Shown here piece by piece: positions 1 through 64,000 of a stretch of DNA of 64,000 nt (positions within the stretch are counted from its first letter, which is position 1; the number at the start of each line of letters is the position of its first letter). A program made the translations under genes and the position numbers. The notes beneath the pieces were generated by a model that saw nothing but the letters and a program-made list of their open reading frames with translations, had not been told where the DNA came from and ran no database searches. The DNA comes from Sphingobacterium mizutaii (GTDB lineage: Bacteria; Bacteroidota; Bacteroidia; Sphingobacteriales; Sphingobacteriaceae), in assembly GCF_900187125.1 (NCBI RefSeq), contig NZ_LT906468.1:3658001-3722000 (forward strand). Direction: 5' to 3'.

Positions 1-310
1 CTGGGGCTTTAGCCTTGGCCGGAGCATAATCAAGATCAGACTTCCAATAAGCCAAATAGCTTTTGTCGGCAAACAATTTTTTGATTTGCGATTTGCTATA
101 GGACTTGTTCGTCTTTAAAAATTCTAGGTATTCTTGATTGGTGACAGGGAACACATCCAGATAGAATGAATTCACTGAAACCGGTCGTTTATCCGCCGTA
201 CCATATAAGGGGACATAGTTGCCCTTTTTGATCAGGACCATGTCTTGAGCATATAAGGCTTGACAGCTGAGTAAACAATACAATAAGTAGCTAAATATTT
301 TCCACATCAT
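1..310 (-). CDS. Formylglycine-generating-enzyme (SUMF1)-family protein, N-terminal part only
   Basis: The gene runs off the left edge of the window, so only about 103 N-terminal residues are visible. A hydrophobic signal segment ending near CQALYAQ is followed by DMVLIKKGNYVPLYG and by VSVNSFYLDVFPVTNQEYLEFL, the typical opening of the SUMF1/EgtB/PvdO fold (substrate motif VTNxEYxxF). Members oxidise cysteine in sulfatases or act as non-catalytic partners; the signal peptide suggests export. Two adjacent Met codons (308-310 and 305-307) are possible starts. It lies 49 bp downstream of nirK on the same strand, separated by a small GC-rich hairpin without a T-tract (328-349), so co-transcription with nirK is likely. 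A link to nitrite reductase maturation is inference only. Confidence 0.75.
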   Translation of the reverse strand, partial: MMWKIFSYLLYCLLSCQALYAQDMVLIKKGNYVPLYGTADKRPVSVNSFYLDVFPVTNQEYLEFLKTNKSYSKSQIKKLFADKSYLAYWKSDLDYAPAKAKAP

Positions 311-359
311 CTAATCTCCATAAGTTTGGGGAGCACAGCTATGCACCCCCCAAGCTGTA

Positions 360-1799
360 TTATTTTGCGCGACGATCCCTAACATTGATAGGAGTCACGA
401 AAGTTTTATTATTTCCCCAATTGTTATACACATAGTTCAATACATCTGCAACTTCTTGGTCAGTCAGAGACTGTCCAGGCATCACTGAGTTATATTTTTC
501 CCCATTTACGGTAATCTCGCCTTTCAAGCCAAACAAGACTGCATCAATGGCTTTCTCTTTGTTGTTATTCAAGAAATCAGATTTTGCCAATGGAGGGAAT
601 ACCCCTTTAATCCCTTGTCCTTCACTCTGGTGACAAGCCAAACAGGTCCTTGCAAAGACTGATTTACCATCAGCGATGGATTGATCTGGCGTTTTTGCGA
701 TAATAGGTTTTTTCTTAGCCATTTTAGGCATGTGTTGGATGGTACCTCCTTCAGGCAGATAGATCCCTTCCATAATTTTACCTGAATAGATTTGGTGGTT
801 TTCTTCCCCTTCCACTTTCAACATACCCAATGCACCTTTGTTAAAGGCTCTGAAAATGGAGTGGTCCACCATCACCAAGGTACCTGGAACATCTACTTTA
901 AACTCTACGATGGCTGCTCCGCCCGCAGGTATAAGGGTAGTCTGTATATTATTGTTGATCAGGTCACCGCCTTCTACATGCACCTTATCAAAGATCTCGC
1001 CGATGACATGGAAAGAAGACACCAAGTTCGGTCCACCATTCCCCACAAAGAGACGGATAGTTTCACCCACTTTGGCTTGAAGTGCATTATCATTGACCAA
1101 TGCATTTACATTACCATTGAATACTACATAATCTGCTTCTTCTTTGATCGCTTTGTTCATATCAAATGCTTGTAAGCCTTGTTCACCATAGGAACCTTCG
1201 GTATAGAAGTCACCTTGCATCACATAGTATTCCTTATCCACAGGCGCTAATCCGCCTTCAGGTTCTACCAAGATCAAGCCGTACATCCCATTGGCAATGT
1301 GCATCCCCACCGGAGCGGTAGCACAGTGATAGACATAAAGACCTGGATTCAAACATTTAAAAGAGAATGAAACCTCGTGTCCAGGCGCAACCAATGATGA
1401 TTCAGCACCACCCCCAGGACCTGTTACGGCATGTAAGTCAATATTATGCGGCAATTTATTATCAGGGTGGTTCTTGAGTAAAAAGTCAACTTCATCCCCT
1501 ACTCTGGCCCTAATAAATTGGCCAGGGACAGAACCTCCAAATGTCCAGTAGGTATATTTAACACCATCGACCATTTCACCTTCCAACTCTAAAATTTCTA
1601 GGCTAACTTTTAGTTTTGCTGCATCTCTTTTACCGATAGGTTTTGGCACTAAAGGTGGTGAAGTCAGCTCAGCTACGATTTCTCCTTTCACTGGAATCTT
1701 GCTCGTATCAATCTGTTTATTTTCTGCGGAATGCTTGCAAGCGGTAAATGCCACTGCAACCCCCAACAGCATACTAAATAAAGTAATTTTGTTTTTCAT
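360..1799 (-). CDS. nirK: Copper-containing nitrite reductase with C-terminal cytochrome c domain
   Basis: Reduces nitrite to nitric oxide in the periplasm or on a membrane surface. The 479-residue protein starts with a lipoprotein signal (AFTAC, Cys21). Two cupredoxin domains follow (about 60-180 and 185-330). Visible ligands are H118, C159, H167 and M172 for type 1 copper and H123, H158 and H313 for type 2 copper, with catalytic D121 and H264. A C-terminal class I cytochrome c domain (about 370-460) carries the heme motif CLACH (386-390) and a likely axial Met at 440 (SVMPG). The fused heme domain would feed electrons to the copper centre directly. It sits downstream of ric/norB/azurin on the same strand, but insertion element copy 1 now lies between. 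No other denitrification reductase (nar, nos) is in the window. Confidence 0.95.
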   Translation of the reverse strand: MKNKITLFSMLLGVAVAFTACKHSAENKQIDTSKIPVKGEIVAELTSPPLVPKPIGKRDAAKLKVSLEILELEGEMVDGVKYTYWTFGGSVPGQFIRARVGDEVDFLLKNHPDNKLPHNIDLHAVTGPGGGAESSLVAPGHEVSFSFKCLNPGLYVYHCATAPVGMHIANGMYGLILVEPEGGLAPVDKEYYVMQGDFYTEGSYGEQGLQAFDMNKAIKEEADYVVFNGNVNALVNDNALQAKVGETIRLFVGNGGPNLVSSFHVIGEIFDKVHVEGGDLINNNIQTTLIPAGGAAIVEFKVDVPGTLVMVDHSIFRAFNKGALGMLKVEGEENHQIYSGKIMEGIYLPEGGTIQHMPKMAKKKPIIAKTPDQSIADGKSVFARTCLACHQSEGQGIKGVFPPLAKSDFLNNNKEKAIDAVLFGLKGEITVNGEKYNSVMPGQSLTDQEVADVLNYVYNNWGNNKTFVTPINVRDRRAK

Positions 1800-1929
1800 G
1801 TTTCAGCATTATTTTTTAATAATTCTCCTCTTTCTTACTAATTAAAAATACTGGAAATCCGAGTGTTTTTAAATGACACCAACCATACAAAAAAGTGGCC
1901 TTCATTACATTTTTATGACAAACTAGATG

Positions 1930-1940
1930 ATGATTATCAT
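1930..1940. promoter_or_regulatory. Small dyad ATGAT-T-ATCAT upstream of nirK
   Basis: A perfect 5-bp inverted repeat around one base lies 131 bp upstream of the nirK start, between the gene and insertion element copy 1. It may bind a regulator of nirK, but it does not match the usual FNR/NnrR spacing (TTGAT-N4-ATCAA), so the assignment is weak. Confidence 0.25.
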
Positions 1941-1977
1941 GCCTTGGAAAATGTGGGCTAATAATGAAAAAAAGAGG

Positions 1978-1986
1978 CTTTGGGAG
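1978..1986. repeat. Left 9-bp target-site duplication of IS copy 1 (CTTTGGGAG)
   Basis: CTTTGGGAG directly abuts the element end TAGTCATGGTCGG and recurs at 3378-3386 on the other side. Equal flanking copies mark a simple transposition event with a 9-bp staggered cut. Confidence 0.95.
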
Positions 1987-1991
1987 TAGTC

Positions 1992-2020
1992 ATGGTCGGA
2001 AGAAATTCCGACCATTTTTT
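1992..2020 (+). terminator. Inward-facing intrinsic terminator in the IS copy 1 end (transposase 3' side)
   Basis: ATGGTCGGAA (1992-2001) and TTCCGACCAT (2006-2015) form a 10-bp stem with a GAAA loop followed by a T run to 2020. Read on the plus strand, it would stop transcription entering the element from the nirK side. The stem overlaps the terminal inverted repeat. Confidence 0.7.
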
Positions 2021-3266
2021 ATGTTTTAAAAACTTTACCTGGGTCGCCTCCTGCAAATATGATTAGAATAGCAGTTATCATATCCCGGAGCTCCATGGCT
2101 ATTCGTCTTTTAGCGGTTTTGTAGCCCAGATTATTGGCTTTTTTGTAGATCAACAAAAGCATCGCTGCAATCATTGTCATATAGACCATCACTTCAATCC
2201 CGTTCTTGTTCATTGAAACCAGGTGACTTAGGTTGAGTTCCTGTTTCAGGAACCTGAAAAACACTTCAATGTCCCACCGCTTTCTGTAATAATCAGAAAT
2301 TTCCTTGGCAGAGAGTTTAAATTCGTTGGTCAGAAACCAGAATTCTTTGTTCTTTTTTTGGTTCCTGATGACCACCAAACGGAATAAGGTTTCTACTTTC
2401 TCTTGCCGGTAATGCAGTTTGCCCCGTTTGTTCTGGACGGGGCTTCCAGTGTAAAGCTTTACCTTGCTGTCTTTCAGCACTTCCCAATCATCCCATTTGG
2501 GAGATTCTTTCTCGTCAAGAAATGATTCAATCTCTTCAAATTTTCTGTTATCTTTCGAACGAATGATGAATTTCACAGACCCTTCCTCAAATTCTTTCAT
2601 TGACCGTGTTGATTGCAGGCCCCTGTCCATGACATAAACATTGCCGTGATGCTCTTCTTTTCTTACTTGTTTTAAAACAGCTTCCGGGAGTGCGGACTCT
2701 TCGGAAGAGTATTTCTGGCCTGTAAATACCTCTACTCCCGAAGGTAAGATGCCATCAAATGAAAAACTGAATTTCACTAATTTCTTGCCGCTTTTCTGGT
2801 CAATCCCCTCTTTTAACTTAGAGCAGGCATCGGCAACAATAGTGCTGTCAACTCGTATCAGGTTGTACTTGGCTATCTCCGTTTTATTATAAGATTTCGC
2901 AAGCCGCAAATACATCTGCTCATAGATTTCTTTGAAATAACTGGGGTCGATCTTGGAAAGTCTCTCGGAGATAGAACTCCTGCGAACTTTTTCTTCTTCC
3001 CCCAATCCAAACAGGGCCTTAAAGCCGCTGCTGTTAAAAGTGTCCTCAAGTGTCCTCTGGCTCAATCTATCGTTGTCAAAGACGCAGAATAAAAGCAGAT
3101 AGAACATTTTCCTCCCATGGAGCACTTTACTATAGTGGTCAACATTGGTGGTCGCTGAAAGATGGCTTAAAAGCGCCTCGGGAATGAAATCCAGAACCTG
3201 ACTAAGGGAAACTTTGTGGTCATTGAATACTGACATAAATGTTTGATTATCAGTATAAACATACAA
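2019..3266 (-). CDS. IS4-family DDE transposase (copy 1)
   Basis: Catalyses cut-and-paste movement of the surrounding element. The 415-residue protein has an N-terminal helical domain of the DUF4372 type (about 1-110) and an RNase H-like DDE domain. Visible landmarks are RVDSTIVAD (first Asp), VYVMDRGLQS (second Asp) and YRKRWDIEVFFRFLKQELNL, the Y-(2)-R-(3)-E-(6)-K signature of IS4 elements with the catalytic Glu. It differs from copy 2 at two residues (K versus T in RNQK[K/T]NKEFW; L versus V in KKANN[L/V]GYK). The start is uncertain: a Met 10 codons further in (MSVFNDHK) is equally plausible. The frame is intact, so the protein is probably functional. Confidence 0.93.
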   Translation of the reverse strand: MYVYTDNQTFMSVFNDHKVSLSQVLDFIPEALLSHLSATTNVDHYSKVLHGRKMFYLLLFCVFDNDRLSQRTLEDTFNSSGFKALFGLGEEEKVRRSSISERLSKIDPSYFKEIYEQMYLRLAKSYNKTEIAKYNLIRVDSTIVADACSKLKEGIDQKSGKKLVKFSFSFDGILPSGVEVFTGQKYSSEESALPEAVLKQVRKEEHHGNVYVMDRGLQSTRSMKEFEEGSVKFIIRSKDNRKFEEIESFLDEKESPKWDDWEVLKDSKVKLYTGSPVQNKRGKLHYRQEKVETLFRLVVIRNQKKNKEFWFLTNEFKLSAKEISDYYRKRWDIEVFFRFLKQELNLSHLVSMNKNGIEVMVYMTMIAAMLLLIYKKANNLGYKTAKRRIAMELRDMITAILIIFAGGDPGKVFKT

Positions 3267-3342
3267 AATTTAAACGACAAAAACAAGTTAATTATTTGAT
3301 TATCAGGTAATTGTAAAATTATTTTTTGCACATATAAAAAAC

Positions 3343-3369
3343 AAAAAAGTCGGAAGAAAATCTTCCGAC
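3343..3369 (-). terminator. Inward-facing intrinsic terminator in the IS copy 1 end (transposase 5' side)
   Basis: On the minus strand GTCGGAAGA and TCTTCCGAC form a 9-bp stem with a 3-base loop, followed by six T. It lies just inside the end facing ric, so transcripts running out of ric/norB would stop here before reaching the transposase. Confidence 0.7.
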
Positions 3370-3377
3370 CATGACTA

Positions 3378-3386
3378 CTTTGGGAG
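3378..3386. repeat. Right 9-bp target-site duplication of IS copy 1 (CTTTGGGAG)
   Basis: Exact copy of 1978-1986, directly adjoining the end ...CCGACCATGACTA. AGCCTCTTTTTT follows at once, the second arm and T-tract of the terminator that was split. Confidence 0.95.
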
Positions 3387-3473
3387 AGCCTCTTTTTTCA
3401 ATAAAAAATTTATTCAACGGTGTTTAAGGATTTTTGCTGGCGCAAAAATTGAGTCAAAATTTATGGAGAATTC

Positions 3474-4196
3474 TTATTTCGTATTTTCCTCTAATCGGAT
3501 AGATTTGGGAAATAGGATATTGTTTTCTAAGTGTATATGTTTATGCAAATCTTGTTCAAAATCGCGAAGCATATCAAATGCCACGCGGTAAGTATTGCAT
3601 GCGTCTTCAGGTGCGGTATAATTGTCGGATAATTCGGCAATTTTCGCAAAGCGTCCGCCTTCGGTTTCATGTTCATGGATCATCATACTGATTGGATTCT
3701 GAACAGAACCAAAACCCGGTTGAACATAGGCTGCTGGATTTGATTTGGTTTCCTCTAATTTCTCAATGTATGGGAACAAAATCTTTTCTTCTTTTTCCAT
3801 GTGATGACCAAGATCCAATGCGCTTTCTTCAAACAATTTATTGATTTCATAAAGTTCTGGATGTCTTTCGCCATGTACTCGAGCTACCTTATTGATATAA
3901 GCCATTAATACCGGCGTTTTTTCGCGCACATATCTATGATGGGTTTTTACTATATAGGACACCAATAAATCAGAAGGCCATGAATTGAAATCGATTTGCT
4001 CGCCTGCAGATTCATTCAATACATTGTTTAGGTCATCCAATAGGCTTTCCTTATTGATGCCTTTTTTATCAGCAACAGTTCCAATGGCAACTTGTCCACC
4101 ACAGCAGAAATCCATTCCATATTTGGTAAATACAGCAGCAGTCTTGAAATTCTTAGCTACTACATTACCGATTTTTTCATTTATTAAGTTTTCCAT
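3474..4196 (-). CDS. ric: Iron-sulfur cluster repair di-iron protein (RIC/YtfE/ScdA)
   Basis: Repairs Fe-S clusters damaged by nitric oxide or oxidative stress in the cytoplasm. The 240-residue protein has the short ScdA_N domain at the N-terminus (GMDFCCGGQ, Cys31-Cys32) and a hemerythrin-like four-helix domain from about residue 80 to the end, with His/Glu ligands in HHRYVREK, HGERHPELYE, LGHHMEKEEKILFPYIE, IHEHETEGG and HIHLENNILFPK. This is the full family layout. It starts 4 bp after the nitric oxide reductase stop, so the two are one transcript: the reductase removes NO and Ric repairs damage. The transcript originally ended at the terminator now split by IS copy 1. Confidence 0.95.
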   Translation of the reverse strand: MENLINEKIGNVVAKNFKTAAVFTKYGMDFCCGGQVAIGTVADKKGINKESLLDDLNNVLNESAGEQIDFNSWPSDLLVSYIVKTHHRYVREKTPVLMAYINKVARVHGERHPELYEINKLFEESALDLGHHMEKEEKILFPYIEKLEETKSNPAAYVQPGFGSVQNPISMMIHEHETEGGRFAKIAELSDNYTAPEDACNTYRVAFDMLRDFEQDLHKHIHLENNILFPKSIRLEENTK

Positions 4197-4200
4197 GATT

Positions 4201-6438
4201 TTATTGTTTTTTATTTTTAAGTGTTAAATCAAATACAAACCAGGCACATGCAAATACCCCGATGGCGAATACAATATCTCCAGGCGTACGCATCCATTTT
4301 AGGAACACCATTCCTGGTTCTTGCATCAATTCGGCAGAACGGGCATACCACATCCCCTGGCCTATGCTTTCGATAGCCTGCCAGATCCCGACAGGTAATA
4401 AGCTCAACATAGCCATTCCGAGCAATCCAATATTTAAGCTCCAGAAACCGACCTTGATCAGTTTATCGTTCCATTTGACATCGCGGTACAAGCTGCGCAG
4501 AACAAAGAGCATCAATCCGATTCCTAGCATCCCGTATACTCCGAACAACGCAGTGTGACCATGCAATGGTGTTGTATTCAGGCCTTGCACAAAATAAAGT
4601 GCAATTGGAGGATTGATGATAAACCCAAATACTCCTGCCCCAAGGAAGTTCCAGAATGCTACGGAAATCAGAAAATAGATCGGCCATTTGTAATCCTCTA
4701 ACCATTTGGTGGCTTTCGAAATCTTATAGTTGTGATAAGCTTCAAATCCGATAATGGTCAATGGAACAACTTCCAAGGCACTGAATGTAGCACCCAAGGC
4801 CATAACTGCAGTTGGAGTCCCTGAGAAATATAAGTGGTGGAATGTACCTAGGATACCGCCCGACAAGAATATGATGGTGGAGAACAACACGCTGGATGTT
4901 GCACTCTTTGGTTTCAATAAGCCTAATCGCACGAACAGGAAGGCCATAACCACGGTGGCAAATACTTCGAAGAATCCTTCTACCCATAAATGCACTACCC
5001 ACCATCGCCAGTATTCCGCGATAGCCAAATTGGTCTGTCTGCCCCACATCAATCCTGCACCATAGAAAAGCGCAATGGCTGAACAGGAAATAAGGAACAT
5101 CACGATCAGGTTCTTTTCTTCGCCTCCGTTTTTCAGGATGGGGATCAATGGTCTCACCATTAATGCCAACCAAACAAAGAGCCCAATGAAAAGGAAAATC
5201 TGCCAGAATCTTCCTAGATCCACGTATTCATAACCTTGATGGCCAAACCAGAAGTTTTGGACTAAATCTAGTTTTTGCATCACGCCATACCATTGGCCCA
5301 CCATAGAACCCACCACGATGATCAATAGCGCGATAAAGAGGAAGTTCACTCCAAAGACCTGGAATTTAGGGTCTTTTCCGGAAACCGCCGGAGCTATATA
5401 GAGACCGGTAGCCAACCAGGCTGTAGCGATCCAGAAGATAGCTAATTGGGTGTGCCAAGTACGGGTTACAGAATAAGGAAGGAATTGATCGATAGGAATT
5501 CCATAAAGCCCATCCCCTTCCACTCCGTAGTGCGCCGTGACTATTCCTAAGCCGACCTGCACCAGCATCAAGAGACTGACCACCCAGAAGTATTTCTTTA
5601 CTAATTTCATGGATGGGGTCACTCCTTGTCTCAACAAGGGATCTTCAGCAGGATAAAGCAGTTCGTCTTCAGCACCTGCCCTAACCTGCCATAACACCAA
5701 CGCACCCACACAAAAGATCAATAAGATGATACTTACCCCGGACCAAGCCAGTAGGTCCATGGTCATTTCATTGCCGACCAATTTCTCATTGGGCCAGTTA
5801 TGGGTATACGAAACCTTGGAGTCGGGTCTTTCGGTCACGGTAGCCCAGGTAGCCCAGAAGAAAAAGGCATTCATCTTATGCATCCTTGCTTCATCTTTAA
5901 TCGAATTCACAGGAATAGCATAATCCTTTCTCAATTGGTCGAATTTGGGATCATTGGTAAATAAGCCCTTGTAATACTCCGACAGCGCTTTGATAGCTGA
6001 AACCCGATCAGCATCAATGGTAATGGTATTGCTAGCAGCGTCGAAGGTGTTTTTTCTGATTTTTGATTTCAAGCGGGTTGCCAACATAGCCTGTTGATCT
6101 TCGCCTATTTCATTATATGGTTTAGAAAATTCGTTTTTTGAATAGATATCCAGGATATGTAAGGCTTCGCGGTGCAGCCAATCTGCAGTCCAATCTGGAG
6201 CGACATAAGCACCATGCCCCCAAATAGATCCTACTTCTTGACCTCCTATACTTTGCCAAATATTCTGTCCATTTTTAATATCTTGTTCGGTAAAAATAAG
6301 TTCTCCAGATTCATCGACGATTTTTTCTGGAATTGGCGGGGAAACTTGGTAGATCTCATAACCGTAGTATAGCAGTACTGAAAATGACAATACTACCACT
6401 AGGATAAAGGCCCACCATAATTTTTTCTCTCTTTTCAT
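4201..6438 (-). CDS. norB: Quinol-dependent nitric oxide reductase (qNOR)
   Basis: Inner-membrane enzyme reducing two NO to N2O with quinol electrons. The 745 residues match single-subunit qNOR rather than the two-subunit cytochrome c type. An N-terminal helix is followed by a periplasmic domain (about 35-225, GQNIWQSIGGQEVGSIWGHGAYVAPDW) and a heme-copper-oxidase-like core of about 12 helices. Heme and FeB ligand motifs are TRTWHTQLAIFW, WVVHLWVEGFFEVF, TFHHLYFSGTP and HGHTALFGVYGMLG. It lies between the azurin-like gene upstream and ric downstream on the same strand. With nirK next door it suits nitrite-to-N2O respiration; alone it could serve NO detoxification. Confidence 0.95.
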   Translation of the reverse strand: MKREKKLWWAFILVVVLSFSVLLYYGYEIYQVSPPIPEKIVDESGELIFTEQDIKNGQNIWQSIGGQEVGSIWGHGAYVAPDWTADWLHREALHILDIYSKNEFSKPYNEIGEDQQAMLATRLKSKIRKNTFDAASNTITIDADRVSAIKALSEYYKGLFTNDPKFDQLRKDYAIPVNSIKDEARMHKMNAFFFWATWATVTERPDSKVSYTHNWPNEKLVGNEMTMDLLAWSGVSIILLIFCVGALVLWQVRAGAEDELLYPAEDPLLRQGVTPSMKLVKKYFWVVSLLMLVQVGLGIVTAHYGVEGDGLYGIPIDQFLPYSVTRTWHTQLAIFWIATAWLATGLYIAPAVSGKDPKFQVFGVNFLFIALLIIVVGSMVGQWYGVMQKLDLVQNFWFGHQGYEYVDLGRFWQIFLFIGLFVWLALMVRPLIPILKNGGEEKNLIVMFLISCSAIALFYGAGLMWGRQTNLAIAEYWRWWVVHLWVEGFFEVFATVVMAFLFVRLGLLKPKSATSSVLFSTIIFLSGGILGTFHHLYFSGTPTAVMALGATFSALEVVPLTIIGFEAYHNYKISKATKWLEDYKWPIYFLISVAFWNFLGAGVFGFIINPPIALYFVQGLNTTPLHGHTALFGVYGMLGIGLMLFVLRSLYRDVKWNDKLIKVGFWSLNIGLLGMAMLSLLPVGIWQAIESIGQGMWYARSAELMQEPGMVFLKWMRTPGDIVFAIGVFACAWFVFDLTLKNKKQ

Positions 6439-6468
6439 TCTTTAAAGGCTTTAGCATGATAAGATGGG

Positions 6469-6482
6469 CCCCTATTTAGGGG
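6469..6482. other. Short hairpin between the cupredoxin gene and norB
   Basis: CCCCTA-TT-TAGGGG is a perfect 6-bp stem in the 66-bp gap between the cupredoxin stop and the norB start. No T run follows on the minus strand, so it is more likely an mRNA processing or stability element than a terminator. Confidence 0.4.
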
Positions 6483-6504
6483 ACCACCAAAAATTTGTTT
6501 CAAA

Positions 6505-7053
6505 CTATTCGGCTATGATCTTTCCTTTCATTACCGCAAGGTGTCCAGGGAATGAACAGATAAAATCATAGGTTCCTGGGCTTTCTAGGGTAAAGTCGAT
6601 TTTGGTTTCTTCGCCACCCCCAATTAATTTGGTATGGGCTAGTACCTCTGTTGATGCAGGAACATAGTCTGTAGCTTGTGCCTTTATTGCCTCTTCTCCG
6701 AATTTGATTAGGTCAGTACCTGGTTTCAAAACAACCAAGTTATGTCCCATCACTTCTTTTTTCATTGTACCAACGTGCTTTAATGTAAGGCTGATTGGCT
6801 CACCGGCTTTGACATGTAATTCATTTACATTGAACTGCATTTGATCGTTGCTTTCTACCACAATGGTATTTGAAGTTGCGGCAGCAGTGGTTTCAGGCTC
6901 AGCTGTAGGAGTTGGAGTTTCGGTCGCTGGAGCTTCGGTAGCATGTGAACTGTGATCGGTAGATTCGGATTTAGATTGTTCTGAATTACCACAAGAAGCT
7001 AAAAATAAGCATGAGCATAATGCAAGAGTCCCAATGTTTAAGGTAGTTTTCAT
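6505..7053 (-). CDS. Azurin-like cupredoxin lipoprotein
   Basis: Small blue-copper electron carrier anchored by lipid outside the cytoplasm, a candidate donor for nitrite reductase. I start it at 7053 (MKTTLNIGTLALCSCLFLASCGN), which gives a proper lipobox LASC; the frame extends 22 codons further upstream without good signal-peptide character. A low-complexity Ser/Thr/Pro/Glu/Ala linker (about 25-60) spaces an azurin/auracyanin domain. Type 1 copper ligands are the His in MGHNLVVLK and the C-H-M set in FICSFPGHLAVMKGK. It is the first gene of the cupredoxin-norB-ric run and follows a 16-bp dyad. Confidence 0.88.
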   Translation of the reverse strand: MKTTLNIGTLALCSCLFLASCGNSEQSKSESTDHSSHATEAPATETPTPTAEPETTAAATSNTIVVESNDQMQFNVNELHVKAGEPISLTLKHVGTMKKEVMGHNLVVLKPGTDLIKFGEEAIKAQATDYVPASTEVLAHTKLIGGGEETKIDFTLESPGTYDFICSFPGHLAVMKGKIIAE

Positions 7054-7071
7054 ATAATGTGTTTTGTATTT

Positions 7072-7087
7072 AAGACAAAATTGTCTT
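7072..7087. promoter_or_regulatory. Perfect dyad AAGACAA-AA-TTGTCTT upstream of the cupredoxin/norB/ric operon
   Basis: Two 7-bp arms separated by 2 bp end 19 bp before the chosen cupredoxin start. The position is right for an operator overlapping the promoter or 5' end. A nitric-oxide- or nitrite-responsive regulator (CRP/FNR or Rrf2 type) is a reasonable guess, but the motif is not a canonical FNR or NsrR box. Confidence 0.45.
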
Positions 7088-7216
7088 TTTTGTACCGTGA
7101 AAAAAATTCCATCGGTCACATTTTTCAGTGATGCTAGTAATATTTTACTTTAAATCAACATTTGGGGCTGGATTAAAGGCCATTTGAAACCTCCCTTGAT
7201 AGGATTTGGACAATTA

Positions 7217-7248
7217 AAAAACCTTCAGGAATTAATCTGAAGGTTTAA
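7217..7248 (-). terminator. Intrinsic terminator after the collagen-like gene
   Basis: Arms 7220-7228 and 7237-7245 (AACCTTCAG/CTGAAGGTT) make a 9-bp stem with an 8-base loop. On the minus strand the stem is followed by TTTTTAATTG. Confidence 0.8.
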
Positions 7249-7289
7249 ATTAAATAAGATGTATTTTCTATTGACTGAACTACAAAGTA

Positions 7290-8270
7290 TTATCTCGAAT
7301 TTATCCTTAAGAGCTCTTGAACATTTCTTCCAGAAGCTTGCATTTGAACCGCAGAGCTCTCAGGAATATATTTGATAAGGATATCAAAATTGGCATTCGC
7401 AAGGAAGGCATTGAATTCAACCGGATTTGGTTGTCCCGAGGAGAGGATTTCGTTTCCTTCCAATAACACTTGTAAAAAATTGTTCTTAGTGACGGTATTA
7501 TAACCTACCTTAAAAGGGGCTATTCTGTATTTTAAATTAATGCTGGGACTACCATAATTTACATAGTCCCCATTTTTTACGAGGTCATTCCATTGATAAC
7601 GGAAATAATTTGAGTAGAATACCCCATTGTCAAGAATAGGATCATTGTATCTCCAATAAATAAAGCTAATTCCTTTATTGATGTTGACATTTCCCAAGTT
7701 AATTTCATTATTGACATAAGAGAAATTGGGCTTGGTCTGATTATAATCCTCCCCTTCTTTTGCAGGTAATGAAAACTTAACATTTTTTATTAGGAAGACA
7801 TGTACGCCTGAATTTTGAGTACTGGCTAAGGGATATGATGTACCCCAATTATCAAGATTCTTAGGTCCGTGGATTGTTAGGGTTGATAAATTAAAATATA
7901 GGTCCCCAACTTTACCAATGTCCATGGTTGGAGCTACATTTCCACTTAACAAACTCAATCCGTCTTTTCCATTTTCCCCATTCTCCCCTTGCGCTCCTTT
8001 TAGTGAGGTAGGATTGCCCCATGAATTTGCTGTTTTTGGTCCATAAATATTAGTAAGTGCTAGGTCAATATAATAATCACCAATATTTCCAAGATTGGCT
8101 GCTGGTGCTGTAGTTCCGCTAAGGACCTTGGTTCCATCAGCTCCTTTCACACCCACATCACCTTGTTCTCCTTTATCACCTTTATCGCCTTTTGGCCCTT
8201 GCTCTCCATCTTTAGAGCAGCCCAACATTATGGTGAATACCACAATGAAGAAAAGTATTCTGTTTTTCAT
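7290..8270 (-). CDS. Collagen-repeat (Gly-X-Y) surface lipoprotein
   Basis: I do not recognise a defined family. The start at 8270 gives MKNRILFFIVVFTIMLGCSKDG, a lipoprotein signal with Cys at position 17; an upstream in-frame start adds 24 residues with no signal character. Directly after the Cys comes a short collagen-like run of Gly-X-Y triplets (about 20-45, GEQGPKGDKGDKGEQGDVG). Two related repeats follow, each with a DxYxxLxxxxIyGPK pattern (GDYYIDLALTNIYGPKTANSWG and GDLYFNLSTLTIHGPKNLDNWG), the second after another short Gly-X-Y run. The remaining 170 residues are probably beta-rich. This matches collagen-like Bacteroidota lipoproteins exposed on the cell surface; the function is unknown. 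Confidence 0.8.
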   Translation of the reverse strand: MKNRILFFIVVFTIMLGCSKDGEQGPKGDKGDKGEQGDVGVKGADGTKVLSGTTAPAANLGNIGDYYIDLALTNIYGPKTANSWGNPTSLKGAQGENGENGKDGLSLLSGNVAPTMDIGKVGDLYFNLSTLTIHGPKNLDNWGTSYPLASTQNSGVHVFLIKNVKFSLPAKEGEDYNQTKPNFSYVNNEINLGNVNINKGISFIYWRYNDPILDNGVFYSNYFRYQWNDLVKNGDYVNYGSPSINLKYRIAPFKVGYNTVTKNNFLQVLLEGNEILSSGQPNPVEFNAFLANANFDILIKYIPESSAVQMQASGRNVQELLRINSR

Positions 8271-8416
8271 GTTAATAATAGTTAGATATATACAAATATA
8301 ATAATTAGGATAATTAATTAATATTGGGATATTATATTTCAATTAAGGAATTTTTAATCCTACACCTCCCCTTTAGGCCAGCCACTATTCTTTTTCATTC
8401 TGTTATAATTAAATCC

Positions 8417-8424
8417 TATTTTTG
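8417..8424 (+). promoter_or_regulatory. Bacteroidota -7 element TATTTTTG at pth
   Basis: The 8-mer fits TAnnTTTG. It ends only 5 bp before the pth ATG at 8430, so the expected transcript start falls on or next to the start codon, implying a leaderless mRNA. No clear -33 TTTG is seen at the ideal distance. Confidence 0.45.
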
Positions 8425-8429
8425 CAGGC

Positions 8430-8993
8430 ATGAATTATCTGATAGTTGGATTAGGAAATATTGGAAGGGAGTATGCTGATACCCGTCATAATATAGGTTT
8501 TATGGTTGCAGACGAACTGGCAAACCAGGCCGGTACGACATGGTCGACTCTGAAACATGCCTATTACACCGAATACAAGCAAAGAGGTCACAACGTTTTT
8601 GTGATCAAACCTACCACCTTTATGAACCTAAGCGGCAAAGCCGTTAACTATTGGATGCAAGAACTGAAAGTTCCAATCCAGAATGTCTTGGTTATCGTTG
8701 ATGACTTGGCAATTCCATTTGGGTCTTTGCGGATCAAACCTAAGGGATCTGCAGCTGGCCACAATGGTTTGAAATCCATTGAAGGCTCGGTGGGCGGACA
8801 ACATTATGCCCGTTTAAGATTTGGCATCGGCGACAATTACCCCAAAGGAAGACAGGTAGATTATGTCTTAGGGCCATTTGACAATGAAGAACAACGAGAA
8901 TTACCTGCCCTGATTGAACATTCCGTAAAAATGGTGAACAGCTTCATTAATATCGGAATAGAGCTGACCATGACTAACTTGAACACGAAATAA
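8430..8993 (+). CDS. pth: Peptidyl-tRNA hydrolase
   Basis: Cytoplasmic esterase that releases peptides from prematurely dropped peptidyl-tRNA. At 187 residues it has the usual length. Family signatures are MNYLIVGLGNIGREYADTRHN at the N-terminus (catalytic His20 in TRHNIGF), KPTTFMNLSGKAV, VIVDDLAIPFG (conserved Asp) and GSAAGHNGLKSI. The start is fixed by the MxYLIVGLGN opening. It is the first gene of a short plus-strand run and probably independently transcribed. Confidence 0.97.
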   Translation: MNYLIVGLGNIGREYADTRHNIGFMVADELANQAGTTWSTLKHAYYTEYKQRGHNVFVIKPTTFMNLSGKAVNYWMQELKVPIQNVLVIVDDLAIPFGSLRIKPKGSAAGHNGLKSIEGSVGGQHYARLRFGIGDNYPKGRQVDYVLGPFDNEEQRELPALIEHSVKMVNSFINIGIELTMTNLNTK

Positions 8994-9071
8994 ATCTGTT
9001 AAGCCTCAGAATAGGTTAAAGATTTAGGCATTTTTTTCGTATATTATTAGCATATTTACAAGACATAATAT

Positions 9072-9254
9072 ATGGATAGAATACGACCATTTATTACCAT
9101 TCCGATCATCTTGGTTTTCTTTATTTGGGGATCGACGCAGGCATTTCATTTATTGAGTGCGGCATCTGATTGGGATGTATTTGTGGGCGTTTGTTTGGCT
9201 CTTTTACTGATTGCCATACTATATAAGTTCATTATGTATATCTTGAAAAAATAG
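9072..9254 (+). CDS. Small two-helix membrane protein
   Basis: A 60-residue protein made almost entirely of two hydrophobic helices (about 8-28 and 36-57), ending in a basic tail ILKK. I do not recognise a family. It is supported by its position 17 bp upstream of the SPFH-domain gene on the same strand, where small membrane partners are common, and by an uninterrupted frame with an ATG. Confidence 0.6.
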   Translation: MDRIRPFITIPIILVFFIWGSTQAFHLLSAASDWDVFVGVCLALLLIAILYKFIMYILKK

Positions 9255-9271
9255 ACCAACCAATTTTATTT

Positions 9272-10057
9272 ATGAAAAGAAATCTTATTGCTGTGGGGGC
9301 AACCCTAATTATCGCTTTGCTTGTTTGGATCATTTGCACGGAAAGAATCGACGCCGGTTATGAAGGGATCAAGGTTAAACTCTATGGTTCCGAGAAAGGC
9401 GTTCAGGACGTGAGTTTAGTAACCGGAAGGGTTTGGTATAATCCTATTACCGAGTCCATCTACGAGTTTCCGACCTATGTTCAGACCGTCAATTATCAAA
9501 ACTTTACAGTGAATGCCAAGGATGGATCGGTCTTTACCGTTGATCCCACCCTATCCCTGCGGGTATTGACCGGTAGTTCGCCTAAGATCTTTACAAAATA
9601 TAGAAGGCCAGTGGACGAGATATTGAACATGACCTTGGTAAACCACATCAAGGATGTATATAGAATTGAATTCAACAAATATTCTACGGATTCCATTATC
9701 AGTAATCGTGAGAAATTTGAAAATGGCGTACAAGATAAAATGATTAAGTTTTTGCAAGGAGAAGGCTTTATCTTGGAGCAATTGACTTCTGGAATACAGT
9801 ATCCCGAATCGATCACCCAAGCCATTAATGCTAAAAATGCGGCCATTCAGAAGGCTCAGCAAGCTGAAAATGAGCTGAAGGTAGTGGAAGCGGATGCCAG
9901 AAAAATGATTGTTCAGGCGGAAGCGGAATCCAAGGCCAACCAATTGAGACAGCAAACCCTTTCTCCATTGATCATACAACAGCAGTTTATCGAAAAATGG
10001 GATGGCTCGACCCCGCTCTATGGCAATAGCCCTGTGATCTTTAAAGAATTGAAATAA
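9272..10057 (+). CDS. SPFH/Band 7 (prohibitin-like) membrane protein
   Basis: An N-terminal transmembrane helix (about 5-24) anchors a prohibitin-homology domain (about 28-190), recognisable from ERIDAGYEGIKVKLYGSEKGVQ and NYQNFTVNAKDGSVFTVDPTLSLRV. An Ala/Glu/Gln-rich coiled coil follows (about 185-235, NAKNAAIQKAQQAENELK). Such proteins oligomerise into membrane scaffolds and often control membrane proteases. At 261 residues it is a compact member. It is followed by the bidirectional terminator that IS copy 2 has entered. No NfeD or FtsH partner is adjacent, so the precise role is unknown. Confidence 0.88.
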   Translation: MKRNLIAVGATLIIALLVWIICTERIDAGYEGIKVKLYGSEKGVQDVSLVTGRVWYNPITESIYEFPTYVQTVNYQNFTVNAKDGSVFTVDPTLSLRVLTGSSPKIFTKYRRPVDEILNMTLVNHIKDVYRIEFNKYSTDSIISNREKFENGVQDKMIKFLQGEGFILEQLTSGIQYPESITQAINAKNAAIQKAQQAENELKVVEADARKMIVQAEAESKANQLRQQTLSPLIIQQQFIEKWDGSTPLYGNSPVIFKELK

Positions 10058-10067
10058 TAAAAAGGCA

Positions 10068-10076
10068 GCCCTAGGG
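10068..10076. repeat. Left 9-bp target-site duplication of IS copy 2 (GCCCTAGGG)
   Basis: GCCCTAGGG directly precedes the element end and recurs at 11468-11476. It is the apex of a terminator palindrome. Confidence 0.95.
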
Positions 10077-10084
10077 TAGTCATG

Positions 10085-10111
10085 GTCGGAAGATTTTCTT
10101 CCGACTTTTTT
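10085..10111 (+). terminator. Inward-facing intrinsic terminator in the IS copy 2 end (transposase 5' side)
   Basis: GTCGGAAGA/TCTTCCGAC makes a 9-bp stem with a TTT loop followed by six T. It would stop readthrough from the SPFH gene before the transposase. Confidence 0.7.
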
Positions 10112-10147
10112 GTTTTTTATATGTGCAAAAAATAATTTTACAATTAC

Positions 10148-10212
10148 CTGATAATCAAATAATTAACTTGTTTTTGTCGTTTAAATTTTGTATGTTTATA
10201 CTGATAATCAAA
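10148..10212 (+). promoter_or_regulatory. Transposase promoter region with a 12-bp direct repeat
   Basis: CTGATAATCAAA occurs at 10148-10159 and again at 10201-10212, 53 bp apart. The repeats flank an AT-rich stretch with a TAAATTTTG element (near 10191) that may be the -7 box. Both copies of the IS carry the pair. It may be a transposase or host-factor binding site. If the -7 assignment is right, the first Met codon at 10188 would be too early and the Met at 10218 is the better start. Confidence 0.4.
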
Positions 10213-11435
10213 CATTTATGTCAGTATTCAATGACCACAAAGTTTCCCTTAGTCAGGTTCTGGATTTCATTCCCGAGGCGCTTTTAAGCCATCTTTCAGC
10301 GACCACCAATGTTGACCACTATAGTAAAGTGCTCCATGGGAGGAAAATGTTCTATCTGCTTTTATTCTGCGTCTTTGACAACGATAGATTGAGCCAGAGG
10401 ACACTTGAGGACACTTTTAACAGCAGCGGCTTTAAGGCCCTGTTTGGATTGGGGGAAGAAGAAAAAGTTCGCAGGAGTTCTATCTCCGAGAGACTTTCCA
10501 AGATCGACCCCAGTTATTTCAAAGAAATCTATGAGCAGATGTATTTGCGGCTTGCGAAATCTTATAATAAAACGGAGATAGCCAAGTACAACCTGATACG
10601 AGTTGACAGCACTATTGTTGCCGATGCCTGCTCTAAGTTAAAAGAGGGGATTGACCAGAAAAGCGGCAAGAAATTAGTGAAATTCAGTTTTTCATTTGAT
10701 GGCATCTTACCTTCGGGAGTAGAGGTATTTACAGGCCAGAAATACTCTTCCGAAGAGTCCGCACTCCCGGAAGCTGTTTTAAAACAAGTAAGAAAAGAAG
10801 AGCATCACGGCAATGTTTATGTCATGGACAGGGGCCTGCAATCAACACGGTCAATGAAAGAATTTGAGGAAGGGTCTGTGAAATTCATCATTCGTTCGAA
10901 AGATAACAGAAAATTTGAAGAGATTGAATCATTTCTTGACGAGAAAGAATCTCCCAAATGGGATGATTGGGAAGTGCTGAAAGACAGCAAGGTAAAGCTT
11001 TACACTGGAAGCCCCGTCCAGAACAAACGGGGCAAACTGCATTACCGGCAAGAGAAAGTAGAAACCTTATTCCGTTTGGTGGTCATCAGGAACCAAAAAA
11101 CGAACAAAGAATTCTGGTTTCTGACCAACGAATTTAAACTCTCTGCCAAGGAAATTTCTGATTATTACAGAAAGCGGTGGGACATTGAAGTGTTTTTCAG
11201 GTTCCTGAAACAGGAACTCAACCTAAGTCACCTGGTTTCAATGAACAAGAACGGGATTGAAGTGATGGTCTATATGACAATGATTGCAGCGATGCTTTTG
11301 TTGATCTACAAAAAAGCCAATAATGTGGGCTACAAAACCGCTAAAAGACGAATAGCCATGGAGCTCCGGGATATGATAACTGCTATTCTAATCATATTTG
11401 CAGGAGGCGACCCAGGTAAAGTTTTTAAAACATAA
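10188..11435 (+). CDS. IS4-family DDE transposase (copy 2)
   Basis: A 415-residue intact transposase with the same domain layout as copy 1: N-terminal DUF4372-like helices, then an IS4-type DDE core with RVDSTIVAD, VYVMDRGLQS and the YRKRWDIEVFFRFLKQE signature. It carries T and V at the two positions where copy 1 has K and L. The start may be the internal Met at 10218. The near-identity of the copies points to recent transposition. Confidence 0.93.
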   Translation: MYVYTDNQTFMSVFNDHKVSLSQVLDFIPEALLSHLSATTNVDHYSKVLHGRKMFYLLLFCVFDNDRLSQRTLEDTFNSSGFKALFGLGEEEKVRRSSISERLSKIDPSYFKEIYEQMYLRLAKSYNKTEIAKYNLIRVDSTIVADACSKLKEGIDQKSGKKLVKFSFSFDGILPSGVEVFTGQKYSSEESALPEAVLKQVRKEEHHGNVYVMDRGLQSTRSMKEFEEGSVKFIIRSKDNRKFEEIESFLDEKESPKWDDWEVLKDSKVKLYTGSPVQNKRGKLHYRQEKVETLFRLVVIRNQKTNKEFWFLTNEFKLSAKEISDYYRKRWDIEVFFRFLKQELNLSHLVSMNKNGIEVMVYMTMIAAMLLLIYKKANNVGYKTAKRRIAMELRDMITAILIIFAGGDPGKVFKT

Positions 11436-11462
11436 AAAATGGTCGGAATTTCTTCCGACCAT
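11434..11462 (-). terminator. Inward-facing intrinsic terminator in the IS copy 2 end (transposase 3' side)
   Basis: ATGGTCGGAA (11439-11448) and TTCCGACCAT (11453-11462) form a 10-bp stem preceded by an A run, which becomes a T-tract on the minus strand. It faces transcripts entering from the blaR1 side. Confidence 0.7.
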
Positions 11463-11467
11463 GACTA

Positions 11468-11476
11468 GCCCTAGGG
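11468..11476. repeat. Right 9-bp target-site duplication of IS copy 2 (GCCCTAGGG)
   Basis: Exact copy of 10068-10076. TTGCCTTTC follows, the second arm of the split terminator. Confidence 0.95.
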
Positions 11477-11530
11477 TTGCCTTTCTTGCCTGATTTGATT
11501 TAGTAAATAATAAATATTTAATAAAGATCT

Positions 11531-13501
11531 TTATTTCGATTTGTTGGATTTTGTCCCAATGATCACCACTCCCTTTTCACCTTTTTTTCCATATAAGGCT
11601 TTGCCTCCTTTTGGATCCAGCTGGTTATAGTATTCAATTTCGTTATAGTCCAGTTTGTCGATAGCTTTCTTATTCGCGATTTTTCCATCGATGACTATAA
11701 GCTTGTCTTTTAGTGCATCTTTAGATAATGATCCTCTAACTCTCACTGCTCCGGGTGTGCCATTTTGACCATGAACGGGTTTGCCAATGTAAACATGCGT
11801 TATCTCAGAGTCTGACTGAGCTTCAAATGTATTGTTTCCGGCTTCGGTAATCGCTCGGCCTTTAACCGTTATTCTTGCAGGCTCTGAACCTGGTTCTCCC
11901 TTTACGGTGATTCTAGGTTCGGAGGCAGGTTTGCCGGGGACAGACGTAGATCCAATATTATTTTTCCTTGCAAATTCTAAGGTTGTGAACTTGATGGTTG
12001 GTTTCTCTCCATTGGAACCCTTCATCACGTGAATATTCGCCAGTTCATTTGGGGACAATTTTTTATACTCCTCAATAGTGGACTCTTTTTCATCAATGAT
12101 AATTTTTGTGTCTTTTGGGATTTCTTTGAATTCGACTTTGGTAAGGACTTTTACTGGCAGGGAGTCTTTACTTATTGTTGCATTCGCCCTCATTCCTATA
12201 AATTCTCCTCTAAGCTCATTTGAGCTCGATGCTCCTTGCCCAGCAGCATCTTTTTTCGTCTCAATAATAAATACGCCATGCTTTCCTTCCTCTCCATAGC
12301 TATTCCCTTCAGCACCTTTTAGAATATCTAAACTCTTAATAGAGTTAGGATTAACAACCGCAATATTGAAGTTCTTAGGCATTCTTTCGCCATCAAGTAT
12401 CACTAAAGGACGCTTATTCGGATCTGCATGAATCAAACGGGTAATATTGACCGATTTAATACGATTACCAGTTTGGTTAGAACCAGACTCAGCTTGAACA
12501 TAGTCTGCGTAGTCCTTGGTATCAATGTTCCTGATGGAATCAAGGTCTGTCGTATCTTTTTTAGGTTGCTGAATAATGACTTCTTTGATTTGTTGATTGA
12601 GGTCTGTTTCATTCAATTTGACTACCACCTTTTCAATTTTAGCTTCAGCTTGGTTTACCGTGAAGGTGATTCCAGCAATGATCAAGATGGGCAACAGGAA
12701 GACATATTTTCCAAGTTGCAGTTTGGATGATCTTTTTTTGTTCATCATCATAATGCGCTTTTTTAAGGTTTTAAAATTAAACTGATTGCTGATGCCGACC
12801 GAAGCACCCTGCTTGGTGACATTCAGCAAGGAGTATTGATAGGTCTGTCGGTCCACACCCTTATCCAGAACTTGTTGATCAGTCAAGAATTCCAGATTTT
12901 GACGTACGGCTTTGCGCATGTACCATACGAAGGGATTAAACCAACAGCACAACAACACTATTTCAAACCACAGAACATCGATGCTGTGATGGCCTCTCAC
13001 ATGTACCTGTTCGTGCTTGAAAATATCGTATAGCTCCAGATCTTGGTGCTGTTCTTTGTGCAGATAGATCTTGTTGAAAAAAGAAAATGGGGTAATCGGG
13101 AATAGGACATTCCGGAAAATAAAATCGCGCCACTGCGATGGCTTTGAATGCCAATGGATACGTAATAAGCTACCGAGCTGTATCAACAACTTGGTCAGGA
13201 GGACCAATCCTCCGATGGCTACCAAATAGACCATCAGATCACCGAGATAAAAAGCTTCCACCTTGCTTTCCTCTAGTATTGGGAAATATTCCATAATTAT
13301 CCCTTGCGGGATTGTAATGCTCTTGGCAAACCATGACTTGATATCCAAGAATGGATAGACAAAGGCATAGAGGCTGCCAAAGAGGAAATAAATCCTGTTC
13401 AGGCGGTAAAAAGTAAGGTTCTTCAAAAGGAACTGATATCCTAGAAAGATTAACGCCAGTAGCAGGTTTACTTGGATGATATAGGTCAGTAGAGCTTCCA
13501 T
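11531..13501 (-). CDS. BlaR1/MecR1-type M56 membrane metallopeptidase with plug-like C-terminal repeats
   Basis: Membrane sensor-protease that usually inactivates a BlaI-type repressor. The 656-residue protein has four predicted helices (about 5-25, 35-55, 90-112, 270-285) and a cytoplasmic zinc-protease motif HEQVH (163-167), with downstream E180 as a possible third ligand. In place of the penicillin-binding sensor of classical BlaR1, the C-terminal half resembles repeated TonB-receptor plug segments (VILDGERMP...GKHGVFIIETKK and LIVIDGKIA...GEKGVVIIGTKSN). This design is common in Bacteroidota M56 proteins, and its signal is unknown. It starts 4 bp after blaI on the same strand. No beta-lactamase gene is nearby. 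Confidence 0.9.
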   Translation of the reverse strand: MEALLTYIIQVNLLLALIFLGYQFLLKNLTFYRLNRIYFLFGSLYAFVYPFLDIKSWFAKSITIPQGIIMEYFPILEESKVEAFYLGDLMVYLVAIGGLVLLTKLLIQLGSLLRIHWHSKPSQWRDFIFRNVLFPITPFSFFNKIYLHKEQHQDLELYDIFKHEQVHVRGHHSIDVLWFEIVLLCCWFNPFVWYMRKAVRQNLEFLTDQQVLDKGVDRQTYQYSLLNVTKQGASVGISNQFNFKTLKKRIMMMNKKRSSKLQLGKYVFLLPILIIAGITFTVNQAEAKIEKVVVKLNETDLNQQIKEVIIQQPKKDTTDLDSIRNIDTKDYADYVQAESGSNQTGNRIKSVNITRLIHADPNKRPLVILDGERMPKNFNIAVVNPNSIKSLDILKGAEGNSYGEEGKHGVFIIETKKDAAGQGASSSNELRGEFIGMRANATISKDSLPVKVLTKVEFKEIPKDTKIIIDEKESTIEEYKKLSPNELANIHVMKGSNGEKPTIKFTTLEFARKNNIGSTSVPGKPASEPRITVKGEPGSEPARITVKGRAITEAGNNTFEAQSDSEITHVYIGKPVHGQNGTPGAVRVRGSLSKDALKDKLIVIDGKIANKKAIDKLDYNEIEYYNQLDPKGGKALYGKKGEKGVVIIGTKSNKSK

Positions 13502-13505
13502 GAGC

Positions 13506-13868
13506 TTAGGATTTATTATGCTTAATCATTTCCATGATTTCTTCCAATTCTTTTTGGCTCAGCTTCTCTTCTTTTACGAAGAATGAAACCATCTCTTTAT
13601 AGGAGTTTTTGAAATAATCGCCTACAAAGGAATTCATGAATTTGGCCTTGTACTCCTCGGCATTCAATATAGGTTCATAGCGTTTTGCATTGGCGTATTT
13701 AACGGCCTTTACGAAACCTTTCTTTTCGAGGTTTCGGATGGTGGAGGCCAAGGTGGTATAAGGCATTTCTTTGTCTTTCAAATTATCCAATATTTCGCGG
13801 ACAAATCCACCGTTTAATTGCCAGATTGACAACATTGCTTCTTCTTCTTGTGCGGTCAGTTTTTCCAT
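13506..13868 (-). CDS. blaI: BlaI/MecI/CopY-family transcriptional repressor
   Basis: Winged-helix DNA-binding repressor of 120 residues. The N-terminal helix-turn-helix runs about 5-75 (LTAQEEEAMLSIWQLNGGFVREIL, MPYTTLASTIRNLEKKGFV) and the C-terminal dimerisation helix about 80-118. The adjacent BlaR1-like protease presumably cleaves it on a signal, derepressing the operon. It is the first gene of the pair, and a dyad operator sits 25 bp upstream of its start, consistent with autoregulation. Regulon members beyond this pair cannot be seen from here. Confidence 0.92.
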   Translation of the reverse strand: MEKLTAQEEEAMLSIWQLNGGFVREILDNLKDKEMPYTTLASTIRNLEKKGFVKAVKYANAKRYEPILNAEEYKAKFMNSFVGDYFKNSYKEMVSFFVKEEKLSQKELEEIMEMIKHNKS

Positions 13869-13892
13869 TGCTCTACGTATTTATCACTAAAT

Positions 13893-13907
13893 TACGAACT
13901 TTTCGTA
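13893..13907. promoter_or_regulatory. Probable BlaI operator TACGAA-CTT-TTCGTA
   Basis: A perfect 6-bp dyad with a 3-bp spacer lies 25 bp upstream of the blaI start. A partial related half-site (CTACGTA) lies at 13873-13879 and GACTACAA follows at 13908-13915. The size and placement fit BlaI/MecI operators (TACA-type half sites). Confidence 0.55.
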
Positions 13908-14125
13908 GACTACAAAATATTTTAACATATTTTATCAGCTTGGCTAGCTGGGAATGAACGGATTAAGGCAGGTAATTGGTTGAAAAAGGAGAATTAGGGC
14001 TATCTGAGCAAAGATTTGGCTTGAATGGACAAGTAATCTAATTAATACACATAAATTGTCTTAAAATGACTGTTTTGTGTCATAATTATTCGTATTATAC
14101 ATCAGAAAATAGAAATCAATTTTAT

Positions 14126-14133
14126 ACATTTGT
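14126..14133 (+). promoter_or_regulatory. Bacteroidota -7 element TACATTTG upstream of gltA
   Basis: It fits TAnnTTTG exactly and ends 48 bp before the citrate synthase ATG. No convincing -33 TTTG was found at the ideal distance. The rest of the 313-bp blaI-gltA divergent gap shows only the BlaI dyad. Confidence 0.45.
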
Positions 14134-14181
14134 AAGAATACGATAAAAGTATAAAACACAAATAATACAAGAAATTTGATT

Positions 14182-15471
14182 ATGTCTGAAACTGCATCTA
14201 TTAACTTAAATGGGTCTACATATGAAATGCCTGTTATCACAGGAACTGAAAATGAGAAAGCCCTAGATATTTCAAAATTAAGAGATTCTTCTGGATACAT
14301 TACCTTAGATCCAGGATTCAAAAACACAGGTTCTACAAAGAGCGCCATCACTTTTTTAGATGGAGAAAAAGGTATCTTAAGATATAGAGGATACGCGATT
14401 GAAGATTTAGCAGAAAAATCAACTTTCTTGGAAGTAGCTTATTTATTGATTTACGGTGAGCTACCAACAAAAGACGTATTAGAGAAATTCCGTTCTGATA
14501 TCAGGGCACAGATGATGATCCACGAGGACATGAAAAACTTCTTCGCAGGTTTTCCATCGAAGTCTCATCCAATGGGTCAATTATCCTGTTTAGTAGGTGC
14601 ATTGTCATCATTCTATCCAGAGTCTCTAAACCCTAACCAAACAGAAGAAGAAGAAAATAAAACGATCATCAACTTATTGGCTAAAATGCCTACGATCGTT
14701 TCTTGGATCCAAAAGAAATCATTAGGTCATCCGGTAGTTTATCCTAAGAATAACTTCGGTTATATCGAGAACTTCTTGAATATGATCTTTGGTGAAGTAA
14801 ACCAAGACAAAACATTCGATCCATTAGTGATTGATGCTATGCATAAATTATTGATCTTACATGCTGACCACGAACAGAACTGTTCTACCTCAACAGTAAG
14901 AATGGTAGGCTCATCCAATGCCAACATGTATGCTTCTATCTCCGCTGGTATCAATGCCCTTTGGGGTCCATTGCACGGCGGTGCTAACCAAGCAGTAATC
15001 GAAATGCTTGAGGCAATCAAAGAAGATGGTGGTGATGCTGATAAATACCTTGCGAAAGCAAAAGACAAAAACGATCCTTTCCGTTTGATGGGATTCGGTC
15101 ACCGTGTTTACAAAAACTTCGATCCGCGTGCTAAGATCATCAAAAAAGCGTGTGACGACGTTCTAGAGAAATTAGGTGTTCAAGATCCAGTATTGGATAT
15201 CGCTAAGCGTCTTGAAGAAGCTGCTTTAAATGACCAATACTTCATCGATCGTAAATTATATCCAAACGTAGACTTCTATTCAGGTATTATCTACCGTGCA
15301 TTAGGATTCAATTCTGATATGTTTACTGTATTGTTCGCATTAGGTCGTCTTCCGGGATGGATTGCGCAATGGAAAGAGATGCGTGATAACAAAGAGCCTA
15401 TCGGCCGTCCAAGACAAGTTTACATCGGCGAAAACCTTCGTCCTTATGTAGAAATCTCAGATAGAAAATAA
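14182..15471 (+). CDS. gltA: Citrate synthase
   Basis: Condenses acetyl-CoA and oxaloacetate to citrate, entering the TCA cycle. The 429-residue protein has the type II (hexameric) length. Active-site motifs are HADHEQNCSTSTVRMVGSS, LWGPLHGGANQAVIEML (catalytic His) and MGFGHRVYKNFDPRA (catalytic His), with a late Asp in NVDFYSGIIY. I start at the ATG at 14182 (MSETASINLNG); a TTG two codons earlier is also open but less likely. It is a single-gene unit followed by a strong terminator. Confidence 0.97.
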   Translation: MSETASINLNGSTYEMPVITGTENEKALDISKLRDSSGYITLDPGFKNTGSTKSAITFLDGEKGILRYRGYAIEDLAEKSTFLEVAYLLIYGELPTKDVLEKFRSDIRAQMMIHEDMKNFFAGFPSKSHPMGQLSCLVGALSSFYPESLNPNQTEEEENKTIINLLAKMPTIVSWIQKKSLGHPVVYPKNNFGYIENFLNMIFGEVNQDKTFDPLVIDAMHKLLILHADHEQNCSTSTVRMVGSSNANMYASISAGINALWGPLHGGANQAVIEMLEAIKEDGGDADKYLAKAKDKNDPFRLMGFGHRVYKNFDPRAKIIKKACDDVLEKLGVQDPVLDIAKRLEEAALNDQYFIDRKLYPNVDFYSGIIYRALGFNSDMFTVLFALGRLPGWIAQWKEMRDNKEPIGRPRQVYIGENLRPYVEISDRK

Positions 15472-15490
15472 GAATTATCAATTCATATTT

Positions 15491-15527
15491 AAAAGCCCAA
15501 CCATTGAGAAAGTGGTTGGGCTTTTAT
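15491..15527 (+). terminator. Intrinsic terminator after gltA
   Basis: AAAAGCCCAACCA (15491-15503) pairs with TGGTTGGGCTTTT (15513-15525) around a 9-base loop. The T run ends the right arm. Confidence 0.9.
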
Positions 15528-15556
15528 ATTGAATGTCAATAATTTTCTACAGCAAT

Positions 15557-15584
15557 CAAAAAAGGCTCCCAATGAGGAGCCTTT
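15557..15584 (-). terminator. Intrinsic terminator after the T9SS-tail protein gene
   Basis: AAAGGCTCC (15561-15569) and GGAGCCTTT (15576-15584) enclose a 6-base loop. On the minus strand the stem runs into TTTTTTGATTG. Confidence 0.85.
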
Positions 15585-15608
15585 AATATTTTATGATAAA
15601 TCTAACGA

Positions 15609-16055
15609 TTATTGTCTGATTGAAATACGCTTAACGATGGTTTCTGAGCCTCCAGACACTCTCACGAAGTAAAAACCTTCAGAAAGTTTTTGTTGGGTAT
15701 CAAAACTCAAGTTCTGCATTCCTGCATCTAAGCTACCATTGTGAAGACTTAGGACTTCATTCCCAAGGGCATCCATTACTTTTATCGTAATATTATTTAC
15801 CTTTGCGAGCTTGAAAGTCACAGAGATCTGTTCTGAGATGGGATTGTAGAAGACTTTAACATTATTGATAAGCTTGTCATTGTCTTCTTCTTTCGCCTTG
15901 TTCAGATCAAATGAAGAAGCTTCAAGTGTTGAATAGCTGGAATAATGTGGGGTTGAAACTTCAGAATTAGAAGCCTGTGCTGTACCTCCTAAGCCGATTA
16001 ATAGGCATAGTGAACAGATAGCAAGGTGTGATATATTTCTAAATTCTAATTTCAT
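15609..16055 (-). CDS. Minimal secreted protein with T9SS type A sorting domain
   Basis: A 148-residue protein with a signal peptide (about 1-28, ending AQA), a short polar stretch rich in Ser and Asn (30-65), then a type A T9SS C-terminal sorting domain over the last 80 residues: VFYNPISEQISVTFKLAKVNNITIKVMDALG, SLDAGMQNLSFDTQQKLSEGFYFVRVSGG and the terminal basic KRISIRQ. The domain directs outer-membrane transit and surface anchoring in Bacteroidota. The cargo is only about 40 residues with no recognisable domain, which is unusual. A lone adhesin-like or regulatory role is possible, as is decay of a larger protein. Confidence 0.85.
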   Translation of the reverse strand: MKLEFRNISHLAICSLCLLIGLGGTAQASNSEVSTPHYSSYSTLEASSFDLNKAKEEDNDKLINNVKVFYNPISEQISVTFKLAKVNNITIKVMDALGNEVLSLHNGSLDAGMQNLSFDTQQKLSEGFYFVRVSGGSETIVKRISIRQ

Positions 16056-16260
16056 GTTTCAATGGATACTCGATTAAGGTTATGGTTTAATCAAATGTAA
16101 ACAATAATTCGAGAATTCCTAATACAAAAGTAATTAATTTTAGCTTTTTTTCAGGAGTTTTTTAGGGCCTTTAACAATTTTTAACAAGAAAATACGTTGT
16201 CGCATTAAAAGTTGTAATTTCGCCTCTAATTCAGATAAGATATCAAACATAATTAAATAT

Positions 16261-18201
16261 ATGTCAGGAGATCATAAACAAAACCTACAGCGCCTAAGCT
16301 GGACAGGTTTATTAATCAGTCTAGGTATCATTTTCGGTGATATCGGTACTTCTCCCCTCTACGTTTTCAAAGCAATTTTTAACAAAGGTGAAATTCAAGA
16401 AATCATGATTTATGGTGGTCTTTCTTGTATTTTCTGGACGCTTACGTTGCAGACCACAGTTAAATATGTCATCATAACCCTGAACGCGGACAACAAAGGT
16501 GAAGGCGGGATTTTATCCCTCTATTCCTTGGTTCGAAAAAGAGCAAAATGGTTGATTATTCCGGCCATCATCGGGGGTAGCACCCTCTTAGCAGACGGGA
16601 TGATCACGCCAGCGATCACCATCTCTTCCGCAGTTGAAGGTTTAGCAATCAAAACTCCAGGTTTCCCGACCATTCCTGTGGTTGTCCTGATCATTTCCAT
16701 GCTTTTTATCATCCAACGTTTTGGAACCAATATCGTAGGCCGTGTATTCGGACCTTTAATGTTCATTTGGTTTACGACGATAGGGATATTGGGATTTTCT
16801 TATTTAGGGCATAATCCTGAGATCTGGAAAGCCATTAACCCGTACTACGCTTACCAATTACTTGCAAACTATCCAAACGCTTGGTTCATCATCGGAGCAA
16901 TCTTCCTTTGTACCACGGGAGCTGAGGCTCTTTATTCTGACATGGGCCATTGCGGAAAATCAAATATCCGTATCAGCTGGATCTATGTAAAATTGATGTT
17001 GATTTTCAACTACTTCGGACAGGGCGCTTGGTTGTTAGGTCATGTTGGAACTAAAATCGGGGAGGTTAATCCTTTCTATGCAATCATGCCAGATTGGTTT
17101 ATTATCTGGGGGGTTACTATCGCGACTATTGCTGCGGTAATTGCCAGCCAGGCTATGATTTCGGGTTCATTTACCTTGATTGCAGAGGCTGTACGATTGA
17201 ATATATGGCCAAAGGTTGCTATTCGTTATCCAAGTGACCACAAAGGTCAAATCTATGTCCCTTCAGTCAACCTCATCCTTTATCTAGGCTGTATGTTGAT
17301 TATCCTGATCTTCAAAGAGTCAAGTAATATGGAGGCCGCTTATGGTCTAGCGATTAACCTGACCTTTATCATGACCACCATCCTCATGACGGTCTTCATG
17401 ATCAGAAAACGGATCAACCCAATCTTGATTGGTCTGTTTGCATCTGTATACACCGTCATCGAATTAGCATTCTTGGTAGGTAATATCAGTAAAATTGCTC
17501 ATGGTGGTTGGTTGACCTTATTGCTTGCATTGACCTTGTTTGTGGTGATGTACAGCTGGTTTGGTGCAAGAAAGATCAAGAACAGGTTTGTCAAATTTGT
17601 CAATATCCAAGACTACTACCCTATTCTATCTGAGCTGAGCGAGGATAAAACCGTTCCTCAGTTCTCTTCTCATTTGGTTTATTTGACCAGTGCAAATAAC
17701 CTGACTGAAGTAGAAGCTAAGATCACTTATTCCATCATCAACAAGAAACCAAAGCGTGCAGATGTGTATTGGTTGGTTCACGTGGATGTAATGGACAACC
17801 CACACACAAGGGAATATAAAGTCACTCAATTAATCCCCGGAAAGCTTATCCGTATTGACTTCCACCTAGGTTTCCGTGAGGAACAGAAGATCAGTTTATT
17901 GTTCCGTAAGGTTGTTGAAGATATGGTAAAAAAAGGTGAAATTGATATCACTAGTAATTACGAGACTTTGAAGAAACACAATATCCCTGGAGATTTCAAC
18001 TTCGTGGTCCTAGAGAAAGTGATTTCGAAAACCCACTTCCTGAAATGGAATGAGAAAATCATCCTTGAGATCTATAAGATCCTGAAGAAATTCAGTCTTT
18101 CAGAAGAGAAGGGATTTGGTCTCGACAGCAGCTTTGTTACGCTTGAGCGAGTTCCACTCACCATCCCTAATACGGAGGAAGTAAAACTTACTAGATTATA
18201 A
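16261..18201 (+). CDS. kup: KUP-family low-affinity potassium transporter
   Basis: Inner-membrane K+ uptake system, probably K+/H+ symport. The 646 residues show the family opening GLLISLGIIFGDIGTSPLYVFKAIF, about 12 transmembrane helices (15-435) and signatures LSLYSLVRKRAKW, LADGMITPAITISSAVEG, GAEALYSDMGHCGKSNIRISW and ASQAMISGSFTLIAEAVRL. A cytoplasmic C-terminal domain runs 440-646. It is transcribed alone and ends at a strong symmetric terminator. Confidence 0.96.
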   Translation: MSGDHKQNLQRLSWTGLLISLGIIFGDIGTSPLYVFKAIFNKGEIQEIMIYGGLSCIFWTLTLQTTVKYVIITLNADNKGEGGILSLYSLVRKRAKWLIIPAIIGGSTLLADGMITPAITISSAVEGLAIKTPGFPTIPVVVLIISMLFIIQRFGTNIVGRVFGPLMFIWFTTIGILGFSYLGHNPEIWKAINPYYAYQLLANYPNAWFIIGAIFLCTTGAEALYSDMGHCGKSNIRISWIYVKLMLIFNYFGQGAWLLGHVGTKIGEVNPFYAIMPDWFIIWGVTIATIAAVIASQAMISGSFTLIAEAVRLNIWPKVAIRYPSDHKGQIYVPSVNLILYLGCMLIILIFKESSNMEAAYGLAINLTFIMTTILMTVFMIRKRINPILIGLFASVYTVIELAFLVGNISKIAHGGWLTLLLALTLFVVMYSWFGARKIKNRFVKFVNIQDYYPILSELSEDKTVPQFSSHLVYLTSANNLTEVEAKITYSIINKKPKRADVYWLVHVDVMDNPHTREYKVTQLIPGKLIRIDFHLGFREEQKISLLFRKVVEDMVKKGEIDITSNYETLKKHNIPGDFNFVVLEKVISKTHFLKWNEKIILEIYKILKKFSLSEEKGFGLDSSFVTLERVPLTIPNTEEVKLTRL

Positions 18202-18229
18202 AAAAAGGCTGCCAAATGGCAGCCTTTCC
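18201..18229. terminator. Bidirectional terminator between kup and the amino-acid permease
   Basis: AAAGGCTGCCA (18204-18214) and TGGCAGCCTTT (18217-18227) pair perfectly with a 2-base centre. A runs on the left and T-rich sequence on the right serve both convergent genes. Confidence 0.9.
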
Positions 18230-18248
18230 TATTTCTTTCTATCTTTTT

Positions 18249-19940
18249 CTATTTCGTATCGATATTTCTCAATTTCGAATTTCTATAGCCATAACCAAAG
18301 TATATGGCTAAACCACCCAACAACCATAGGATAAAGATAATCCAGTTGCTCGCCCCTAATTCAGACATCAAATACAGGTTTACCAAGATTCCGATCACCG
18401 GCAATAGTGAAAAGTTATATTTAAAGCTCAATACGCTTAACACCAACCAAGCCAACCAAAACACGATCACCAAAGATTTATGCAATAGGATCGCCGAGGA
18501 ACCCATGCTCATCCAATCCGAGATTGACTCTCCACTGAACCTAACCGCCAAGATCAATCCGACAATCAAGCTAATCCCTACGATGTATTTTCCATTGACA
18601 TAAGGCACTCTGAACTTAGAACGTTTGGACAATCCAGAATGATCCATATACAATACCCCACAGCACACCAAGATAAAAGCGAAGAATGTACCTACAGACG
18701 TCAAATCAACAAAGAAATCCATCTTAAAGAACAAGGCTGGAATGGCCACCACAATACCAGTAACGATCGTTGCAAAAGAAGGCGTTTTATACTTCGGGTG
18801 AATGGTTGCAAATTTCTTCCATAACAATCCATCTCTACTCATCGTCATCCAAATCCTTGGTTGAGCCAACTGAAACACCAGTAGAGCACTGGTAATCGCA
18901 ATTACGGAAGTCACTGATATAATCCCAGCCATGTGGTCAAAACCTACATATTCGAATACATAAGCCAAAGGATCCTTAACATTCAATTCTTTATAGTTCA
19001 CCATCCCTGTCAACACCAAGGTGATCGCCACATAGAGCACTGCACAGATCAACAAACAATAGATCATCGCCTTTGGAAGGTCCCTTTGAGGATTCTTACA
19101 CTCCTCCGCAGTCGTTGAAATGGAGTCGAAACCGATAAAAGCAAAGAATACCGCTGCTACCCCACTCATTACTCCGCCGATACCATTCGGTGCAAACGGC
19201 GTCCAGTTCTCTGGTTTTACAAAGAAAATACCACCAATGATCACCGCCAGGATAATCCCGATCTTGATCAACACCATGATATTACTAGCTTTTCTGGATT
19301 CCTTGATCCCGATATAAACTAGCCAAGTCACCAAGAAGGTGATCAATCCGGCGGGCATATCAAAGATTATCGGAATATCCAAGATCCTTGGAGCCGTATC
19401 ATAAGCTTGCAGGGCAACCTTATCGATCTTCTCCATGTTTTCTATCCCGACCTCCAGGAATTTCTGATGGGCATCCAGGGCATAACCCGGCGCCATGGTC
19501 ATCCATTTGGGGAGATGGATACCGAAGCCTTCCAGCATGGAAACAAAGTATTGCGACCATGAAATGGCAACCACCATATTGGAAACGGCATATTCGAGCA
19601 CCAGGGCCCAGCCTATAATCCATGCAAACAATTCACCAAATGCCACATAAGCATAGGTATATGCACTACCGGAAACCGGCACGGTACTCGCAAACTGAGC
19701 ATAGGAAAGAGCAGTAAACACACAGGCAAAAGCCACAAACACGAAGAGCAGCGATACGGCCGGACCACCATTGTAGCTGGCCAAACCGATGGTACTGAAA
19801 ATACCAGCCCCTACGATGGCTGCAATACCAAGGGAAACTAAATCTCGAACTCCTAAAATTTTTGCTAATCCAGAACCACCATGTTCAGCGTCTGAAAGAA
19901 TTTGATCTACGCTTTTCTTTCGGAAAAGTCTATTAGCCAT
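18249..19940 (-). CDS. APC-family cationic amino-acid permease
   Basis: Inner-membrane amino-acid transporter of 563 residues with 12-14 predicted helices. The opening RKKSVDQILSDAEHGGSGLAKILGVRDLVSLGIAAIVGAGIFSTIGLASYNGGPAVSLLF is typical of the CAT-type (YfnA/eukaryotic CAT-like) branch of the APC superfamily, with the conserved GIGAxIGxGIF-type TM1 region. FIGFDSISTTAEECKNPQRDLPKAM is the TM6-loop signature. Substrate is probably a basic or broad neutral amino acid, but this cannot be read from sequence. It is transcribed alone on the minus strand. Confidence 0.93.
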   Translation of the reverse strand: MANRLFRKKSVDQILSDAEHGGSGLAKILGVRDLVSLGIAAIVGAGIFSTIGLASYNGGPAVSLLFVFVAFACVFTALSYAQFASTVPVSGSAYTYAYVAFGELFAWIIGWALVLEYAVSNMVVAISWSQYFVSMLEGFGIHLPKWMTMAPGYALDAHQKFLEVGIENMEKIDKVALQAYDTAPRILDIPIIFDMPAGLITFLVTWLVYIGIKESRKASNIMVLIKIGIILAVIIGGIFFVKPENWTPFAPNGIGGVMSGVAAVFFAFIGFDSISTTAEECKNPQRDLPKAMIYCLLICAVLYVAITLVLTGMVNYKELNVKDPLAYVFEYVGFDHMAGIISVTSVIAITSALLVFQLAQPRIWMTMSRDGLLWKKFATIHPKYKTPSFATIVTGIVVAIPALFFKMDFFVDLTSVGTFFAFILVCCGVLYMDHSGLSKRSKFRVPYVNGKYIVGISLIVGLILAVRFSGESISDWMSMGSSAILLHKSLVIVFWLAWLVLSVLSFKYNFSLLPVIGILVNLYLMSELGASNWIIFILWLLGGLAIYFGYGYRNSKLRNIDTK

Positions 19941-19981
19941 ATTAAGTTAATTTATTGGACAAGTAACAAAAGTGAAAAAAA

Positions 19982-20665
19982 TTATGACAAATACGTCAAG
20001 TTATCCTGAATATATGTGTAGATATCTTTGAAATCCTTCATATCTTCATTGCAATAATCGACCAGGACTGCAGTCAATCCTTCATGTATTCCCTTTGGGG
20101 TCTCAAAGGTCCAGATACGTTTTGAAATATTGATCAGTGGCTTTGAAATCTGATCAAGATCCTTATAATCAAAAATATACTTCCATGCTAAGAATTTATC
20201 ATAAAAGGCAACAAACCCATCAATATCTTCCACACCGATGGTTTTCAAATAATTTTTCATAATTGGTCGGTGAACATTTTCTAGGTGTTCATATAATCTC
20301 GAAACATTGACCAGCTGATGCTTGATCAACAGATGATCCAACATCAATTCCACTGCGATGTGTGCCATGAAGGTGCCACGAATCGGAGTACCTTCCAAAA
20401 CAGGGTCGAGCTTACGTCTCAGGTGGTGACAATGGTTCAAAAAGAATTCACTACTATGGAAGATCTTGTCCACCTCCACATGTCGGTACCAGCCTTCTGA
20501 TATTTCCATGGTCAAGGGGTGGGCAAAGAGTTGTTCCTCGAATTTTTGGGGATGAAAGATATAGGACTTATCTACATTCTTCAACAAGTCTGGCAACAAA
20601 GAGCCAAGGACGCGCTCCGGGATAGTTGCAAACCTTTCAAAATAGAAATGTGAGAGAAAATTCAT
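19982..20665 (-). CDS. acpH: Acyl carrier protein phosphodiesterase (AcpH/DUF479)
   Basis: Cytoplasmic hydrolase that removes 4'-phosphopantetheine from acyl carrier protein. The 227-residue protein begins MNFLSHFYFER..PERVLGSLLPDLLK, the AcpH/DUF479 signature (NxLxH and GxxxxD), followed by HHLRRKLDPVLEG and HIAVELMLDHLLI with clustered His/Asp residues of an HD-like all-helical fold. The family length (about 190-230) is kept. It is divergent from tyrS with 84 bp between starts. Confidence 0.82.
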   Translation of the reverse strand: MNFLSHFYFERFATIPERVLGSLLPDLLKNVDKSYIFHPQKFEEQLFAHPLTMEISEGWYRHVEVDKIFHSSEFFLNHCHHLRRKLDPVLEGTPIRGTFMAHIAVELMLDHLLIKHQLVNVSRLYEHLENVHRPIMKNYLKTIGVEDIDGFVAFYDKFLAWKYIFDYKDLDQISKPLINISKRIWTFETPKGIHEGLTAVLVDYCNEDMKDFKDIYTYIQDNLTYLS

Positions 20666-20711
20666 CCGCTATATCAAACAATTAATATCTGAAAGATACA
20701 GTTTAATCTCG

Positions 20712-20719
20712 TATCTTTG
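20712..20719 (+). promoter_or_regulatory. Bacteroidota -7 element TATCTTTG upstream of tyrS
   Basis: It matches TAnnTTTG and sits 30 bp before the tyrS ATG, predicting a leader of about 25 nt. The -33 element is not clear. Confidence 0.45.
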
Positions 20720-20749
20720 CAACTTAAATAAAAATCTTAAGGGTATATT

Positions 20750-22030
20750 ATGAACTTTGTAGAAGAACTACGCTGGAGAGGCATGCTTCAAGACATCATG
20801 CCAGGAACAGAAGAATTGTTAAACAAAGAACAAGTAGCGGGATATATCGGCTTCGACCCGACAGGCGATTCTCTACATGTTGGTCATTTAACTCAAATCA
20901 TGACCCTGATCCACTTTCAACATGCTGGCCACAAGCCTATTGCCTTAGTTGGTGGTGCGACAGGAATGATCGGAGACCCTTCATTCAAATCAGCTGAACG
21001 TAATCTTCTAGATGAAGCTACGTTAGCTCACAATGTTGCATCCTTGAAACATCAATTGACCAAATTCTTAACATTTGGCGAAGGTGATACCGATGCAAAA
21101 ATGGTGAACAACTTCGATTGGTTCAAGGAATTCAGTTTCCTTGATTTCATCCGCGATGTTGGTAAGCTGATTACCGTGAATTATATGATGGCCAAAGATT
21201 CTGTAAAGAAACGTTTGGAAGGCGAAAACGGCCTTTCCTTCACTGAGTTCTCCTATCAATTAATTCAAGGTTATGACTTCTATTATCTTTGGAAAAACCA
21301 GAACTGTAAAATCCAAATGGGTGGTTCTGACCAATGGGGTAACATCGTTACTGGAAGTGAAATCGTTCGCAGATTAGAACAAGGGACTGTTTTCGGATTA
21401 ACTACGCAATTGATCAAAAAGTCTGACGGACAGAAGTTCGGCAAGACCGAATCAGGTGCGGTATGGTTGGACGCTAAGAAAACCTCTCCTTATAAATATT
21501 ATCAATTCTGGTTGAATGCAACAGATGATGACGCTAAAAACTGGATCAAGATCTTTACTTTGAAAACCAAGGAAGAAATTGATGCCATCATCGCTGAGCA
21601 TGATGCTGCGCCTCACTTGAGAATTGTTCAAAAAGCTTTGGCTAAGGACATCACAACCCGTACGCACTCTGAATTAGACTACGAAACAGCGGTTAAAACT
21701 TCCGAATTCCTTTTCGGAAACGGAGACCTTTCTTTCTTGGCTAACTTAGATCATGAAGCCGTACTTGAAGTGTTCGACGGTGTTCCTCAATCCAATTTGG
21801 ATAGAGCAAAATTAGCTGAAGGCATCAATATTTTAGACCTATTGGTTGAGACACAAGTGTTCCCTTCCAAAGGTGAGGCCAGAAAAATGTTGCAAGGTGG
21901 AGGCGTTTCATTGAACCGCGAGAAATTGACCGACATTGAATTGGTTGTAAACACCAGCAATTTGATCAATGATAAATACCTTATAGCTCAACGTGGTAAA
22001 AAGAACTACTACTTAATCACTGTAGCATAA
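20750..22030 (+). CDS. tyrS: Tyrosyl-tRNA synthetase
   Basis: Charges tRNA-Tyr. The 426 residues match the bacterial TyrRS family. A class I Rossmann catalytic domain carries the HIGH variant HVGH (43-46), [16 protein letters not shown] and the KMSKS variant KFGKT (near 228-232, after [13 protein letters not shown]). An anticodon-binding region follows, and a C-terminal S4-like RNA-binding domain (about 355-426: [22 protein letters not shown]). Transcribed alone, closed by a strong terminator. Confidence 0.97.
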
Positions 22031-22040
22031 GCATCAGAAT

Positions 22041-22087
22041 AAAAAAAGAAAGCCCGTAATCTGCTGATTACGGGCTTTCTTTTTTTA
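22041..22087. terminator. Bidirectional terminator after tyrS
   Basis: A long perfect hairpin with GC-rich core AGCCCGTAATC/GATTACGGGCT, a 4-base loop (22062-22065), an A run on the left and T run on the right. It serves tyrS and the convergent lipoprotein gene. Confidence 0.93.
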
Positions 22088-22100
22088 TTTCTATCCCTTC

Positions 22101-22799
22101 TTAGAGTTCCAATATCTTATATTTTATCACTTTCTTATCTCCTTCCACCTGAAGGTCAGAGTACAAAACGACTGAAATTACCGAGCGATCCTTTCCATCC
22201 AAAGGGATTTCAATATCCTCATATTTCTGGTCAGTTGAAGTGATTTTGAACTTAAAATCTTCCTTCGAAGCATATTCATTTAATCCAAAAACCCTATCCT
22301 CCAGATTATGACTTACCGTTGAAGTCAGGTATTTAAAATCTAACTTCAGTTTGGAATCCAAAACTAGGTTTACCAACCTTATTTTCATCTTCCCAGGATC
22401 AGCCTTGATTACATCATCCTCTGTAACAAGTGATTCGTACTTGTTTTCACCAAAGAAAAAGAAAGTATACATTTTTGGACTTAGGAACACCTTCTCTGTA
22501 GCATACAACACTTCACCTCCCTCAGTTTTCAGTTCTAAGGACCTTTTCCCTGGAAATATAGTACGGTGGCCTAAGTATCCCCCTGTATTCAAATAGTCAC
22601 CTTCCTTATTGATTTGTTTATCATCTATAAAAAGTATAAGACTGTTTTTTCCAATAGCATTGAAGGCTGCAATTCCCGAAAAACCATCACGGCCTTCTAA
22701 ATTTTCAGGACTTATTCCATCATCCTTTGCACAACTCTGTATGAAAATTGAAAAACACAACAAGACAATAGCCAGCAAATTTTTATTTCTTGGAAACAT
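22101..22799 (-). CDS. DUF4397-type lipoprotein
   Basis: A 232-residue exported lipoprotein (signal 1-22, lipobox IQSC, Cys23). The body has the DUF4397 pattern of Bacteroidota: FNAIGKNSLILFIDDKQIN near the N-terminus, then FPGKRSLELKTEGGEVLYATEKVFLSPKMYTFFFFG and MKIRLVNLVLD. The fold is predicted beta-sandwich. No enzymatic motif is visible; a surface-exposed structural or binding role is likely but unproven. It is transcribed alone toward the tyrS terminator. Confidence 0.75.
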   Translation of the reverse strand: MFPRNKNLLAIVLLCFSIFIQSCAKDDGISPENLEGRDGFSGIAAFNAIGKNSLILFIDDKQINKEGDYLNTGGYLGHRTIFPGKRSLELKTEGGEVLYATEKVFLSPKMYTFFFFGENKYESLVTEDDVIKADPGKMKIRLVNLVLDSKLKLDFKYLTSTVSHNLEDRVFGLNEYASKEDFKFKITSTDQKYEDIEIPLDGKDRSVISVVLYSDLQVEGDKKVIKYKILEL

Positions 22800-22956
22800 A
22801 CTTCAAAAATCTTTATATTCAAAGATACAACGAATTTGGAGAGCTTATTGCTACAGCTCAATGAATTCAAATCAATGAACTATTTATGCAATAGCTTGAC
22901 CGATTCCAATTGTTTTACACAGGACATTCTACCTAGCTCGTTAATGACCTACAAAA

Positions 22957-22986
22957 TTGAATCCTAAAAGTTTTTTTTTAAGTTTG
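22957..22986 (+). promoter_or_regulatory. Promoter of ftsK (TTG-N19-TAAGTTTG)
   Basis: The -7 element TAAGTTTG (22979-22986) fits TAnnTTTG, and a -33 TTG lies 19 bp upstream (22957-22959). This is the classic Bacteroidota housekeeping sigma spacing. The predicted leader to the ATG at 23012 is about 20 nt. Confidence 0.6.
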
Positions 22987-23011
22987 TACTAACGTAAATC
23001 ACGTCATATTA

Positions 23012-25615
23012 ATGGCTAAATTAAATACATTTAAAAACGGTAGTGGTAGCACTGGGACTAAGAAGACGAAGAACACTACTATTTCATATCAAAAAAGAGC
23101 AAAAACCAAGTCTTTTGATCAATTCAACTTTTCTGAAGGTCAAAGAAAGGCTCTCAAAATATTAGGCCTATTCCTGCTATTGCTCGCTGGCCTATTCACT
23201 GTTGCTTTTGTTTCCTATTTGTTCACTTGGCAGTCTGACCAAAGCTACATCGCCCAAAGCAATGGCGGATGGAGCACTTTAATGCAAACAACAGACGAAA
23301 TCCACGATGAAACCATAGAAACACCGATCGTTCAAAACAAACTCGGAAAGTTCGGTGCCCTTCTAGCCAACCAATTCATGTATGAGTGGTTCGGAGTTGC
23401 TTCCTTCCTCTTTATTTTGGTCTTATTTGTTATCGGATACAAATTCCTGTACAAAAGATCCATCCTTCCAGTATGGAAAACAGTGATCTATTCGCTGGTT
23501 GCCATTATCCTTTTGTCGATTACACTTGGCTTTGCCCAAGATTTTATATCCAATACCCCACATATCCTAGAAGGTAAATTCGGTTTTTGGACCAATCAGA
23601 TCCTGAAAAACCAAATTGGAACCGTAGGAACAGGTGGATTGCTGGTCTTTATTTTCTTGACCGCATTAGTGTTGTTGTACAATTACGATTTAAGGTTCTC
23701 TTTCCAATCTTCTAAAAAACAATTGGAAGACGAGGATGAAGAATTTGAAGAGGATGACCAAAACTACAGTACGGTCAACAACAAGATCAAGACAAATACC
23801 CAGCAAAATATCGCAACAGATACTTATGCTGTTCCCGATGAAGAAGAGGATGAAATCGGCAGTGTAGAATTCACGAGCAATAAAGAAGAAGAAACTCCAG
23901 TTTCGCTTCCTTTGAACGTAAATGCAATCAAGCCAAACACTAACTTCGTGGAGAACCAACAGAAGGAAATCGAACTCAGTATCGAACCTCCTCCTGCCCC
24001 AGCAAAGAAAACTGAAGAAGCTGCTGAACCCGCATTAACGGTGGAAAGAGTCATTGAAGAAAAACCGATCTCTGCCAATGACTTAGTGGAGAAATTTGGA
24101 GAATATGACCCTAAACTAGACCTTTCAGGCTATCAATATCCTGGATTAGATCTATTGAAAGATTATGGTTCTGGCAAAATCACCATCAACCAACAAGAAC
24201 TCGAAGCCAATAAAAATAGAATTGTAGAGACCCTGAGGAACTACAGCATTGAAATCGAACATATCAAGGCTACCATCGGTCCAACGGTGACTCTGTACGA
24301 GATTATCCCGAAACCAGGGGTCCGTATTTCTAAGATCAAGAATTTGGAAGATGATATTGCCCTTAGCTTAGCGGCTTTAGGTATCCGTATCATTGCGCCA
24401 ATGCCGGGTAAAGGAACCATTGGTATCGAGGTACCAAGCTCAACTCCTGAAATGGTTTCAATGCGCTCTATCCTGACAACCGAGAAATTCCAGAAGTCGG
24501 ATATGGACTTACCTATTGCTTTAGGAAAAACTATCTCCAATGAGGTATATATTGCCGATTTGGCTAAAATGCCACACTTATTGGTAGCGGGTGCTACAGG
24601 TCAGGGTAAATCGGTTGGTATCAACGCCATCTTAACTTCCCTGCTTTACAAAAAACACCCAGCAGAGTTAAAGTTTGTCCTTGTCGACCCTAAGAAGGTA
24701 GAGTTATCCTTATTCAAGAAAATCGAAAGACATTTCTTGGCAAAACTGCCTAATGAGGATGAACCTATCATTACCGATACGAAAAAAGTAATCAACACCT
24801 TAAATTCACTTTGTATTGAGATGGATCAACGTTATGATCTATTAAAAAATGCTCAGGTAAGGAATTTGAAGGAATATAATGCAAAATTTATCAATCGTCG
24901 ATTAAACCCTGAGGAGGGTCATCGATTCTTACCATTTATAGTTCTTATAATTGATGAGTTTGCCGATTTGATCATGACAGCCGGTAAGGAGGTAGAAACA
25001 CCTATCGCTCGTCTTGCTCAGTTAGCCCGTGCCGTAGGTATCCACTTGGTCATTGCAACCCAAAGACCTTCCGTGAATATCATTACAGGTACGATCAAAG
25101 CTAACTTCCCAGCTCGACTTGCATTTAGGGTACTTTCGAAAACCGACTCAAGGACCATCTTGGATAGTGGCGGTGCAGACCAATTGATTGGTCGTGGTGA
25201 CATGTTGCTTGCAACAGGTAGTGACCTAATCCGTATCCAGTGTGCCTTTGTCGATACCCCTGAGGTCGATCAGATTTCTGATTTCATCGGATCCCAACGT
25301 GGTTATCCATCTGCCCACCTATTGCCAGAGTACATTGATGAAAATGGTGAAGGTTCAGGTTTATCGGATTTCGACTTGTCCGACAGAGATCAGTTGTTTG
25401 AAGAAGCTGCAAGGCTGATCGTTATGCATCAACAAGGCTCAACATCATTGATTCAGCGCAAGTTAAAATTAGGTTACAACCGCGCTGGTAGAATCATCGA
25501 TCAATTGGAAGCTGCAGGTATTGTAGGTCCTTTTGAAGGTAGTAAAGCACGCGAGGTGCTCTATCCAGATGAATACTCATTGGAACAATATTTGGAAACA
25601 TTAAGAAAAGATTAA
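23012..25615 (+). CDS. ftsK: DNA translocase FtsK/SpoIIIE
   Basis: ATP-driven DNA pump at the division septum for chromosome segregation. The 867-residue protein has four N-terminal helices (about 50-70, 123-143, 155-175, 205-225), an acidic Pro/Glu-rich linker (235-350), the alpha domain (about 360-450), the beta RecA-like motor with Walker A GATGQGKS (about 526-534) and Walker B VLIIDEFAD (about 645-652), and a C-terminal gamma winged-helix domain (about 795-867, LIVMHQQGSTSLIQRKLKLGYNRAGRIIDQLE) that reads KOPS-like polarity sites. Complete and intact. The LolA-like gene follows after 3 bp. Confidence 0.96.
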   Translation: MAKLNTFKNGSGSTGTKKTKNTTISYQKRAKTKSFDQFNFSEGQRKALKILGLFLLLLAGLFTVAFVSYLFTWQSDQSYIAQSNGGWSTLMQTTDEIHDETIETPIVQNKLGKFGALLANQFMYEWFGVASFLFILVLFVIGYKFLYKRSILPVWKTVIYSLVAIILLSITLGFAQDFISNTPHILEGKFGFWTNQILKNQIGTVGTGGLLVFIFLTALVLLYNYDLRFSFQSSKKQLEDEDEEFEEDDQNYSTVNNKIKTNTQQNIATDTYAVPDEEEDEIGSVEFTSNKEEETPVSLPLNVNAIKPNTNFVENQQKEIELSIEPPPAPAKKTEEAAEPALTVERVIEEKPISANDLVEKFGEYDPKLDLSGYQYPGLDLLKDYGSGKITINQQELEANKNRIVETLRNYSIEIEHIKATIGPTVTLYEIIPKPGVRISKIKNLEDDIALSLAALGIRIIAPMPGKGTIGIEVPSSTPEMVSMRSILTTEKFQKSDMDLPIALGKTISNEVYIADLAKMPHLLVAGATGQGKSVGINAILTSLLYKKHPAELKFVLVDPKKVELSLFKKIERHFLAKLPNEDEPIITDTKKVINTLNSLCIEMDQRYDLLKNAQVRNLKEYNAKFINRRLNPEEGHRFLPFIVLIIDEFADLIMTAGKEVETPIARLAQLARAVGIHLVIATQRPSVNIITGTIKANFPARLAFRVLSKTDSRTILDSGGADQLIGRGDMLLATGSDLIRIQCAFVDTPEVDQISDFIGSQRGYPSAHLLPEYIDENGEGSGLSDFDLSDRDQLFEEAARLIVMHQQGSTSLIQRKLKLGYNRAGRIIDQLEAAGIVGPFEGSKAREVLYPDEYSLEQYLETLRKD

Positions 25616-25618
25616 TTA

Positions 25619-26263
25619 ATGATGATGAGATTTATGTATGTATTTGTTGCCCTTTTCAGTGCAACATTAGCGTTCGGACAAAATGGTTCAGCCAAGAAAA
25701 TCTTGGATGAAGTGTCCCAAAAATACGATGGTTACAAAACCATCCAGTCTGAATTTACTTTTAAAGCCACTCAAGCTAATGGTGAGAATTATACCGATAA
25801 AGGAAAGCTGTTCTTGAACAAACCTTCCAATCAGTATAAGATTTCATTAGCAGCACAGGATCTGATATCCGATGGCAAATCCACTTGGTCTGTTCTTAAA
25901 GAAGATAAAGAAGTTCAGGTCTCTGAAGCTGATAACTCAGGACAAGCCATTGGACCCAACAATATTTTCACCTTCTACAAATCAGGATATAAATTCGGAA
26001 GTTCCTCCAATCAGTCGGATGCTGCGGCAGGAAAACTGACTGCAATCGACTTGACTCCTGAAGATGCAAAAAGCAACTATTCAAAGATCCAGGTTCGCAT
26101 CAACAAGAACAAACACATCCATGATGTAACCATCTTTGACAAATCTGGTGCAAAATATACATATACCATCAATGGACTTTATGTCAACAGCCCTATTGCT
26201 AGCTCAACTTTCCAATTCAACAAAGGAAATTACCCAGGCTTTGAAGTGGTAGATTTACGTTAA
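25619..26263 (+). CDS. LolA-like outer-membrane lipoprotein carrier
   Basis: Periplasmic carrier for lipoproteins. The 214-residue protein has a signal peptide (about 1-22, ALAFGQ) and the LolA fold: KKILDEVSQKYDGYKTIQSEFTFKAT at the N-terminus, GKLFLNKPSNQYKISLAAQDLISDGKSTWSVLKEDKEVQV, then NNIFTFYKSGYKF. Three nearby Met codons at the start make its exact first residue uncertain by a few positions. ftsK-lolA adjacency is conserved widely, and here only 3 bp separate them, so they are co-transcribed. Confidence 0.88.
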   Translation: MMMRFMYVFVALFSATLAFGQNGSAKKILDEVSQKYDGYKTIQSEFTFKATQANGENYTDKGKLFLNKPSNQYKISLAAQDLISDGKSTWSVLKEDKEVQVSEADNSGQAIGPNNIFTFYKSGYKFGSSSNQSDAAAGKLTAIDLTPEDAKSNYSKIQVRINKNKHIHDVTIFDKSGAKYTYTINGLYVNSPIASSTFQFNKGNYPGFEVVDLR

Positions 26264-26285
26264 GAAACCAAACATTTCATATAAT

Positions 26286-26322
26286 AAAAAGGCGAGTCAA
26301 CCCAAAGTTGCTCGCCTTTTTG
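26286..26322 (+). terminator. Intrinsic terminator after ftsK-lolA
   Basis: AAAAAGGCGAG and CTCGCCTTTTT pair, with an inner CAAC/GTTG extension. A T run follows. Confidence 0.9.
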
Positions 26323-26350
26323 ATACCGATGGTTTTTAAGTCCCTAAATA

Positions 26351-26378
26351 AAAAAGCCTCTTAGTCGAGGCCCTTTTA
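26351..26378 (-). terminator. Intrinsic terminator after the rhamnose operon
   Basis: GCCTC-TTAGTC-GAGGC hairpin. On the minus strand it is followed by a T run (TTTTTTATTTAG). Confidence 0.8.
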
Positions 26379-26413
26379 TACTTATTCTAAAAAAATATAA
26401 TGAAAATTCTAAT

Positions 26414-27769
26414 CTATGCCCTGAAAAAGCGAAGCTCAATCAGGTCGTTTGGCACTGGCAATGAATTCCAATGCTCATGTATCGCCAAGGCTGCCCCTAC
26501 AGCTGTAGCTTGTGCCATGGATGCGGCATAAACCTCCACCTCCGGATACTCCTTCGCCAATAGGTTCATATAGATCGAATTCTTACTGAATCCACCATCC
26601 ACAAACACCCTACTGATCTTTCCTTCATTCATGATCAAATTGGTCGATCGCACCTGCGCCTTGACCAAATGCAACATAAAGGAGTGATAAGCTTCTTTAA
26701 AGTCCTTAAACTGGCTTAAATCCAGTTTTGAGAAAGCATCCAACTCATCAGATAGCTCCTCGGTTTGTAAAGCCTTGATCAAGTCCCAATCAATCTCCAT
26801 ATTCCTGAACTTGGCAGTGGTTACACCGAAATGATCAGCTATCCGCTTCGATTGCACATCATGTTCATGACCTGCAAATAAACGCGAAGCTTTGACAGGA
26901 TCACCCGCATAGGACAGGTAAAACAAACAGTCCTGTTCCAGCTCAGATTTAGTCAGTGGACTATGGTTGAATGGATTCAACGAGATGCACCAAGTTCCGG
27001 TAGAAATCAGCACAAATGGCTCGTGGAAATTCAATAAATACGGTATCAAAGCCGATGAACTATCATGAAGACCAGAACCGATCAGGAAGGTACTCCCCGG
27101 AAAATTCGCCGAAAACACCTCATCCGCTTGCACAACCGGCGCCAACTTTTTATCAACGCCATTATCTTTCACCCATTGGTGATAATCCTGCTTATTGTAG
27201 TCCCATAATGCTGTATGGCAACCTATGCTGGTTTTATCCGAATAAAGCTTTCCAGACAGCAAAAAACTAAGGTATTGCGGGAGATGAAGCGCACAATGGA
27301 TTTCATCGAATACCTTCGGCCTTTCTTTTTTCACTCGAAACAATTGCAGACCTGAATTCAGGCTTCCTAAATCCGGAGATGCAGTATCCAAACTGAATTT
27401 TTCCAATCCTCCATAATGATTATGGAGTTCATCTTTCAGTTCCTGCGGATATTCCTTCAGGTAATTGTACAGAGGAGTCAAAGGCTGTCCATCCTCTCGG
27501 ATCAGCACAAAACTGGCTCCATAAGCCGTAAAATTGATTGCTTTGACTTCAAATTCCGTTTTACGGAAAATCTCATGCAAGGAGTCAAATACGGACAACC
27601 TTAAACTCTCAATATTTTCACAAGGATCCCCATCCTCATCTACCGTTTCCAAAAAGCGCGCTGACTTCTCAAAAACGATCTGATAATGTTCATCAAACAA
27701 GAACAACTTTTTGTTCGTTTTGCCAACATCAAAAATGGCAACAACAGGTATACGTTCTTTTTGTCCCAT
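26414..27769 (-). CDS. rhaB: FGGY-family carbohydrate kinase, probable rhamnulokinase
   Basis: Phosphorylates a ketose, here probably L-rhamnulose, in the cytoplasm. The 451 residues have the FGGY actin-like fold: AIFDVGKTNKKLFLFDEHY (first phosphate loop, DxGKTxxK variant seen in Bacteroidota sugar kinases), LIGSGLHDSSSALIPYL, ISTGTWCISLNPF and RVFVDGGFSKNSIYMNLLA (second phosphate region). It is the last gene of a four-gene minus-strand operon with isomerase, aldolase/dehydrogenase and transporter of L-rhamnose. The isomerase gene ends 8 bp upstream. The substrate is inferred from context; fuculose is the main alternative. Confidence 0.82.
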   Translation of the reverse strand: MGQKERIPVVAIFDVGKTNKKLFLFDEHYQIVFEKSARFLETVDEDGDPCENIESLRLSVFDSLHEIFRKTEFEVKAINFTAYGASFVLIREDGQPLTPLYNYLKEYPQELKDELHNHYGGLEKFSLDTASPDLGSLNSGLQLFRVKKERPKVFDEIHCALHLPQYLSFLLSGKLYSDKTSIGCHTALWDYNKQDYHQWVKDNGVDKKLAPVVQADEVFSANFPGSTFLIGSGLHDSSSALIPYLLNFHEPFVLISTGTWCISLNPFNHSPLTKSELEQDCLFYLSYAGDPVKASRLFAGHEHDVQSKRIADHFGVTTAKFRNMEIDWDLIKALQTEELSDELDAFSKLDLSQFKDFKEAYHSFMLHLVKAQVRSTNLIMNEGKISRVFVDGGFSKNSIYMNLLAKEYPEVEVYAASMAQATAVGAALAIHEHWNSLPVPNDLIELRFFRA

Positions 27770-27777
27770 TCTATATG

Positions 27778-29052
27778 CTATAATCCAGTTGCTACCGAGT
27801 TTTCACCTCTTTCTTTTACCAATTGCGTCCTAACGTTTAATTCATCAAACAGTTGCAAAGGATCCAAAGCTGCTCCAGCCCTTAATCTTGCCTCCGCTAC
27901 GATCGGACGAACATCCGTGCGAAATGCATCTTGCAATATATTCTGTGCTTTTACGATATCATTGTTTTGTTGAGCTTCTTTCAATGCCTTACGATCCACC
28001 AATAGTGCCTGCGCATAGGCAATCATAATTGCCTCAACGGATTGCAATAAATCAACCAATGGATCTTTCAGGTTATGCGAAGCATCGATCATCCAACCCA
28101 AATCACTGGCATGGTCCATACCTCGGGCATCCATTCCCTCCACCAATTCATTGAAGATCAAAAACAGTTGGTAAGGCTTAATTGCTCCGGCCGTAAGGTC
28201 ATCGTCAGCATATTTACTGTCATTGAAATGGAAACCACCTAACTTTCCTTCCATCAGCAATAAAGAAACAATCTGCTCTATATTCGCATTAGGGAGATGA
28301 TGTCCCAGATCAACCAGTGTAAATGCCTTAGGCCCCAATTTACTGGCCAATAACAAGGATTGCCCCCAATCTCCAATGGTCATAGAATAAAAGAAGGGTT
28401 CAAAAGCTTTATACTCTACAAATAGCTTCCAATCTTCTGGTAGATGGGCATAGATTTCCTTCAGGCTTTCTAAAGTATGCTGAAAAGCTTCCCGAAAATT
28501 CAATTGACCTGGAAAGGAAGAACCATCCGCCAACCAAACGGTCAACGCTTTTGATCCCAAGGCTATACCATGATCGATGACTTCTTTATTATGCTCCACC
28601 GCCTGTCTCCTGACCTTCGGATCCACATGATGCAAAGAACCATGCTTATAGCTTAATTCCTGATCCTTCTGGTCCTGAAAAGTATTGGAGTTTACCGCAT
28701 CAAATTTCAAATCAAAAGAAGCCGCCAAATCCTTGATCTTTTGGGAATCTTTAGGGATATCCCAAGGGATATGCAATGAAATGGCACCACTCGACCTGTT
28801 TAAGGCATGCAATAAACCTACATCTTCAATCTTTTCTTCTAAAGTTCCAGGCTCACCCTTACCTGTAAATCGACCGAAACGAGTACCCCCCGTTCCCAAT
28901 GCCCAACTCGGTATGGCGATCTGAAACTTTTCCAACTTCGATACAATAGCTTCAATCCCTTGAATATCTTCTTTCAGAAATTGGAAAGCACGCTGATGCC
29001 TACTTTCCAATCTCTTATTGTGTATTTCAATCTGTTCTTTCGCAATTCTCAT
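27778..29052 (-). CDS. rhaI: L-rhamnose isomerase, RhaI type
   Basis: Converts L-rhamnose to L-rhamnulose. The 424-residue protein is a TIM-barrel sugar isomerase of the RhaI/Pseudomonas type rather than the E. coli RhaA type. Metal-binding motifs are ALTVWLADGSSFPGQ, LFVEYKAFEPFFYSM, LVDLGHHLPNANIEQIVS, GFHFNDSKYADDDL and MIDASHNLKDP, with conserved Glu/Asp/His ligands. It lies between the aldolase/dehydrogenase and kinase genes, which supports the assignment. Some members act on other aldoses. Confidence 0.88.
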   Translation of the reverse strand: MRIAKEQIEIHNKRLESRHQRAFQFLKEDIQGIEAIVSKLEKFQIAIPSWALGTGGTRFGRFTGKGEPGTLEEKIEDVGLLHALNRSSGAISLHIPWDIPKDSQKIKDLAASFDLKFDAVNSNTFQDQKDQELSYKHGSLHHVDPKVRRQAVEHNKEVIDHGIALGSKALTVWLADGSSFPGQLNFREAFQHTLESLKEIYAHLPEDWKLFVEYKAFEPFFYSMTIGDWGQSLLLASKLGPKAFTLVDLGHHLPNANIEQIVSLLLMEGKLGGFHFNDSKYADDDLTAGAIKPYQLFLIFNELVEGMDARGMDHASDLGWMIDASHNLKDPLVDLLQSVEAIMIAYAQALLVDRKALKEAQQNNDIVKAQNILQDAFRTDVRPIVAEARLRAGAALDPLQLFDELNVRTQLVKERGENSVATGL

Positions 29053-29082
29053 CGTATCTGCTTTATATTTTGGATAGGGCTC

Positions 29083-31191
29083 TTACCTCACAAAAGCCAT
29101 CGCAACGCCACCATCCACATTCAATACATTCCCGGTTGACTTGTTCAACAATCCTCCAACAAAGGCAAAACATGCATTGGCAATATCTTCAGGAAGGATA
29201 ACCTCATTCAACAAGGTACGTTTGGCATAGAATGCCGGCAATTCTTCCACAGAGATGCCATAGGCTTTTGCTCTTCCCTCAGCCCATCCTCCAGCCCAGA
29301 TATTACTATCTGAAATAACCGCATCTGGATTAACCACGTTCACCCTGATCTTATCCGGACCTAACTCCGCAGCATTTAATCGGCTAAGGTGTAACTGACT
29401 GGCTTTCGCACTGCCGTATCCGGCATTATTAGGGCCGCTCACCAATGCATTCTTACTAACTATATTGAGAATATCACCACCTACTCCTTGCGACTTCATA
29501 ACGCGTACTGCTTGTTGGGTGACATAAAACTGTCCTTTCACCAAAACATCGTATAAAAGGTCAAGATCTTTTTCGGTATGATCTTCAATAGTTTTTGAAA
29601 TAGAAAGACCTGCATTGTTTACCACGATATCAATACCCGCATAATTCAAACATGCTTTTTCAAATGCGACTTTGATCTGCTCTTCATTGGTTACATCTAA
29701 AGGTACAGATACTACATTGTCATTTCCAAAGGCAGCCTCAAATTCTTTTTTAGCACCAGCCAATCGTTCCGCATTCAGGTCATTCAACACGATAACCGCT
29801 CCTTCTTCTGCAAATTTCTTGGCGATAGCCTTACCTATTCCGCCTGCACTACCTGTTACCAAGGCAATTCTTCCCGATAAGGCCTTTGGTTTTGGCATAC
29901 GCTGTAATTTCGCTTCTTCCAACAACCAGTATTCAATATTGAAGGCCTCTTGCCTAGGCAAGGAAGTATATTCACTTACAGCCTCCGAACCTTTCATGAC
30001 ATTGATCGCATTGGTATAGAACTCAGCTGCTACCCTTGCCGTCTGTTTGTCCTTAGCAAAGGCAAACATCCCAATTCCAGGATAAATAATGATCACCGGA
30101 TTTCTATCCCTGATCGCAGGGCTATTCGGATGTTTACAGGACTCATAATATTCTGTATACATCGCTCTATAATCCTCAAACAAAGGCGCAAGTTTCTCCT
30201 TCAGTGCATTTACATCACTCAAGTCTTCCTCTTTGTCCAAGTTCAGGATCAAGGGCTGTATTTTAGTTCTCAAGAAATGATCCGGACAGCTGGTACCTAA
30301 TGGCGCCAATTTCTCCAGATCATTGGAGTTAATATATTCCAGTACACGGTGGTCATCTGTAAAATGACCAATCATGTGGCGTTCACTGGAACAAAACCCT
30401 CTTAAAATAGGTGCTATTTTAGCTGCCTGTACTTGTCTTCCTTTAGGATCCAGACTTTCCACTTTCTGACCGCCGAAAATCGCCCTGTTCTTACCATAGT
30501 TTTCTTCAAGGTAATTCGCACATGCCTCAATCACATCCAAAGAATTGATATAGCAATCCTTGGCATTATCGCCCCAAGTAAATAGACCATGGGAACCCAA
30601 CATGATACCACGGATACCAGGATTTTCCTCAAGACATTCACGCAATTGCAGACCAAGGTCGAAGCCTGGTTTTTGCCAATCAACCCAACCAATGGTCCCG
30701 TTGAAAAGCTCTTGCGTAATCTTCTTGCCATCCTTTGCCGCTGCTATAGCAATCGCTGCATCGGGGTGAAGGTGGTCAATATGTTTGAATGGTAAAAATC
30801 CATGTAAAGGGGTATCGATCGAAGGCGCTTTCGAAGCCAGATCAAAGATACAGTGGTTGAACAGTTCAACCATCTCGTCCTCATGTTCTATCCCTCGATA
30901 AACTTTTTCAAGATCCCGAAGCCTATCTACATATAAAGCAGCTAGGCCTGACTTCTTCAATGTCCCTATATCCCCTCCCGAACCTTTGATCCACATTACC
31001 TCTACCTCCTCACCTGTCAAGGGGTCCTTGTCCATTACTTTGCAAGAGGTATTCCCTCCGCCGTAATTGGTAATCCTTAAATCCGATCCTAAAATGTTAG
31101 AACGGTATAATAACAGAGCTACCTCATCACCCGCAAGCTGTTGAGCGTACTCATCGTCCCATAAATAATTAACGTGTTTGTATGTTCTCAC
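29083..31191 (-). CDS. rhaEW: Bifunctional L-rhamnulose-1-phosphate aldolase / L-lactaldehyde dehydrogenase
   Basis: A 702-residue fusion. The N-terminal class II (zinc) aldolase domain (about 20-400) has NYGGGNTSCKV, IKGSGGDIGTL and PLHGFLPFKHIDHLHPDA with the metal His cluster. The C-terminal short-chain dehydrogenase (about 430-702) has the NAD-binding GSAGGIGKAIA, the NNAG motif and catalytic YGSAK. It cleaves rhamnulose-1-phosphate to DHAP and lactaldehyde and then oxidises the lactaldehyde, as known for B. subtilis RhaEW (YuxG). It lies between rhaT and rhaI, all on one strand with short gaps. Confidence 0.9.
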   Translation of the reverse strand: MRTYKHVNYLWDDEYAQQLAGDEVALLLYRSNILGSDLRITNYGGGNTSCKVMDKDPLTGEEVEVMWIKGSGGDIGTLKKSGLAALYVDRLRDLEKVYRGIEHEDEMVELFNHCIFDLASKAPSIDTPLHGFLPFKHIDHLHPDAAIAIAAAKDGKKITQELFNGTIGWVDWQKPGFDLGLQLRECLEENPGIRGIMLGSHGLFTWGDNAKDCYINSLDVIEACANYLEENYGKNRAIFGGQKVESLDPKGRQVQAAKIAPILRGFCSSERHMIGHFTDDHRVLEYINSNDLEKLAPLGTSCPDHFLRTKIQPLILNLDKEEDLSDVNALKEKLAPLFEDYRAMYTEYYESCKHPNSPAIRDRNPVIIIYPGIGMFAFAKDKQTARVAAEFYTNAINVMKGSEAVSEYTSLPRQEAFNIEYWLLEEAKLQRMPKPKALSGRIALVTGSAGGIGKAIAKKFAEEGAVIVLNDLNAERLAGAKKEFEAAFGNDNVVSVPLDVTNEEQIKVAFEKACLNYAGIDIVVNNAGLSISKTIEDHTEKDLDLLYDVLVKGQFYVTQQAVRVMKSQGVGGDILNIVSKNALVSGPNNAGYGSAKASQLHLSRLNAAELGPDKIRVNVVNPDAVISDSNIWAGGWAEGRAKAYGISVEELPAFYAKRTLLNEVILPEDIANACFAFVGGLLNKSTGNVLNVDGGVAMAFVR

Positions 31192-31211
31192 AGTTATATG
31201 TATTTAGTTTA

Positions 31212-32285
31212 TTATTCTAATGTTTTCGCAAATCCCACTATGCATATCGATAAAATGATAGTGGCTATTCCAGCGATTATCGCTGTATATGTTGGTTTAC
31301 TGACACCTTTCCATTCCTTCAAGGCAATTCCCCAGGCATTCGAAATCAAGATAATAAATGCCATGTGCAATATCCAGGAACTCGCCCCATTGCCCAACCT
31401 ACTCTCACCCATGCCATAGAAAAAGAACTGTAGGTACCATGTTGTGCCTGCTATGGCGCAGAGCAAAAAGTTCTTTCCTAATGGAACATTCTTTTTCGTA
31501 TAATCTACAAACGAATGGTTCTTGATCAATAGGTACAGGCACCATAAAAAATTCGTAGTAAATCCGCCCCAAAGGATAACGATATAGGTCACATTGTTTT
31601 GATACAAAAACTCACCTTGCCCCGGATTGGCAGACTTCCATAAATTATTGGCGACCTCTGCCATAGGTTTGCCCGATTCTATCCCAAAATTAAAACAGGC
31701 ACTCAACACCCCAGATACTATAGCGACTACAATCCCCAGCCCAAAATTATAATCCGCTTTAGCCTCCGATGCCAAGGCACCCAAACTCCTCTCCTTCAAT
31801 ACACCGGCCTTCCCACATAAATAAATCCCAACCACACAGACCAATAAGCCTACCATCACACATATCCCTGCATTCTCCGTAAAGAAGTAATCAATACCAT
31901 GTTTCCCATCAGTCTTATTGAAAAAATAATAGATCGCAGGCATCAATGATCCAAAAACCATACTAAGCCCCAGTATCACACTACTCCCCAGGGAAACCCC
32001 TAAATATCTCACTCCCAAACCGTATGTCAAGCCTCCTATTCCCCACAATATCCCAAACAGAAATGTATATCCCAAAATGCTGCTTCCTGTATCGTTGATA
32101 ATATTCCAAAAATTAGGGATGGTCAACCATGCTGCAATCGGCGGAACAATGATCCAGGAAAACAAACCACCTAAAATCCACATAGCCTCCCAAGACCAGC
32201 CTTTTACTTTCTTAAACGGAACGTAAAAACTTCCAGACGCAAAGCCACCAATAAAATGAAATATTACTCCTGCAATTGCATTCAT
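31212..32285 (-). CDS. rhaT: L-rhamnose/H+ symporter
   Basis: Inner-membrane importer of 357 residues with about 10 helices of the drug/metabolite transporter superfamily. RhaT signatures are GVIFHFIGGFASGSFYVPFKKVKGWSWEAMWILGG at the N-terminus, GLTYGLGVRYLGVSLGSSVILGLSMVFGSLMPA and NFGIESGKPM. It is the promoter-proximal gene of the operon; the three catabolic genes follow within 20-30 bp gaps. No AraC- or LacI-type regulator is adjacent in this window, so control must come from elsewhere. Confidence 0.92.
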   Translation of the reverse strand: MNAIAGVIFHFIGGFASGSFYVPFKKVKGWSWEAMWILGGLFSWIIVPPIAAWLTIPNFWNIINDTGSSILGYTFLFGILWGIGGLTYGLGVRYLGVSLGSSVILGLSMVFGSLMPAIYYFFNKTDGKHGIDYFFTENAGICVMVGLLVCVVGIYLCGKAGVLKERSLGALASEAKADYNFGLGIVVAIVSGVLSACFNFGIESGKPMAEVANNLWKSANPGQGEFLYQNNVTYIVILWGGFTTNFLWCLYLLIKNHSFVDYTKKNVPLGKNFLLCAIAGTTWYLQFFFYGMGESRLGNGASSWILHMAFIILISNAWGIALKEWKGVSKPTYTAIIAGIATIILSICIVGFAKTLE

Positions 32286-32539
32286 ACGTGATCAAAAAGT
32301 GATTTAGGTTTTTTAAGTTATTTCGAAGATATTTTAATTCTTTCATTCAACTGTTATGCACTGTCATGCTGTTGGTAATTTAGACATAAGGCATTAGATA
32401 ATTGAACCAGGATTCAAGGGATTCGGGGTTCGACTCCGCTCACCCACCAGATGGACCAAGATCATTGTCCCGATGGTCGAGCGAAGTCGAGACCCGGCAC
32501 AGAATTAGAAATTCCCTGAGAGGGATTCAGAGCAACGCG

Positions 32540-32694
32540 AAGAATCTATTTCCTTTTTTTTGCGGAATATATCATTGCGAATCGCAAGATGAGCAAACTA
32601 TTTCTATTAAATTTTGCAGGAATTAATGGGATTTATTCAGCCTGAAAGCTGACATTCTTTTTGAAAATATGCAGCGAGCGTATTGCATACGCCC
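32540..32694 (+). repeat. Dispersed intergenic repeat, copy A
   Basis: Positions 32588-32646 are identical, in inverted orientation, to 38644-38702 (59 of 59 bases). Similarity extends on both sides, through CATTGCGAATCG on the left and the GCATACGCCC motif on the right. It lies in the 546-bp gap between rhaT and scoB, which otherwise holds a second short repeat with GACTTCGCTCGACC-like halves (32425-32495) and the scoB terminator. No gene is seen in this gap. Confidence 0.9.
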
Positions 32695-32740
32695 AGCACA
32701 TGCATTTGAACATTTACCCCTCTTTTTCTAAAGCATCCAA

Positions 32741-32789
32741 AAAAAAATAGACACAAGACCTTAGCCCCCTGAACGGTCTAAGGTCTTGT
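32741..32789 (-). terminator. Intrinsic terminator after scoB
   Basis: A perfect 12-bp stem ACAAGACCTTAG (32753-32764)/CTAAGGTCTTGT (32778-32789) with a 13-base loop. On the minus strand it is followed after a few bases by nine T. Confidence 0.75.
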
Positions 32790-32831
32790 ATCTATTGTCT
32801 TATGTCTTAGAAGAAAGTCTATGACATTCTT

Positions 32832-33461
32832 CTAATAAAAAAGCTTTCCTGCAGTACTCTGTTTTACCATATCAAGGGATACTCCATCATGGAGTTCCAA
32901 TACCTTAAAACCACCAGTTGGCATAACCTCAAATACGCCCAATTCCGTTACTATTTTCTTCACACATTTCACACCAGTCAGGGGCAATGTACAGCTTGGC
33001 AACAACTTAGATTCTCCAGCTTTATTGACATGTTGCATGGCAACGATAATATTCTCGGCGCTTGCCACTAAATCCATGGCACCACCCATTCCTTTCACCA
33101 TCTTACCGGGAATCTTCCAGTTGGCGATATCGCCATTTTCGGAAACCTCCATGGCACCAAGGATGGTTAAGTCGATCTTACGGGAACGGATCATGCCGAA
33201 ACTCATTGCTGAATCAAAGAATGCCGATCCTGGTAAAGTAGTAATGGTTTGCTTGCCGGCATTGATATAGTCAGCATCTTCTTCTCCTTCAAAAGGAAAA
33301 GGCCCCATACCCAACAAGCCATTTTCACTTTGCAAAACCACATTGATATTGTCTGGGATATAATTTGCCACCAAGGTTGGAATCCCAATGCCGAGGTTCA
33401 CATAATATCCATCTTTTATTTCCTTAGCAATTCGCTTTGCTATTCCAAATTTATCCAACAT
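32832..33461 (-). CDS. scoB: 3-oxoacid CoA-transferase subunit B
   Basis: Beta subunit of a succinyl-CoA:3-ketoacid (or acetoacetate) CoA-transferase. The 209-residue protein carries the catalytic Glu46 in VVLQSENGLLGMGPFP, and GGAMDLVASAENIIVAMQH and PLTGVKCVKKIVTELGVFEV are family signatures. The usual length is kept. It is the last gene of scoA-thiolase-scoB, starting 3 bp after the thiolase stop, and is closed by the terminator downstream. Direction (ketone-body use or acetoacetyl-CoA formation) cannot be told from sequence. Confidence 0.93.
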   Translation of the reverse strand: MLDKFGIAKRIAKEIKDGYYVNLGIGIPTLVANYIPDNINVVLQSENGLLGMGPFPFEGEEDADYINAGKQTITTLPGSAFFDSAMSFGMIRSRKIDLTILGAMEVSENGDIANWKIPGKMVKGMGGAMDLVASAENIIVAMQHVNKAGESKLLPSCTLPLTGVKCVKKIVTELGVFEVMPTGGFKVLELHDGVSLDMVKQSTAGKLFY

Positions 33462-33464
33462 AGG

Positions 33465-34643
33465 TTAAATCTTTTTGAGGATCATGGCACTTGCTCCACC
33501 ACCACCATTACAGATGGCAGCAAGTCCTAATTGACCATTCTCCTGATGTAATACACTAGTTAAAGTAACGATGATCCGAGCGCCGGAACAACCCAATGGA
33601 TGCCCCAAGGAAACCGCACCACCATATACGTTCATCTGGTCTTCGGAGATGTCCAATAGCTTAGCATTTGCCAAGGCAACTACCGAAAAGGCCTCATTGA
33701 ATTCAAAATAATCGATATCGTCTACCGTCAGTCCCACCTTCTGCAACACTTTTTGTGTAGCCGCAGTAGGTGTAGTGGTAAACCATTCGGGAGATTGTTC
33801 TGCATCAGCATAGGCAACGGCCTCAGCTAAAGGTTTGATACCAAGTTCCATTACTTTCTCTTCACTCATCAGGATAACCGCCGCCGCACCATCGCTTAAA
33901 GTAGAGGCATTGGCAGCAGTGATCGTTCCATCGGTTTTGAAGGAAGCCCTCAATTGGCTCACCTTTTCAAAATTGATATTCTTGAATTCCTCATCCTCAT
34001 CCACCAACACGGTACCCTTCCTGGATTTCACTTCAACAGGAACCACCTCATTCTTGAATTTTCCAGTCTCCCAGGCGATCTTACTGCGGGTATAGGATTG
34101 AATCGCATATTCATCCTGATCGGCCCTACTGATCTCGTATTTCTCTGCACAGAGCTCACCACAATTTCCCATCGCTTGTTCCGAGTACACATCCGTCAAA
34201 CCATCTTTTTGGATACCATCGGTTAACTTCTGGTCACCGTATTTGGCACCCCATCTCGCTGCAGTATCATAGAAAGGCACTTGGCTCATGTTCTCCATCC
34301 CACCAGCGATCACAACCTGCGCATCTCCCAATAGAATCTGTTGTACGCCTATTGAAATGGCTTTCATACCGCTAGCACAGACCTTATTGATGGTAGTTGC
34401 CGGTACATGATCAGGGAGCTCAGCAAACTTAGAAGCTTGTCTAGCAGGCGCTTGCCCCAGATTAGCCTGAAGCACCGAGCCCATATAGACTTCGTCCACA
34501 TGGTGCTTCTCCAATTTAATTTCGTCCATTACAGCTTTGATCACGGTAGCTCCCAATTCTGTTGAGGAAACAGTAGCCAAGGATGATCCAAAACTTCCCA
34601 TTGCTGTTCTCTTAGCAGCAACGATATATACTTTTTTACTCAT
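33465..34643 (-). CDS. atoB: Acetyl-CoA C-acetyltransferase (thiolase)
   Basis: Interconverts two acetyl-CoA and acetoacetyl-CoA. From the ATG at 34643 the protein has 392 residues, standard for biosynthetic or degradative thiolase II; upstream in-frame codons lie inside scoA. Catalytic Cys89 lies in INKVCASGMKA, the His in EFNEAFS...GGAVSLGHPLGCSGARI, and the second Cys near the C-terminus in CNGGGGASA. Its start overlaps the scoA stop by 8 bp (ATGAGTAA), showing translational coupling. Insertion of a thiolase between the two transferase subunits makes one acetoacetate-to-acetyl-CoA unit. Confidence 0.93.
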   Translation of the reverse strand: MSKKVYIVAAKRTAMGSFGSSLATVSSTELGATVIKAVMDEIKLEKHHVDEVYMGSVLQANLGQAPARQASKFAELPDHVPATTINKVCASGMKAISIGVQQILLGDAQVVIAGGMENMSQVPFYDTAARWGAKYGDQKLTDGIQKDGLTDVYSEQAMGNCGELCAEKYEISRADQDEYAIQSYTRSKIAWETGKFKNEVVPVEVKSRKGTVLVDEDEEFKNINFEKVSQLRASFKTDGTITAANASTLSDGAAAVILMSEEKVMELGIKPLAEAVAYADAEQSPEWFTTTPTAATQKVLQKVGLTVDDIDYFEFNEAFSVVALANAKLLDISEDQMNVYGGAVSLGHPLGCSGARIIVTLTSVLHQENGQLGLAAICNGGGGASAMILKKI

Positions 34644-35358
34644 TATCTTCTCTTTTTCTAACCGTTCTTTGTTCAATTCTCTTTTCATACTTCGCTCCTT
34701 GGAAAATCTTGTTTACAAAAATTCCTGGAGTATGAATATGGTTAGGATCCAATTCGCCCACCTCAACTAATTCTTCCACCTCGGCGATGGTAATCTTACC
34801 ACACATAGCGACAGCATGGTTAAAGTTCTGTGCCGTTCCGCGGTAAACCAAGTTACCTGCTGTATCGCCTTTCCATGCTTTTACCAAGGCATAATCCGGT
34901 TCAAAGGCATATTCCATTAAGTAATCTTTCTCTACCCCATGGAAAGTAAACCTTCTTACTTCTTTACCCTCTGCCACTTCGGTCCCTACTCCGGCTGGCG
35001 TAAAAATTACAGGTAGTCCATATCCACCAGCCATCAAGCGCGTGGCCAAAGTTCCTTGTGGAACCAAGTCTACTTCCAACTCTCCACTCAACATCTGTCT
35101 TTCAAATTCTGCATTCTCACCTACATAGGATGCAATCATTTTTTTGATCTGCTTATTCTGCAGCAACAGGCCCAAACCGAAATCATCCACCCCTGCATTG
35201 TTACTGATGCAAGTGAGGTTTGTGACCCTCTTATCCAGCAAAGCCGAAATAAGGTTTTCAGGAATCCCACACAGCCCAAAACCACCTAGGGAGATGGTCA
35301 TGCCATCCTGAATACCCTCAATAGCTTGCTGCGCATTAGATACTGTCTTATTAATCAT
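34636..35358 (-). CDS. scoA: 3-oxoacid CoA-transferase subunit A
   Basis: Alpha subunit of the CoA-transferase. The 240 residues have the nucleotide-binding opening NAQQAIEGIQDGMTISLGGFGLCGIPENLISAL (GGFGLCG), then CISNNAGVDDFGLGLLL and ELEVDLVPQGTLATRLMAGGYGLPVIFTPAGVGTEVAEGKEV, all typical of the family. First gene of the operon; the promoter must lie in the 455-bp AT-rich gap upstream (35359-35813), where I see no strong -7 element on the minus strand. Confidence 0.93.
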   Translation of the reverse strand: MINKTVSNAQQAIEGIQDGMTISLGGFGLCGIPENLISALLDKRVTNLTCISNNAGVDDFGLGLLLQNKQIKKMIASYVGENAEFERQMLSGELEVDLVPQGTLATRLMAGGYGLPVIFTPAGVGTEVAEGKEVRRFTFHGVEKDYLMEYAFEPDYALVKAWKGDTAGNLVYRGTAQNFNHAVAMCGKITIAEVEELVEVGELDPNHIHTPGIFVNKIFQGAKYEKRIEQRTVRKREDNE

Positions 35359-35691
35359 ATCTGTACATTGCGTTATTTCCCCAATCGGGAATAAATAAAT
35401 CTTTTAGAGCTTAGGACAACCAAATAATTATCTAAAAATCAATCAGTTGATAAAATATTTTTTGGAATAAAATTTATTTATGTCCTGAAGTTTATAATCA
35501 TGATAAATTTAACGAAATTATCTTAAACCTCTAATTATTAAGAACTTTTACAATTCTATAAACTAGAATTGGGTATTATTCAATACTTAGCAGTAAACAG
35601 GAAGGTATTTTACAAATGATGGAACAGTTTTAGGAATTGGATTAGAGATTACAAAATCCCCGCCCAATTTAATCGGAAAGATAAATAATTA

Positions 35692-35706
35692 TTAACCCCA
35701 GGTTAA
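35692..35706. promoter_or_regulatory. Dyad TTAACC-CCA-GGTTAA in the scoA/coiled-coil gene divergent region
   Basis: A perfect 6-bp inverted repeat with a 3-bp spacer in the gap between divergent genes. It is 334 bp upstream of scoA and 108 bp upstream of the plus-strand gene. It could be an operator; there is no further support. Confidence 0.3.
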
Positions 35707-35753
35707 TCAAATAAATAGATTAGTGTATTATTGAATCAATTTCTAGAATTTCT

Positions 35754-35783
35754 TTTGTAATTCTAATTAAATTGCTAAACTTG
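35754..35783 (+). promoter_or_regulatory. Candidate promoter TTTG-N18-TAAACTTG
   Basis: A -33 TTTG (35754-35757) and near-consensus -7 TAAACTTG (35776-35783, one mismatch to TAnnTTTG). The predicted start near 35790 lies after an upstream in-frame ATG at 35772, supporting the start codon at 35814. Confidence 0.45.
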
Positions 35784-35813
35784 ACTCTTAAAGCAAGAAA
35801 TATACCATATACT

Positions 35814-36401
35814 ATGCGATTATTATCACTCTTTTTACTGTTTTGGGTATCTAGTTCAACCCTATTTGGACAGACCCTACAACAAAAACTGAAAACGGCT
35901 CCTCTAGACAGCCAATTCGTCTATTTGAATTTGCAATCTAGAAACCAAGACAAGGACTTTAAGATTATCCGTAAGACTAATCTTGACATCATCCGTCAAA
36001 ATGTGAAAGACTCCTTGAGCATTTATAAAAAGCAAATTTCTGGTTTGAAAGGCGACGCATCTTCTACCGAAGGAAGCCTGCAAACCCTGCAAGATTCTGT
36101 AACGAATCTATCTGCTGCTTTACAAACTGAACAACAAAAAACCGATAGCATTTCCTTCTTGGGGATCCAGTTCTCCAAGAGCTCTTACCATACCATGGTA
36201 TGGGTAATCATCATTGTGCTAGCGATTGCTTTATTTGGAATTTTAGCGGCATTCAGAAAAGCTAAAGTTGACACCGAAGAAAGTAAAAATACCGTAGATG
36301 AACTTCAGGAAGAACTTCAAACTCTTAGAAAAAAATCTATGGAAAGAGAACAACTCCTAAAACGTCAATTATTGGACGAACAGCTGAAAAGGAACTCTTA
36401 A
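35814..36401 (+). CDS. Exported coiled-coil protein with one membrane helix, unknown function
   Basis: I do not recognise the family by function. From the ATG at 35814 it has 195 residues: signal peptide (1-20, TLFGQ), a mostly helical region with heptad-like pattern (about 35-115, KDSLSIYKKQISGLKGDASSTEGSLQTLQDSVTNLSAALQTEQQKTDS), one membrane helix (about 128-150, MVWVIIIVLAIALFGILAAF) and a strongly charged cytoplasmic coiled coil to the end (VDELQEELQTLRKKSMEREQLLKRQ). This topology is frequent among Bacteroidota conserved membrane proteins. It is transcribed alone and closed by a terminator; a scaffold or tether role is only a guess. Confidence 0.75.
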   Translation: MRLLSLFLLFWVSSSTLFGQTLQQKLKTAPLDSQFVYLNLQSRNQDKDFKIIRKTNLDIIRQNVKDSLSIYKKQISGLKGDASSTEGSLQTLQDSVTNLSAALQTEQQKTDSISFLGIQFSKSSYHTMVWVIIIVLAIALFGILAAFRKAKVDTEESKNTVDELQEELQTLRKKSMEREQLLKRQLLDEQLKRNS

Positions 36402-36468
36402 TTAGACGATAGACATAAGACAACAGACTTAAGACGATGTTCTTGGTTGTTTGAGGTCTTGAAATAAT

Positions 36469-36506
36469 AAAAAAGCAGTGTTAACAGACGTTAACACTGC
36501 TTTTTT
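36469..36506 (+). terminator. Intrinsic terminator after the coiled-coil protein gene
   Basis: GCAGTGTTAAC and GTTAACACTGC pair perfectly around AGAC (36486-36489), with an A run before and six T after. Confidence 0.92.
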
Positions 36507-36595
36507 GGTTTAAAATCATATTTTATTCAGAATCCTGTAACATAACAAGCTAATTTCTGACTAATTACTCAGGTTAAACCTAAAGCCTAAGGAGC

Positions 36596-37510
36596 ATGAA
36601 GAGTTACTTCAATTTGCAGTTCAAGATTATCTGTAGATCCATGAAAGATTTCGGACTGCCTTGGCTATTGATTTTCCCTTCAATATTATTGGTCTATACT
36701 GCTCTTTTCTACTTACTTCAATTATATCCATACTGGGCCGCCTATTTAATTTTCCTATTGAACTTTCAGGCCTTATTTAGCCTTGCTGAATACAACCGAA
36801 ATGATTTTCTGAAGTTGACCTTCAATAACTTAGATTATTACCTGATTAGGATGCTAGAAAACCTCATCATCAGCTTGGGTACGGTCATCCTGTTTATCCT
36901 ACATGCTAAATTTGATTTGGCACTTTTGCTTTTAGCCATCGGTATCCTTTTCGTCTTCGTATCGACAAACAGCCTTTGGTCTAGAACCATTCCTACCCCA
37001 TTCAAGAAATATCCATTTGAATTTATTATCGGATTCCGCAAGACCTGGCTTCTCCTTTTGATACTTTATGTACTAGCCTATATTGGCTTGGCTTATGGCA
37101 ATCAAAACCTTGCGCTTTTCTGTATGTTCTGTATTTGCATCTGCACCAGCTTATATTATCAGGTTATTGAACCAAACCTTATCCTTTGGAACCAAAACCG
37201 AAAACCTGTTGCCTTCTTAAATCACAAATTCAAACGGGGCATATTTCAATTAAGCCTATTATTATTGCCAATCCTGATTCCACTTGTTGCGCTCTTCCCT
37301 CATGACATCAGCAAAGCACTTATTGTGTGGGGACTAGGCCTATTTTTGATACCCTTTGTGATCAGTCTCAAATATGCAGTCTTCCCCAGAAAGGTCAATG
37401 TTGCTGAGGGTGTCATCCTAGGCTTATGCCTGATGTTTTATCCATTGGTATTGTTCATCATCCCTTACTATTATTTCAAAGCAATCCAAAACTTAAAAAC
37501 TGTACAATGA
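36596..37510 (+). CDS. Multi-helix membrane protein, probable ABC transporter permease
   Basis: A 304-residue protein with about 8 predicted helices and no signal peptide. No strong family signature is visible. Its stop overlaps the start of an ABC ATPase gene in an ATGA junction, so the two are translationally coupled and most likely form one type 2 (export-type) ABC system. The opening FKIICRSMKDFGLPWLLIFPSILLVYTALFYLL resembles small integral permeases of Bacteroidota two-gene ABC exporters. Substrate unknown. Confidence 0.72.
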   Translation: MKSYFNLQFKIICRSMKDFGLPWLLIFPSILLVYTALFYLLQLYPYWAAYLIFLLNFQALFSLAEYNRNDFLKLTFNNLDYYLIRMLENLIISLGTVILFILHAKFDLALLLLAIGILFVFVSTNSLWSRTIPTPFKKYPFEFIIGFRKTWLLLLILYVLAYIGLAYGNQNLALFCMFCICICTSLYYQVIEPNLILWNQNRKPVAFLNHKFKRGIFQLSLLLLPILIPLVALFPHDISKALIVWGLGLFLIPFVISLKYAVFPRKVNVAEGVILGLCLMFYPLVLFIIPYYYFKAIQNLKTVQ

Positions 37511-38184
37511 TAGAAGTAATAAACCTAGGAAAATCCTATGGCGCCAAAGCTGTACTCAAGCTTATCAATGTAATCTTTGAGCCTGGAAAGGTATATGGTC
37601 TTGTCGGAGAAAATGGCTCTGGGAAAACTACATTCTTCAGATGCTTGGCGGAAATGGAGGATTACGAAGGAAAAATCAAGACAAGCTATAAGGAAATCAA
37701 GAACCACCTTGGATTTTTAACGGCTGAACCTTATTTCTTACCAAAGATTACCGGAGAAGAGCATATCTATCTCATGGCAGATGCTCGGAAAATTAAGCTG
37801 GAAAACCTTCAGGAAAAGAATATTTTTAAGCTACCTTTAAAGGAATATATCAGCCAATACTCCACTGGGATGAAAAAGAAATTGGCGATCATGGCAGTCC
37901 TCTTTCAGCAGAATGATTTCATCATCTTGGATGAACCTTTTAATGGTATCGATCTGGAGAGTTCAATCATACTGGAGGAAATCATCAAGATGCTCAAGGA
38001 CAAAGGAAAAACCATCCTTATATCCTCACATATTTTTTCAACTCTCAAAAATAGTTGTGATGTGATTTATCAGATTGAAAATGGGCAGTTCTCCGAGCCT
38101 TATGCTCCATCCAATTTTGGAGACTTGGAAGAAGCCATGAAAAATAAAATTCTACAGAATCACTTCAACAATTTTTCTCTCTAA
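37507..38184 (+). CDS. ABC transporter ATP-binding protein
   Basis: A 225-residue nucleotide-binding domain starting at the ATG that overlaps the permease stop. Walker A is GENGSGKTTF (about 34-43), the signature YSTGMKKKLAI is a variant of LSGGQ (SxG present), Walker B is DFIILDEPFNGID and the switch His lies in ILISSHIF. The Q-loop falls near GFLTAEPYFLPK. This variant signature is common in the CcmA/BcrA export subfamily. It is the second gene of a two-gene operon. Confidence 0.9.
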   Translation: MIEVINLGKSYGAKAVLKLINVIFEPGKVYGLVGENGSGKTTFFRCLAEMEDYEGKIKTSYKEIKNHLGFLTAEPYFLPKITGEEHIYLMADARKIKLENLQEKNIFKLPLKEYISQYSTGMKKKLAIMAVLFQQNDFIILDEPFNGIDLESSIILEEIIKMLKDKGKTILISSHIFSTLKNSCDVIYQIENGQFSEPYAPSNFGDLEEAMKNKILQNHFNNFSL

Positions 38185-38593
38185 GGTTTCGAAAGCCTAG
38201 CTAAAACAAAAACACGCCATTTTCTTTTGACCTCATTCGAGACATATTCGGAAAATTCCGAAAATGGATAGAATATTATTAAAGGCTTTCCCGAACATGC
38301 CTCGAATGATTCTCGAATATAGTCAGGATATCAACCTTAAGAATAGTTGTAAAATTGTTCCGATAAAGCAATATTATGAAATAAGCAAAAACTTAATTCC
38401 TAAATATATCAATAAGGCTGCATTTGTTTAATTCTAATTCTGAACGATCAGTGAAGAATCTGTACGGTTCTCCCACCTTGATCGTGTCATTCTGCACCGA
38501 AGGTGCAGGAACCGTTCGCCAATATATTCACATGGTTTGTATGGTTTCCTCATCTTACGATTTCTATGACGAGGAAATTTGACGATTTTGGTA

Positions 38594-38757
38594 GGGGCGT
38601 ATCGCATACGCCCGCCGCATAGTTCCCAAAAAGAATGTCAGCCTTCAGGCTGAATAAATCCCATTAATTCCTGCAAAATTTAATAGAAATAGTTTGCTCA
38701 TCTTACGATTCGCAATGACACAATCCTCCTAAAAAAACAAAAATAGATTCTTCGTTA
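38594..38757 (-). repeat. Dispersed intergenic repeat, copy B (inverted relative to copy A)
   Basis: It shares an exact 59-base core (38644-38702) with copy A at 32588-32646 in reverse orientation. Inside is the hairpin TCAGCC-TTCA-GGCTGA (38638-38653), and the end carries the GCATACGCC motif. Confidence 0.9.
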
Positions 38758-39210
38758 CTTTTGAAGCCCAAAAGTAACCAAAAGGCTTCGGCCCATTTAA
38801 GGTGGCTTTTCGCACGGCCTCCCGCACATGGATAGAATGCCTTGTTGTCGGGAATATCTTTCAATAGACCATCCCAGTAAAAGGGATGATCTATTGAAAG
38901 CATTCCAAGGCCAATCCCATCGCACAGGCATCGGCATTCTTTCCATTTTTCCGCCACTGGAAATGAGCCGGAGGCTAAAGGACTTCCTGCGGAAGGATGG
39001 TTGTTTGTTAATTATCCAAACCCCTAGCGGGGGTGGAATCTTTATAGAAAATCAAATCGTAAAACGGACAACCCCCAGCAGGGCTGGAATATTTTTCTAT
39101 ACCCTTTTTGTGTCACCCTGAGAAGTAAAAATTTGGGCTAAATTTATTGGAAGGTGATGACAGCATGTTGGCAATGAAAATCTATTAGCTCTTTTGTTTT
39201 TTAAATATAG

Positions 39211-39361
39211 AACCCCATTTGGGGTTCCATTATTTTAGCAGATCTGGCACGTTAGCCTGGAAGTCGCGCAAAAACGATGTTCGATTAATCGAACATCGTT
39301 TTTGCATTACCCCTTTATTGTTTGCCATCCATGCTAAAATAATACATCCCCGCAGGGGATG
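39211..39361. repeat. Nested palindromic element with a perfect 38-bp core
   Basis: The core at 39268-39305 is a perfect, loop-free palindrome (GCAAAAACGATGTTCGAT, then TA, then its complement). It is centred within outer inverted repeats ATTATTTTAGC (39229-39239) and GCTAAAATAAT (39333-39343), whose centre coincides with the core to half a base. Small hairpins flank both sides: AACCCC-ATTT-GGGGTT (39211-39226) and CATCCCC-GCA-GGGGATG (39345-39361). This looks like a small non-coding mobile element (MITE-like) or a cruciform-forming repeat. Confidence 0.75.
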
Positions 39362-39529
39362 AATGGCGGAAAAAATATTCTTCTGGAAAGGAAATATAGG
39401 TCTAAACACCTAGAAACACAGATTTAACAAACCTGTCCATTGGTAGGGCACCGAAGGGTCTCGAAACTATCCACAATCATTAAAAATGGTTTGTTCATCT
39501 TACGATTCACAATGACCCAATCCTCCCAC

Positions 39530-39560
39530 AAAAAAAGCAGCAATCATTGGATTGCTGCTT
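39530..39560 (-). terminator. Intrinsic terminator after the M14 peptidase pair
   Basis: AAGCAGCAAT (39535-39544) and ATTGCTGCTT (39551-39560) pair around CATTGG. On the minus strand a T run follows. Confidence 0.88.
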
Positions 39561-39598
39561 CAAGGTATAAACCGATTTGTAAATTGTTGCTGTTTTGA

Positions 39599-41380
39599 TT
39601 AGGACTTATTCGCTGCGTCCTTCAGATTATATTCAAGGTATCCACCTTTAGGGCTGTCCACGATCAGCTTCGCTGAACTTGGATTCCCTTTTACGATCCA
39701 TCTGACTTTCACGGAACTCATACCATCAATAGTAGGTACTTCGATTTGCTGTGGCTGATATTTTTGCTCTAGCGTTTCATTGAAGTCCGCGTTCAACACC
39801 TGCATCCCTGTTACCACCTGGGCACCTTCTAATCGGATATGGTTAGGGCGTTCTATCTTATGTCTCACATCATGGTCTGAGTGTGTAGGCACAATCCTCG
39901 TATTCCAAATGGTCGCATTCACTTCATATAAGTTACCGCCCAGAGGTTTGATACTGGATTCCATTACCTCCAATTTAGGCATGTGGTAGGCATGGTAAAT
40001 GGTAAATGCCGCATTTCGGTGTGCATCTTCCATCAACAAGAAGCCTGGGTGGTTACGGGTATAGTTTTTCTTGGCTCCACCAATCTCGATTTTGCCATAT
40101 TGTGGATGGTCAAATTCCTTCCATGGCACATAAGCATCACCGAACATCAATAGCTTATCAAACTCATAATACTCATCACTATTCCTTAACCCACCTTCTG
40201 ATTTTTCATTGAATAGCTTATAGGTAGTCATCAATTCGTTGGAGAAGGTAAAGATACCTCGTGTTAAGGCCAAGAAATCGATCTCGCCACCAAACACGGT
40301 ATAAAGATCTTTATGGATGACGATATAATCATAGCCCGGCAACATCTTCTCTCCAGTCTGACCTAAGGCATCATATACCTGAACGTCTTTCCTAGAATAG
40401 AATCTTTCATCATCCGCAGCACCAGGTCCCCGAAGGATCATACCGCCAAAGTTGTGGTAAGACTGTGCACCGGCAATATTAGGATGGGAATAGATAAATT
40501 TCTTGACGGCTTGGGTTTCAGGCAAAGTTCCTGGATAGTATAAGGCACCTCCCTGTACATAATTTGGCTGCCAGTTCCATCCCCAGTCACGGTTCGGGTC
40601 ATAGGTACCAGTGATATCTTCGTTGACCAAACCATCACCATCATTGTCGATCCCTTCAAATCCCAACATCTCATATTCACCCACCTCACCTGGTTTTACC
40701 ATCAGCATGCGGTTAGGATTTTCCGGATCTGCTTTGAATCTACCGGTCTTGGACTTGCGGCGCATCATTACAATTTCGCCATCGCCATCCAAATCATCAT
40801 ACAGATCTTCTGCTACCAGTCCGTCACCATCGTTATCAAACGGTCGACGGCCAGTCCTCGAAGAGTGCATGGTGTTCGGTTGATAAATAAAGTATTCGCG
40901 AGAATCGGGGTTGATCGTAGGTGCAATATAGAACACCTTATCCTTTAACAATTCCTTGATAAAGGGAACTGTATTATAGTTCTCCAATAGGTACCAAGCG
41001 GTATACATGGAAATCTCAGAACCTTGCAACTCATTGGCATGGATGTTACCATCGATCCACATTGCAGGCTTCCTTTCGGGTTGCCCTTGCTTGAAATCCG
41101 TTACGGTCAGGACAAAGATGTCTCTGCCTTCATAACTTTTTCCGATAGATTCATATTTAATAAGGTCGGGATAAGCTTTCTGCAGATCCTTGTAGAACTG
41201 TTCCATTTGTTTAAGGTCATGGTACCGGCTCCAATTCATCTGAACTTTAGGATTGGAGGGCGACCCTACTGCCCGGAGGCCAGCGATCTCTTTGCTGACA
41301 TCGTCGTTTTTCTTTTGGGCAAATGCTGCCGAAACACTCAGTGCTAAGGCAAGTGATAATATTTTATATGATAGTCTCAT
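39599..41380 (-). CDS. M14-family zinc carboxypeptidase with EF-hand-like inserts
   Basis: Secreted carboxypeptidase-like enzyme of 593 residues: signal peptide (1-21, SAAFAQ), then an M14 catalytic domain (about 50-390). Zinc ligands are H114 and E117 (IHANE) and H309 (SYHNFGG); the catalytic Glu is E382 (TFSNELMT). Calcium-binding-like loops interrupt the domain (FDNDGDGLVAEDLYDDLDGDGEI, about 181-202, and IDNDGDGLVNEDITG, about 244-258). A C-terminal beta domain (about 450-593) follows. It is encoded 13 bp after a related gene, so the two form one unit. Substrate is unknown. Confidence 0.9.
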   Translation of the reverse strand: MRLSYKILSLALALSVSAAFAQKKNDDVSKEIAGLRAVGSPSNPKVQMNWSRYHDLKQMEQFYKDLQKAYPDLIKYESIGKSYEGRDIFVLTVTDFKQGQPERKPAMWIDGNIHANELQGSEISMYTAWYLLENYNTVPFIKELLKDKVFYIAPTINPDSREYFIYQPNTMHSSRTGRRPFDNDGDGLVAEDLYDDLDGDGEIVMMRRKSKTGRFKADPENPNRMLMVKPGEVGEYEMLGFEGIDNDGDGLVNEDITGTYDPNRDWGWNWQPNYVQGGALYYPGTLPETQAVKKFIYSHPNIAGAQSYHNFGGMILRGPGAADDERFYSRKDVQVYDALGQTGEKMLPGYDYIVIHKDLYTVFGGEIDFLALTRGIFTFSNELMTTYKLFNEKSEGGLRNSDEYYEFDKLLMFGDAYVPWKEFDHPQYGKIEIGGAKKNYTRNHPGFLLMEDAHRNAAFTIYHAYHMPKLEVMESSIKPLGGNLYEVNATIWNTRIVPTHSDHDVRHKIERPNHIRLEGAQVVTGMQVLNADFNETLEQKYQPQQIEVPTIDGMSSVKVRWIVKGNPSSAKLIVDSPKGGYLEYNLKDAANKS

Positions 41381-41393
41381 TTCTTAGCAGATT

Positions 41394-43016
41394 TTATAGG
41401 TTAATATCTAGGGTTTTCTCTCCAGCAGTTGGGCATCCAACAGTCACTTGAACTTTCCCTTTTCCTTTGACCAACCAAGAGAAGGTATTTGAAGCACCTG
41501 CTTGTAGGGTTGGATAAAGCTGAAGGCGTTTGCCACTAAGGAAAGATTGTCCCTTTTGCAATTCCATAATGGACTTCATTTTGGAAACATGTTTGATCTT
41601 ATCTGCAATTTCTGGATACACAGGCATTGCTCCTGTATTGAAGACTTTCACTTCGATCCGGTAGATATCATCGCCAAGATTGGTCACTTTCGGGCTTGAG
41701 AATTCTAGGCTGGCAAGAGAACGGGTCAATTCAACTACAAAATTACTGTGCATCTTTGCTGAAGCTTCCAATAATGCTACGGGAGGGTTGTTTACAAAAC
41801 GTTCCACTACCCCACCGACTTCCACCTCTTGGTTAGGAAAATCCGGATGGCTTACCTTGGTCCATGGAAGGATAGCACCTTGAATCCCTTGGTTCTTTAC
41901 CCAGTTTACGAAACGGTCAGAATTATTGGTTGCTGGCACTTTTGGAGCAGCATTTTTGGTTGTGTCAGAAATGGTTGGAATCCACCATGAAGGCGTTACG
42001 AAACTGAATTTTCCGGCATGGTAGTAAATCGTTGGGCTCAGGTTTCCTTTACCAGCAGGCATTTTTGGCGCTTCACCCATTGGTTTCACGGCATCATTAT
42101 AGATCTTGCTCACAAATGCAGAAACTTGCGCATCGTTGTTTGTCCAAGATTTAGTAATTCTTTCTGAAGCTTTTCTTTGATCAAATTGCTCTGCAACAGA
42201 AAGATTGTTCTGTAAGCCAAAGTGTAGCACCGCAGCAATTTGTGGATTTTCGAAGATCAGATCAATGATCGCTCTGGTTTCAGGTTCTGAAGCTGCATAA
42301 TCGCCAGTTTCAGGTTCGAAGAATGGATAGTCAAACGTAAAGTTCTTATCTAGGTTGACACCAGTCTTACCATCTTCAGAAATAGCGCCATCTTGGTCCG
42401 CATCGCGACCTTCGGTATAAAGCTCGTAGTTGCCGGTTTCGCCTTTGTTGCGCTCGGCTAACACCAGGTAATCAGCATTGTTAGCATGAGAACGGTATGG
42501 CCCCGCTGGAGTTTTGATCCGCATTTGTGAAATCAATCCATCTTTGTTAAGATCAACCTCCGGATCTTCATCGATACGGCCGTCACGATCATTGTCTATG
42601 GTCCTGCCATTTCCAGAGGACCATGCTGCAGAATTGGAATTTCTTTTATAAGCATCAACATTGAGAACGGGAATAATCCAAATGGACTTATTAGCTAATA
42701 GTTCATTAAGTTGATCAGTAGGAAGGGCTAATATTTGCTTTGCAACATTTAAGGAATTGATTACGCCTGCAGGGTGTTTTCCATCAACTCCCGCAACGAT
42801 CAATAGTGTAGGTTTTGGAGTTTTTCCATTTTGGATTTTAATTAATGGGATGTCTTCAGAACCAACCGACTTTCCAATGGAAGTTCTTTCCACGAGTTTG
42901 TTTGAAGATACATCTTGAATTTGCTTTGTCAATGCATCGAAATTGGGATAATTCCATTGTGCATTTACAAAAAACGGCATGCCGCAGGAGAGCAGCAAAA
43001 TGATCCAGTATTTCAT
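41394..43016 (-). CDS. M14-like protein with degenerate active site (probable pseudo-peptidase)
   Basis: A 540-residue secreted paralogue of the downstream peptidase (signal 1-20). The fold is kept, including EF-hand-like loops (IDNDRDGRIDEDPEVDLNKDGLI and GRDADQDGAISEDG), but the HxxE zinc motif has become HPAG (H81, G84 in place of Glu). H265 survives in VLHFGLQNN. The catalytic Glu region (FSNE in the partner) reads FVTPSWWIP, with no Glu. It is therefore unlikely to hydrolyse peptides. It may chaperone, inhibit or form a complex with its partner, which follows 13 bp downstream. A change of chemistry cannot be excluded. Confidence 0.85.
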   Translation of the reverse strand: MKYWIILLLSCGMPFFVNAQWNYPNFDALTKQIQDVSSNKLVERTSIGKSVGSEDIPLIKIQNGKTPKPTLLIVAGVDGKHPAGVINSLNVAKQILALPTDQLNELLANKSIWIIPVLNVDAYKRNSNSAAWSSGNGRTIDNDRDGRIDEDPEVDLNKDGLISQMRIKTPAGPYRSHANNADYLVLAERNKGETGNYELYTEGRDADQDGAISEDGKTGVNLDKNFTFDYPFFEPETGDYAASEPETRAIIDLIFENPQIAAVLHFGLQNNLSVAEQFDQRKASERITKSWTNNDAQVSAFVSKIYNDAVKPMGEAPKMPAGKGNLSPTIYYHAGKFSFVTPSWWIPTISDTTKNAAPKVPATNNSDRFVNWVKNQGIQGAILPWTKVSHPDFPNQEVEVGGVVERFVNNPPVALLEASAKMHSNFVVELTRSLASLEFSSPKVTNLGDDIYRIEVKVFNTGAMPVYPEIADKIKHVSKMKSIMELQKGQSFLSGKRLQLYPTLQAGASNTFSWLVKGKGKVQVTVGCPTAGEKTLDINL

Positions 43017-43080
43017 ATATTTAGGTATTTAGTCTGTCGCTAAACTACTGAATTAGGTTAATAATTGAAAGCCATTAAAC

Positions 43081-43127
43081 AGATAATCCAATTTTTAAAT
43101 AATTATTATTTAAAAATTGGATTATCT
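43081..43127. repeat. Perfect 47-bp AT-rich palindrome between the siderophore operon and the M14 pair
   Basis: Two 23-bp arms beginning AGATAATCCAATTTTTAAAT are exact reverse complements around a single central base. It lies 65 bp upstream of the M14-like start and 135 bp downstream of the siderophore-interacting protein stop. It may act as a strong 3'-end hairpin for the siderophore operon or as an operator. Confidence 0.9.
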
Positions 43128-43199
43128 TCAAAACTAAGTCTAACAATAGCCCAAATAGGCGATGTTTTACAGTGAAAACATAGAGATAACAATGTTGTT

Positions 43200-43223
43200 A
43201 TAATTGCGATTGGACGCAATTAT
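43200..43223. other. Hairpin ATAATTGCG-ATTGGA-CGCAATTAT after the siderophore operon
   Basis: A perfect 9-bp stem with a 6-base loop 39 bp beyond the stop of the last siderophore gene. There is no clean T-tract, so it is a weak terminator or a 3'-end stabiliser. Confidence 0.5.
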
Positions 43224-43262
43224 TCTCTAAGGAAATAGGTTAAATAAGCTGGGGTGATTTAA

Positions 43263-44075
43263 TCATTCTGACTTCTCTTCCCTTCGATCTTGGGCAGACT
43301 TATCTTCAGCGACACCTGCTTTCCAATAGGAGAAAGCATAAAAATCTTTATTGGACCAACCTAGTTTATCCTTAAAATAAGAACGGAGTTCCTTTACAGA
43401 ACTATATTCACAGGCTACGTAAGCAAACTTCGATAGATTTGTGGGCAGTTGTACATCCATAGTCAAATGAGGAAGTGAACTTCCTTTTTCGGGTTCTGGA
43501 TTGATGAGCCACTGAAATTCAAATCCATCATGCTTTAATTCTGGATGGAAATCATGTTCAGAAGGAATTTCGATCAAACAATAGCCCCTAGCAGAAGCAG
43601 GCAGGCTCTCCAAAATACAGCTGATAACCGGAATAGCTGTTGCATCTCCGACCAAAAGGTACCAATCTACATTGGGATAATGTACTGTTTCCCTAATCTT
43701 CATAGCTACCCCTAATTGATCGCCTAATGTAGCTTTTCTGGCCCATGCAGAGGCTGGTCCATTCTCACCATGATTGACAAAATCAATCGTTATTTCTTGG
43801 GTCTTGGGATTGTATTGTCGATGGGTATAAGTACGCACGATTGGTTTTACATCCTCCTCGGGCATCACCCACTCCCCTTTTTCAGCATCAAAACTGGCAA
43901 ATTGAACATCTTTCTTTCCATGCGGCGGGATAAAGATCTTATTGTTTGCACCAGGGGTACATTTATCAAAATCTATCGCCTGATCCGACTTGAGGACAAC
44001 CCGGATATAATGTGGTGTAATGTTCTGCTTACCCGTTACTTTGAAAACATATTTTGAAATGATTGGCTTTTCCAT
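43263..44075 (-). CDS. Siderophore-interacting protein (FAD-dependent ferric-siderophore reductase)
   Basis: Reduces Fe(III) held by a siderophore in the cytoplasm so that iron is released. The 270 residues show the SIP/ViuB layout. An FAD-binding beta-barrel (about 8-120, TPHYIRVVLKS, RTYTHRQYNPKTQEITIDFVNHGENGPASAWA) matches the RxYTxR FAD motif and HGxxGPASxWA signature. An NAD(P)H-binding-like C-terminal domain (about 125-255) has YLLVGDATAIPVISCILESLP and YVACEYSSVKELRSY. No signal peptide. It is the last gene of the siderophore uptake operon, starting 6 bp after the binding-protein gene. Confidence 0.93.
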   Translation of the reverse strand: MEKPIISKYVFKVTGKQNITPHYIRVVLKSDQAIDFDKCTPGANNKIFIPPHGKKDVQFASFDAEKGEWVMPEEDVKPIVRTYTHRQYNPKTQEITIDFVNHGENGPASAWARKATLGDQLGVAMKIRETVHYPNVDWYLLVGDATAIPVISCILESLPASARGYCLIEIPSEHDFHPELKHDGFEFQWLINPEPEKGSSLPHLTMDVQLPTNLSKFAYVACEYSSVKELRSYFKDKLGWSNKDFYAFSYWKAGVAEDKSAQDRREEKSE

Positions 44076-44081
44076 CCTTAA

Positions 44082-45035
44082 TTATTGAATAAGTTTAACA
44101 ATATCATCTACCATTAAATTCACTGATGTAATACCTCCTCCAGAGATAAACCAAACATTGGGATCTAGGTAGAATAATTTATTGGACTTAGAGGCCTTGG
44201 TCTGTTTGATCAATTGATTTTCCACCTCTTCTTTGCTGGATTTCTTACCTAAAACAGCAGCATTTCGGTCGACGATAAACAAGTAATCAGGATTGGCCTC
44301 GGCGATCAATTCATTGGAAACCCTTTGTCCATGAACGGATTCATCATTCAGTTCCAGAACAGGCTTAATGCCTAATACATCATGGATAAACCCAAATCTT
44401 GATCCTTTGCCAAAAGCACTGAATTTCCCATTGTTGTAGATCAGGAACAAAGCTTTATGTGGATCTTGCTTGTATTTACTTTGGGCGGCAGCAATTTTCT
44501 CTTCCAAGGAGGCAAATTTTTCATTAGCTTTTGCTTCTTGGCTATAAATCCTACCGATCAGTTTGACATTGTTCTCAAAAGATGGGATGTAATTTTTATT
44601 ATCGGTTCCGATAAATACCGTTGGGGCGATCTCATTGATTTCTTGATAGAATCTTTCCAATCGGGTGGAAATAAAAATAATATCCGGTTTTGTCGCAGCA
44701 ATGGCCTCGAAGTCGGGTTCAATAACTGATCCTACATCCGCCACATCGGGATTATCTTGGATTGATTTCAGGTAGGAAGGAAGGAATTTCTTGGGTACAC
44801 CTACAGGCACAATACCTAATTCGTTCATGGTTTCCAATGCACCGATATCCAGTACCACGCTGCGTTTGGGATTTTTTGGGATGATCAGCTTACCCATTTT
44901 GTGCTCAATATGTAGCGTATCGCTGTCCAATGTATTTTCAATTTTAGATGAATTGGATTGGCAGGATAGCAATAGAAAAGACAAACACAAAAATGCGAAG
45001 GCTTTCCAAATTATATTTCTTAGCATAGTATTCAT
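44082..45035 (-). CDS. Ferric-siderophore ABC transporter, substrate-binding lipoprotein
   Basis: Periplasmic side of the inner-membrane importer. I start at 45035 (MNTMLRNIIWKAFAFLC...LLLSCQSN), one base after the ATPase stop; it has a clear lipobox LLSC. The 317-residue body is a class III binding protein of the FatB/YclQ/CeuE group: HKMGKLIIPKNPKRSVVLDIGALETMNELGIVPVGVPKKFLPSYL, then KPDIIFISTR, SQEAKANEKFASLEEKI and DRNAAVLGKKSS. This group binds catecholate siderophores with conserved Arg/Tyr residues. Confidence 0.92.
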   Translation of the reverse strand: MNTMLRNIIWKAFAFLCLSFLLLSCQSNSSKIENTLDSDTLHIEHKMGKLIIPKNPKRSVVLDIGALETMNELGIVPVGVPKKFLPSYLKSIQDNPDVADVGSVIEPDFEAIAATKPDIIFISTRLERFYQEINEIAPTVFIGTDNKNYIPSFENNVKLIGRIYSQEAKANEKFASLEEKIAAAQSKYKQDPHKALFLIYNNGKFSAFGKGSRFGFIHDVLGIKPVLELNDESVHGQRVSNELIAEANPDYLFIVDRNAAVLGKKSSKEEVENQLIKQTKASKSNKLFYLDPNVWFISGGGITSVNLMVDDIVKLIQ

Positions 45036-45036
45036 T

Positions 45037-45819
45037 TTATAGATTGAAATAATTACAGATTCTTTTATTGTTGATCTCGATAATATTGAATTCCAGATCA
45101 AATATTTCGTGAAGGATCTTTGCATCGATCACCTTATTGGTCTGATCGTTATAGAGAATTTCACCATCCTTCAAGGCGATAATTTGGTCGGAATATTGGG
45201 CAGCGAAATTGATTTCATGGATGACCATGATCACGGTTTTACCCAATTCATCGACCAGGCGTCGCAAGGTTTTCATAACATGGACGGCATGTTTCATATC
45301 AAGGTTGTTCAGAGGTTCATCGAGTAAAATAAAATCAGTGTCCTGGGCGATAATCATGGAGATAAATGCCCTTTGTCGTTGTCCCCCACTTAATTCATCG
45401 ATATAGGAATCCTTTAAGGCAGTGAGGTCAGAAAACGCGATGGCATCATCCACTTTCTTCCAGTCCAATTCGCTCAGCTTACCCTGGCAATAAGGAAACC
45501 TTCCAAAGGAAACCAGATCCCTAACGGTCAATTTCAATTCAAGATGATTGGACTGTTTTAGAATGGATAGTTTTTTTGCCAATTCAGAACTTTTATAGGA
45601 GGATAATTCCTTTTCGAAGAAAGCCACCTGACCGGCATCTTGCTTGATCAATCGGCTAATTATTGCCAATAAAGTACTTTTTCCGGCACCGTTTGGTCCG
45701 ATTAATGAAGTGATCTTTGCATGTGGAAAACCACCTGTCAGATTTTTCAACACTTCTTTTTTTCCATAACGCTTTACAATGGCGTCAAAGTTTAACTTAT
45801 TCTTTTCCTGGTCAACCAT
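45037..45819 (-). CDS. Ferric-siderophore ABC transporter, ATP-binding protein
   Basis: Energises import through the two neighbouring permeases. The 260-residue protein has Walker A GPNGAGKSTLL, signature LSGGQRQRAFI, Walker B FILLDEPLNNLD and switch His in VIHEINFAAQY, typical of FepC/YclP. Its N-terminus overlaps the end of the permease gene by 28 bp, and the lipoprotein gene follows after 1 bp. Transcription is from the minus-strand operon. Confidence 0.95.
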   Translation of the reverse strand: MVDQEKNKLNFDAIVKRYGKKEVLKNLTGGFPHAKITSLIGPNGAGKSTLLAIISRLIKQDAGQVAFFEKELSSYKSSELAKKLSILKQSNHLELKLTVRDLVSFGRFPYCQGKLSELDWKKVDDAIAFSDLTALKDSYIDELSGGQRQRAFISMIIAQDTDFILLDEPLNNLDMKHAVHVMKTLRRLVDELGKTVIMVIHEINFAAQYSDQIIALKDGEILYNDQTNKVIDAKILHEIFDLEFNIIEINNKRICNYFNL

Positions 45820-46745
45820 AATAAATACATAAAATAAATTCCGCCGATAAAATTGATAATGATACTGACCGTTGTGGTAAATCCGATAACCTGTTCCACA
45901 AGGAATTGCCCTAACACTAAGCAGAGCGCAGCTATAACTGCACTGATAGGCAGCATAAATTGATGCTTTCTGGTCCTGAAAAGCTCATAGGTCAGGTTAC
46001 AGACCAAGATTCCGAGGAAAGTAATGGGCCCTACCAAAGCAGTGGACACGGAAACCAACAGGGTGATGCAGATCAGAAATCTTTTGATCATTTTGTTATA
46101 ATCAACCCCTAGGTTTATGGCGTGGTCTTTTCCCAAAGCGATCACATCGAGATAGCGTAAATTGAAACTGATATAAGTGATGGCTGCCAACATGGTGATT
46201 GCAGCGATGCTGAGCAATTTGGTATTCATCTTGGCGAAAGAGACGAACATGAAATTCTGTACCATCGAAAATTCATTGGGGTCGATCAGGACATGTAGGA
46301 ATTGGCTCATGGTCATAAATAAGGTTCCAAACACCATTCCTGTAAGCAAGAGATAATACATGCTTTTCTTATCCTTGCCAAACATCAAAAAGTAGATCAA
46401 TAGGGAGAATCCCAACATCAAAACCACAGCATATACAAAATTCTCCTGCTGGTTGATCACTTGGAAGGCCCGATCTCCATAGATAAACACAATCACCGTC
46501 TGGAATAGGATGAAGATGGCTTCATAGCCCATAATAGATGGAGTCAAAATCCTATTGTTGGTAATCGTCTGGAATAAAATCGAAGAGTAGGCGACAGAAC
46601 ATCCCACTATCAACATGCTAAAAAGTCGAATGGACCTTTTACTGATGGCATAGTCATTGGACAGATCAACCTTATAAAATAGAAACAAGGCAATCACAAT
46701 CAGCAGGAGACATAGCAATAATGAAAATTTGAGGATTGGTTTCAT
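45792..46745 (-). CDS. Ferric-siderophore ABC transporter, permease (second)
   Basis: FecCD-family integral membrane subunit of 317 residues with about 9 helices. Signatures are SRSI-type RSIRLFSMLIVGCSVAYSSILFQTITNNRILTPSIMGYEAIFILFQT and LVGPITFLGILVCNLTYELF (conserved G-P-I-x-F-x-G). It resembles the YclO/FatC branch and pairs with the permease encoded immediately upstream (3 bp gap) as a heterodimer. Confidence 0.93.
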   Translation of the reverse strand: MKPILKFSLLLCLLLIVIALFLFYKVDLSNDYAISKRSIRLFSMLIVGCSVAYSSILFQTITNNRILTPSIMGYEAIFILFQTVIVFIYGDRAFQVINQQENFVYAVVLMLGFSLLIYFLMFGKDKKSMYYLLLTGMVFGTLFMTMSQFLHVLIDPNEFSMVQNFMFVSFAKMNTKLLSIAAITMLAAITYISFNLRYLDVIALGKDHAINLGVDYNKMIKRFLICITLLVSVSTALVGPITFLGILVCNLTYELFRTRKHQFMLPISAVIAALCLVLGQFLVEQVIGFTTTVSIIINFIGGIYFMYLLWLTRKRIS

Positions 46746-46748
46746 TTC

Positions 46749-47732
46749 TTATTTCTTTTTAAGGATTAAGATTAGGAACACAATTCCGCCGATGATCCCT
46801 ACGGTCATGCCAATTGGTACTTCATAAGGAAAGACAATCAGCCTACTGATCAAGTCGCAAATAATCAGGAAAACTGCACCTACGTAGGCAATGATTGGCA
46901 GGATCTTCCTCAAGTTGTCACCGAATACCATGCTCACCAAGTTGGGGATGATCAGCCCTAGAAAGGGTATGGCACCGACAGTGAGTACCGATGAACTGAC
47001 CACAATGGAAACTGTAAATAGGCCGATATAGACAATGCTATTATAGGAAAGACCTAAGTTTTTGGCAAAGCTCTCCCCCATTCCTGCGATCGTGAAACGT
47101 TCAGCAAATAAATAGACCAGCAGCACCGCTGGAAGAATAATATAGATGGCTTCATACTGCCCTTGCATAACGGAAGAAAAATCCCCGAGCAACCATTCCT
47201 GCGTACTTTGCACGATACCCTTTTCATATGCAAAAAATGTTGAAATAGCACTCAGGATACTTCCAAACATCAAACCCACCAATGGTATAAAAACAGTGCT
47301 CCGCAATTTGATCTTGCTAATAAAAAATATGAACAGTAAAGAGGTGAAAAACGTGAAAAGCAGTGCAAAGATCATCCTGACCGAAAGTGAGGATTGTGGG
47401 AAAAGGATCAGAGCTGTTAATATACCCATCTTAGCGGCTTCCAAGGATCCTGAGGTTGTGGGTGAAACAAACCTGTTTTGCGATAATTGTTGCAAAATAA
47501 AACCGGATATGCTCAATCCAGCACCCACTAAGATCAATGCCAAGGTCCTAGGGATTCGGCTAATCACAAAGAACAGCATCTTTTCACTATCTGAAAATAA
47601 TTCAGAATAATGGATATCCTTGACTCCAGTGAAAAGTGAAATCCAGATTAAAACTAAAATAACCCCCATGGCAAGTATCCATAGCAGGTATTTATTCTTC
47701 AATAAACTCAAATTCTCCAATTCCTTAAACAT
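46749..47732 (-). CDS. Ferric-siderophore ABC transporter, permease (first)
   Basis: FecCD-family subunit. I start at 47732 (MFKELENLSLL), which gives 327 residues; the open frame extends upstream through unlikely sequence. It shows about 9 helices and family motifs FVISRIPRTLALILVGAGLSISGFILQQLSQNRFVSPTTSGSLEAAKMG and VGAIPFLGLIIPNLVSMVFG. YclN/FatD branch. A 98-bp gap separates it from the YncE gene upstream and holds an imperfect hairpin (47782-47813) that may tune readthrough. Confidence 0.93.
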   Translation of the reverse strand: MFKELENLSLLKNKYLLWILAMGVILVLIWISLFTGVKDIHYSELFSDSEKMLFFVISRIPRTLALILVGAGLSISGFILQQLSQNRFVSPTTSGSLEAAKMGILTALILFPQSSLSVRMIFALLFTFFTSLLFIFFISKIKLRSTVFIPLVGLMFGSILSAISTFFAYEKGIVQSTQEWLLGDFSSVMQGQYEAIYIILPAVLLVYLFAERFTIAGMGESFAKNLGLSYNSIVYIGLFTVSIVVSSSVLTVGAIPFLGLIIPNLVSMVFGDNLRKILPIIAYVGAVFLIICDLISRLIVFPYEVPIGMTVGIIGGIVFLILILKKK

Positions 47733-47830
47733 TTTAACAGCTCTCTTTAAACCGTTAAGATGATTTGATAATAAAATGAAACTATGCCCTATTCCATACG
47801 GATTAGGACATAGCAATCATCAAGATTTTA

Positions 47831-48877
47831 TTAATTGATTTTAGTGATGGTATCGCCATTTTTGTCCACTACAACAGGTTGCCCTTCCACTGGTCTACCT
47901 CCTTTAGTTTTGTTGATGATAAAAGCTTCTCCAGTTTTCGGATCTATTTTTACATGATTAGGATGAGAACCGGTTGGCAGATCAGCTAGCACTTCTAGCG
48001 TCTTAGCATCGATAATGCTGGTCGTTCCTGTTTGGCGATTTGCAGAATAAATCCTGTTTTTCACTTTATCATAAGCAATTCCTATGGCCCCATCGCCAGT
48101 TGGGATACTCTTTAATAGATTTCCTTCAGGACCTAATACAGTAACTGTACCTGACTTCTGATTGGCCACGAACAGGCGTTCTCCATCCGAAGTAATATTT
48201 ACAGGAGACTCTCCGCCTGATGGAAACTGCATATCCACTTTTTTACTTTTCACATCAACGACATATATGGCATTTTCACCAATAACAGTCACATAGATTT
48301 TATCTGTACCTTTTAAGAAAGTCATGCCAGTTGCAGTCTTTCCAAGGTTATCCAAAGAATGGGAATAGGTATTGGTTTTCCCATCAATAACCCAAATATT
48401 ACTAGGATCACCCACATCGGATACATAGATCAGGTTATTGTCTTCATCCACCAATACCTCACGGGTATGGGATTCCTCGGCACCGTTTTTAATGGTTGCC
48501 AATAACTTTCCGGATTTAAGATCAACGGCACTGACCGAGTTTGTTCTTGTATTCGTGGTGTAGGCAGTCTGAGTTTTGTTGTTTATTCCTATACCGAATG
48601 GCGGATTTTCCTTTAAGCTGATGCTATCCACAATGGCCAAATCCTTTGGATTGATTTTAAAGATGGCACCACCTGGTTTCGTACGAGAACCAGCTGAAGT
48701 CACATAAATATGTCCGTCATTTGAATTGATTACGGCTTCATAAACACCAGTTCCGGCAGGAGAAGATTTTACTACCTTTTGGCCAAAAGCCAAGGTACTG
48801 CAAAAGAATAACCCTGTACTGAGGAATAGAGCTTTTGAAAGGATTGAGCACTTGTGATTGAAATGAATTGTGTTCAT
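47831..48877 (-). CDS. YncE-type beta-propeller protein
   Basis: A 348-residue exported protein (signal about 1-32, STLAFGQ) built from repeated YVTN-like blades: GHIYVTSAG, NNLIYVSDVG, DKIYVTVIGENAIYVVD, ERLFVANQKSGTVTVL and NRIYSANRQTGTTSIID. Seven-bladed propellers of this type act as binding platforms; E. coli YncE is iron-regulated. Here it is encoded 2 bp after the esterase inside the siderophore locus, so a periplasmic ferric-siderophore binding or hand-over role is a sensible inference, not proven. It has no lipobox. Confidence 0.88.
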   Translation of the reverse strand: MNTIHFNHKCSILSKALFLSTGLFFCSTLAFGQKVVKSSPAGTGVYEAVINSNDGHIYVTSAGSRTKPGGAIFKINPKDLAIVDSISLKENPPFGIGINNKTQTAYTTNTRTNSVSAVDLKSGKLLATIKNGAEESHTREVLVDEDNNLIYVSDVGDPSNIWVIDGKTNTYSHSLDNLGKTATGMTFLKGTDKIYVTVIGENAIYVVDVKSKKVDMQFPSGGESPVNITSDGERLFVANQKSGTVTVLGPEGNLLKSIPTGDGAIGIAYDKVKNRIYSANRQTGTTSIIDAKTLEVLADLPTGSHPNHVKIDPKTGEAFIINKTKGGRPVEGQPVVVDKNGDTITKIN

Positions 48878-48879
48878 AG

Positions 48880-50028
48880 TTACTTATTTATATATATAGA
48901 GTTAATTTTTGAATTCCAGTGTAGATAGAAATCTTCGAATGCCTTTTGCCAATAATATGCGCCATGTTTTCCTTCGGGATTGACATAGCGTGTTAATTTG
49001 CCTGAAAAATGATTTTTTATCCATTCGAAATAGCGATCGAGGTCAATTTTCATATTGTTATGGGCATCCATCAATCGAAATCGTCTTTCCCGATCTCCCA
49101 TATAAAAGTAGAATTCCTGTTCAGCCCTATTTATACCCTTGCTGAGCATATTTTCCGAATAGGCATATAAATTATCTTCATCCATCCAGATCGATGGAGA
49201 AAATATGGCTACGGTGCCAAAGACCGCTGGGTATTTCAGTCCAGCATAAAGAGTAAGCAAACCAGCAATAGAACTACCTAACATAGAAGTATGCATGGGA
49301 CCTGGAAGGGTCCTATAGTTACTGTCTACAAAAGGTTTTAAAGTTTGTACGATATCTTCGAGATAATGCCAACCCAAGGCATTCTTGGTTCCTTGGACTG
49401 GATGCACCAGGTATTCTTGCTGTCTTAATTCATAATCCTTTGCATGATCGATAGCGACCACTATGGCAGAAGAATCATATCCATCAAGGAATTCATCGAC
49501 CATCCATTCTACAGGCCCCGACCTTCCAATTGATCGCGCCTCATCGAAAAGATGCTGGCCATCATGCATATAAATGGTTGGGTATCGTTGGCCTGACTGC
49601 TGATAATCCTTGGGTAAATAGATCATGACCTTTCGATACACATTCATTTCCGGAAAATAGAAATGATCGTCTAAAGTAAGTACCTGTTTGCTTGCTGTGG
49701 ATCTAGGGAATAGATCTCTCCAAGAATCGATTTCCAAATTGATTTCAGCATCTCGTTGTACTTTGAAAACTTGAGGTGATTTTAGTTTTCCATCACGAGT
49801 AGCCTCTAACGTCAGCCAATTCCCTCGGGTAATCTTTAGTTCAAGGTCTCCGGTTTGTACATGGGGAATCAGGCATCTTACAGATTGCCCAATTGGAGGG
49901 ATAGTTCCGACCAACAGATGTTGGGGATCCCAATTATTGAAAGTACCAGCAAGGAACAAAGGCTCACCTACGTAATGTTCACAATTGTTCAAAATGTTTA
50001 CTGCTATCTCAATGAATTTTTTGGACAT
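48880..50028 (-). CDS. Fes-like siderophore esterase
   Basis: Alpha/beta hydrolase that may cleave the ester backbone of a ferric catecholate siderophore. The 382-residue protein has no signal peptide, so is cytoplasmic. An N-terminal beta domain (about 1-105) carries FLAGTFNNWDPQ, as in AMPK/CBM48-like modules. The esterase domain (about 115-375) has TIYMHDGQHLFD, the nucleophile motif GSSIAG (251-256, Ser253) and a late His355 in GKHGAYYW. It is the first gene of the minus-strand siderophore operon and divergent from the TonB receptor. Other acyl esterase activities are possible. Confidence 0.85.
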   Translation of the reverse strand: MSKKFIEIAVNILNNCEHYVGEPLFLAGTFNNWDPQHLLVGTIPPIGQSVRCLIPHVQTGDLELKITRGNWLTLEATRDGKLKSPQVFKVQRDAEINLEIDSWRDLFPRSTASKQVLTLDDHFYFPEMNVYRKVMIYLPKDYQQSGQRYPTIYMHDGQHLFDEARSIGRSGPVEWMVDEFLDGYDSSAIVVAIDHAKDYELRQQEYLVHPVQGTKNALGWHYLEDIVQTLKPFVDSNYRTLPGPMHTSMLGSSIAGLLTLYAGLKYPAVFGTVAIFSPSIWMDEDNLYAYSENMLSKGINRAEQEFYFYMGDRERRFRLMDAHNNMKIDLDRYFEWIKNHFSGKLTRYVNPEGKHGAYYWQKAFEDFYLHWNSKINSIYINK

Positions 50029-50066
50029 AAATAAATGTTTGTATATAGCAATTTGACTCGTAGCTA

Positions 50067-50085
50067 ATTTAGATAGATTCTAAAT
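50067..50085. promoter_or_regulatory. Candidate iron-repressor (Fur-like) dyad ATTTAGA-TAGAT-TCTAAAT
   Basis: Perfect 7-bp arms with a 5-bp spacer lie in the 133-bp gap between the divergent esterase operon and TonB-receptor operon. The position would control both directions. The half-site TCTAAAT resembles iron-box variants reported in several bacteria, but I cannot confirm the Fur consensus for this group. Confidence 0.45.
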
Positions 50086-50161
50086 AAATGACAAATTTTA
50101 TTTAAACTAATTATAAATAAAGCTATATTTACCAGCAAATCAACGTTATTTAGGAGTTAGA

Positions 50162-52558
50162 ATGAGTTTTTTCAAGAACACACTATTCATATTAATTAGC
50201 ATTTTCAGTTCCAATTTAGGTTTTGCACAACAAGGAAGTACCATTCAAATCGATGTAATCGCTGATCAAAGCAAGGAAAAGATTGCTGGGGCAAGCCTTC
50301 ATTTTGCTAATCATGCGGGAAGCACAAACCAAGATGGATCTTATCATGCAGAGGGAGTAAAAGCCGGTCAATACGAAATTGAGGTAAAGGCTGTCGGCTA
50401 TAAACCCTATAAAGGAACAATCACAAAAAACAGTTTTGAAGACTTGCATTTGGTCCTTTCTCTACAAGAGGAGGTATCGCGGATTGAAGGTGTAACTGTC
50501 CTAGGAAATTCGGAGAACAAAAAAATCAAGCAAGCAGCAATCCGCAACATATTTATAGATACCAGAGCGGTCTCTAGTCAAGCCATTTCCTTGAGTGACC
50601 TGATGAACCGAAGCACAGGAATTAGGGTACGACAGAATGGAGGCTTAGGTAGTCGACCTGAACTATCTGTGAATGGCTTTCAGGGAAAAGCAATCAAGTA
50701 TTTTAAAGATGGGATTCCATTGGACTATTTAGGTGATGGTTATAATCTATCTTCCTTACCAATCGAAATGCTGGACCACGTAGAAATCTACAAAGGGGTT
50801 TTGCCTGTTTCCCTTGGTTCGGATGCCTTAGGCGGAGCAGTCAACCTAGTTAGCAGAAAAGGTCAAGGAAAGCATGCCAAGGTATATTATGAACTGGGGT
50901 CCTTCCAAACCCATAGATTAGGCTTGATGGGGTCTAACCTTTCAAAGGATGAAAAATGGGCTTACGGCGGAGAACTCTTTTATAATTATTCGGCTAATAA
51001 TTATAAGGCATTGGTGGATGTCGTAAATCCTGAAACCAAAAACAAGGAACCTCAACGCCTCCCTCTCTTCCATAATGCTTACCGACATTATTTGGGTGAA
51101 GTCTTTGCCAGTATGCGGAACCGCAGTTGGGCAGATGAACTTAAGTTTAGCCTTACAGGGTTTAATCTCTATAAGGAACAACAGCATCCAGCTTTAATGA
51201 CCGACGCGTATGGCGCTTTGCATTCCAAGCAAAGAACCTTGGCCCCATCGCTGCGATATAAGGCAAATTTCTGGGACAATAAACTCCGGATCGACCAATT
51301 CAATTCCTATAATGTGCTGCAGACCGAAAGAATCGACACTTTAAAAGGCACTTATGATTGGTTCGGGAATTTTAAGCCTGGTACCAATTTTGGAGAAAGT
51401 CGCCTACCCTCCCAATCTAAGATCGACGAGAAGCAATGGGTCAATAGAACCAACTTGAGTTATTTAATAACCCCAAAAAGCAAGGTAGAATTAAACTATG
51501 TATTCAGTTCGGCAAACCGATCTGGGGAGGATCCTTTTGGGGTGAGGCTGGAAGGTTCAAACATCGATATCCTCACTTTGGCATCAACCTATCAGAAACA
51601 TGTATTTGGTCTATCCTATGAGCAATCGCTTCTAAATGAAAAATTGACCAATCAGTTAATGGGGAAATACTATATCTACAAAGCAAAAGGATATCAAAAC
51701 ACTTGGTTCTCCGTGGACATTACGGAAAAAGACATACGGAACACTTCTGCTGATTATTGGGGCATTACCGAAGCCATAAAATATCAGTTCTCTGAAAACA
51801 ATTTTTTAAGGGCCTCAGCAGAGTATACCTATAGACTGCCAGAAAGGGAAGAATTGTTTGGAAACAATATCTTCATTGTCCCTAATTTCGAATTGGACCC
51901 AGAACGCAGTTTAAATTTTAACCTAGGCTTGAGCACTCAGCCCCTGAAAGCCTTGACAGTTGAATTGAACAGTTTCTATAGGAACACGAAAGGTTTGATT
52001 CTACTGGTTCCTATTCAAGCCCCGAATGCCCAATATCAAAATCAAGAGAATGTACGTGGATATGGAGTAGATCTGGATATTAAATACCAGGTCACTGAGC
52101 AATATCAATTGTCGGGAAATGCCACTTGGCAGGATTTGAGACTATTCGGAATTAAAAATGCGCAGGATTCATGGAAAAATGATGCACGATTAAGGAATAC
52201 CCCCTATTTCTTTGCTAACCTTGGTGCAACTGCTAACTATAAGGATCTCTTTCAAAAAGAGAATAGCCTGCAGCTCTATTTGAACTACAATTTTATGCGC
52301 GAGTTCTACCTAGAGACCATCCCAAAGGAAGCTGAACCCGGAGGCTTTTTGGGCCTATCAGGCAGTGCGAACCTGAGTTCCAATTTAATAATCCCCGATC
52401 AACACCTATTAAATGCAGGTTTTACCTATAAATTCCATAAAAATCATTTTGCTATTGGAGCAGAGGCTAGAAATATACTCGGCAAGGATATATATGATTA
52501 TTACCGGGTACAACGCCCTGGCCGAAGCTTCCATTTAAAACTTAGTTATCAAATATAA
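50162..52558 (+). CDS. TonB-dependent siderophore receptor
   Basis: Outer-membrane gated channel of 798 residues. Signal peptide (1-22, LGFAQQ), carboxypeptidase-regulatory-like domain (about 27-110, KIAGASLHFANHAGSTNQDGSYHAEGVKAGQYEIEVKAVGYK), plug domain (about 120-235, LSDLMNRSTGIRVRQNGGLGSRPELSVNGFQGK and LGSDALGGAVNLVSRKG) and a 22-strand barrel ending in the aromatic-rich FHLKLSYQI. The mid-plug motif DHVEIYKGVLPVSLGSDALGG is diagnostic. The DUF4374 lipoprotein gene follows after 20 bp, paired like receptor and surface lipoprotein. Ligand is inferred to be a ferric siderophore from the neighbours. Confidence 0.95.
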   Translation: MSFFKNTLFILISIFSSNLGFAQQGSTIQIDVIADQSKEKIAGASLHFANHAGSTNQDGSYHAEGVKAGQYEIEVKAVGYKPYKGTITKNSFEDLHLVLSLQEEVSRIEGVTVLGNSENKKIKQAAIRNIFIDTRAVSSQAISLSDLMNRSTGIRVRQNGGLGSRPELSVNGFQGKAIKYFKDGIPLDYLGDGYNLSSLPIEMLDHVEIYKGVLPVSLGSDALGGAVNLVSRKGQGKHAKVYYELGSFQTHRLGLMGSNLSKDEKWAYGGELFYNYSANNYKALVDVVNPETKNKEPQRLPLFHNAYRHYLGEVFASMRNRSWADELKFSLTGFNLYKEQQHPALMTDAYGALHSKQRTLAPSLRYKANFWDNKLRIDQFNSYNVLQTERIDTLKGTYDWFGNFKPGTNFGESRLPSQSKIDEKQWVNRTNLSYLITPKSKVELNYVFSSANRSGEDPFGVRLEGSNIDILTLASTYQKHVFGLSYEQSLLNEKLTNQLMGKYYIYKAKGYQNTWFSVDITEKDIRNTSADYWGITEAIKYQFSENNFLRASAEYTYRLPEREELFGNNIFIVPNFELDPERSLNFNLGLSTQPLKALTVELNSFYRNTKGLILLVPIQAPNAQYQNQENVRGYGVDLDIKYQVTEQYQLSGNATWQDLRLFGIKNAQDSWKNDARLRNTPYFFANLGATANYKDLFQKENSLQLYLNYNFMREFYLETIPKEAEPGGFLGLSGSANLSSNLIIPDQHLLNAGFTYKFHKNHFAIGAEARNILGKDIYDYYRVQRPGRSFHLKLSYQI

Positions 52559-52578
52559 AAACACAAAAATTAAAGGTT

Positions 52579-53838
52579 ATGAAAATCAATAGATTCAAAG
52601 CATCCGTTTTATTTATGTTCAGCATGGGGATTTTTGCTAGTTGCAGCGAAGACTCAACTGGTCCGACGCCTGTTGAACCGGAAGGCAAAGATAAATATGT
52701 ATTAATTACCATGAGTGAAAACAACTTGCAGAAACCAGGCTTTGCAACAGCATTTGATGCTATACCTTCGGGCAATGTTGTCAATAATGGAAGTAATAGT
52801 TATCAGGGTTTGGGATTTGGAGGATGGAGACCACATGGCAACCAGCTCTTGAAAATGTTCAATAGCAAGACCAATGAACTTGGAATCGATCAATTATTGG
52901 TTGATGCTAATGGAAAGATCAGTGCTGGTAAATTTATTGCCGCTGATAATAATAGTAATGGTTCAGGAAACTTTGTCATCGTGGATGATAATAAGGGGTA
53001 CTATTGGGATGGCGCATCACCATTGAAGATTCAGACCTTTAATCCAAGTAATATGACCAGGACCGGTGAATTGGATTTTGCGACTGTTGTCAATGAAAGA
53101 GGCCAGAATGTTCCTGAAATCCTTTATAGGTCCATTGGGCAGAAATTTCTAGCAGCAAAAGGCGGAAAACTCTTTGCAAATATCAGTTATGCCAAAACTA
53201 ATGGTCCACAAAAAGGCTTTTTCGACGATTATTTTCCAGATGTCTATATAGCGGTCATTGATATAGCTTCGGGAAAGTACGAGAAAACCATAAAAATTGA
53301 GGATACTGGTTCCATTGCCTACATCAATGATAATAATATGTATGACTTCGACAGCAATGGAGATCTCTATATCGTTACGCAAGGACGCAGCGCCGTTGGA
53401 GGCAAATCCAAAATAGTGCGAATCAAGTCGACAGAAACAGACATCGACAAAACTTGGAGCCTTAATATGGATGAGATCCAAGAAGGAGGCAAGTTTGTTT
53501 CAGTTTTTGCGAAAGATGCTAAGATCATTACTGTCATTCCAAATACGAAATTGACTGCTGGTCCAACTGGGAACATCAATTTTGAAAACGTTTGGGAATT
53601 TTATCAGATCGATATAGCGAGTAAACAAAGGACCAAGATCACTGGAATTCCTGCTGTTACAAATCCAGGTGCTGCCTTTGGCGCGATTGAACTGGACGGA
53701 AAAGTTTTATTAAGGGTAAATACCAAGGATGGAAGCCAGAACGGTTATTATGAATTGACTGGCACTTCTGCGAAAGCCTTGTTCAATGTTACTGCTGGTG
53801 GTTCAGTATCTGGCCTTTACAAGATTATAGTCGGATAG
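52579..53838 (+). CDS. DUF4374 surface lipoprotein (XusB-like siderophore-binding candidate)
   Basis: A 419-residue lipoprotein (signal 1-21, lipobox FASC, Cys22) with a DUF4374 propeller-like body: KYVLITMSENNLQKPGFATAFDAIPSGNVVN, YQGLGFGGWRPHGNQLLKMFNSK, GKLFANISYAKTNGPQKGFFDDYFPDVYIAVIDIASGKYEKT. In gut Bacteroides, a DUF4374-type lipoprotein paired with a TonB receptor (the XusAB system) captures foreign siderophores; I recall this from the literature and cannot check it here. Placement directly after the receptor gene fits the same role. Confidence 0.88.
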   Translation: MKINRFKASVLFMFSMGIFASCSEDSTGPTPVEPEGKDKYVLITMSENNLQKPGFATAFDAIPSGNVVNNGSNSYQGLGFGGWRPHGNQLLKMFNSKTNELGIDQLLVDANGKISAGKFIAADNNSNGSGNFVIVDDNKGYYWDGASPLKIQTFNPSNMTRTGELDFATVVNERGQNVPEILYRSIGQKFLAAKGGKLFANISYAKTNGPQKGFFDDYFPDVYIAVIDIASGKYEKTIKIEDTGSIAYINDNNMYDFDSNGDLYIVTQGRSAVGGKSKIVRIKSTETDIDKTWSLNMDEIQEGGKFVSVFAKDAKIITVIPNTKLTAGPTGNINFENVWEFYQIDIASKQRTKITGIPAVTNPGAAFGAIELDGKVLLRVNTKDGSQNGYYELTGTSAKALFNVTAGGSVSGLYKIIVG

Positions 53839-53881
53839 TAGGTTTTGTAAAAACCGACAATTAACGGCAGAAATAAATAAC

Positions 53882-53950
53882 AAAAAAGGGGTATGCAGGA
53901 TGATTTGAAAAAAATAAAAATTAAATATGCATATCCCTTTTGCTTTTAAT
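53882..53950 (+). terminator. Intrinsic terminator after the receptor/lipoprotein operon
   Basis: AAAAGGGGTATGCA (53884-53897) pairs with TGCATATCCCTTTT (53928-53941), one G-U pair, with a 30-base AT-rich loop. The right arm also contains the -33 TTTG of the atpD promoter. Confidence 0.75.
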
Positions 53951-53969
53951 AAGATAAAACTTATTTTTG
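53939..53969 (+). promoter_or_regulatory. Promoter of atpD (TTTG-N19-TATTTTTG)
   Basis: -33 TTTG (53939-53942) and -7 TATTTTTG (53962-53969) with 19-bp spacing, an excellent Bacteroidota match. The predicted leader to the ATG at 54037 is about 60 nt. Confidence 0.65.
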
Positions 53970-54012
53970 CATTCCAAAATACAGGCATTCAAACAATCTG
54001 TATTTAAATTGA

Positions 54013-55539
<1,527 letters not shown>

Positions 55540-55545
55540 AATATT

Positions 55546-55680
55546 AGTATTTAGTAATTAGTAGTTAGTATTTAGACCTAACTACTAATTACAAAAGTAT
55601 TAGGTTCATAATCCTGATTTAGGTAGTAGCAAAATAGTACTTAGAAAGTTCTAAATACTCTATACTAACTACTAAATACT
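55546..55680. repeat. Long AT-rich inverted repeat between atpD and atpC
   Basis: Arms 55546-55576 and 55650-55680 match at 27 of 31 bases when one is reverse complemented (core CTAACTACTAAATACT). The 135-bp element fills nearly all of the atpD-atpC gap. A related repeat occupies the ilvD-ilvB gap. It may be a mobile palindromic element or an mRNA processing hairpin that changes the beta:epsilon ratio. Confidence 0.85.
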
Positions 55681-55690
55681 TAAAAAAAGA

Positions 55691-55939
55691 ATGAAATTAA
55701 CAATCATAACTCCAGACAAATTAGCTTACGAAGGTGATGTAACAGCGGTTACAGTTCCGGGATCGGCGGGTTCTTTTCAGATTCTGAAGGATCACGCGGC
55801 TATTGTGTCTACGCTAGAAGATGGTAAAGTCATTATTAAAAAGAATAATGATGAAGAAGTCATTATTATTAAAGGTGGTGTAGTGGAAGTAAAGGACAAC
55901 AATATCATCGTTTTAGCAGAAGGAATTGCGGAAGAATAG
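55691..55939 (+). CDS. atpC: ATP synthase F1 epsilon subunit (short form)
   Basis: An 82-residue epsilon subunit consisting only of the N-terminal beta-sandwich domain (MKLTIITPDKLAYEGDVTAVTVPGSAGSFQILKDHAAIVSTLEDGKVII). The C-terminal helical hairpin that inhibits ATP hydrolysis in many bacteria is absent, as is usual for Bacteroidota. It couples F1 to the c-ring and follows atpD, closing the two-gene unit before a terminator. Confidence 0.96.
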   Translation: MKLTIITPDKLAYEGDVTAVTVPGSAGSFQILKDHAAIVSTLEDGKVIIKKNNDEEVIIIKGGVVEVKDNNIIVLAEGIAEE

Positions 55940-55962
55940 ATAAACAAAATATTACGATAAAG

Positions 55963-56000
55963 TAGCCCTTAAAACTTCAAGTTCTAAGGGCTATTTTTTT
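55963..56000 (+). terminator. Intrinsic terminator after atpC
   Basis: TAGCCCTTA and TAAGGGCTA pair around a 13-base loop and are followed by seven T. Confidence 0.92.
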
Positions 56001-56308
56001 GCAAGTTTTTTCGGGCTGAGAGCAGTTTTAGGAAGAATTTCGACCGGTTCACTAAAAATTTGAAAAAAATAAAAATATACCAATTTTAATTTTAGTCTAC
56101 AGGTAACAAAATTTAAAACACAAAACAAGGGATAGTTGTAAAATATAATTTTTAAAATATTACATTTTCAAAATAAAAAACTTTATCAAAAAAAATTTCT
56201 AGGCTATTGTAAAGAATTTTAATTCGAGCTAACTTAACAAAACAGAACGAAGGGAATCCTAAACGATAATTTTTCAATCAAGTATTACATCAAATTCGGC
56301 AGGTTATT
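56001..56308 (+). other. AT-rich leader/promoter region of the ilv operon
   Basis: A 308-bp gene-free stretch before ilvE, very A- and T-rich. I find no clear TAnnTTTG -7 element, no leader peptide rich in Ile/Val/Leu codons and no T-box-like structure, so the operon promoter is not located. Regulation may be at transcription start by an Lrp-type protein, but that is only a guess. Confidence 0.4.
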
Positions 56309-57199
56309 ATGCAGTATTACAATCAAGATACACTGATCTATTTAAATGGGGAGTTTGTGAAGGCGAGCAATGCTGGAGTTGATATGTTTGGACAGTCATT
56401 ACATTATGGCTATGGAGCCTTCGAAGGTCTGCGTGCTTACAGCACTCATAATGGAACGAGGATCTTTAAGGCAGAAGAACATTTCGACCGATTACAGCAA
56501 TCTTGTAAGGCTATTGGCCTTCCTTATCAATGGGACAACAGAGAGCTGATAGCGAAGTCCTATGAACTATTGGAAGCCAACAATCTTAGGGCAGCTTATA
56601 TCCGCCCCTTGATCTATTCGGGATCCAATATGCACTTGACCGCATCGGATACGGCCAATATCATGATTGCCGCTTGGGAATGGGGACCCTATTTAGGACA
56701 GAACCTATTAAAGGTAAACATCTCGAGGATTGAACGCCCGAATCCAAAGTCCTTCCCTATCAACGCCAAGGTGTCCGGTCAATATATCAATTCGATATTA
56801 GCGACCAGTGATGCTATCCAAAAGGGATTTGATGAAGCCTTATTGTTGGATCAGGATGGTTTTGTTGCACAGGCATCGAGTGAAAACCTGTTCATTGAAA
56901 AAGACTTCAAGATTTACACCCCGCCATTGGGAAACATCTTCCCCGGCATTACAAGGGAAACCGTGATCGATATCTGTAAGCGTTTGAATTTTGATATCAT
57001 CGAGAAGAGAATTACGATAAAAGATATATACGAAGCTGATAGTGCCTTTTTAAGTGGTACCGCAGCGGGAATAATAGGCATAAAACAAGTAGACGATGTG
57101 GTATTCCCTGAAGAATGGGAAGACAGCATCGGCGCATCTATCCAAAGAAAATATAAAAACTTAGTATTAGAGCAGAATAATTATGAAGTCATCATCTGA
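56309..57199 (+). CDS. ilvE: Branched-chain amino-acid aminotransferase
   Basis: PLP enzyme for the final step of Leu, Ile and Val synthesis. The 296 residues have the class IV layout: [34 protein letters not shown], the PLP-lysine region [17 protein letters not shown] (Lys near 153), [39 protein letters not shown] and [14 protein letters not shown]. First gene of the ilv run; its end overlaps ilvD by 17 bp, showing translational coupling. D-amino-acid transaminase is the main alternative, excluded by context. Confidence 0.95.
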
Positions 57200-58883
57200 C
57201 AACCAAAAGGGAATCAACAAGTACAGCCGCATCTTTACACAAGATGAAACTCAACCAGCTGCGAAAGCCATGTTATATGGTATCGGTCTGACCGACGCAG
57301 ATATGGAGAAGGCGCAAGTTGGAATTGCGAGCATGGGCTACGACGGTAACACCTGTAACATGCACCTTAATGACCTAGCTCAGGTCGTCAAAAAGGGTAT
57401 TTGGAACAGCGATCTGGTCGGCTTGACGTTTGGAACCATTGGGGTCAGTGATGGAATGAGTAATGGAACGGATGGAATGCGCTACTCTTTGGTTTCACGC
57501 GATGTGATTGCAGACAGTATCGAAACGATCTGTGGCGGACAGTACTATGATGGCGTTGTGGCTATCCCAGGCTGTGATAAAAACATGCCGGGGGCAATCA
57601 TGGCGATGGGAAGATTAAACCGTCCTGCTATTATGGTATACGGTGGAACGATCGCTCCTGGTCATTATAAAGGTGAAGAATTAAATATTGTTTCCGCTTT
57701 TGAGGCCTTAGGAAAGAAAATCGCAGGTACCATTTCAGATGAGGATTATGATGGGGTTATCCGTCATACTTGTCCAGGTGCTGGTGCTTGTGGTGGAATG
57801 TATACAGCAAATACGATGGCTTCGGCTATTGAGGCTATGGGAATGAGCTTACCTTACTCCTCTTCTAATCCTGCAGTTTCTAAAGAGAAGCAACAGGAAT
57901 GTCTAGAGGTCGGTAAATACATGCGCATCCTATTGGAGAACGACATTAAGCCTTCGGATATCATGACCCGCAAAGCATTCGAGAATGCCATGCGTATCAT
58001 CGTGATCTTAGGTGGTTCGACGAATGCAGTCCTTCACTTTATTGCAATGGGTAAATCCGTGGATGTAGATGTTACTCCGGATGATTTCCAACGCATGTCG
58101 GATGAAACTCCTGTATTAGCAGACTTCAAACCATCAGGAAAATTCTTGATGCAAGATCTACACCAATACGGTGGTATCCCAGCAGTAATGAAATATCTTT
58201 TAGATGAAGGATTATTGCATGGCGACTGTTTGACGGTAACTGGTAAAACTGTTGCAGAGAACTTGGCTAATGTAAAATCGATCATCGAATATAATCAACC
58301 GATCATACACAAATTAAATGACCCGATCAAAGCAACAGGACACTTACAGATTCTTTACGGAAACTTAGCTGAAGAAGGTTCAGTTGCGAAGATTTCAGGA
58401 AAAGAAGGTGAGAAATTCACAGGTCCTGCGCGCGTATTTGATGGCGAGCATGATTTGGTGAAAGGTCTGGAGACGGGAAGAATCAAGAAAGGTGATGTCG
58501 TGGTGATCAAAAATGAAGGTCCGAAAGGAGCACCAGGTATGCCTGAGATGTTGAAACCAACCTCATTGATCATTGGAGCAGGCTTAGGAAGCTCGGTGGC
58601 ATTGATCACAGACGGACGTTTCTCGGGTGGTACACATGGTTTCGTTGTGGGCCATATTACACCAGAGGCTTATGAAGGCGGATTGATCGGATTGGTACAG
58701 GACGATGACATCATCGAAATCGACGCAGTCAATAACAGCATCAACCTGCAGGTCTCGGATGAAGAGATTGCAGCCCGCAGAGCAGCTTGGCAACAACCAG
58801 CCCTGAAAGTAAGCAAAGGAGTCCTTTACAAATACGCTAAAAGCGTAGCGAACGCATCCCAAGGATGTGTGACGGATTTGTAA
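57183..58883 (+). CDS. ilvD: Dihydroxy-acid dehydratase
   Basis: Fe-S lyase of the third common step of Val/Ile synthesis. The 566-residue enzyme has the cluster cysteines in [18 protein letters not shown] and [26 protein letters not shown], and the [22 protein letters not shown] signature near the C-terminus. Usual length and start. It overlaps ilvE and is separated from ilvB by 171 bp holding an inverted repeat. Confidence 0.97.
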
Positions 58884-58894
58884 AAGAGTAGAAA

Positions 58895-59041
58895 GTATTA
58901 AGTATTTAGTATTTAGACCTATTATTCTGCAAAAAATATTACGTCTCAAATAAAATAAACGCTTAATACTCTCAAATAAATAACCAGAAAAAATTAAAGA
59001 AAAGTATTAGACTATAAGTCTAACTACTAAATACTTAATAC
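58895..59041. repeat. Long AT-rich inverted repeat between ilvD and ilvB
   Basis: Arms 58895-58918 and 59018-59041 match at 23 of 24 bases when reverse complemented (right arm starts GTCTAACTACTAAATACTTA). The 147-bp element shares CTAACTACTAAATACT with the atpD-atpC element, so both belong to one repeat family. It lies inside the ilv operon. Confidence 0.88.
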
Positions 59042-59054
59042 TAATTACTACAAA

Positions 59055-60797
59055 ATGAGTACACTTGAAAAAACGGAAACAAAGGAGACCACTAGAAAGG
59101 CAGCTGGAACGCAGGTAAGCGGTGCCCAGGCTGTGATGGAAGCCTTAATCCACGAGGAAGTGGATACCGTATTCGGGTATCCAGGAGGTGCTATTATGCC
59201 GATCTATGATGCATTGTATGATTACTCTGATCAATTGAAGCATATTTTGGTACGTCACGAACAAGGTGGAATTCATGCTGCACAAGGATACGCACGTACA
59301 TCAGGACGTGTGGGTGTGGCTTTTGCAACAAGCGGTCCTGGGGCGACCAACCTGGTCACTGGTTTGGCAGACGCGATGATCGATAGTAACCCTATCGTCT
59401 GTATTACAGGTCAAGTCTTTGCTTCACTCCTAGGAACGGATGCATTTCAAGAAACGGACGTCATCAACATCACCACTCCTGTAACCAAATGGAACTATCA
59501 GGTGACTGATGCAAATGAAATCCCAAGTGTATTAGCTAAAGCATTCTATATTGCTAGAACAGGGAGACCTGGTCCAGTATTAATTGATATCACAAAAAAT
59601 GCTCAGATCCAATTGTTTGATTACCATGGATACGAGTCATGCAAGCATGTACGCAGTTACAGACCTGCTCCAATCGTTCGTAAGGAATATGTGGAAGAGG
59701 CAGCAAAGGCTATCAATGCAGCAAAAAAACCATTCATTCTGTTTGGACAAGGCATTATCTTGGGTAAGGCAGAACAAGAGTTCAAGACCTTTATCGAAAA
59801 AGCCGGTATTCCATCTGCTGCAACAGTAATGGGGCTGAGCGCTCTGGAAACAGACCACCCATTGCACGTGGGCATGTTGGGGATGCACGGAAATTATGCT
59901 CCCAATGTGATGACCAATGAATGTGATGTATTGATTGCTATCGGTATGCGTTTCGACGACCGTGTAACCGGCCGATTGGACAAATACGCAAAGCAAGCGA
60001 AGGTTGTTCACTTGGACATTGATCCAGCTGAAATCGACAAGAATGTGAAAGCACATTATCCTGTTTGGGGAGATTGTAAGGAAACCCTTCCGATGTTGAC
60101 CGAATTGATTGAGAAAGCTGACCACTCGGCTTGGCTGAACCAGTTCAGGGATTTGGAAAAAGAAGAAATCAAGGAAGTAATCCATAATGAACTAAACCCT
60201 ACATCTGACATCTTGACCATGGGTGAGGTTCTGAAAGTACTGAACGAGATCACCGGTGGAGATGCTGTCATCGTAACTGACGTGGGTCAGCACCAAATGG
60301 TAACCTGCCGTTATGCTAAATTCAACAATTCGAAATCCAGCGTTACTTCTGGAGGTTTAGGAACCATGGGATTTGGTCTACCAGCTGCAATCGGCGCTTG
60401 GTATGGTGCTCCACATCGTGATGTGGTGGCTATCATCGGCGATGGTGGTATCCAAATGACCATCCAGGAATTAGGTACCATTATGCAATTCGGCGCCAAG
60501 GTGAAGATCTTGATCTTGAACAATGAGTTCTTGGGAATGGTTCGCCAATGGCAACAATTATTCCACGACAAGAGGTATTCATTCGTTAATATCACAAGCC
60601 CTGATTTCGTAGCAGTTGCTAAAGGATATTATATCGATGGAAATAGAGTTTCGGAGCGTAAGGATTTGAAAGATGCCCTACAAACGATGATGGATCATGA
60701 TGGCTCTTACTTATTAGAAGTAATGGTAGGGAAAGAGAACAATGTATTCCCAATGGTAGCACAAGGAACAAGTGTGTCAGAAATTAGATTGAAGTAA
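59055..60797 (+). CDS. ilvB: Acetolactate synthase large subunit
   Basis: ThDP enzyme for the first common step of Val/Leu/Ile synthesis. The 580 residues have SGAQAVMEALIHEEVDTVFGYPGGAIMPIYDAL at the N-terminus, catalytic Glu in RHEQGGIHAAQGYARTSG, GLADAMIDSNPIVCITGQV, and the ThDP/Mg region IIGDGGIQMTIQELGTIMQFGAKVKILILNNEFLGMVRQWQ. Next to the small subunit gene (2-bp gap) and after ilvD. Confidence 0.97.
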   Translation: MSTLEKTETKETTRKAAGTQVSGAQAVMEALIHEEVDTVFGYPGGAIMPIYDALYDYSDQLKHILVRHEQGGIHAAQGYARTSGRVGVAFATSGPGATNLVTGLADAMIDSNPIVCITGQVFASLLGTDAFQETDVINITTPVTKWNYQVTDANEIPSVLAKAFYIARTGRPGPVLIDITKNAQIQLFDYHGYESCKHVRSYRPAPIVRKEYVEEAAKAINAAKKPFILFGQGIILGKAEQEFKTFIEKAGIPSAATVMGLSALETDHPLHVGMLGMHGNYAPNVMTNECDVLIAIGMRFDDRVTGRLDKYAKQAKVVHLDIDPAEIDKNVKAHYPVWGDCKETLPMLTELIEKADHSAWLNQFRDLEKEEIKEVIHNELNPTSDILTMGEVLKVLNEITGGDAVIVTDVGQHQMVTCRYAKFNNSKSSVTSGGLGTMGFGLPAAIGAWYGAPHRDVVAIIGDGGIQMTIQELGTIMQFGAKVKILILNNEFLGMVRQWQQLFHDKRYSFVNITSPDFVAVAKGYYIDGNRVSERKDLKDALQTMMDHDGSYLLEVMVGKENNVFPMVAQGTSVSEIRLK

Positions 60798-60799
60798 TC

Positions 60800-61390
60800 A
60801 TGGAAAAACAAGAATATACCATAACCATATATACAGAAAATTCTATCGGGATGATAGGCCGTATATCTGGGATATTTTCAAGACGTAAAATCAATATCGA
60901 GAGCTTAAACACTTCCCCGTCAGAGGTGGAAGGGATACACCGCTTTACGATCTTGATTACAGAATCAGAAGAAGTGGTTCGCAAATTATGCCGTCAGGTA
61001 GAAAAACAAGTCGAGGTATTGAAAGCATACTTCAATACTAATGATGAATTGATTTGGCAAGAACAAGCCTTATATAAAGTACCTGCAGAGGCTATTGCAG
61101 AGAAAGTATTGGTAGAACGCTTACTACGTCAGTATGGAGCTAATGTAGTTGTGATTCGTAATGACTATATTGTATTCGAAACCGCAGGTCACCGTGAGGA
61201 GATCGATAGGCTAACCGAGGAACTGAGCAAATACAGCTTAATTGAATTTGTGCGCGGTGCCCGTATCGCGATCATCAAGGACAGTGCTGGTTTCCATACC
61301 AAGCTTAAACAATTTGAGATCAATGAACCTGCTCCAGACATCGTTGAAAACGAGTATTTGGATCAGCGTGATGATGTCTTTACCATGTAA
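60800..61390 (+). CDS. ilvN: Acetolactate synthase small (regulatory) subunit
   Basis: ACT-domain subunit that gives valine feedback control to the large subunit. The 196 residues have the ACT start QEYTITIYTENSIGMIGRISGIFSRRKINIESLNTSPSEVEGIHRFTILI (about 4-75), then the C-terminal ALS_ss domain (about 80-180), including VVRKLCRQVEKQVEVLKAY and VLVERLLRQYGANVVVIRND. The extended C-terminus of about 25 residues is usual for Bacteroidota IlvN. Confidence 0.95.
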   Translation: MEKQEYTITIYTENSIGMIGRISGIFSRRKINIESLNTSPSEVEGIHRFTILITESEEVVRKLCRQVEKQVEVLKAYFNTNDELIWQEQALYKVPAEAIAEKVLVERLLRQYGANVVVIRNDYIVFETAGHREEIDRLTEELSKYSLIEFVRGARIAIIKDSAGFHTKLKQFEINEPAPDIVENEYLDQRDDVFTM

Positions 61391-61401
61391 TAAAACCTTG
61401 C

Positions 61402-61766
61402 ATGCAGGTAGAACAGGTCATTCCGATATTCAGAATATTTGATTATTCCAAGGCAGTCGAGTTTTACATCGACTGGCTTGGTTTTCATATTGACTGGGAA
61501 CATCGATTTGACGACAATTCTCCGATTTACATGCAGATTTCCAGAGATGGAATGGCGATGCACCTAAGCGAGCATCATGGTGATGCCACACCGGGTTCAC
61601 AGGTTTTTGTGAACTGCTCTGGATTAAAGGCGTATCATGAGCAATTGATCCAGAAAAACTACAAGTACAACAAACCCGGTTAAGAGGAACCTTCTATAAC
61701 TGCCATTGCGTTCAGGTCATTGATCCATTTGGCAATAAGATATCTTTCAACGAACCGATTAAATAA
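61402..61766 (+). pseudogene. Glyoxalase/bleomycin-resistance-family gene, frameshifted
   Basis: An 11-bp gap after ilvN is followed by MQVEQVIPIFRIFDYSKAVEFYIDWLGFHIDWEHRFDDNSPIYMQISRDGMAMHLSEHHGD, the VOC (vicinal oxygen chelate) fold of 'glyoxalase superfamily protein'. Frame 1 stops after KYNKPG at 61681-61683. The missing tail (TFYNCHCVQVIDPFGNKISFNEPIK) is read in another frame from 61680 to a stop at 61764-61766. A single deleted base near 61678-61680 explains this. The full product would be about 121 residues. It is a genuine break or a sequencing error; programmed frameshifting is unlikely. Confidence 0.85.
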
Positions 61767-61777
61767 GTATAAAACAA

Positions 61778-62248
61778 ATGGAAAAAGTATTCCAATTCAT
61801 TATCGATGGCCGCAAGGCATTCATCAGATTGATCGATGAATTGTCCTTGGAGCAATTGAACGAAATTCCAACAGGATTCAATAACAACATCATCTGGAAT
61901 TTTGGACATATCGTAGTGAGCACACAAACATTAAGTTATACCCGCACTGGAATCCGTGAAGGGGTTAACTGGGTAAAGTATGTGGATGCCTATGCAAAGG
62001 GCACTAAACCTACCTACTTCGTAAGCCAAGAGGAAGTAAATGATCTTAAGGAAATCGCATTGAGCTCGATCCGTGAGATCGAAGCTGATTACAATGCTGG
62101 GGTTTTCAAGACTACCACTCCTTATGAGACGGCAACCTATGGGGCTACGCTAAACAGCATAGAGGATGTATTGATCACTTCGGTAGGTCATGACAACTTG
62201 CACTATGGCTATGCAACCGCACAAAAAAGAATAATCAACAACAAATAA
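61778..62248 (+). CDS. DinB-family metal-dependent protein
   Basis: A 156-residue four-helix bundle of the DinB/YfiT type. Likely metal His residues lie in WNFGHIVVSTQTL and the C-terminal SVGHDNLHYGYATAQ; DELSLEQLNEIPTGFNNNIIWNFGHI is the family N-terminal pattern. Some members are thiol-dependent transferases; the substrate here is unknown. It sits inside the ilv run between the broken glyoxalase gene and ilvC, with no evident pathway link. Confidence 0.88.
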   Translation: MEKVFQFIIDGRKAFIRLIDELSLEQLNEIPTGFNNNIIWNFGHIVVSTQTLSYTRTGIREGVNWVKYVDAYAKGTKPTYFVSQEEVNDLKEIALSSIREIEADYNAGVFKTTTPYETATYGATLNSIEDVLITSVGHDNLHYGYATAQKRIINNK

Positions 62249-62290
62249 TAAGAAACCTTAATCGAAAAAAATATTTAATTCAGTATTACA

Positions 62291-63772
62291 ATGGCAAATT
62301 ATTTCAACACATTACCTCTTAGAGAGCAATTAGATCAATTAGGCGTTGCAGAATTCATGAATTCATCCGAGTTCAATGAAGGAGTAGAAGCTTTAAAAGG
62401 TAAAAAAATCGTAATCGTAGGTTGTGGAGCTCAAGGCTTGAACCAAGGTCTAAACTTGAGAGATAGCGGATTGGACGTATCTTATGCATTGCGTAAAGAA
62501 GCTATTGAACAAAAAAGAGATTCTTGGAAAAATGCAACTGACAACAATTTCAAAGTTGGAACCTATGAAGAGTTGATTCCTTCGGCTGACCTTGTTATCA
62601 ACTTGACTCCAGATAAACAACATACATCCGTAATCAATGCTGTAATGCCATTGATGAAAGAAGGTGCTACCCTATCCTACTCACACGGCTTCAACATCGT
62701 GGAAGAAGGTATGCAGATCCGTCCAGATATCACGGTAATCATGGTGGCTCCAAAATGTCCAGGATCAGAGGTTCGCGCTGAATACTTAAGAGGATTTGGT
62801 GTTCCTACCTTGATCGCTGTTCACCCAGAAAATGACCCACAAGGAAAAGGATGGGCTGAAGCGAAGGCATACTGTGCTGGAACTGGTGGTGACCGCGCTG
62901 GGGTATTGAAATCATCTTTCGTTGCAGAAGTAAAATCTGACTTGATGGGTGAGCAAACTATCCTATGTGGTTTGTTGCAAACTGGTTCTATTCTTTCATT
63001 TGATAAAATGGTAGAAAAAGGAATCGACGCTGGTTATGCATCAAAGCTTGTTCAATACGGTGTTGAAGTTATTACAGAAGCTTTAAAGCATGGTGGTGTA
63101 AGTGGTATGATGGACCGCTTGAGCAACCCTGCGAAAATCAAGGCTTTTGAATTGTCAGAAGAATTGAAGGACATTATGCGTCCATTGTTCCAGAAACACC
63201 AAGATGATATCATGTCTGGCGAATTCAGCAAGACCATGATGGAAGACTGGGCTAACGGCGATGCAAACTTGTTGAAATGGAGAGCTGAAACAGGTGAGAC
63301 TGCTTTCGAAAAAACTCCAGCTGGAGATGTTAAGATTTCAGAACAAGAGTACTTTGACAATTATCTATTGATGGTTGCTTTCGTGAGAGCTGGTGTTGAA
63401 TTGGCTTTCGAAACGATGGTTGAGGCTGGTATCAAACCAGAATCGGCATACTACGAATCATTGCACGAGACTCCATTGATCGCAAATACCATTGCTCGTA
63501 AGAAATTATTCGAGATGAACCGTGTTATTTCCGACACAGCAGAATATGGTTGTTATTTATTTGACCAAGCTTGTAAGCCATTATTGGCAGATTTCATGAA
63601 GAAAATCGACACGGATGTGGTTGGTAAAAACTTCAATGAAGGAAAAGATGGTTCAGTTGACAACATCAAATTAGTACAGGTTAACGATATTTTAAGAAAT
63701 CATGAAGTAGAAATCGTAGGTAGAAAGTTGCGTAAAGCGATGACTGCTATGAAAGCTATTCAAACTGTTTAA
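62291..63772 (+). CDS. ilvC: Ketol-acid reductoisomerase, class II (long)
   Basis: Second common step of Val/Ile/Leu synthesis, using NAD(P)H. The 493-residue length marks the long class II form, with a duplicated knotted C-terminal domain, rather than the ~330-residue class I. N-terminal Rossmann motif [35 protein letters not shown] (GCGAQG). Other signatures: [47 protein letters not shown] (Asp/Glu metal ligands) and a second repeat toward [21 protein letters not shown]. Confidence 0.97.
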
Positions 63773-63799
63773 TTTTTCGTAAATTAGATAGCTAAAACT

Positions 63800-63835
63800 G
63801 GGGTAAAATTACCATATTTTGATTTTACCCCTTTT
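63800..63835 (+). terminator. Hairpin with T run between ilvC and leuC
   Basis: GGGGTAAAAT (63800-63809) pairs with ATTTTACCCC (63822-63831) around a 12-base loop, followed by TTTT. It is 34 bp before the leuC start, so it may be a partial terminator or attenuator that lowers leu expression relative to ilv. Confidence 0.6.
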
Positions 63836-63868
63836 AAAATTTCAAACCAACAAGAGATAAAGAGAAAA

Positions 63869-64000
63869 ATGGGAAAAACATTAGTAGAAAAAATTTGGGA
63901 TGCACATGTCGTCAAGCGTCAAGAAGGGTTTCCTGATATCATATATATCGATACCCACCTCATCCATGAAGTGACCTCCCCACAGGCATTTGATGGTTTG
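63869..64000 (+). CDS. leuC: 3-isopropylmalate dehydratase large subunit, N-terminal part
   Basis: The gene runs off the right end; 44 residues are seen ([41 protein letters not shown]). This is the typical aconitase-superfamily LeuC opening, KIWDxHVV and [19 protein letters not shown]. With ilvC upstream, the leucine branch probably continues downstream (leuD, leuA, leuB expected, not visible). The start at 63869 is preceded by the A/G-rich AAGAGATAAAGAG. Confidence 0.93.

Follow-up and report, generated by a model that had tools for sequence, protein, structure and literature searches.

A divergent locus of Sphingobacterium mizutaii with a XusB-like lipoprotein, a dedicated ABC importer and an unsecreted esterase suggests import of foreign ferric siderophores

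We analyzed a 64,000-nucleotide window of the genome of Sphingobacterium mizutaii, probably an environmental bacterium, in which the initial annotation had described a divergent locus of nine genes at positions 43263 to 53838. The ORF list of the window confirms all nine with matching coordinates and strands (Table 1), and Pfam backs most of the families, specifically FAD_binding_9 with SIP, Peripla_BP_2, an ABC ATPase, two FecCD permeases, a YNCE-type propeller, the PF00756 hydrolase and a TonB receptor plug. Judging from the translations, two starts probably differ from the ORF calls. The binding-protein ORF, which shares 89 bases with the ATPase ORF, probably begins at an ATG near 45035, and FecCD permease 1 probably begins at an ATG near 47732 and not at the called TTG. 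The receptor and lipoprotein genes are separated by 20 bases, and strict adjacency is seen in 60 of 68 places that carry the lipoprotein, a total that is slightly too high because a few truncated duplicates (such as L156 of L046 and L161 of L041) remain among the places counted after near-identical copies (>98.5% identity) were dropped.

Table 1. Features of the divergent locus, in window coordinates.
Feature	Position	Strand	Basis or remark
SIP-type ferric-siderophore reductase (FAD_binding_9 + SIP)	43263..44075	-	Pfam, 101 and 100 bits
Siderophore-binding lipoprotein, CeuE/YclQ family	44082..45035	-	Peripla_BP_2; ORF open to 45125
ABC ATPase of siderophore importer	45037..45819	-	ABC_tran; FecE-like, 236 bits, below cut-off of 375
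FecCD permease 2	45792..46745	-	PF01032, 175 bits
FecCD permease 1	46749..47816	-	PF01032, 221 bits; TTG-started ORF
YncE-like propeller	47831..48877	-	PF21783, 37.9 bits; NF052280 below cut-off
Esterase, E-set/CBM48-like + alpha/beta-hydrolase	48880..50028	-	PF00756, 91.5 bits
Fur-like box ATTTAGA-N5-TCTAAAT	50067..50085		Divergent promoter; weaker second copy at 50100-50118
TonB-dependent receptor, CarboxypepD_reg N-terminal domain, MxcH-like	50162..52558	+	Plug + CarbopepD_reg_2
XusB-like lipoprotein, propeller, predicted hookless type	52579..53838	+	Alignment, fold model, profile match to B. fragilis XusB

The Fur-like box is a perfect palindrome, the sole site without a mismatch in the window, and it agrees with the Riemerella Fur box at 16 of 19 positions. 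Upstream of receptors, at least 12 of the 14 palindrome positions are also matched in 46 of 64 regions, a set that includes some further receptors from the same stretches and that was tested against mononucleotide shuffles. The E. coli-type 19-base Fur consensus was unconvincing (best 14/19 in the window versus a shuffle mean of 12.2) and was replaced by the palindrome and the Riemerella box. Over the whole genome there are 12 distinct palindromes with at most one mismatch versus 11 for a reversed control, so the genome-wide count alone shows nothing. Pfam analysis of ten proteins from eight loci near the 11 sites outside the window revealed receptor plugs (L221, L230), a CarboxypepD_reg N-terminus (L226) and a ferritin (L228), the rest being mixed.

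The lipoprotein had been annotated as a DUF4374 protein resembling Xus-type capture proteins, of which the family label is not supported and the kinship is. Specifically, a genome profile search gave 19.1 bits against PF14298 (DUF4374), below the cut-off of 25, and the protein itself had no match to any Pfam family at E 0.01 or better, nor to any NCBIfam family. The profile of the lipoprotein family, on the other hand, has Bacteroides fragilis XusB as its sole PDB match up to E 10 (E 2.3e-6), and the same protein occupies ranks 1-6 in a Foldseek search with the predicted model (pLDDT 87.5; E 5e-16). VIA-align likewise scores B. fragilis XusB highest (Z 29.5, over 357 residues, and 29.3), followed by BtuG (Z 23.0), with the hooked Barnesiella XusB at Z 21.4. 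By profile and predicted fold, the closest solved relative is thus the hookless, ferrichrome-binding XusB of B. fragilis. At 419 amino acids with its signal sequence, as compared with about 465 for the hooked catecholate-type XusB with its hook loop, the lipoprotein would belong to the hookless type, a class assigned from length and VIA-align score. The XusB authors associate hookless XusB with hydroxamates (PMC13142918). Neither Trp235 nor Trp323 of the ferrichrome pocket in B. fragilis XusB is conserved here, a weak observation from a C-terminal profile alignment of low identity. The lipobox cysteine, Cys22, is invariant in 24/24 aligned lipoproteins and is followed by acidic residues, a candidate outer-leaflet export signal, and the protein is presumed to be surface-exposed. 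Note that the 50 Foldseek and 50 VIA-align matches listed include no entry titled as B. theta XusB, which carries no weight, and that a literature search for PDB code 9HRJ gave no match. As for the receptor, its best NCBIfam model is MxcH (NF038079, 435 bits, cut-off 925), which gives similar scores for three other receptors (390-409 bits).

Residue alignment places the binding protein nearest to CeuE and its homologues (E 1e-82 to 7e-69). The iron-binding His is kept (44331-44333, in the motif VHGQ), as are three Arg that align with catechol-oxygen contacts. The iron-binding Tyr is replaced by Phe (44148-44150) in a column where the homologues have Tyr, except for Phe in CeuE chain 5lwh. In the published account of the CeuE Y288F mutant, tetradentate binding is lost, with a Kd above 1 µM for the tetradentate complex (PMC5382913).

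In the esterase, Ser253, His355 and Glu314 are invariant in 13/13 aligned sequences, and Ser253 as nucleophile together with His355 are its probable catalytic residues. Its N-terminus is not hydrophobic by a hydropathy rule. It is therefore Fes-like in being a PF00756 hydrolase with Ser and His and no signal peptide by this rule, while it scores only 31.9 bits against the enterochelin esterase equivalog NF007758 (cut-off 222). The folds nearest to its model (pLDDT 88) are CBM48-CE1 feruloyl and acetyl-xylan esterases, followed by Fes and the fungal siderophore hydrolases EstA/EstB, and a phylum-wide search for the esterase at E 1e-60 gives matches in 58 of 395 genomes. The non-hydrophobic N-terminus of the esterase and the presence of a SIP reductase support the earlier proposal of a cytoplasmic esterase and a ferric reductase. 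The reductase gene also ends the inner cassette in relatives. We know of no settled role for YncE-like proteins. The propeller encoded here scores 180.6 bits against the YncE model NF052280 (cut-off 400), has an N-terminal signal sequence as read by eye, is presumed to be periplasmic, and accompanies the esterase in 37 of the 40 lipoprotein places with an esterase (the total of 40 being slightly too high, as above). Our best guess is that it might carry or chaperone the ferric complex in the periplasm; YncE is reported to be Fur-regulated in E. coli (PMC5120174).

Additional analysis of relatives, with near-identical copies (>98.5% identity) dropped and signal peptides judged by the hydropathy rule rather than by a trained predictor, revealed Phe in 23 of 24 loci with an esterase that has no hydrophobic N-terminus and Tyr in all five loci that combine a hydrophobic-N-terminus esterase with a same-strand CeuE-type protein. 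The exception, L164, has Tyr together with an unsecreted esterase. A tree of the binding proteins, which left out the divergent L163 with Arg in place of His, puts the Tyr/Phe and signal-peptide changes on one branch. As this amounts to one evolutionary event, with a single signal-peptide change and a single independent pair, we rejected the link as a statistical result. When the retrieved stretch contains no esterase, the CeuE-type protein has Tyr in 20 of 21 cases (counted after removal of rows above 98.5% identity, 67 to 52 rows), the single Phe case lying on a 6.8-kb contig. A different binding protein, forming one cluster of 11 loci, occurs in same-strand loci with homologous outer pairs and esterases; one representative has a ferrichrome/ferrioxamine B model as its best match (299 bits, below the cut-off of 374).

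Across relatives the inner cassette persists and the outer receptor-lipoprotein pair is exchanged. In G238, of the same genus, the same inner cassette is found with a hooked, enterobactin-type XusB, a pairing that indirectly favors a catecholate as the substrate of the inner cassette. (The group for the AU test was chosen from the inner tree, and the identities of its lipoproteins had already been seen.) With regard to synthesis, the complete one-contig genome contains no match to PF00668 (NRPS condensation) or PF04183 (IucA/IucC) and five matches to the catechol ligase TIGR02275 that are all below cut-off. Six partial matches to PF13434 are over cut-off, but this model is not specific, as it also gives matches in 12 of 14 control genomes. 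The earlier remark that no synthesis genes are seen is thus supported genome-wide by the first three of these four models, and the cargo is therefore likely to be a siderophore made by other microbes. Elsewhere the genome contains a further set, TBDR-DUF4374-PepSY, arranged as in classical Xus systems.

In the FepA-FepBDGC-Fes system of E. coli the whole complex is imported and hydrolyzed in the cytoplasm. The route proposed below is similar, although the window adds a surface lipoprotein and a YncE-like propeller and its esterase is far below the Fes model. The outer pair also resembles BtuB-BtuG, where a propeller lipoprotein lids a TBDR and BtuG is the second-best fold match, but the ligand there is B12 and the fold similarity is lower than to XusB. 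The features shared with XusABC of B. thetaiotaomicron and B. fragilis (PMC13142918) are a TBDR with a carboxypeptidase-like N-terminal domain beside a propeller lipoprotein, foreign siderophores as cargo, and a link to iron starvation, for which B. theta XusB has published induction and the window a Fur-like box. Unlike XusABC, the unit in the window is without PepSY (PepSY_TM in 0/9 genes), its lipoprotein is below the DUF4374 threshold, and it adds the binding protein, FecCD permeases, ATPase, unsecreted esterase, SIP reductase and YncE-like propeller. The Parabacteroides distasonis xus operon likewise joins a XusB-type lipoprotein to an esterase, but its esterase BDI_3403 is called periplasmic and its operon contains PepSY, which sets it apart from the ABC importer and the esterase without a hydrophobic N-terminus seen here (PMC13142918). 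Campylobacter CeuBCDE with the periplasmic esterase Cee shares a CeuE-family protein, an ABC importer and an esterase, and differs by the Phe at Tyr288 and the unsecreted esterase of the window; its logic is matched instead by the Tyr-bearing relatives with secreted esterases L055, L073, L074, L166 and L170 (PMC5382913). Among the matches listed in the open-access literature there is no published description of the present arrangement.

We favor, with a probability of roughly 0.6, a reading in which the locus would carry out Fur-controlled import of a foreign ester-linked ferric siderophore that enters intact and is cut and reduced in the cytoplasm. Xus-type surface capture together with a dedicated ABC importer, as the initial annotation proposed, is supported by the XusB relationship, the binding protein, the FecCD permeases and the ATPase. 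The steps of transport and catalysis, which we infer along with the identity of the cargo, would run as follows. Iron starvation would turn on the import line, and the XusB-like lipoprotein, by homology to XusAB, would sit on the TonB receptor and hand over the ferric complex. In the periplasm the CeuE-family lipoprotein would then receive the complex, still intact and probably hexadentate, and deliver it to the FecCD/ATPase importer, after which the esterase would cut the ester backbone and the SIP reductase would reduce the iron in the cytoplasm. Loss of the CeuE Tyr and of the esterase signal peptide would represent a switch from periplasmic cutting with import of fragments to import of the whole complex with cutting inside.

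The cargo, judged from sequence features, is probably a catecholate triester of the enterobactin class. Enterobactin as the named example is not established, given a lipoprotein nearest to the hookless ferrichrome-binding XusB and a binding protein without the CeuE Tyr, and the initial interpretation as a whole is partly supported. Both features would also suit the same line carrying a fungal or rhizobial hydroxamate triester (fusarinine C, triacetylfusarinine C, coprogen or vicibactin class) that the esterase would cleave at its ester bonds, since the missing Tyr is the one that serves tetradentate catecholates. Such a cargo is further suggested by EstA/EstB among the esterase fold matches and by the homologous outer pairs and esterases beside the 11-locus cluster with its ferrichrome/ferrioxamine B-like representative (below cut-off). 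We nevertheless regard it as unlikely, though a serious competitor, because the CeuE/YclQ-family binding protein keeps the iron-binding His and the three Arg at catechol-contact positions, the receptor is MxcH-like, the inner cassette accompanies a hooked enterobactin-type XusB in G238 and, weakly, the two Trp of XusB are not kept.

Linear bis-catecholates such as myxochelin and azotochelin contain no ester, so that with one of these as cargo the esterase would have to serve something else. The MxcH match of the receptor (below cut-off) and the CeuE family of the binding protein would fit, but the same substitution, CeuE Y288F, weakens tetradentate binding in the published data (PMC5382913) and Tyr is the rule in CeuE-type proteins with no esterase nearby, which makes this cargo improbable. 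A phenolic ester from plants or a carbohydrate ester as the substrate of receptor, lipoprotein and esterase alike, as the feruloyl and acetyl-xylan esterase folds might suggest, is very improbable in a unit with a SIP reductase, a CeuE-type protein, a FecCD importer, a XusB relative and a Fur-like box.

Returning to import of an intact ester-linked siderophore, we suggest tentatively, as a possibility short of an even chance, that the inner line stays constant and its outer pair can be changed like a detachable head. On this view XusB-like proteins of both kinds, hooked (enterobactin-type) and hookless, would supply one and the same importer, esterase and reductase. With a hookless head the cargo would be a catecholate or some other siderophore with ester linkages, contrary to the published hook rule. 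Cleavage would have shifted from the periplasm to the cytoplasm through one Tyr to Phe change in the binding protein, with the esterase losing its signal peptide.

These results would connect the Xus capture proteins, whose structures were solved recently, with a full route into the cytoplasm in Bacteroidota of the Sphingobacterium kind, and they place YncE-like proteins beside a presumed siderophore esterase. The locus allows a stringent test of the hook as a predictor of ligand class, and its Tyr- and Phe-bearing relatives constitute a natural experiment on the need of CeuE-type proteins for the tyrosine.

The nine genes of the island form two divergent units in a host genome assembled as one contig of 4.65 Mb (99.98% complete), of which the window covers positions 3,658,001-3,722,000, and the genes of the leftward unit are separated by short gaps or overlap (table below). 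This confirms the nine-gene divergent island described in the initial annotation, and Pfam confirmed all of its gene labels except that of the lipoprotein as a DUF4374 protein. Specifically, the lipoprotein matched no Pfam or NCBIfam model when searched as a protein and reaches only 19.1 bits with PF14298, the DUF4374 model (cut-off 25 bits). Relatives of the adjoining M14 carboxypeptidase pair occur near the island in two other genomes (G127 and G147) and directly behind the YncE gene in a Leadbetterella sp. MAG (L054), and the pair is absent from the other seven island flanks examined.

Features of the island and of related loci (window positions unless prefixed)
Feature	Position	Strand	Content
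Leftward unit	43263-50028	-	esterase, YncE-like propeller, two FecCD permeases, ATPase, binding protein, SIP reductase
Rightward unit, receptor	50162-52558	+	TonB receptor
Rightward unit, lipoprotein	52579-53838	+	XusB-like lipoprotein
Divergent promoter palindrome	50067-50085		ATTTAGA-N5-TCTAAAT
Adjoining the SIP gene	39599-43016	-	two M14 zinc carboxypeptidases
Same genome, L096	G000:C1:1883945-1889981		TBDR, DUF4374 lipoprotein (143.9 bits) and PepSY_TM protein in classical Xus order
Same genome, L097	G000:C1:4106021-4106572		second DUF4374 match with internal stop, apparently a remnant
Hooked XusB of G238	L164:2098-3504		469-residue DUF4374 protein (614 bits)

The promoter palindrome is perfect and is the only zero-mismatch site in the window. 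Sites in the window with up to three mismatches number ten, which is chance level (mean 9.7). Genome-wide, the count of palindromes with up to one mismatch is by itself not above the control (12 vs 11). At least 12 of the 14 palindrome positions are found upstream of the receptor in 46 of 64 upstream regions examined, and in 47 of the 64 fewer than 5% of mononucleotide shuffles score as well; the palindrome is absent from all seven Chryseobacterium loci in this set. It shares 16 of 19 bases with a Riemerella anatipestifer Fur box, itself a prediction for another member of the phylum, and in gel shift assays the Fur protein of that organism bound promoters with boxes of this kind (PMC5609570).

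Whole-genome model searches gave no match to an NRPS condensation domain or to IucA/IucC, and all five matches to the catechol-ligase model were below threshold (best 115.8 vs 723.55 bits). Six partial matches to the lysine/ornithine monooxygenase model were counted over the cut-off, and these are unspecific since the same model is positive in 12 of 14 control genomes. A foreign siderophore is therefore the likely cargo. The apparent remnant L097 has no relative of the window receptor within the surrounding 14 kb.

In the family, 41 of 301 genomes carry a relative of the lipoprotein; for the binding protein the figure is 45 of 399. The GTDB genome scan yielded 56 loci which, with the family stretches, gave 68 lipoprotein places after thinning, a few truncated duplicates remaining. 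The receptor is strictly adjacent to the lipoprotein gene in 60 of these 68, a count whose tight distance limit misses some overlapping gene pairs. Two main layouts are seen, one divergent as in the window and one with receptor, lipoprotein, esterase and YncE on the same strand, the latter with a different importer nearby in most loci. The binding protein of this importer forms one cluster of 11 loci, and the one tested (L048) has a ferrichrome/ferrioxamine B transport model as its best NCBIfam match (299 bits vs a cut-off of 374). The YncE-like gene is present in 37 of 40 esterase-bearing places, being missing in L047, L071 and L113; the last is a window-type island (G147) that also lacks one FecCD permease and so offers a natural test of the need for both. 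In four Parapedobacter same-strand islands (L059, L062, L072, L076) the first YncE-like propeller is followed by another of a different kind, and some more distant lipoproteins have PepSY proteins as neighbours. In seven Chryseobacterium loci (L088-L094) a distant receptor-lipoprotein pair lies downstream of two genes which, in the one tested (L089), encode a GNAT acetyltransferase and a lysine/ornithine monooxygenase. Pairs of this sort may thus also work with a siderophore that the cell makes itself, which here suggests lipoprotein-aided uptake of an own hydroxamate siderophore.

The esterase model (pLDDT 88.2) first matches CBM48-CE1 feruloyl and acetyl-xylan esterases (E 3e-14), then Fes over its full length (about 2e-10) and the fungal siderophore hydrolases EstA/EstB (6e-11 and weaker). 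The fold itself does not choose a substrate, which is instead indicated by the operon. The binding protein aligns with CeuE and thermophilic homologues and retains the iron-binding His and three aligned Arg, with Phe in place of the iron-binding Tyr. This same change in CeuE raises its Kd for a tetradentate complex to more than 1 uM, and in Campylobacter enterobactin is cleaved in the periplasm before import (PMC5382913). By an N-terminal hydropathy rule, 24 of 43 distinct esterases lack a hydrophobic N-terminus (score up to 1.34), 23 of them paired with a Phe protein and one (L164) with a Tyr protein. The remaining 19 have one (1.90 and above); a CeuE-type protein lies on the same strand in five, all Tyr, and in none of the other 14, three of which have an opposite-strand Tyr protein. 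CeuE-type proteins with no esterase in the fetched stretch, which in some loci such as L117 ends before the expected esterase place, comprise 20 Tyr proteins (among them a divergent one in which the His is missing as well) and one Phe protein on a 6.8-kb contig. The tree shows one change of the signal peptide and two of Tyr/Phe, giving a single independent pair, so Phe with an unsecreted esterase is a coherent signature rather than a tested correlation. The whole ferric complex would be imported and then cut in the cytoplasm.

A hydroxamate ligand is the alternative raised by the lipoprotein. A profile of 24 relatives finds Bacteroides fragilis XusB as the sole solved protein up to E 10 (E 2.3e-6), and this is also the best Foldseek match of the AlphaFold model (pLDDT 87.5; E 5e-16). 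VIA-align scores B. fragilis XusB at Z 29.5 and 29.3 (357 and 355 residues), with BtuG at 23.0 and the hooked Barnesiella XusB at 21.4. Silale et al. (PMC13142918) show that ferrichrome is bound by B. fragilis XusB, which has no hook, and ferric enterobactin by hooked XusB, and they suggest that the hook predicts a catecholate versus a hydroxamate ligand. Applied to the window lipoprotein, this rule would point to hydroxamate binding.

The catecholate reading draws on loci in which the outer pair has been swapped. G238, a genome of the same genus, has the inner cassette in one run (esterase 49%, YncE 64%, permeases 70 and 68%, ATPase 70%, binding protein 57% and SIP 66% identical to the window counterparts) behind another receptor and a DUF4374 protein that matches B. 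theta XusB chains, identified by residue numbering, at E 1e-124 and Barnesiella XusB at 2e-101. Among positions listed in PMC13142918, with the alignment read by eye, this protein keeps Ser121-123, Arg167, Ser168, Tyr189, Tyr411 and Gln413 and has changed Asn120, Ser254 and Arg255. The cassette of G244 (L160) faces a receptor and DUF4374 protein of yet another, third kind. Among loci of the window type, the binding-protein clade L042/L044/L046/L063/L069 is rejected by the lipoprotein tree (p-AU 5e-36). It follows that the inner line is stable while its outer heads are exchanged.

Alignment of the G238 protein with B. theta XusB (PDB 9gbc/9hq1) is in swapped order (152-465 to 28-347, 51-148 to 355-457), but that with Barnesiella XusB 9gar is a single stretch (51-466 to 18-462). 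Thus B. theta XusB has the look of a circular permutation, and this could account for the unusual place of its hook; the string 'permut' is absent from the main text of PMC13142918.

Exchange of the outer heads provides the main reason for thinking that a catecholate, the favoured substrate class, is what the inner line handles, and that the window lipoprotein may be an exception to the hook rule. The interpretation in the initial annotation is partly supported: the lipoprotein stays below the DUF4374 threshold, and what stands is capture by a Xus-like head joined to an ABC importer, an esterase and a reductase, the probable cargo being a foreign siderophore with ester linkages.
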